IMG/VR virus record: IMGVR_UViG_3300036846_000691
Span: 1 to 20,084 of that record
Strand: one strand, 5' to 3'
Length of the DNA stretch: 20,084 bases
Source of the DNA: a virus
The notes beneath the pieces were generated by a model. The model was not told the DNA's origin. It was given only the letters and a program-made list of their open reading frames with translations, and searched no databases. The stretch's first letter is position 1, and each line of letters starts with the position of its first letter. The translations under genes and the position numbers were made by a program. Shown piece after piece: positions 1-20,084 of the stretch.

Positions 1-10
1 CGTCGGCCTC

Positions 11-47
11 CAGCCGCCAGAGACCAAACCACAGGGTGGGGCGGCTG
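11..47 (+). promoter_or_regulatory. Hairpin in the capsid mRNA leader
   Basis: Positions 11-18 (CAGCCGCC) and 40-47 (GGCGGCTG) are perfect reverse complements separated by 21 bases. The hairpin sits in the only sizeable gap of the head operon, 129 bases between protease stop and capsid start across the circle junction. It may stabilise or separately process the capsid message, or help set its high expression; that role is inference. Confidence 0.4.
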
Positions 48-107
48 TAGACGGGGAAGGCGCTCGAGCGATAGGGCCCGCGTTAGGTCAATCGTTCGCG
101 CAACCCG

Positions 108-115
108 TAAGGAGG
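108..115 (+). promoter_or_regulatory. Strong ribosome binding site of the capsid gene
   Basis: TAAGGAGG lies 8 bases before the ATG at 124. It is one of the best Shine-Dalgarno matches in the window, where most genes rely on stop-start overlap instead, and fits the need for hundreds of capsid subunits. Confidence 0.85.
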
Positions 116-123
116 AACCCTCA

Positions 124-1317
124 ATGAGGGCAGCCGACCAGATGCTCAGCTCCTACATGACCGAGATCGAGGAGCGCAAGCAGTTCATCGACGGCCTCGT
201 CGAATCGGCCAACGGCAAGGACCTCTCCGACGAGCAGCTCGAGCTCGTCAGCCGCGCCAAGGACAGGATCGCGTCCCTGAACCGGCAGATGGAGCCGATC
301 GAGGAGGCACGCCGGATCAGCAGCGACTCGCAGGAACGGCTGGAGCGGATCTCGCAGGTGATGAACCAGAAGCCGCCGCAGGCGGTCGAGTACCGGTCCG
401 CCGGCGACTACGCGCTCGACCTGTGGCGCGGCGGCTTCGGCGACAGGGACGCCCGCTCCCGGCTCGAGATCTACAACCGGGCCGCGTCCCACCAGACGAC
501 CGCCGACAACCCCGGCCTGATCCCGACACCGATCCTCGGCCCGGTCGTCGACTTCATCGACTCGAACCGGCCGCTCGTGTCGGCGCTGGGGCCGCGGCAG
601 CTGCCCGGCCAGAACTGGGTCCGGCCGAAGGTGACCGTTCACACCAGCGTCGCGTTGCAGTCCGCTGAGAAAGCGGAGCTCGTCAGCCAGAAGATGACGA
701 TCGCGAAGCTGACGGCGACCGCCGCAACCTACGGCGGCTACGTCAACGTCTCCCGGCAGGACATCGACTTCACCCAGCCCGGCGTGATGGACGTCGTGAT
801 CACCGACCTCGCCGGCCAGTACGCGATCCAGACGGAGGCGGCCGCCGCGACAGCGTTCGCGGCTGCGGCAACAGCCGGCTCGACGCTGCCGACCGGCGCC
901 AACACCGCCGACCAGGTCTCCCAGGCGTTGTGGGCGGCCGCGGCGGCGCTCTACACCGCCACCAAAGGCGTCGGCACCGTCTTCGCGGTCATCCCGCCCG
1001 GCCTGCTCGCCCAGTGGGGGCCGATGTTCCCGCCCGTCAACCCGTTCAACCAGCAGTCGCCCGGCTTCAACGCCGGCAACTTCTCGAGCGGCCTGATGGG
1101 CCAGATCGCGTCGATCCCGATCTATGTGTCGCCGGCGATCGCCACGAACACCGGCCTCGTCTTGAGCTCCGCGGCCGCCGAGGTGTACGAGGACCGGATC
1201 GGGTCGTTGCAGGTCGTTGAGCCGTCCGTGCTCGGCGTCCAGGTCGCCTATGCAGGGTACTTCACACCGCTCGTGATCGAGCCGACCGGCATCATCAAGA
1301 TCACGAAGACGCCGTGA
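124..1317 (+). CDS. Major capsid protein, HK97 fold
   Basis: This 397-residue protein should form the icosahedral shell. The first 85 or so residues are charged and helical, with heptad-like spacing, matching the delta scaffold domain that HK97-type capsid proteins carry and the prohead protease removes. The body starts near residue 88 (EYRSAGDYALDLWRGG) and contains a conserved-looking core with VNVSRQDIDF around residue 205 and an alanine-rich helix near 240. Length is normal for the family. Start choice is firm because of the TAAGGAGG site 8 bases upstream. On the circle it follows portal and protease, and its stop overlaps the next start. I am confident of the role; the cleavage position cannot be read from sequence alone. 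Confidence 0.93.
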   Translation: MRAADQMLSSYMTEIEERKQFIDGLVESANGKDLSDEQLELVSRAKDRIASLNRQMEPIEEARRISSDSQERLERISQVMNQKPPQAVEYRSAGDYALDLWRGGFGDRDARSRLEIYNRAASHQTTADNPGLIPTPILGPVVDFIDSNRPLVSALGPRQLPGQNWVRPKVTVHTSVALQSAEKAELVSQKMTIAKLTATAATYGGYVNVSRQDIDFTQPGVMDVVITDLAGQYAIQTEAAAATAFAAAATAGSTLPTGANTADQVSQALWAAAAALYTATKGVGTVFAVIPPGLLAQWGPMFPPVNPFNQQSPGFNAGNFSSGLMGQIASIPIYVSPAIATNTGLVLSSAAAEVYEDRIGSLQVVEPSVLGVQVAYAGYFTPLVIEPTGIIKITKTP

Positions 1318-1571
1318 TGGGCACCGTCTGGGACGACCCCAATCAGCAGGTCGTGCGGGCCGACGAGTCCGCGTCCTGGGAGGAGGGGACCGGCGGCGAG
1401 CCCGGCATGATCGGCGACCCGAAAACGGGGGAGCCGTCCGAGCTCGACGAGATGACGAAGGCGCAGCTCTTGGAGTACGCCCAGGGCAAGGGCTACAGCC
1501 CCGCCAACAACGGCATGTCGAAGGAGGAGCTGCGCGCCGTGATCGACGACAACGAAGGCGAGACCGGCTAG
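1317..1571 (+). CDS. Small head protein with HeH/LEM-like domain
   Basis: The ATG at 1317 overlaps the capsid stop (TGATG); a GTG at 1314 would add one residue. The 84-residue product has an acidic, Gly/Pro-rich first half and a C-terminal segment (about residues 42-78) with MTKAQLLEYAQGKGYS followed by SKEELRAVI. That pattern of two short helices is typical of the HeH/LEM/SAP-like domains often found in small proteins encoded just after phage capsid genes. Its exact role is unknown; it could be a head decoration or a neck accessory protein. Family resemblance is by motif only. Confidence 0.75.
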   Translation: MGTVWDDPNQQVVRADESASWEEGTGGEPGMIGDPKTGEPSELDEMTKAQLLEYAQGKGYSPANNGMSKEELRAVIDDNEGETG

Positions 1572-1922
1572 ATGCCGTACGCGACGACCGCCGACCTGCA
1601 ACGGGTGCTGGCGAAGCCGGCGCCGACCGCGTCGGAGTCGTCCGCGATGGACCGTGTCCTGAACGAGGGCGCAAGGGAGATCGACTGGGACCTCGCCTAC
1701 GACCCCACGACGAACCCTGCGCCCTCGCCGGGCACCCCCGAACACGACCTCCTGGAAGAGGTCAACTTGAGCCGCGCCGTCGAGCTGTGGAACATGGAGT
1801 TCCGGCCGTTCGGGCAGCTGCCGGCCGGCGTCGACGGCCTCACGATGATGTCGGCCCGCGACAGCTGGGCTCGCCACCATCTCCGGCTCGAGCCGCTCCG
1901 AACCAGCTACCCGGTCGCGTGA
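1572..1922 (+). CDS. Head-tail connector, gp6-like
   Basis: The 116-residue protein begins directly after the previous stop (TAGATG). It starts MPYATTADLQRVLA and is mainly helical, with a long helix region ELWNMEFRPFG near residues 71-81, which is the pattern of small adaptor proteins that dock under the portal (HK97 gp6 or SPP1 gp15 type). Position right after the capsid block is the usual one for this family. The predicted role is to extend the portal channel and accept the head-closure and tail proteins. No enzymatic motif is present. The function rests on position and general pattern more than on a specific signature. Confidence 0.75.
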   Translation: MPYATTADLQRVLAKPAPTASESSAMDRVLNEGAREIDWDLAYDPTTNPAPSPGTPEHDLLEEVNLSRAVELWNMEFRPFGQLPAGVDGLTMMSARDSWARHHLRLEPLRTSYPVA

Positions 1923-2344
1923 GCCTGCTGACGCTGACCGCCGCGGTCGCCGCCCAGCTCGGGCAGCTGACCTCGCAGATCCCGGAGCTGCAGGTCACCT
2001 CGCAGCTGAACGACAACCCGACGCCGCCCGCCGTCGACCTCTACCCGGCCGAGCCGTTCCAGGACCAGACCGATTTCGGCCCGCTGATCCGGGCGGCGCT
2101 GTGGATCGTGCGGGCCCGCGTCACGAAAGCCGACCAGGACTCCGGCCAGACGCTGCTGCTGCAGATGATGGACCCCACCTCGCCGCTCTCGGTGACCGCC
2201 GCGCTCGCGTCGAACCCCGGCTTCGGCGGCGCCTGCCAGGACTCGACCGTCGAAGGGCCGCTGAACTGGGGCACGTACGGCGACCCGGGCGGCCAGGGAA
2301 CCGAGCTGATGGGCTGCCAGTGGCGGCTGAGAACAATCCTCTGA
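1919..2344 (+). CDS. Neck or tail-completion protein
   Basis: A GTG start at 1919 overlaps the preceding stop as GTGA, giving 141 residues. The same frame is open upstream to 1787, but that part is arginine/proline-rich out-of-frame sequence inside the connector gene, so I reject the longer start. The protein begins with a helical segment and has a central stretch with FGPLIRAALWIVRARV and a long helix around LLLQMMDP. It lies between the connector and the tail tube, where head-closure and tail-terminator proteins normally are. I cannot say which of these two it is; it resembles the neck proteins of small actinobacterial siphophages in length and order. Confidence 0.6.
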   Translation: MSLLTLTAAVAAQLGQLTSQIPELQVTSQLNDNPTPPAVDLYPAEPFQDQTDFGPLIRAALWIVRARVTKADQDSGQTLLLQMMDPTSPLSVTAALASNPGFGGACQDSTVEGPLNWGTYGDPGGQGTELMGCQWRLRTIL

Positions 2345-2357
2345 AGGAGGGATACCG

Positions 2358-2828
2358 TTGGGAAAGTTCCTGCTCAAAAACGTCAAGGTGATGGTCGGAA
2401 CCACCGACCTCAGCACGCACGCGTTCGACGTCGACACACCGTCGGTGAAAGACCAGGTCGACGTGTCCGGGTTCTCGCCGACCGGCACCCGCGAGTACCT
2501 GCCGGGGATGGCCGACCAGACGATCACGGTGCAGTTCGAGAACGACTTCGCCGCCCTGTCGGTCCACGCCACCCTGCAGGCGATGTTCGCGGCCGGCACG
2601 ACCCAGGTCGTCTACGTGCAGCCGGACGCGACCGCGGCCGTCTCCGCAACGAACCCGGCCTACGGCGGCCAGGCGTGCCTGTTCGACTACAACGGCCTCT
2701 CCGGCGCCCTGAACGCACGGTCGGAGACGACGGCGACGTTCAAGCCGGCGCCGGGCAGCTCGTTCGTGTGGGGGCCGACGGTGCCGACCGTGGAGGAGGC
2801 CGACACCGCCGCGAAGACGGCCAAGTAA
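2358..2828 (+). CDS. Major tail tube protein
   Basis: The 156-residue protein starts at a TTG, chosen because AAGGAGG at 2344-2350 is placed 7 bases before it. It begins MGKFLLKNVKVMVGTTDLS and continues with alternating polar and hydrophobic strands, an all-beta pattern typical of siphovirus tail tube subunits. The tail region (residues 140-156) is acidic and alanine-rich. Tail tube proteins polymerise around the tape measure into the hollow tail. The strong ribosome binding site in an otherwise overlap-coupled operon fits a protein needed in many copies. Confidence is good because length, fold pattern, position and expression signal agree. Confidence 0.85.
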   Translation: MGKFLLKNVKVMVGTTDLSTHAFDVDTPSVKDQVDVSGFSPTGTREYLPGMADQTITVQFENDFAALSVHATLQAMFAAGTTQVVYVQPDATAAVSATNPAYGGQACLFDYNGLSGALNARSETTATFKPAPGSSFVWGPTVPTVEEADTAAKTAK

Positions 2829-3211
2829 TGCCGGTCATCGTCAAAGGGTTGCGGGACGTCAACGCGGCGTTCGCGCACACCGACCGTGAGATCCGGTTGG
2901 AGTGGCGGGCCGGCATGCGGCAGGTCGCCGAGCCAGTCCGCCGCGACGCCGAACTGTCGGCGCAGCAGTCGATCCCGAACATGGCGGCGTCGCCCCGCTG
3001 GGCCAGGATGCGGATCGGTGTCACCCGCAACATGGTCTATGTCGCGCCGCGGCAACGGGGCACACGGGGCCGCACAGCAGCCCACAGGCCCAACCTCGCC
3101 GGGCTGCTGATGGACCGCGCGATGCAGCCCGCTTTGGACCGGCACGAGCACGAGATCACCGGCCGGATCGAGCACCTGCTCGTCGAGGTCGCCGACGGTT
3201 TCAATGCCTGA
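2828..3211 (+). CDS. HK97 gp10-like tail component
   Basis: The ATG at 2828 overlaps the tail tube stop (TAATG), giving 127 residues. The open frame continues upstream, but the overlap start is preferred. The sequence has helical ends and a central basic segment with a short repeated aromatic and arginine pattern (YVAPRQRGTRGRTA near residues 72-85), like the gp10 family of phage neck and tail proteins. In most phages this gene precedes the tail tube; here it follows it. It may be the tail terminator or a tail-assembly partner. The family call is by size, pattern and neighbourhood. Confidence 0.6.
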   Translation: MPVIVKGLRDVNAAFAHTDREIRLEWRAGMRQVAEPVRRDAELSAQQSIPNMAASPRWARMRIGVTRNMVYVAPRQRGTRGRTAAHRPNLAGLLMDRAMQPALDRHEHEITGRIEHLLVEVADGFNA

Positions 3212-3644
3212 GATCCACGTCAACGGCCGCGACTACCAGCTCGTCACGCTCGGCGAGTTGACGCTCGACGAGGCGATGCTCGTCTGGGACTACACCAAGC
3301 TGTCCCTCGACCAGCTCGGCGACCTCGAAGGCTTCCATCCGGGCCTGATCGCCGCCCTGATCCACATCAGCGTGCAGCGGGGCGAGCCCGGCGAGCCGTC
3401 GAGGCAGATTCGGCAGGTCGTCGGCAGGCTGCCGGTCGCCGAGCTCGAGAACGTGTTCATGGACATCAGCGAGGAGGTCCCCGACACGGACCCTCCTCCG
3501 ACGGCGGCCTCGACGAACGGCGGTTCTGGCGACGGTTCCTCAACGTCTACGGAGTCGGCCCCGGCCGCCAGCCCCCGAGGCTCTACTGGCAGCCGTGGCT
3601 CGGCCACTGGTGCCACCTCCGCCCCGACGACCTCGGCGCGATGA
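3204..3644 (+). CDS. Tail assembly chaperone, short form (gpG-like)
   Basis: The ATG at 3204 overlaps the end of the preceding gene by 8 bases. The unshifted product is 146 residues. Residues 1-95 are structured: a short beta start (MPEIHVNGRDYQLVTLGELT) followed by helices. From about residue 96 on, the product becomes a low-complexity Ser/Thr/Gly/Ala tail, which is what out-of-frame GC-rich sequence looks like. Position immediately before the tape measure gene is the classic place for the G/GT chaperone pair, which binds the tape measure during tail assembly. The reading frame that looks genuinely protein-like after about 3490 is the -1 frame, described separately. Confidence 0.8.
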   Translation: MPEIHVNGRDYQLVTLGELTLDEAMLVWDYTKLSLDQLGDLEGFHPGLIAALIHISVQRGEPGEPSRQIRQVVGRLPVAELENVFMDISEEVPDTDPPPTAASTNGGSGDGSSTSTESAPAASPRGSTGSRGSATGATSAPTTSAR

Positions 3645-3697
3645 CACCGGCGCAGCTCCACGACTGTTACGCCTGGGTGTCGGAACAGGCGAGATAG
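3204..3697 (+). CDS. Tail assembly chaperone, -1 frameshifted long form (gpGT-like)
   Basis: The -1 frame relative to the gene at 3204 stays open to a TAG at 3695-3697, directly before the tape measure ATG. Its peptide is rich in tryptophan and tyrosine (LYWQPWLGHWCHLRPDDLG, ending YAWVSEQAR), typical of the C-terminal half of long tail chaperones. A -1 slip between about 3476 and 3500 would give a fused protein of about 164 residues. Candidate slip sites are GGTCCCC (3476-3482) and GGACCCT (3488-3494), neither a canonical heptamer. Programmed frameshifting here is established for many siphophages; its use in this genome is inference. The tail peptide has no good independent start except an ATG at 3641 giving only 18 residues. 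Confidence 0.7.
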
Positions 3698-5452
3698 ATG
3701 GCTCGCAAGCTGATCGTCGAGGTTCTGCTCGACTCCGCCGCCTACAGCCGGCAGGTGAAGAAGACGCAGGCGGAGACGACGGCGCTTGCCGCCGACCTCA
3801 AGAACATCGGCCGCCACACCGCCACCGCCGCGGTCGGCTTCAAAGGGCTCGGGCGGTCGCTGGCGCTGATGACCGGCGGCTTCGTCGCGTTCGAGGGTGT
3901 CAGCCAGTTCCTCGGCGACTCCGTCAAGTTCGCTCAGGACGCGGCCGTCTCGCAGCGGCAGCTGGCCGCCCAGATGAAAACGTCGGGGGAGTCGTTCGCC
4001 GACTCGAGGAAACGGATCGAGGAGGCCGGTCTCAGCCTGTCCAGGTTCGGCTTCACATCCGAAGACAGCGCGCACGCTTTGACGGTCCTCGACCGCGGCA
4101 CCCGCTCGATCAGCGAGTCGATCCGGCTGCAGGGGCTCGCCGCCGACATCGCCCGCGCCAAGAACATCGACCTTGCCGCGGCCGCGAACGTCGTCGCGAA
4201 AGTGTTCGGCGGCCAGGAGACCGCCCTACGCAGGGCGGTGCCCGGACTGTCGAAGACGGCGCACGGCATGGACCTGATCCGGCAGGCGCAGCAGCGGCTC
4301 GCCGGGCAGGCGGCCGCCGCGACGACCCCGAGCGAACGGTTCAACGCCACCTTGCACGAAACCGAACGGATCGTCGGCACCGCCCTCCTGCCGACCCTGA
4401 ACCGGTATCTGACGCAGCTGTCGGTGTGGCTCGACAAGATGAACCGCTCCGGCCAGCTGCAACGGGACGTCAACCAGGCCATCAAGCAAGCGGTGCCCTT
4501 GGTCGACGATCTCGCCAAGGCGTTCACGGGGCTGGCCGGCGCGATCGGCGGCGCCGTGCGTCTGTGGAACCAGCTGCCGCACCTCAAGGGCAGGCCGTCG
4601 ACACCGTCCCTGGCCGATCTCACCCAGCAGATGTTCGGGTTCCATCCCGGCTACGGCACCAACCTTTTCGCGCCGGTCTACGGTCCGCCGCGGCCGTCCG
4701 CGGCCCGCCCCGCCACCGCCGCCGCGGCCGCCGCGGCCGCCGCCGGCCGGCCGGCGCTGTCAGCCGCGCAGCTTCGTGCGATCGGCCTCGCCGGCACACC
4801 GTCGCTGGCGGCGTTGCAGGCGCAGCGCGGCTACGACGTCAGCGCGATCGAGTTCCTGAACCGCCGCTTCGACCAGGGCCGCGTCAGCGCCAAGAACTAC
4901 ACCGACCAGATGATCAACCTGAGGAACAATCTCGCGAGCGTCACCGCCCAGATCCGCGCGATGGCGAAGGAGCAGCAGAAGGCGGCCGAGCAGCACAAGA
5001 AGGCGGTAGGGATCCCCGGCCGTGTCTCCGGCTCCTATGACTTTCTGCAAACGAGCTACCAGCTGCCGCCTCGGCTCGAGCTCGCCCAGGCGCGCGCCGA
5101 CGCGCTCGGCCTCAACCTGCGGCCGATCCTGATCCGGATGCGCGACGCCGCCTACCGGGCGTTGCGTTCAGGACATCTGGCGATCCAGGCGCAAACCGAC
5201 GCCTGGAACGCGATCACCCAGATCAACGACCAGCTCAAGAACAGCGCCCGGAAAGCCGCCGCCGCGCAACGCAGGCAGGCGATGCAGCTGGCCGGCGCCT
5301 CCGGCGCGGAGTACCAGTTCGCGACCGCCCGCGGCGGCCCCACGATCCACATCGAGCACTTCTACAGCTCCGCCGCGAGCCCGCGCGCCCTCGAGGAGGA
5401 GATCGCCCGGCGGGCCCGCGCCCGCGCCCACGTCCGGCGGGGTGCGAGATAG
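3698..5452 (+). CDS. Tail tape measure protein
   Basis: This 584-residue protein starts right after the chaperone stop (TAGATG) and is the longest gene of the tail block. It is dominated by helices: heptad-like segments near residues 15-40, a hydrophobic glycine-rich segment near 55-75 (LALMTGGFVAFEGVSQFLG), long helices to about 300, an alanine-rich linker near 325-350, and more coiled coil up to a basic arginine-rich end. These are features of tape measure proteins, which fill the tail tube and set tail length. At the usual 0.15 nm per residue the tail would be a little under 90 nm. No lytic enzyme domain is evident. The Ala run near 4720-4745 in DNA is a GCC/GCG repeat. Confidence 0.88.
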   Translation: MARKLIVEVLLDSAAYSRQVKKTQAETTALAADLKNIGRHTATAAVGFKGLGRSLALMTGGFVAFEGVSQFLGDSVKFAQDAAVSQRQLAAQMKTSGESFADSRKRIEEAGLSLSRFGFTSEDSAHALTVLDRGTRSISESIRLQGLAADIARAKNIDLAAAANVVAKVFGGQETALRRAVPGLSKTAHGMDLIRQAQQRLAGQAAAATTPSERFNATLHETERIVGTALLPTLNRYLTQLSVWLDKMNRSGQLQRDVNQAIKQAVPLVDDLAKAFTGLAGAIGGAVRLWNQLPHLKGRPSTPSLADLTQQMFGFHPGYGTNLFAPVYGPPRPSAARPATAAAAAAAAAGRPALSAAQLRAIGLAGTPSLAALQAQRGYDVSAIEFLNRRFDQGRVSAKNYTDQMINLRNNLASVTAQIRAMAKEQQKAAEQHKKAVGIPGRVSGSYDFLQTSYQLPPRLELAQARADALGLNLRPILIRMRDAAYRALRSGHLAIQAQTDAWNAITQINDQLKNSARKAAAAQRRQAMQLAGASGAEYQFATARGGPTIHIEHFYSSAASPRALEEEIARRARARAHVRRGAR

Positions 5453-5469
5453 CCGCCGTCGCGCCGGCG

Positions 5470-6840
5470 GTGTCGCCGACCGGCCCGACCGGCCGCTTCC
5501 ACCTCGCGTTCAACCAGAACTCGTTGACGTGGGCGCCGACCTGGACCAGGATCGACAGCTACGACAGCCTGGTCACGAGCTACACGATCGACCGGGGCCG
5601 CCAGTACGAGCTCGACCGCACCGACACCGGCCGCGCCGTCGTCCAGATCGCCGACCGCGAAGGCATCCTCGACCCGACCAACGCGGGCGGCCCGTTCTAC
5701 GGCCAGATCGAGCCGCTGCTGCAAGCGTTGATTTGCCGCCGCAACCCCGTCAGCGGCAGCTGGTACACCAGGTTCCGCGGCTTCGTCGAGGAGATGGACT
5801 ATTCGTTTGATCCGTCGCAGCAGGTCAACCGGCTGCAGCTTTCGCTGGTCGACATCTTCGAGTTCCTGTCGGCGATCGAGCTATTCACGACCACGAACGG
5901 CGACACACCACCAACGGACCTCGACGCGGCCGACCAGATCTACTACCCGGCTCAGCCGATGGACGTCCGCATCAACCAGGTCCTCGACGAGTCGATCGGC
6001 CCGACCGCGAAAGCCGACTACACCGTCGTCTTCAGCGGCAACGTCGACGTGAAGGAGCAGATCTACTCGCCCGGCGAGTCGGTGATGACCGCGATCCAGG
6101 AAGCGGCCGACGCCGAGTTCCCCGGCGTCTCGAACGTCTTCACCGACCGGCAGGGCCGCCTCGCCGTCCACGGCCGGCTCGCGAAGTTCGACCCGGCCGG
6201 TGTCCTCGCCGGCGCCGCCGCCGGGGCCTGGGACTGGCACAGCTTCAAAGCCGGTGACGGCGCCCAGGTCGCGTCCGACCCGGCCAACTACGCCCACATC
6301 CGCCGCTTCAGCTTCAACCGCGGCCTCGCGAAGATCATCAACCAGGCGTTCGCGACCCCTTTGCGCCGCAGCGGCCCGGCGATCACCGGCCCGGAGATGA
6401 CCGGCCAGATGGTCACCGACACCACCTCGATCGACACCTGGGGGATCCGGTCGTGGTCGGCGCAGGACCTGATCACCGCCGGCGGGCTGCTCGGCACACC
6501 AACAACCGACCTGCAGGAGACGAAGCTGTTCGCGACCTACTACGTCGAGAACTACGCCTACCCGCAGAACCGCGTCACCGAGATCGGTTTCCGGACGATG
6601 ACCCCGGCGATGGCGGGCGCGAGCGAGAACTGGCGGCTGCTGTCCTTGGTCGACATCAGCGATGAGGTGCTCGTCACGATCGAGTCGCCCGGCGGCGGTT
6701 TCTTCGCCGCCGAGCCGTACTTCGTCGAGGGCGTCCACGAGCAGGTCGGGCCCTTGGTGCCCGGCTACGACGACGTCACCCTCACGCTGGATCTGTCGCC
6801 GCAGGCGTTCTACACCACGAACCCGTTCCCGACGTCGTGA
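5470..6840 (+). CDS. Distal tail / tail-associated baseplate protein
   Basis: The product has 456 residues from a GTG at 5470, 17 bases after the tape measure stop; no in-frame ATG, GTG or TTG was found in the short gap. Residues 1-120 contain a pattern common in actinobacterial phage minor tail proteins: an immunoglobulin-like start, ELDRTDTGRAVVQIADREG and ILDPTNAGGPFYG, then FRGFVEEMDYSF. This resembles Dit-type tail hub proteins, and the later part (residues 150-440) resembles Tal-like hub domains, so one gene may do both jobs. It should cap the tail tip and hold the fibres encoded next. No peptidase or glycosidase motif is visible. Role is likely; the division into Dit and Tal parts is inference. 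Confidence 0.78.
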   Translation: MSPTGPTGRFHLAFNQNSLTWAPTWTRIDSYDSLVTSYTIDRGRQYELDRTDTGRAVVQIADREGILDPTNAGGPFYGQIEPLLQALICRRNPVSGSWYTRFRGFVEEMDYSFDPSQQVNRLQLSLVDIFEFLSAIELFTTTNGDTPPTDLDAADQIYYPAQPMDVRINQVLDESIGPTAKADYTVVFSGNVDVKEQIYSPGESVMTAIQEAADAEFPGVSNVFTDRQGRLAVHGRLAKFDPAGVLAGAAAGAWDWHSFKAGDGAQVASDPANYAHIRRFSFNRGLAKIINQAFATPLRRSGPAITGPEMTGQMVTDTTSIDTWGIRSWSAQDLITAGGLLGTPTTDLQETKLFATYYVENYAYPQNRVTEIGFRTMTPAMAGASENWRLLSLVDISDEVLVTIESPGGGFFAAEPYFVEGVHEQVGPLVPGYDDVTLTLDLSPQAFYTTNPFPTS

Positions 6841-7460
6841 AGCACCCGAAACCGATCATCCACGGCCGCGACCACGAGCACGGCGGCGCCGACCCGACCC
6901 ACATCGTCTACGAGGACGTCGGCACAAGCGGCGGCGGCGGCGGATCGGGCGGCGAGCCGTTCGGCGTCGGCCAGCGGAAATCGTTCACCGCCGCCGCGAA
7001 CACGACCACCCAGCTCGCCCCGTTCGACAACTTCGACGCGAGCGACGACACCGTCTACCAGAAGGACGCCACGACCGGCGCGATGAGGATCCTGAAAACC
7101 GGTCTCTACCGGGTCGAGGCGTGGCTCACCATGTACGCGCTGCCGGCGAACATCCCGCTCGCGACGGCGCCCTCCCTTTCGGTCAACACCGGCGGCATCG
7201 CGGCGCCGAACAGCGTCATCTCGCTGCCCGCCGGCCGCAACTCGTACGTCAACGGCCGCGCCACCGGCCCCGGCACCGGCCTCTGGGACCCCTACGCCGT
7301 CACCTACCTCAACGTCGGCGCCGCCCCCTACCTGATCTCGACGAGCCTGATCGGCAACGGCTCGACCGCGAACAGCTGGAACGTCGACTGGGCGATCCTG
7401 GCCGCAACCCGGCTCGCCGACTACACGGCCGCGCTCGACCTCTCACCGTTCGGGACATGA
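6837..7460 (+). CDS. Minor tail protein with C1q-like domain
   Basis: A GTG start overlaps the previous stop as GTGA, giving 207 residues. The N-terminus carries HGRDHEHGGADPTHIVYED, a histidine-rich motif I recognise from tail-tip proteins of actinobacterial phages, followed by a glycine linker (residues 31-40). Residues 50-205 are beta-rich, with a sequence such as GAMRILKTGLYRVEAWLTM that fits the C1q/TNF-like jelly roll often used for receptor binding or as a trimeric fibre base. It sits between the tail hub and the collagen-like fibres, so it probably belongs to the adhesion device. The C1q assignment is pattern-based. Confidence 0.7.
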   Translation: MKHPKPIIHGRDHEHGGADPTHIVYEDVGTSGGGGGSGGEPFGVGQRKSFTAAANTTTQLAPFDNFDASDDTVYQKDATTGAMRILKTGLYRVEAWLTMYALPANIPLATAPSLSVNTGGIAAPNSVISLPAGRNSYVNGRATGPGTGLWDPYAVTYLNVGAAPYLISTSLIGNGSTANSWNVDWAILAATRLADYTAALDLSPFGT

Positions 7461-8383
7461 CCAGCAAGTTCTCGAAGATCCAGTGGGGCGACGGGCTGAC
7501 CGTCACCGACGAGGGCGCCGGCGTCATCCGCGTCGACGGCGGCGGTGGCGCCGGGCCGGCAGGGCCGGCCGGCCCCGCGGGCCCAACCGGTGCGACCGGT
7601 CCCGGCGTCCCGGCCGGCGGCACGACCGGCCAGGTGCTCGAGAAAAACAGCGGCACCGACTACGACACGGTTTGGGCGACCGCGACGGGCGGCGGCACGA
7701 TCAGCTGGGAGGACGTCGGCGGCACCGGCACCGTCGCGATCCCGACCTCGATCGTCGACGCGAAGGGCGACCTGATCGCCGCGTCCGCGAACGACGCCGT
7801 CGCCCGCCTCCCGGTCGGCAGCAACGGGCAGGTCCTGACGGCCGACTCCACGCAGACATTAGGCGTCAAATGGGCGACAGGCTCCGGCGGCGGCGGCATC
7901 AGCCAGAGCTACGTTGGCTACAACACCGCCGGCGGGACTACCGACGCGATCGCGAACGCAGCCTACAAACAGGTTTACAAGCGGGTGACGCTCGCGGCCG
8001 CGGGGCTGCTCACCTCGATCGACAGCTATCTGCTCGGGAACGCCAGCAACGTCCACAACCTGTCCGTCGCCGTTTTCGACGACAACGGCGGCGTCCCCGG
8101 AAAGCTGATCGCGATCAACGCCGGCGGAGAAACAACGGGCGGAACGACGATCGTCAACGTCGCCCTGAATACCACCGCCCGCTGGCTGAGCGTTCCTGTC
8201 GGTGTCTGGCTGCCCGCCGGCACCTACTGGCTGATGATCAGCGGCGGCAACAACCTGACCTTGCACTACGACGGCAGCGGCAGCGACTACACCGCATCGA
8301 ACGCCGTCACCTGGATCAACGAGAACACGGCCCCATCCAGCAGCAGCCGTAAATACTCGATCCGCGGCTCGCTGGTGTCGTAG
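7457..8383 (+). CDS. Collagen-like tail fibre A
   Basis: The ATG at 7457 overlaps the preceding stop (ATGA), giving 308 residues; the frame is open far upstream but that part is antiparallel noise. Three parts are visible: an N-terminal attachment module (residues 4-27, SKIQWGDGLTVTDEGAGVIR), a short Gly-X-Y collagen-like rod (about 31-50, GPAGPAGPAGPTGATG), then beta-rich repeats including a segment typical of phage fibres (DAKGDLIAASANDAVARLP) and a distinct C-terminal head (about 150-308). Collagen-like rods in phage fibres form trimers. The attachment module is shared with the next gene. It likely binds the cell surface; the receptor is unknown. Confidence 0.82.
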   Translation: MTSKFSKIQWGDGLTVTDEGAGVIRVDGGGGAGPAGPAGPAGPTGATGPGVPAGGTTGQVLEKNSGTDYDTVWATATGGGTISWEDVGGTGTVAIPTSIVDAKGDLIAASANDAVARLPVGSNGQVLTADSTQTLGVKWATGSGGGGISQSYVGYNTAGGTTDAIANAAYKQVYKRVTLAAAGLLTSIDSYLLGNASNVHNLSVAVFDDNGGVPGKLIAINAGGETTGGTTIVNVALNTTARWLSVPVGVWLPAGTYWLMISGGNNLTLHYDGSGSDYTASNAVTWINENTAPSSSSRKYSIRGSLVS

Positions 8384-8385
8384 CG

Positions 8386-9180
8386 ATGGTGATGCAGCCG
8401 TTCAGCGAGATCCAGTTCGGCGACGGCCTCGCCGTCACCGACCTCGGCAGCGGCCTGATCCGCGTCGACGGCTCTGCCGGGCCCGCCGGGCCGACCGGCC
8501 CGGCAGGCGCAACAGGCGCGACAGGCCCGGCGGGTGCGACCGGCGCGACGGGCCCGGCGGGGGCGCCTGCCTACCCGACCCCGGTCGTCAACGGTCAGTG
8601 GATCAAAGGCGTCGGCGGTGCGGCCGCCTGGGCGCCGATCGCCCAGGCCGACCTGCCGCTGATCCCCTACGGAACGTCGCTGCCGGCGTCGCCATTCGAC
8701 GGGCAGGAGGCGATCCTCGTCAACACGGTCACCAATCCGGCTTACCAATGGCGGTTCCGCTACAACGCTGGCTCAAGCTCGGCGTACAAGTGGGAGTTCG
8801 TCGGCGGGAGTCCTGCGTTGACGGCGCAGGGTGCGGCACACTCGAATATCAACACAGGCGGGTCGTGGGTCAATCTCGCCAACATGGCGGCCTGGACGGT
8901 GCCGCGGGCGGGGGAGTACTACTACTTTTTGAGCGCACTTGGCCAGACGTTCAATGGGGTGCAGGGAAACCTTCAAGTCGGGATCAACGGTTCCGCGGTG
9001 CTCACCTGGGCAGCGCCGTCGGGCACGCCAACGTTTTTCGGGACGCAGTCGATGAATCAGACCGCGGTGGCCGCTACGGCATCGCAGGTCTGGACGCCTC
9101 AGGTGCTTTCCACGGCCGCAGGCGCGAACTGGTCGGCAAGCGGCTGCGTCCTGGCGGTGGTCCCGATCAGGGTCTCATAG
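8386..9180 (+). CDS. Collagen-like tail fibre B
   Basis: The 264-residue product starts two bases after fibre A ends. Residues 7-28 (SEIQFGDGLAVTDLGSGLIR) closely match the N-terminal module of fibre A, and residues 32-60 form a longer, cleaner Gly-X-Y rod of about nine triplets with GPAGATGATG repeats. The rest differs: a segment with PVVNGQWIKGVGGAAAW and a strand-rich C-terminal head (about 145-264) with no close similarity to that of fibre A. The DNA of the C-terminal half (8760-9170) looks less strictly GC-biased at third positions than its neighbours, which may reflect acquisition of a new head. Probable second adhesin on the same tail tip. Confidence 0.82.
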   Translation: MVMQPFSEIQFGDGLAVTDLGSGLIRVDGSAGPAGPTGPAGATGATGPAGATGATGPAGAPAYPTPVVNGQWIKGVGGAAAWAPIAQADLPLIPYGTSLPASPFDGQEAILVNTVTNPAYQWRFRYNAGSSSAYKWEFVGGSPALTAQGAAHSNINTGGSWVNLANMAAWTVPRAGEYYYFLSALGQTFNGVQGNLQVGINGSAVLTWAAPSGTPTFFGTQSMNQTAVAATASQVWTPQVLSTAAGANWSASGCVLAVVPIRVS

Positions 9181-9183
9181 ACC

Positions 9184-10110
9184 GTGTCCGAGTGGTATGA
9201 GGTTCCGTACAAGGGCGGCCCGATGGCCGTCCCCGCCGCGTACTTCCCCCGGCCGCTCTACCCTCCTGATGCCTCGGCGTCGGGAAGGCGCCCGTCGACC
9301 GACGGCCCCGACGTCGAGGCGTACAAGCGCACGGTGTGGCGGCTCGGCCGCTGGCCCGGCCCCGCCTCCAACTTCGACCGGGCCTACAGCAATGCGTTCG
9401 CGCACGGCAAGGGCGGCAACGTGATCGAGACGGGTGTCGCCGGCTTCCAGCGGCAGATGCGGATCGACGACACCGGCTGGGTCGGCAAGCACACCTTCAA
9501 CGCGCTCGCGTCGGCGCGTGTCCCGGATCAGCTGCCGCACGGCGGCGAGATGGGCATGGACGCGAACGCCTGCAACCTGGTCGCGCAGGCCTATGAGCTC
9601 TACGGCGGCGAGGAGCCCGACGAGCCGCAGCCGGGTAAGACGACCCGTGCCCGGGCGCTCGACGCGGCGATCGGCGACCTCGGCGCCAAAGAGTCGCCGC
9701 CCGAATCGAACCGGACGAAGTACGGCGGCTGGTACGGGATGGACGGCCAGCCGTGGTGTGCCATGGCCGTCTCGTACTGGTACGAGGTCGACGCCGGCGG
9801 CTCGCCCAGCTTCGCGAAGGCGAGCTCCTACAGCTACTGCCCGTACATCGTGAGTGATGCCCGCAACCAGCGCAACGGCCTCTCGGTGACCGGCAGCCCC
9901 GTCGCCGGCGACCTTGTCGTCTACGACTGGGGCTTCGACGGCACCTACGACCACGTCGGCCTGTTCGAGCAGTGGGTGTCCGGCAACGCGTTCACCGCGA
10001 TCGAAGGCAACACCTCCGTCGACAACGACTCGAACGGCGGCGAGGTGATGCGCCGCCAACGCGCCGTCCCGAACCAGGCAACCCTGTTCGTCCGTGTCGC
10101 GGAGCCGTGA
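9184..10110 (+). CDS. Endolysin with peptidoglycan-binding and CHAP domains
   Basis: The 308-residue protein starts at GTG 9184, three bases after fibre B. Residues 44-115 fit a PG_binding_1-like domain (VAGFQRQMRIDDTGWVGKHT). Residues 155-305 fit a CHAP amidase/endopeptidase domain: the catalytic cysteine is C192 in QPWCAMAVSYWY, the histidine H257 in TYDHVGLFE, and the polar partner probably E274 or N276 in AIEGNTS. There is no signal peptide, so export would need a holin. Position after fibres and before a small membrane gene is typical for a lysis module. It should cut the host cell wall at the end of infection. Cell-wall bond specificity cannot be told. Confidence 0.9.
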   Translation: MSEWYEVPYKGGPMAVPAAYFPRPLYPPDASASGRRPSTDGPDVEAYKRTVWRLGRWPGPASNFDRAYSNAFAHGKGGNVIETGVAGFQRQMRIDDTGWVGKHTFNALASARVPDQLPHGGEMGMDANACNLVAQAYELYGGEEPDEPQPGKTTRARALDAAIGDLGAKESPPESNRTKYGGWYGMDGQPWCAMAVSYWYEVDAGGSPSFAKASSYSYCPYIVSDARNQRNGLSVTGSPVAGDLVVYDWGFDGTYDHVGLFEQWVSGNAFTAIEGNTSVDNDSNGGEVMRRQRAVPNQATLFVRVAEP

Positions 10111-10322
10111 GGCTCGAGCTCGCGGCTGTCCTCGCCGGCGCCGCGCTGCTCGCGCTGACGCTCGTGCTCGTCTACAGGATCGTCCGCCGCGACCGCGGCG
10201 TCCGGATCACCCGGCTCGGCGTCTTCGTCGAACGAGAACGGTACGAGGACGAACCGGAGCCGGAGCCGCCGCCGGTGTGGCCCGGCTCCGACGACACCGT
10301 CGATCTGCCACCCCGGCGATAA
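10107..10322 (+). CDS. Single-TM small protein, holin candidate
   Basis: A GTG start overlaps the endolysin stop (GTGA). The 71-residue product has one strong membrane segment at residues 3-24 (ELAAVLAGAALLALTLVLVY), then arginines, then an acidic and proline-rich tail (EDEPEPEPPPVW). Coupling to the endolysin makes it the best holin or lysis-accessory candidate. Single-TM holins exist, but tail assembly or envelope functions are also possible. It is the last gene of the rightward late block, followed by an inverted repeat and a convergent gene. Confidence 0.6.
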   Translation: MRLELAAVLAGAALLALTLVLVYRIVRRDRGVRITRLGVFVERERYEDEPEPEPPPVWPGSDDTVDLPPRR

Positions 10323-10323
10323 T

Positions 10324-10364
10324 CCACGGGCGGGCGGCCGTGGTCCGGCGACCTTCCGGCCGCC
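10324..10364. terminator. Inverted repeats between convergent genes
   Basis: Two overlapping hairpins are possible: CCACGG (10324-10329) with CCGTGG (10338-10343), and GGCGGCC (10333-10339) with GGCCGCC (10358-10364). They lie between the end of the late operon (10322) and the end of the leftward HTH gene (10368). There is no T-run, as often in high-GC actinobacteria. A shared bidirectional terminator is the likely role. Confidence 0.45.
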
Positions 10365-10367
10365 TGC

Positions 10368-10565
10368 CTAGTCCCGCTCCTGCTGCCGCGCCTCCCGCAG
10401 CAGCTCATGCACCCGCGTCGGCGACAGGCCTGCGGCGGCGGCGATGTCCCGGATCGACTCGCCCGAGTGTTGCGCCCGCAGCATCGCGTCGCCGAGCTCG
10501 AGCCTCGTCTTCTCCAGCCGGGCCCGGACACGCGCTACGCGCCGAAGATCACTTTGCGCCACCAC
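10368..10565 (-). CDS. Small helix-turn-helix DNA-binding protein
   Basis: This leftward 65-residue gene starts at a GTG (10565) with GGGAG eight bases upstream. The first half is a basic and helical dimer-like region (RRVARVRARLEKTRLELG); the second half (residues 36-60) reads SIRDIAAAAGLSPTRVHELLREA, a standard helix-turn-helix with the recognition helix near SPTRVHELL. It is one of three leftward genes in the genome and is followed, on its upstream side, by a perfect 24-nt palindrome. It is the only plausible transcription regulator seen, so it may be the lysogeny or early-late switch protein acting on that palindrome. It is smaller than a CI-type repressor and has no visible second domain; a Cro- or excisionase-like role is also possible. 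Confidence 0.72.
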   Translation of the reverse strand: MVAQSDLRRVARVRARLEKTRLELGDAMLRAQHSGESIRDIAAAAGLSPTRVHELLREARQQERD

Positions 10566-10599
10566 AGAAACACTCCCAGCCGGAACAAACCGGTTGCGT

Positions 10600-10623
10600 G
10601 ACTGTTCGGAAATCCGAACAGTC
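10600..10623. promoter_or_regulatory. Perfect 24-nt palindrome, operator candidate
   Basis: Arms GACTGTTCGGA (10600-10610) and TCCGAACAGTC (10613-10623) are exact reverse complements separated by AA. It lies 35 bases upstream of the HTH gene start, between that leftward gene and the rightward integrase block. On the minus strand a TAGACT hexamer (10620-10625), acceptable as an actinobacterial -10 box, overlaps one arm. This geometry suits an operator controlling divergent transcription. Confidence 0.65.
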
Positions 10624-10646
10624 TACGATCAGTCCCGCAAACTGCG

Positions 10647-10674
10647 TTGATTCCGTCTCCAGGACCCCTACACA
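10647..10674 (+). promoter_or_regulatory. Possible rightward promoter of the integrase block
   Basis: TTGATT (10647-10652) and TACACA (10669-10674) are separated by 16 bases, a fair match to a sigma-70 type promoter. It points to the genes from 10767 through the integrase and lies just to the right of the palindrome. The match is weak and untested. Confidence 0.3.
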
Positions 10675-10713
10675 AACCCGGGCTGCCGTGGTTAAGTGCC
10701 CCCAGTCCCGTAT

Positions 10714-10727
10714 GTGTCGAAAGACAC
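10714..10727 (+). other. Small GAAA-loop hairpin
   Basis: GTGTC (10714-10718) and GACAC (10723-10727) pair around a GAAA loop. GNRA-type tetraloops are stable in RNA, so this may be a feature of the leader ahead of the gene at 10767. The stem has only five pairs and could be chance. Confidence 0.3.
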
Positions 10728-10766
10728 TGTCGGCCGCCACGACAACCAAACGGCAGGGAGAGCGTC

Positions 10767-10886
10767 GTGGTGGCTGCTGGCATGAACGGGAACACTTTGA
10801 GGCTGCGGCGGGCAGCGGCTGCGGGTAGGCGGCGGGCCGGCCGGACTCACCGGCTGGCGGGGTATCCGGCCGGACCCGCCGTATGA
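10767..10886 (+). CDS. Small basic protein of unknown function
   Basis: A GTG at 10767 has GGGAG six bases upstream and yields 39 residues; a second GTG at 10770 and an ATG at 10782 are alternatives. The product is strongly basic (LRLRRAAAAGRRRAGRTHRL) with a proline/glycine end. Its stop overlaps the next start (ATGA), which argues that it is translated and coupled to the membrane protein that follows. Basic low-complexity sequence is easily produced by chance in GC-rich DNA, so the gene itself is uncertain. A DNA- or RNA-binding role is possible but not shown. Confidence 0.4.
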   Translation: MVAAGMNGNTLRLRRAAAAGRRRAGRTHRLAGYPAGPAV

Positions 10887-11200
10887 ACAATGCCGTTTTG
10901 GTCGCCGCCGCCGCGGTCGCCGTTGTGGCGCTGCTGCTGCTCACGCTCGAGCTCGCCGCGGCGATGGGGAGACGGCGCCGCCGCCGCGAACGGGCGCTCC
11001 GGCTGCGGCGGCAGGCGCAGCAGGAGGAGCGGCTCGGCCGCCTCCTGGTCCGCCGTGAGCTCGACGACCTCCGGCGCCGTGACATGGCCGCTGTAGACTT
11101 CCCGGACACGTTAAAGAGCCCGGCGCCGCCGAAACGGCCCGGGCACGGCACAGGAGGTACGAGCTCCCATGCAACATCGATCCTACGGGGTCGCCCGTGA
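10883..11200 (+). CDS. One-TM basic membrane protein
   Basis: The ATG at 10883 gives 105 residues. Residues 4-28 form a clear membrane helix (VLVAAAAVAVVALLLLTLEL), followed by an arginine-rich cytoplasmic segment with heptad character (RRRRRRERALRLRRQAQQEE to about residue 70) and a proline/serine tail. It overlaps both neighbours by GTGA/ATGA, so it is probably co-translated with the integrase. The tail may be non-structural, since a strong ribosome binding site lies inside it. Membrane proteins beside integrases are sometimes superinfection-exclusion factors, but no family is recognised here. Confidence 0.55.
   Translation: MNNAVLVAAAAVAVVALLLLTLELAAAMGRRRRRRERALRLRRQAQQEERLGRLLVRRELDDLRRRDMAAVDFPDTLKSPAPPKRPGHGTGGTSSHATSILRGRP
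11152..11157 (+). promoter_or_regulatory. Strong ribosome binding site ahead of the integrase start region
   Basis: AGGAGG at 11152-11157 is 11 bases before an ATG (11169) that opens a 26-codon frame ending at 11249, overlapping the integrase start in another frame. The site is too far (39 bases) from the integrase GTG at 11197. It may serve a short leader peptide that couples translation into the integrase, or indicate that integrase starts are not as assigned. Confidence 0.4.
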
Positions 11201-12129
11201 GGCGCGCACCCGTCTACGACGCCCCCGGGCTGGGGTTTCTCTTGCGTGACCTACGCCACATGCAGGCGGAGGCCGCCCAGGATCTCGAGGACTGGCTGAT
11301 CTTCCTCGACCTCGAAGGCAAAGCGGGCCGCACCCTCTACGCCTACCACCGCGAGCTCGCCCGGCTGCTTCGCGCCTACCCGGAGCACGAGATCGGCGAC
11401 TTCACCGCGACCGACGTCAACGCTCTGCTCCAGCAGGTGCCGCGACGTTCCCGCCACATCAGCCGTTCGATCTACAACAAGTTCTTCGAGTGGGCGCTGC
11501 TCGTCGGCCGGATTACGATCACGCCGATGTCGCAGGTGGCGAAGATCAAGCATCCGCCCCGGCACACCCGCGAGATCTTCACGCTCGCCGAGGTCGCCCA
11601 GCTCGAGTCGCTCCGCTCACCCGACGGCAACCTGTTCGCGGTCCTCTTCGGGTCCGGCCTCCGCCGCGGCGAGGCCCGCCGGCTGCGGCTCGAGCACGTC
11701 GACCTTGGCCGGCGCCGCCTCTCGGTCATCGGCGGCAAGGGCGGCAAGGACCGCGTCGTCGCGCTGACCCCGTCCGCGTTGCAGGCGGTCGCCGACCTCA
11801 CGATCACCGAAGGGCTGAACCCGGAGGACCACCTATGGGGATCGAGGCCGGGCGGCGGCAACGTCGTCGTGCGCCGCTGGCCGATCGGCAACACCACCTT
11901 CGAGACGTGGTATCGCCGCTGCATCGAGACGGCGGGCGTCCCGTACCTCAGCCCGCACACCACGAGGCACACCTACCACGAGCTGATGCGGCTCGCCGGC
12001 CTCGACCTCGAGGAGCGGCAGCTGATGATGGGTCACGCGTCGATCAGGACGACCGCCGACATCTACGGCCACCTCGACTTCGACGCCGTCGCGGACAAGC
12101 TCACCGATTTCAGAATAGAAAACGTCTAA
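11197..12129 (+). CDS. int: Tyrosine recombinase, phage integrase
   Basis: The 310-residue protein has the two-domain layout of tyrosine integrases: an N-terminal SAM-like core-binding domain (about 25-110, LEDWLIFLDLEGKAGRTLYAYHR is its first helix region) and a catalytic domain (about 125-300). All catalytic residues are visible: R156 in SGLRRGE, K184 in the beta-hairpin GGKGGKDR, H254 and R257 in HTTRH, H280 in MMGHAS and the nucleophile Y290 in DIYGH. It should integrate the circular phage DNA at a host site by strand exchange. There is no long N-terminal arm-binding domain. The GTG at 11197 overlaps the previous stop; a TTG at 11242 is an alternative. Marks the phage as temperate. Confidence 0.92.
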   Translation: MRRAPVYDAPGLGFLLRDLRHMQAEAAQDLEDWLIFLDLEGKAGRTLYAYHRELARLLRAYPEHEIGDFTATDVNALLQQVPRRSRHISRSIYNKFFEWALLVGRITITPMSQVAKIKHPPRHTREIFTLAEVAQLESLRSPDGNLFAVLFGSGLRRGEARRLRLEHVDLGRRRLSVIGGKGGKDRVVALTPSALQAVADLTITEGLNPEDHLWGSRPGGGNVVVRRWPIGNTTFETWYRRCIETAGVPYLSPHTTRHTYHELMRLAGLDLEERQLMMGHASIRTTADIYGHLDFDAVADKLTDFRIENV

Positions 12130-12505
12130 ATAAAATGCCCGCAGAATCTCACCGGAACATTTGGCTCAACCATGGGGAATGTGCGCCGGTGTTCTCTCTA
12201 AAGGCGTGTAGTGCCCTGAGGGCCGTTTCGGCCCGAAACCGCCCGAACCGGTGCGGCAACGGTAGCGGCTGTGGGCGAAGCGGAGCCGGACCGGTTGGGG
12301 CCGGTTGCGGCTCCGCTTCGCCGGCTGCCGACCGCTCGAGGCAGCCGGACGGCCGGGGGCTATGGCGGCACCGGCCACACCTCCAGAGGCCCGGCCCGTC
12401 TCTTCCCAGATGCCGGAGCCGGGCCTCTGCAGGGGGTTGCCCGCACCGCAAACAGCAGGCGATCGACCGGCAGTTCGCCGCCGCCCCGCTACCGGAGAAG
12501 CAGCG
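12130..12505. other. Non-coding block of dense perfect hairpins
   Basis: No convincing gene lies in these 376 bases. Hairpins: GGGCCG/CGGCCC (12220-12234); 15-bp perfect arms 12274-12288 and 12308-12322 with a 19-base loop that itself can pair; 9-bp arms 12321-12329 and 12340-12348; 6-bp arms 12351-12356 and 12371-12376; 12-bp perfect arms 12384-12395 and 12418-12429. Possible roles are a structured RNA, terminators for the integrase transcript, a replication or packaging site, or the attachment region. The spacing is almost continuous over 210 bases. Confidence 0.7.
12150..12191. other. Imperfect dyad just after the integrase, attP candidate
   Basis: CACCGG (12150-12155) plus ACATT (12157-12161) mirror AATGT (12178-12182) plus CCGGTG (12186-12191), in a comparatively AT-rich stretch 20 bases beyond the integrase stop. 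Integrase genes are usually next to the attachment site. No tRNA 3' end is visible, so this is only a positional guess. Confidence 0.25.
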
Positions 12506-12513
12506 GTGAGCGC
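12475..12513 (+). repeat. 39-nt direct repeat, copy 1
   Basis: Matches 12681-12719 with a single mismatch. Each copy holds a GGAGAAG ribosome binding site and a GTGAGCGC stop-start overlap. In frame, copy 1 reads AAAPLPEKQR then stop; copy 2 reads AAAPLLEKQR then stop. Copy 1 therefore looks like the last codons of a lost paralogue of the gene at 12506-12715. Confidence 0.8.
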
Positions 12514-12715
12514 CTGGGACTTCGACCAACTCCGAAAGCAACTCGCCGCCGCCGAGGCCCGTGTGAAACGCGCAGAGACGGCGCTGCGGGAGATTGCCGA
12601 GAAGGCGCAGTTCGCCAAGACAGTTGCAGCAGCCCCCGACTACGACGAAGAGGCGATTAGAGACGCACTATGGGCAGTCGTCGCCGCCGCCCCGCTACTG
12701 GAGAAGCAGCGGTGA
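12506..12715 (+). CDS. Small coiled-coil protein of unknown function
   Basis: A GTG at 12506 follows GGAGAAG by five bases and gives 69 residues. The upstream open frame is hairpin-rich non-coding DNA, so I use this start. Residues 5-40 form a charged, alanine-rich helix with heptad spacing (FDQLRKQLAAAEARVKRAE), and the end reads AAAPLLEKQR. Similar short coiled-coil proteins are common in early regions of actinobacterial phages; none has a function I can assign. Its 3' end is inside the 39-nt repeat, implying local duplication. Confidence 0.65.
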   Translation: MSAWDFDQLRKQLAAAEARVKRAETALREIAEKAQFAKTVAAAPDYDEEAIRDALWAVVAAAPLLEKQR

Positions 12716-12719
12716 GCGC
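12681..12719 (+). repeat. 39-nt direct repeat, copy 2
   Basis: Second copy of the repeat at 12475-12513. It forms the end of one small gene and the start of the next, so both genes share the same first two codons after the start and the same translation signal. Confidence 0.8.
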
Positions 12720-12891
12720 GGCCGCGAAGCTGACCGTGGCCCGGGCCTTGTTCGCCGACGTCGAAGCCGACCTCGACCGCTCCCTCGACCCGGCCGCCCT
12801 CGAGCTCGGCGTCGTGATCGCCGTCCTGATCGGCCAGCTCGCCGACCGGCTCGAAGACGGCGGTGAGCTCGAGGAGGCCGCTGTTGCCTGA
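12712..12891 (+). CDS. Small acidic helical protein of unknown function
   Basis: A GTG at 12712 overlaps the preceding stop as GTGA and uses the GGAGAAG of the repeat. The product has 59 residues, is acidic and seems to form two amphipathic helices (ARALFADVEADLDRSLD and LGVVIAVLIGQLADRLED). The second helix is quite hydrophobic but interrupted by charges, so it is more likely a helix bundle than a membrane anchor. It overlaps the transglycosylase gene by 8 bases. No family recognised. Confidence 0.6.
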   Translation: MSAAAKLTVARALFADVEADLDRSLDPAALELGVVIAVLIGQLADRLEDGGELEEAAVA

Positions 12892-13255
12892 AGCGGAAAT
12901 CTCCCGCGGCGCCGCCGTCGTCCTCATCGCAGCTTTGGCCGCCGCGTTCGTCGTCTCGGTTGTCGCGAGCGCCGGCGAGACGCGTTACCACGACCCCGGC
13001 GAGCTGATGAACGCCTTCCAGTGCATCCACCGCTTCGAAGGCGCCTGGGACGCGGACACCGGCAACGGCTACTTCGGCGGCTTACAGATGGACGCGACGT
13101 TCGAGCGCACCTACGGGCGCGAGTTCGTGCAGGCGTTCGGGCACGCATCAAACTGGCCGCCCGCCGTCCAAATGGCCGTCGCGATCAAAGGCTACCTCGA
13201 CCGCGGCTTCACGCCGTGGCCGAACACCGCCCGCCTCTGCGGGCTGCTGCCATGA
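12884..13255 (+). CDS. Membrane-anchored Rpf-like transglycosylase
   Basis: I choose the TTG at 12884 because GAGGAGG (12871-12877) lies six bases upstream; a GTG at 12863 would add seven residues. The 123-residue product has a signal-anchor helix (residues 10-30, AVVLIAALAAAFVVSVVASA) and an extracellular domain (about 40-120) of resuscitation-promoting-factor / lysozyme-like type: CIHRFEGAW with the likely catalytic E52, then GYFGGLQMD and PWPNTARLCGL. Two cysteines (C47, C119) may pair. This pattern is familiar from cell-wall enzymes of Thermoleophilia actinobacteria. It should cleave peptidoglycan glycan strands outside the membrane. Located among early genes, away from the lysis cassette, it may act in entry, in prophage state, or as a second lysin. 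Confidence 0.78.
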   Translation: MPEAEISRGAAVVLIAALAAAFVVSVVASAGETRYHDPGELMNAFQCIHRFEGAWDADTGNGYFGGLQMDATFERTYGREFVQAFGHASNWPPAVQMAVAIKGYLDRGFTPWPNTARLCGLLP

Positions 13256-13317
13256 GCGCGCAGGCGGCGGCGAACGTCGTCGCCACCGTCATCTCGCCCG
13301 CTGGCGGTGGCGGCGGC

Positions 13318-13923
13318 CTACTTAGGGTAGACGCTGCCGAGCGGCAGCTGATCGGTCTGCGGCATTGGTCGTGGCGTCGGCTCGGGCCGCACGCGTGGGA
13401 TGACCCGATCCATCTCAAAGAGACGCGCCGCCGCGGGCTGGCCGCGCCGAACCCGATAGGCGAGTTCGATCGCCGCACGCTTCGCGGTCGTCGTGATGCC
13501 CTTGCGCCGATTGTCGGTTTGGCAGAGCGGCCGCGTATTGACGCCCCAGACCGGAGCTGCATCACGATCGATGACATCGACGGTCAGGTCCTGGATGCCG
13601 TTCGGCATCTCAGCGAAGGCCTGGCCACAGCCCGGGCAGTTGCCGGCATAGGCGTGTTCGAGTTCGCCCGCTATGCGGACGAGCTCCCAGCCGTAGTCGT
13701 GCTCGAGCGTCGGGACCGAGATGCCGAGTCGGCGGGCATGGCTTCGCCGAGTCGTGCGCGCCTTCACGACCCAGCGGTTCGCGAGCTTCCGAGCGTCGCG
13801 CGTCTCCTGCTGGCAAGGGATACAGGGCTCCGCCCCGGAGATATATCTCCGGGGCGTGAAGGCGTCTGCCGGCAGCCAGTAGCCGCAGCTGGGGCAGAGA
13901 CAGGAGAGCTTGGGCGCAGCCAT
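13318..13923 (-). CDS. HNH-like zinc-binding nuclease, possibly degenerate
   Basis: This leftward 201-residue gene starts at ATG 13923. Zinc knuckles are clear: CLCPSCG (about 8-14) with CIPC near 34-37, and CPGCGQ near 95-100 with LCQTDN near 132-138. The core DLTVDVIDRDAAPVWGVNTR followed by CQTDNRRKG resembles HNH or endonuclease VII families, but the position where a DH pair is expected reads DV and the usual CN reads TDN. So either it is a variant active site or an inactive copy. It interrupts a run of rightward overlapping genes, as mobile HNH genes do. A long rightward open frame covers the same DNA but lacks protein-like features. Confidence 0.72.
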   Translation of the reverse strand: MAAPKLSCLCPSCGYWLPADAFTPRRYISGAEPCIPCQQETRDARKLANRWVVKARTTRRSHARRLGISVPTLEHDYGWELVRIAGELEHAYAGNCPGCGQAFAEMPNGIQDLTVDVIDRDAAPVWGVNTRPLCQTDNRRKGITTTAKRAAIELAYRVRRGQPAAARLFEMDRVIPRVRPEPTPRPMPQTDQLPLGSVYPK

Positions 13924-13973
13924 ACAGGGTTGGCTCGCCCGCCGAGGCCAGTAAACCAGCCGAGGCGGACGGC

Positions 13974-14177
13974 GTGAAGGTCGGTGATCGTGTGATGACG
14001 CCGCTCGGGTTCACCGGCACGATCACCGGCTTCTTCGAGACCACCTACCACGGTGCCCACATCAGGTTCGACCGGCCGCAGATCGCGAACCCCGACCACT
14101 ACTGCCCCGAAACCGGCCCCTACCCGCTCAGCCTGCTGACCCCGATCCCCGAGGAGAACACCGATGACAAGCCCTGA
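13974..14177 (+). CDS. Small SH3-like protein of unknown function
   Basis: A GTG at 13974 gives 67 residues, 50 bases from the divergent HNH-like gene start. The sequence MKVGDRVMTPLGFTGTITGF followed by AHIRFDRPQ is a typical small beta-barrel pattern (KOW/SH3-like, often seen in short phage and bacterial proteins of unknown role). Its 3' end overlaps the RecT-like gene by 14 bases, so the two are probably co-translated. It could be an accessory of the recombination or replication gene set, but no function is proven for this type. Confidence 0.68.
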   Translation: MKVGDRVMTPLGFTGTITGFFETTYHGAHIRFDRPQIANPDHYCPETGPYPLSLLTPIPEENTDDKP

Positions 14178-14865
14178 AACCCCACCGCCGGACAACCTTC
14201 CTGTCCTCTACGCCGCCGACCTGGAACGGTTTAGAACGGTCGGCTGGTGGCTGTCGCTGGCCGAATCCGGCGAAAAGAGCGCGCGCGCGCAGGGCGCCGC
14301 CGCCGCGCTGCGGCTCTATTACGCCGACTCGCTCGAGCTCCCACCATTGGCCGCCGCCGAGCTCTCGGTCATCAACGGCCGCCTATTCGTCGGCGCGAAA
14401 CTGCTGCGGGCGTTAGCGGCGCAACGCGGCTACCGCGTCACCAAAATCGAATCGACCGCGGAAACATGCACTGCCGCGCTCGTCGAAGTCGAGACAGGCG
14501 AGGAGGTCGGCCGCTCCACGTTCACGATCGACGACGCCAAGAGGGCCGGGCTGATCAAAGACCGCTCCGCCTGGAACAGCCACCCGGCCCGGATGCTGTG
14601 GGCGCGCGCATCGAAGTACGTTCTCGACGACTACGCACCAGCGATCACCCTTGGGATCTACACCGATGACGAGCGCGCCGAGATCCTCGAGCAGCCGGCG
14701 CCGCTGCCCAACGACGAGACCTGGGCTGACTTCACCCCTGAGGTCGTATCGACCTTGGACGTCGAGTACGACGACGAGCAGGAGACGTTGAAGGAGCTGC
14801 TCGAGATGGAAGGCGACGAGGAGGCTGCGACGCCGGGGGAACCAGAACCGAAACCGGCGAAGTGA
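14164..14865 (+). CDS. RecT-like single-strand annealing protein
   Basis: The 233-residue protein has a core (about 58-165) that fits phage RecT-family proteins of actinobacteria: LSVINGRLFVGAKLLRALA followed by RGYRVTKIESTAETC, then FTIDDAKRAGLIKDRSAWN and PARMLWARASKYVLDDYAP with LGIYTDDE. The C-terminus (190-233) is strongly acidic, a common tail for DNA-binding proteins that contact single-strand binding protein or control self-association. It should bind single-stranded DNA and anneal complementary strands in recombination-dependent replication. No RecE- or Cas4-like exonuclease is visible beside it. The ATG overlaps the gene before it and the stop overlaps a 27-residue frame after it. 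Confidence 0.75.
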   Translation: MTSPETPPPDNLPVLYAADLERFRTVGWWLSLAESGEKSARAQGAAAALRLYYADSLELPPLAAAELSVINGRLFVGAKLLRALAAQRGYRVTKIESTAETCTAALVEVETGEEVGRSTFTIDDAKRAGLIKDRSAWNSHPARMLWARASKYVLDDYAPAITLGIYTDDERAEILEQPAPLPNDETWADFTPEVVSTLDVEYDDEQETLKELLEMEGDEEAATPGEPEPKPAK

Positions 14866-14945
14866 ACCCCGACCAGATCGCGCTCCCTTTGCCGCCCGAG
14901 CTCCGGCGGCGGCTCCGCTACGGCGACTTCCCCGAGGACTACTGA
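14862..14945 (+). CDS. 27-residue coupled microprotein
   Basis: A GTG at 14862 overlaps the RecT-like stop as GTGA and runs to TGA 14943-14945, filling almost exactly the gap to the next gene. The peptide is MNPDQIALPLPPELRRRLR followed by a short acidic end. Exact filling of the space and the overlap suggest it is translated, either as a real microprotein or as a coupling device that delivers ribosomes to the organizer gene four bases on. Confidence 0.45.
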   Translation: MNPDQIALPLPPELRRRLRYGDFPEDY

Positions 14946-14949
14946 CCGC

Positions 14950-15402
14950 GTGGACGGCCGGGGGGAACAGTGGATCGTCGTCCCGAACTGGGACAAGTTC
15001 CAGCACTACAAAGACCGCAACCCAGTCTGGCTCAAGCTCTACACCGAGCTGATCGAGAAGGACGAATGGAACCGCCTCGAGGCGCTCGAACAAGCTCTTG
15101 TCGTGAACGTGTGGATGCTCTACGGGCTCACACAAGGGCAGGTCACGGTCACGACGGCGGCACGACGCGTTCCTTACAGGATCTACACGCGAACATGGGA
15201 TTCGCTAGTACGACACGGTTTCATCCAACTCGCTGCTAGCAAACCGCTAGCACTTCGCTATCCCAGATTAGAAGTAAGAGAAGAAAAGAATTACGCGCGC
15301 ACGCGCGAGACAAAAAAGCAGCCCCAGCCGACGGCCGCGGAGCCGCGCTCGAACGCGGCCGCCTACAAACCGTTCGACGACGGCACCGACTGGCCCGCGT
15401 GA
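14950..15402 (+). CDS. Replisome organizer-like protein (winged helix)
   Basis: The 150-residue product starts at GTG 14950. Its N-terminal 95 residues (WIVVPNWDKFQHYKDRNPVW, LYTELIEKDEW, VVNVWMLYGLTQGQVT) match the usual pattern of phage replisome-organizer N-terminal domains, winged-helix proteins that bind the origin. The C-terminal part (100-150) is a charged, flexible linker with a conserved-looking short end. The helicase-loader-binding half known from some organizers is missing or replaced by that tail. It is the only replication initiation candidate in the genome. The DNA coding for the linker has iteron-like repeats and an AT-rich run, described separately. Confidence 0.7.
   Translation: MDGRGEQWIVVPNWDKFQHYKDRNPVWLKLYTELIEKDEWNRLEALEQALVVNVWMLYGLTQGQVTVTTAARRVPYRIYTRTWDSLVRHGFIQLAASKPLALRYPRLEVREEKNYARTRETKKQPQPTAAEPRSNAAAYKPFDDGTDWPA
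15201..15293. other. Possible replication origin inside the organizer gene
   Basis: CGCTAG-type repeats recur: TTCGCTAGTA (15201-15210), CTGCTAGC (15233-15240), CCGCTAGC (15244-15251) and TTCGCTA (15254-15260). They are followed by a 29-base run, 15265-15293, made almost only of A, G and T in an otherwise very GC-rich genome. Iterons next to an AT-rich opening region inside the initiator gene is the lambda O arrangement. Function is inference. Confidence 0.45.
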
Positions 15403-15548
15403 GCGACAAAAGCGAAGCGTGGGCGTGGGCCCGGATCCAGGAGCTCGAGCAGCTCGTGCAGCAGCTGCGGTGGGATCTGAACACGCAGCGTCACCGCGCC
15501 GAACTCTGGAAACACCGCTGTCTGCGTAACACCGGGCTGCGTAAATGA
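15399..15548 (+). CDS. 49-residue coiled-coil microprotein
   Basis: A GTG at 15399 overlaps the organizer stop as GTGA and ends at TGA 15546-15548, which overlaps the next ATG. The product has a helical, heptad-patterned core (WARIQELEQLVQQLRWDLN) and a basic end with a lone cysteine. Overlap at both ends and a protein-like amphipathic pattern make it a likely real gene. It may be a small dimerising accessory to replication; no family is known to me. Confidence 0.6.
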   Translation: MSDKSEAWAWARIQELEQLVQQLRWDLNTQRHRAELWKHRCLRNTGLRK

Positions 15549-15733
15549 CCGACGATGTCATCCCCGGCAAGGTCCCGAAGCATTGTTGCGCCTGCGGCCA
15601 ACGCGTCTACAGCTCGAAGCACAGCTTCCAGCACCACTGGGAGAACGGCGAAGAGTACGTCTGGCACGTCAACTGCCTGCCGCCGTGGAAACGCGAAGGC
15701 TGGCCTAATGATCGTCAGGCTAAAACGGCTTGA
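15545..15733 (+). CDS. Small zinc-knuckle protein
   Basis: The ATG at 15545 overlaps the previous stop (ATGA). The 62-residue protein has a C14-x-x-C17 knuckle (HCCACGQ) and a second possible ligand pair H41/C44 in WHVNCLPPW, with aromatic residues between, so it probably binds one zinc ion. Small proteins of this type are common in actinobacterial phage early regions and may bind DNA or partner proteins. It is the last rightward gene before the convergent two-TM gene, whose end overlaps its own by 14 bases. Confidence 0.65.
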   Translation: MTDDVIPGKVPKHCCACGQRVYSSKHSFQHHWENGEEYVWHVNCLPPWKREGWPNDRQAKTA

Positions 15734-15935
15734 GCGGCCCGGGCTCGGGCCGCGCCGGCAGCAACGCCACGCAGAGAACACCGAGCCAGCCGAGGAACAA
15801 GCCCCATGCGAATCCGGCCCGGTGCTTCGGCCTCCCGATCTGGTGGGCAACGTAGATCGCCAGCGCCCAGAAGAAGCCGATAACGAGGAGCAATCCCACA
15901 ACGTTCCTTTCGTCGAAGTTCCCAAGCCGCAGCAT
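15720..15935 (-). CDS. Two-TM membrane protein on the opposite strand
   Basis: This leftward gene starts at ATG 15935 and encodes 71 residues. Two membrane helices are plain: residues 11-31 (VVGLLLVIGFFWALAIYVA) and 41-60 (GFAWGLFLGWLGVLCVALLP), joined by a short basic loop (RPKHRA), which predicts both ends outside. A very similar pattern is seen in small actinobacterial membrane proteins of unknown role. Its orientation, away from the late operon, and an own upstream region with palindromes suggest independent, perhaps lysogenic, expression. Superinfection exclusion is a reasonable guess; a holin on this strand is less likely. Confidence 0.68.
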   Translation of the reverse strand: MLRLGNFDERNVVGLLLVIGFFWALAIYVAHQIGRPKHRAGFAWGLFLGWLGVLCVALLPARPEPGPLKPF

Positions 15936-15983
15936 GCGGCAAGGTTCACCAGCAACCCTAGCCGCGGCCCGACACGATCCGCC

Positions 15984-15999
15984 CTACCCGAACGGGTAG
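15984..15999. promoter_or_regulatory. 16-nt palindrome, operator candidate
   Basis: CTACCCGAACGGGTAG has perfect 7-bp arms around AA. It lies 49 bases upstream of the leftward two-TM gene and about 110 bases before the rightward microproteins. Its AA centre and sharp arms resemble those of the palindrome at 10600-10623, though the arm sequence differs. A repressor site is plausible. Confidence 0.5.
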
Positions 16000-16012
16000 T
16001 ACCGTTGAAGGC

Positions 16013-16049
16013 GGGCCGTGTCCGCTCGTCGAAGTGTCGGACACGGCCC
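16013..16049. terminator. 12-bp perfect hairpin
   Basis: GGGCCGTGTCCG (16013-16024) and CGGACACGGCCC (16038-16049) pair perfectly around a 13-base loop; the sequence then turns AT-rich. It lies between the leftward two-TM gene and the rightward promoter candidate at 16052. It could stop read-through from either side or be an operator overlapping the promoter region. Confidence 0.45.
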
Positions 16050-16051
16050 TA

Positions 16052-16079
16052 TTCACACGCATGACTATTTGTGCATAAT
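16052..16079 (+). promoter_or_regulatory. Promoter candidate of the packaging and head operon
   Basis: TTCACA (16052-16057) and CATAAT (16074-16079) are separated by 16 bases, in the most AT-rich intergenic stretch here. Two TGCATAA copies begin 11 bases apart (16072 and 16083), one helical turn, which suits an activator or repressor site. From here all genes read rightward through terminase, capsid, tail and lysis to 10322, so this could be the main late promoter. Confidence 0.5.
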
Positions 16080-16107
16080 CGCTGCATAACGCGAGAAGGG
16101 AGCCGCA

Positions 16108-16179
16108 TTGCGTATGCACCGCGAAGATCCCACGCCGCCACAGCCCGACCCGCAGCCCGAGCCCGACGACGACGAGTAG
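16108..16179 (+). CDS. Proline/aspartate-rich microprotein
   Basis: GAAGGGAG (16095-16102) precedes a TTG at 16108 and an ATG at 16114 in the same frame; the product is 23 or 21 residues, with alternating proline and acidic residues (PPQPDPQPEPDDDE). Its TAG is followed directly by the ATG of a membrane microprotein. The only support is the ribosome binding site, the promoter ahead and the exact junction. It could also be a leader peptide. Confidence 0.4.
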   Translation: MRMHREDPTPPQPDPQPEPDDDE

Positions 16180-16263
16180 ATGCCGGCGATCACGATCGAC
16201 ACGATCGCCAGGGTCACGATCGCGGTCGTGCTGATCATCGCGCTGTTCCACGGCTTCGGCTGA
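16180..16263 (+). CDS. 27-residue membrane microprotein
   Basis: An ATG at 16180 follows the preceding stop with no gap. The product is almost all one membrane helix (IARVTIAVVLIIALF) with a short polar start and a HGFG end. It is the last frame before the terminase. Tiny single-helix proteins can modulate holins or host membrane proteins, but no function can be assigned. Its uninterrupted hydrophobic pattern makes chance less likely. Confidence 0.5.
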   Translation: MPAITIDTIARVTIAVVLIIALFHGFG

Positions 16264-16347
16264 AATGGGGGGCCCGTTTTTTGGTGTGGCCCCCGGGATG
16301 ACCCCCGTCCCTCGCCAGATTCTCTCTCTCTCGCGAGAGTCCGGCTG
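16264..16347. other. Leader of the terminase gene, candidate packaging site
   Basis: This 84-base gap contains GGGGGCC (16268-16274) paired with GGCCCCC (16288-16294) around a T-rich loop, further G and C runs, a CT repeat (about 16321-16332) and a 12-nt palindrome CTCTCGCGAGAG (16328-16339). Cos sites of HNH-type phages often lie just upstream of the terminase genes, and this is the only non-coding stretch in that position. A T-rich-loop hairpin could instead be a regulatory RNA element. Confidence 0.4.
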
Positions 16348-18099
16348 ATGCCGGCGCAGGCCCGGCTATCGTCGACGATGCGCGGCTACGGCCGCCGGCA
16401 TCAGGCGATCCGGGAGGAGCTCGAGCCGCTGGTGCTCGCCGGCGGTGTTTCGTGTGCACGTTGCGGCGAGCCGATCACGGACAACAACTGGCATCTCGGC
16501 CACACCGACGACCGGACCGGCTACACCGGGCCGGAGCATGCGCGCTGCAACATCCTGGCGGCCGGCGAGAAGGCGGCGCGGATGCGGTGGTCGCCACCAC
16601 CGCCGCCGGAGCCCGAGCCGGAACGAGAAGGTCTCGCTGCCGATCATCCGTGCTGGCGGGTGTCGTGGCTCGACGGGCTGCTCGAGCCGCCGCCGGACGC
16701 TGTCTGGCCGCGTTATATGACGGCGCCGCACCCGGCCGCGACAGGGTCGCTGGGGCCGGAGTTCATCGAGTGGGCGGAGGCTCGAGAGGAGAGGCCTTTG
16801 CGGTGGTGGCAGCGGCTCGTCGCGACCAGGCTGCTCGAGGTCGACGGGGAAGAGCTCGTCTGGGGGACGATGCTGTTGACGATGGCCAGGCAGCTCGGTA
16901 AGTCGTGGCTGCTCCGCGAGCTGCTTTTGTGGCGGATGCATCAGCGTCAGCGGTTCGGGGAGCCGCAGGACGTGATGCACATCGGCAAGGATCTGCAGGT
17001 CTGCAAGGAGATTCTGCGGCCGGCGTTGTTCTGGGCCGACGAGCGGCCCGGCTACAAGACAGGCCGGGCGGCCGGCGAGATGTACATCGAGCTGCTTGAG
17101 GATCATTCGCGCTGGATGCTGCGCGCGAAAGGGTCGATCAACGGCTACTCGGCGAACGTCGCGGCTGTCGACGAGGCCTGGAAGGTGCCGACCGACACCG
17201 TTACCGAGCTGACACCGATCCTGACGGCGAGAAACCAGCCGCAGCTGTGGCTGATCTCGACGGCGCACCGTGACGCGACCGCGTTAATGCTGGCGCGGCG
17301 GAAGGCGGCGATCGAGCATCTCGAGACCGACACGAGCACGTTGCTCGTCGAATGGTCGACGCCAAAGACGGCGGACATCGGCGACGTCTCGGGCTGGCGG
17401 CTCGCGTCGCCGCACTGGACCAGGCAGCGGGAACGGCTGATCCGGGAGGAGCTCGACGCCGTGCTCGCCGGCACCGCCGAGGTGTACGAGGGCGAGCCTG
17501 ACCCGCAGCAGGGATTCCAGGCGCAGTGGCTGAATCGGTGGCCCGACAGGACGATGTCGCTCGGGGCCGGCGAGCCGCTGCTGCCGCCCGGCCTGTGGGC
17601 GTATCTCGCGGAGCCCGGTCTGCGAGGCAGCGGCCCGCTGCACGTGACGGTCGAGGATGATTTCGGCAAGGGCGCCGCCGTCGCGGCGGCGGCCATGCTC
17701 GACGACGGCCGCCTCGAGGTCGACGGCTGGCTCTGCCCCGACTGGGACAAGGCCATGCTCGAGGTGTTACGCCTGGCTGCGTTACGCGAGATCCGGGAGC
17801 TGCTCGTCGGCGCGTCGCTGCTGGCCAGGGTGCCGCAGGAGATGACACCGGAGCCGCAGCCGGCGGGGAGCGCTGAGACCCGGCTCGGGCTGCCGCTGCT
17901 GCGTGACCTCGCAACGAACGGGATGGTCGCCCACGCCGACGACACCGACGACCTCGACCTGGCCGTCACGCAGGCGCAGGTGAAACAGCTCACGAGCGGG
18001 TTGCAGCTGCAGTCGGGCCACGCGACTCATCTCGTCAAGGCGATGCTCTGGGCCGTCTACGCCGCGCATGCGCCGGAGCCGGTGCCGGTGATCTTCTGA
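16348..18099 (+). CDS. terL: HNH nuclease fused to terminase large subunit
   Basis: One 583-residue open frame joins two proteins usually encoded apart. Residues 11-80 are an HNH domain of the packaging type: RGYGRRHQAIREEL, zinc cysteines C36/C39 (SCARCGEP), H52 in HLGHTDD, and GPEHARCN ending at 68. A proline-rich linker (82-92) leads to a terminase: Walker A-like ARQLGKSW (180-187), Walker B VAAVDEA (271-277, D275/E276), coupling motif LISTA (302-306), and a nuclease domain with acidic residues E436/D437/D438 and a DDTDDLD cluster near 531-537. TerL packages DNA into the prohead through the portal encoded next (overlapping stop-start region). HNH proteins next to terminases are known to be needed for cos cleavage; a covalent fusion is unusual. 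No separate small terminase gene is visible. Confidence 0.92.
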   Translation: MPAQARLSSTMRGYGRRHQAIREELEPLVLAGGVSCARCGEPITDNNWHLGHTDDRTGYTGPEHARCNILAAGEKAARMRWSPPPPPEPEPEREGLAADHPCWRVSWLDGLLEPPPDAVWPRYMTAPHPAATGSLGPEFIEWAEAREERPLRWWQRLVATRLLEVDGEELVWGTMLLTMARQLGKSWLLRELLLWRMHQRQRFGEPQDVMHIGKDLQVCKEILRPALFWADERPGYKTGRAAGEMYIELLEDHSRWMLRAKGSINGYSANVAAVDEAWKVPTDTVTELTPILTARNQPQLWLISTAHRDATALMLARRKAAIEHLETDTSTLLVEWSTPKTADIGDVSGWRLASPHWTRQRERLIREELDAVLAGTAEVYEGEPDPQQGFQAQWLNRWPDRTMSLGAGEPLLPPGLWAYLAEPGLRGSGPLHVTVEDDFGKGAAVAAAAMLDDGRLEVDGWLCPDWDKAMLEVLRLAALREIRELLVGASLLARVPQEMTPEPQPAGSAETRLGLPLLRDLATNGMVAHADDTDDLDLAVTQAQVKQLTSGLQLQSGHATHLVKAMLWAVYAAHAPEPVPVIF

Positions 18100-19343
18100 T
18101 GGCGTTCTGGACGCGAGGCATCAGGCCGCAGGACCCGGAGATCCCGAACACGAACCCGCCCGGTGTGCCGCCGGCGAGCGTCGGCCCGCCGGACGCGGTC
18201 CCGGGTGACCCGTCCGGTGTCGTCATCACCGGCCCCGCCGACCCTGGGGCGGCGCCGCCGCCCCGGATCATCCCGTCGGCCTGGTCCGGGTGGCCGTCGG
18301 ACTGGGCGACGCCGCTGTGGAGCTCGCAGAGCCTGCAGATGCTGACCGACACCGCCTGGATGTGCGTCGACCGGAACGCGTCGGTGCTGTCGGCGATGGC
18401 GCCGTATCTCGTCGACGCCGCACCGACCCTGTCGGCGGACTGGCTCAACAACCCTGACCCGGACGTCTATACGAGCTGGGACGAGTTCTGCAAGTCGGTG
18501 TTCTGGGATTACCAGGCGGCCGGTGAGGTGTTCGTTCTCGCGACCAGCCACTACTCGACCGGCTGGCCGGCGCGTTTCCACGTGGTGGCGCCCTGGTACG
18601 TCGAGATCGACATCCGCAACGGGATCCGCAGCTACGAGATCGGCGGCGACGACGTCACCGAGGACATGCTGCATATCCGCTACCAGTCGACGGTCGGGTA
18701 CGCGCACGGGATCGGCCCGTTGGCGGCCGGCAACATGCGGATGATCGCCGACCAGGTGCTGACCCAGTACGGGACGAAGCTCGCGACGACCGGCGTTCCG
18801 ACCGGCATCCTGACCTATCCCGGCAACATCAACGCTGAGCAGTCCGCACTCCTGCAGGCACAATGGGTGGCCGCCCGCCAGTCGACGATCGGCGAGCCGG
18901 CCGTGCTCGGTGGCGGCCTCACCTGGACGCCGACGCAGCTGAACCCGTCCGAGATGGCGCTGCTCGACCTGCTCCGGTTCAACCAGGCCCGGATCGCGGA
19001 GCTGCTGGGGATCCCGCCGGTGCTGGTCGGTTTGCCGACCGGCGGCGACCCGATGACCTACCGCAACGTCGCGATGCTGTACGACCAGCACTGGCGGTCC
19101 GGTTTGCAGCCGAAAGCCAAGTATGTGATGGCCGCCCTCTCGAACTGGCTGCTGCCCAGGGGGACGACGGTCGAGCTGAACAGCGACGCCTACGTCTCCG
19201 GCGACGTGCTGGAGCGGGCGCAGGCCTACCAGATCCTCGCCGGCATCGTCGACCCGGTCACCGGCCAGCAGGCGTTGACGGTCGGCGAGATCCGGGAGGC
19301 GGAACGATTGGGCAGATCGACACCGGGGGTGTTAGCGGGATGA
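18099..19343 (+). CDS. Portal protein
   Basis: The 414-residue protein starts at the base after, and shared with, the terminase stop (TGATG). Residues 10-65 are a proline-rich low-complexity leader; the rest fits the HK97-type portal family: WMCVDRNASVLSAMAPYLVD near residue 90, WDYQAAGEVFVLATSH near 140, LHIRYQSTVGYAHGIGPL near 190, and the typical LLRFNQARIAELLGIPPVLV near 295 followed by YRNVAMLYDQHW. Twelve copies normally form the ring at one capsid vertex through which DNA enters and leaves. Length is average for the family. The stop overlaps the protease start (ATGA). Confidence 0.93.
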   Translation: MAFWTRGIRPQDPEIPNTNPPGVPPASVGPPDAVPGDPSGVVITGPADPGAAPPPRIIPSAWSGWPSDWATPLWSSQSLQMLTDTAWMCVDRNASVLSAMAPYLVDAAPTLSADWLNNPDPDVYTSWDEFCKSVFWDYQAAGEVFVLATSHYSTGWPARFHVVAPWYVEIDIRNGIRSYEIGGDDVTEDMLHIRYQSTVGYAHGIGPLAAGNMRMIADQVLTQYGTKLATTGVPTGILTYPGNINAEQSALLQAQWVAARQSTIGEPAVLGGGLTWTPTQLNPSEMALLDLLRFNQARIAELLGIPPVLVGLPTGGDPMTYRNVAMLYDQHWRSGLQPKAKYVMAALSNWLLPRGTTVELNSDAYVSGDVLERAQAYQILAGIVDPVTGQQALTVGEIREAERLGRSTPGVLAG

Positions 19344-19951
19344 CCGAGGAGCTCGAGTACCGGGCCGCGACCGTCGCGGACGTCAACTTTCCGAAACGAA
19401 CGATCGAGCTGATCGTGATGCCGTACGAGTCGCCGACGCAGGTCGGCCACCGCGGCCGCATGATCACCGAGGTCGTCAGCCGCGGCGCCTACGACGGTGT
19501 TGAACGGCGCACGAGCCGGATCCGGGTCAACCGCGACCACGACCTCCGCCGCGTCGTCGGCAGGGCGTCAGCGTTGCACCCGTCCCGCCAGGAGGGCCTT
19601 GTGGCGGAGCTCCGGATCGCGAACACACCGCTCGGCGACGAGACGCTCGCGCTCGCCGAAGAAGAGATCCTGGACGCGTCCGCCGGCTTCGCGCTGCTCC
19701 ACGACGAGACCACCGGCAAGATCAAGGACGGCGCCGAGGTGTGGGAGACCCAGACGCGGCGGCGTCTCAACCATTTGTGGCTCGACCATATCGCGATGAC
19801 ACCGGACCCGGCCTACGAGGACGCCCGCGTGTTGTCGGTCCGCAACGCCGAGCACACAGCCGCGGAAGGGACACCGAACCTCGACAGCCTCAAGCTGGCC
19901 GAGCTCGAAGAGTTGTACGCGTCGATCGACAGGCGCTATGGTTTGCGGTAG
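19340..19951 (+). CDS. Prohead protease, S78 / HK97 gp4 type
   Basis: The ATG at 19340 overlaps the portal stop, giving 204 residues; the frame is open further upstream inside the portal gene but that part is not protein-like. Catalytic features of this serine protease family are visible: H67 in VNRDHD, S114 in ASAGFAL, and LDHIAMTPDPAYEDARV near 149-164. It should cleave the delta domain off capsid subunits and then itself during prohead maturation. The C-terminal 30 residues are an acidic helix likely used to bind the scaffold. Across the circle junction the capsid gene follows after a 129-base leader. Confidence 0.92.
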   Translation: MTEELEYRAATVADVNFPKRTIELIVMPYESPTQVGHRGRMITEVVSRGAYDGVERRTSRIRVNRDHDLRRVVGRASALHPSRQEGLVAELRIANTPLGDETLALAEEEILDASAGFALLHDETTGKIKDGAEVWETQTRRRLNHLWLDHIAMTPDPAYEDARVLSVRNAEHTAAEGTPNLDSLKLAELEELYASIDRRYGLR

Positions 19952-19957
19952 CTAGAT

Positions 19958-20084
19958 CGTCGGCCTCCAGCCGCCAGAGACCAAACCACAGGGTGGGGCG
20001 GCTGTAGACGGGGAAGGCGCTCGAGCGATAGGGCCCGCGTTAGGTCAATCGTTCGCGCAACCCGTAAGGAGGAACCCTCAATGA
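19958..20084. repeat. 127-bp terminal direct repeat, right copy
   Basis: Exact copy of 1-127, ending with the capsid start codon. It begins six bases after the stop codon of the prohead protease. Joining the copies gives the usual portal-protease-capsid order of HK97-like phages, which supports true circularity of the assembly. Physical ends could still be cos or headful ends elsewhere. Confidence 0.95.

What the first reader, a model, noticed from the sequence alone, without database searches (positions are those of the whole stretch)
16348..18099. HNH nuclease and terminase large subunit in one protein
A full packaging-type HNH domain (residues 11-80) is joined by a proline-rich linker to an intact TerL with Walker A, Walker B, coupling motif and nuclease residues. 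HNH proteins encoded beside terminases are an established part of the packaging machine in cos phages (HK97 gp74 type). A covalent fusion would fix one HNH per motor subunit and could replace a separate small terminase. I do not know of a described example, but cannot search.
Basis: partly seen in the sequence, partly recalled or inferred. Interest (0 to 1): 0.85.

Follow-up and report, generated by a model that had tools for sequence, protein, structure and literature searches.

The report
HNH nuclease fused to phage terminase
In a large group of uncultured soil phages, the protein motor that packs DNA into the virus head has an extra DNA-cutting domain built into it, and the phage DNA ends lie directly in front of its gene, which suggests that one protein does a job other phages split among two or three.

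Summary
The ORF at 16348-18099 (583 aa) is an HNH domain (phrog_1808, E 7e-14) joined to an HK97-like TerL (phrog_9; best solved-structure match HK97 TerL 6z6d). It is not an assembly join: 100 distinct proteins with this architecture were found, 97 in IMG/VR contigs (counting the window) and 3 in bacterial contigs (two Nocardioides isolates, one Acidimicrobiia MAG). The window is a complete circular assembly of 19,957 bp. New points: (1) Contigs of relatives end repeatedly, to the base, tens of bases upstream of the fusion gene; in one phage both contig ends match a third contig perfectly except for 11 missing bases, the mark of a lost 3' cohesive overhang. The site resembles TGAC-N11-GTCA of cultured phages Shoya and Brujita; predicted at 16299-16317 in the window. 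(2) Those phages carry the homologous HNH as a separate last gene, with TerS first; here HNH occupies TerS's place and no TerS is recognisable. (3) The HNH module has been swapped several times. Best reading: a single-chain cos terminase. No held paper describes it, but two UniProt entries look like unremarked fusions. HNH cutting at cos and replacement of TerS are inferred, not shown.

The parts
16348..18099 (+). HNH-TerL fusion gene, 583 aa; predicted to be the first gene downstream of the packaging site
16378..16587 (+). HNH domain, residues 11-80 (C36-x2-C39, LGH52, PEH64-x2-C67-N68)
   Evidence: phrog_1808 E 7e-14; 50-59% identical to stand-alone HNH genes at the right ends of Arthrobacter and Mycobacterium phages
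16588..16626 (+). proline/glutamate-rich linker, about residues 81-93, low model confidence
16627..17607 (+). TerL ATPase domain: Walker A RQLGKS 181-186, Walker B DE 275-276, coupling STAH 304-307
17635..18072 (+). TerL RNase-H-like nuclease domain: E436, D437, D537
16299..16317 (+). predicted cos: TGAC (16299-16302), 11-nt overhang CCCCGTCCCTC (16303-16313), then GCCA; predicted left genome end at 16314, 34 nt before the ATG
   Evidence: homology to physical contig ends of G004 against spanning contig L019 and to deposited ends of Shoya and Brujita; predicted, not observed, in the window itself
16277..16289 (+). conserved T-run element TTTTTTGGTGTGG upstream of the predicted cos, present in most relatives; role unknown (terminator or cos recognition)
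16320..16332 (+). pyrimidine tract downstream of the predicted cut (CTCTCTCT or TTTCCCCCC in relatives)
18099..19343 (+). portal protein, next gene
   Evidence: Pfam Phage_portal E 5e-41
19292..19951 (+). head maturation protease
   Evidence: Pfam Peptidase_S78 E 5.5e-11
124..1317 (+). HK97-fold major capsid protein; follows the protease across the circular join
   Evidence: phrog_2263 E 1e-64, Pfam PF25209; end overlap of 127 bp

Best explanation
The gene encodes a single-chain cos terminase: an HK97-type large terminase (ATPase motor plus RNase-H nuclease) carrying a packaging-type HNH nuclease as its N-terminal domain on a flexible proline-rich tether. It most likely acts on a cos site directly upstream of its own gene (window 16299-16317), where concatemers are cut with a stagger of 11 nt to leave 3' overhangs, after which the same chain packs the DNA. 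The HNH domain supplies or stimulates part of the cos cutting, as gp74 does for HK97 TerL, and because it occupies the position of the small terminase gene it probably also takes over some of the site recognition. Shown here: the fusion, its conservation, intact motifs of both nucleases, physical ends at that position in relatives, and no recognisable TerS. Inferred: which active site makes which nick, and replacement of TerS.
For: HNH and TerL in one frame; 100 distinct fused proteins at 34-68% identity to the window protein, including two bacterial isolates; HNH metal and catalytic motifs kept in the intact type A, B and C sequences and ATPase motifs invariant; best fold match HK97 TerL 6z6d, E 7e-21. 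Packaging site: 26 of 56 type A/B contigs end just before the pyrimidine tract upstream of the gene (counted by eye), some at identical bases in different metagenomes (L017/L018, L169/L170) or at the homologous base in phages 12-18% diverged (L054/L062/L055); G004's right end TGAC and left end ATCAG map without mismatch to L019 with exactly CCCCGTTCCTC (11 nt) missing; G009 and G023 also end TGAC on the right and start GTC on the left. Cultured Shoya and Brujita have TGAC-N11-GTCA ends, a stand-alone phrog_1808 HNH as last gene, then TerS and TerL. No TerS PHROG in the window, in the tested genes of G004 or of G023, while TerS PHROGs match 4 of 4 cultured relatives. Literature: HK97 makes 3' overhangs, gp74 promotes cos cleavage, and TerL packages without TerS in vitro (PMC9410871).
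Against: No biochemistry. The predicted cos in the window is by homology only; the 11-nt gap is measured in one phage, other spanning contigs suggest about 9 and 15 nt (L028/L029, L173/L174), and several relatives have right ends that do not fit the pattern (G012, G021, G024). TerS proteins are very diverse, so absence of a profile match does not prove absence; several small window genes (for example 1572-1922 and 2825-3211) have no profile match at all. HNH types vary much more than TerL, which could mean relaxed function. The deepest relatives (L073-L079, L081) show no HNH on the sequence held.
Confidence: 0.7

Rival explanations
1. The HNH helps TerL cut cos exactly as a stand-alone gp74-type protein does, merely tethered; a divergent small terminase encoded elsewhere still recognises cos.
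For: TerS is diverse and easily missed; small uncharacterised genes exist in these genomes; HK97 is described with TerS, TerL and HNH together (PMC9410871), and staphylococcal cos phages likewise (own knowledge).
Against: The same profile search recognises TerS in 4 of 4 cultured actinophages but in none of three fusion genomes; TerS normally precedes TerL, and here nothing lies between the predicted cos and the fusion gene.
Confidence: 0.35
2. The HNH domain is chiefly a zinc-based DNA-binding domain that places the motor at cos; the TerL nuclease makes both nicks.
For: HNH sequence types are exchanged while position is kept, as expected of a specificity module; it sits in the place of TerS.
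Against: Nuclease-type motifs (GH or DH, and CN in most) are kept in all types; gp74 stimulates cutting in HK97 (PMC9410871).
Confidence: 0.2
3. The HNH is a selfish or homing-type nuclease that happened to insert in frame into a terminase gene and has no packaging role.
For: Free-standing HNH homing endonucleases are common in phages (own knowledge); module exchange was seen on the tree.
Against: Always at the N-terminus of the same TerL in 100 distinct proteins; the closest stand-alone relatives sit beside cos in cultured phages.
Confidence: 0.04
4. Assembly or annotation artefact that joins two separate genes.
For: In L139 (Nocardioides alcanivorans) a similar HNH and TerL are two overlapping frames, so a frameshift error could create or break a fusion in single cases.
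Against: About 100 distinct fused sequences, including two isolate genomes, with a conserved linker region.
Confidence: 0.01

Closest known systems
HK97 terminase (TerL with separate TerS) and HNH protein gp74
   Same: HK97 TerL is the best solved-structure match; cos ends with 3' overhangs; an HNH protein promotes cos cutting (PMC9410871)
   Different: Three separate proteins in HK97; one chain here and no recognisable TerS
Arthrobacter phages Shoya and Eileen, Mycobacterium phage Brujita
   Same: Homologous phrog_1808 HNH, 50-59% identical over the domain; TGAC-N11-GTCA ends in Shoya and Brujita (TGAC-N9 in Eileen); TerL followed by portal
   Different: HNH is the last gene at the right end, cos follows, then TerS and TerL as separate genes; here the order is cos, then HNH-TerL
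UniProt A0A6J5RK67 and A0A6J5QUV0, 'HNHc domain containing protein', uncultured Caudovirales phage
   Same: About 600 aa; structural alignment spans the whole fusion, so probably HNH-TerL fusions
   Different: 17-24% identity; no paper found that remarks on the architecture
PHROG 4581, 'terminase small subunit'
   Same: Packaging HNH sequences match part of this family (Brujita HNH, E 0.0018; L137 HNH, E 0.0016), so HNH-like domains may also occur with TerS
   Different: Weak matches; different partner subunit
Protease-scaffold-capsid fusions of small-genome actinophages (Microbacterium cluster EE, Arthrobacter AN, Rhodococcus RRH1)
   Same: Small siphovirus genomes with assembly genes fused (PMC7302621)
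   Different: Different proteins fused; here protease and capsid are separate genes

Membership tests
Terminase large subunit, HK97-like (phrog_9) | Walker A, Walker B and coupling motif of the packaging ATPase | tested here: met
   RQxGKS, DE275-276 and STAH 304-307 essentially invariant in 57 sequences
Terminase large subunit, HK97-like (phrog_9) | C-terminal RNase-H-like nuclease domain with acidic residues | tested here: met
   Fold match to HK97 TerL over 510 columns; E436, D437, D537 in at least 52 of 57; metal geometry not examined
Terminase large subunit, HK97-like (phrog_9) | Adjacent to portal, protease and capsid genes | tested here: met
Packaging-type HNH protein (phrog_1808, gp74-like) | HNH zinc and catalytic motif | tested here: met
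   phrog_1808 E 7e-14; motifs in the intact relatives
Packaging-type HNH protein (phrog_1808, gp74-like) | Encoded as a separate gene near cos and terminase | tested here: not met
   Fused to TerL; near cos, but not separate
Packaging-type HNH protein (phrog_1808, gp74-like) | Promotes cos cleavage with TerL | not testable with these tools
   needs biochemistry
cos packaging with 3' overhangs | Defined genome ends at one site | tested here: met
   In relatives: identical or homologous contig ends across metagenomes; in the window by homology only
cos packaging with 3' overhangs | 3' single-stranded overhang | tested here: inconclusive
   11 nt missing between the two contig ends of G004, as expected when 3' overhangs are removed in library preparation; Shoya and Brujita show the same N11; not directly sequenced
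Two-subunit terminase | Separate TerS gene | tested here: not met
   No TerS profile match in the window, G004 or G023, with positive control; sensitivity limited

The most novel reading that the evidence does not exclude
A one-protein cos terminase: the fused HNH domain has replaced the small terminase, so that one polypeptide recognises cos, makes the staggered cut and drives packaging, with the HNH domain as an exchangeable specificity module.
Probability: 0.4. Interest if true: 0.8.

Novelty: new variant of a known kind. Interest (0 to 1): 0.62.

Why it matters
How HNH proteins work with the packaging motor, in what number, and whether they cut cos themselves or only help TerL, is unsettled even in HK97 (PMC9410871 leaves open whether the extra TerL elements serve HNH binding). 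A natural fusion that keeps HNH on the motor in about 100 distinct phage proteins, with the packaging site directly before the gene and no visible TerS, gives a simple system for testing this: one protein, one short DNA site, two separately mutable nuclease sites. It also gives a natural case for asking whether a small terminase is dispensable for cos-specific packaging.

Tried and rejected
Assembly chimera: rejected by about 100 distinct fusions and isolate genomes. Rarity: rejected for uncultured phages, though no INPHARED record covers 80% of the query, and in the listed rows of HNH-domain searches none of the annotated features under the match is a terminase. First genome-contig scan with a two-sequence alignment found nothing; the 57-sequence alignment found four. 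Sequence search of PDB gave only chance hits; the fold search gave HK97 TerL. HNH alone without an alignment folded poorly (pLDDT 49) and was not used. Plasmid search empty. Pattern scan for more right-end contigs found only the three known records. Right ends of five further genomes were uninformative or not at the site. Column 'H52 invariant' in alignment A2 is partly an alignment effect: in types B and C the likely catalytic His is in DHxPP, so the motif is reported and not the column. Kala et al. 2014 (HNH proteins in packaging machines) is not held and could not be checked for mention of a fusion.

Full report
THE OBSERVATION. The frame 16348-18099 is uninterrupted and encodes 583 aa. PHROG profiles place an HNH endonuclease (phrog_1808) on residues 5-80 and a large terminase (phrog_9) on residues 121-418. 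Pfam by itself is nearly silent, so this protein is easily missed by standard annotation. An AlphaFold model built with 57 sequences has mean pLDDT 88; the HNH domain at residues 16-80, a low-confidence linker, and the ATPase and nuclease domains are separate units. The best match among solved structures is HK97 TerL, 6z6d, E 7e-21.

IT IS NOT A JOIN. The window's first and last 127 bases are identical, which makes it a complete circular assembly with a unit of 19,957 bp. A first scan of viral contigs found an independent fusion at 55% identity. Profile scans found 86 and then 207 relatives in IMG/VR (the best 80 were kept each time) and four in bacterial genomes. After removing duplicates, 100 distinct proteins carry a fused HNH (99 by pattern, plus L071 by eye), 13 contigs are cut too close to tell, and one has the two as separate frames. 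Two fusions are in isolate genomes, Nocardioides sp. J54 (L138, 609 aa, followed by portal and protease) and N. nematodiphilus (L137); a third is in an Acidimicrobiia MAG (L136). In N. alcanivorans (L139) an HNH like that of L137 is a separate frame overlapping TerL, a plausible unfused state. Hosts are therefore probably Actinomycetota.

THE HNH MODULE IS EXCHANGED. Three sequence types occur on the same TerL: A (window; C-x2-C, LGH, PEH-x2-CN), B (C-x2-C, DHxPP, C-x2-CN; matched by phrog_589 in L001) and C (deeper branch). On a tree of the TerL part alone, types cluster but A and B change places at least three times on supported branches (a quick tree with several weak forks). Position, linker region and nuclease motifs are kept throughout.

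THE PACKAGING SITE. Many contigs stop just upstream of the fusion gene. By eye, 26 of 56 type A/B contigs begin 10-22 nt before a pyrimidine tract that precedes the gene. A stricter automatic count puts 19 of 56 contig starts in one fixed 46-nt stretch, against about 1.4 expected. L017 and L018, and L169 and L170, from different metagenomes, start at the same base; L054, L062 and L055 start at the homologous base although 12-18% diverged. G004 (24,004 bp) has both ends: right ...GGTGATGAC, left ATCAGATTT.... Contig L019 matches 200 bases on both sides without a mismatch and has exactly CCCCGTTCCTC between them. Loss of 11 bases between two ends is what end repair does to 3' overhangs. G009 and G023 also end in TGAC and begin with GTC. 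Deposited ends of cultured Shoya and Brujita read TGAC-TCCGCCCGGTA-GTCA and TGAC-CCCACCCCTCA-GTCA, and Eileen TGAC-CGCCGGAGA. The window has TGAC-CCCCGTCCCTC-GCCA at 16299-16317, with the left end predicted 34 nt before the start codon. Exceptions: L028/L029 implies 9 nt, L173/L174 about 15 nt, and G012, G021 and G024 have right ends that do not fit, so overhang length probably varies or some ends are ordinary contig breaks.

GENE ORDER. In Shoya, Eileen and Brujita the homologous HNH (phrog_1808) is the last gene, cos follows, then TerS and TerL. In the fusion phages the order is cos, HNH-TerL, portal: HNH sits where TerS was. No gene of the window, and none of the tested genes of G004 or G023, matches a TerS profile, whereas TerS profiles match all four cultured control proteins. 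This supports, but does not prove, loss of TerS.

MECHANISM. HK97 gp74 promotes cos cutting by TerL, HK97 ends are 3' overhangs, and HK97 TerL packages linear DNA without TerS in vitro, with TerS contributing to stalling at cos (PMC9410871). The fusion would keep the HNH on the motor through initiation, translocation and the terminal cut. Shown here: architecture, conservation, defined ends in relatives, lack of a recognisable TerS. Inferred: the division of labour between the two nuclease sites, and recognition of cos by the HNH domain.

NOVELTY. No paper found in the held library describes an HNH-TerL fusion; the key 2014 paper on packaging HNH proteins could not be read. Among 50,697 phage records no record covers 80% of the query, and HNH relatives there are stand-alone in the rows listed. 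The BFVD fold search finds two UniProt entries of 586 and 602 aa named 'HNHc domain containing protein', aligned over the full length at 17-24% identity, so the architecture is in databases but apparently unremarked. It is a new variant of a known kind: parts and packaging mode are known; the covalent arrangement, the changed gene order and the apparent lack of TerS are new as far as these tools show.

Noticed in passing
window 1-127 and 19958-20084: Identical 127-bp ends: complete circular assembly, unit 19,957 bp, a small siphovirus-like temperate genome.
   Followed up: yes
window 13318-13923 (-): Second HNH-superfamily gene: endonuclease VII-like (phrog_1035, E 8e-7), on the minus strand.
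   Followed up: no
window 14164-14865 and 11197-12129: RecT-like annealing protein and tyrosine integrase: a temperate phage with its own recombination gene; integrase conserved in many relatives.
   Followed up: no
window 16277-16289 and relatives: Conserved T6-7-GGTG element shortly before the right genome end in most relatives; a clear terminator hairpin precedes it in L003 but not in G004, so it may be part of cos.
   Followed up: partly
L139 7453-7950 and 7551-9440: In Nocardioides alcanivorans the HNH is a separate frame overlapping TerL, while N. nematodiphilus (L137) has a similar HNH fused: fused and unfused states in one genus.
   Followed up: partly
L073-L079, L081: Deepest TerL relatives begin at contig ends within tens of bases of a possible TerL start with no HNH; no separate HNH was found on G027 or G028, whose right ends may be missing.
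   Followed up: partly
PHROG 4581: A family named terminase small subunit weakly matches packaging HNH domains (Brujita, L137), hinting at TerS-HNH fusions elsewhere.
   Followed up: no
window 6662-8383 (3' part) and 8386-9180: Collagen-like GPAGPTG repeats in putative tail fibre genes.
   Followed up: no
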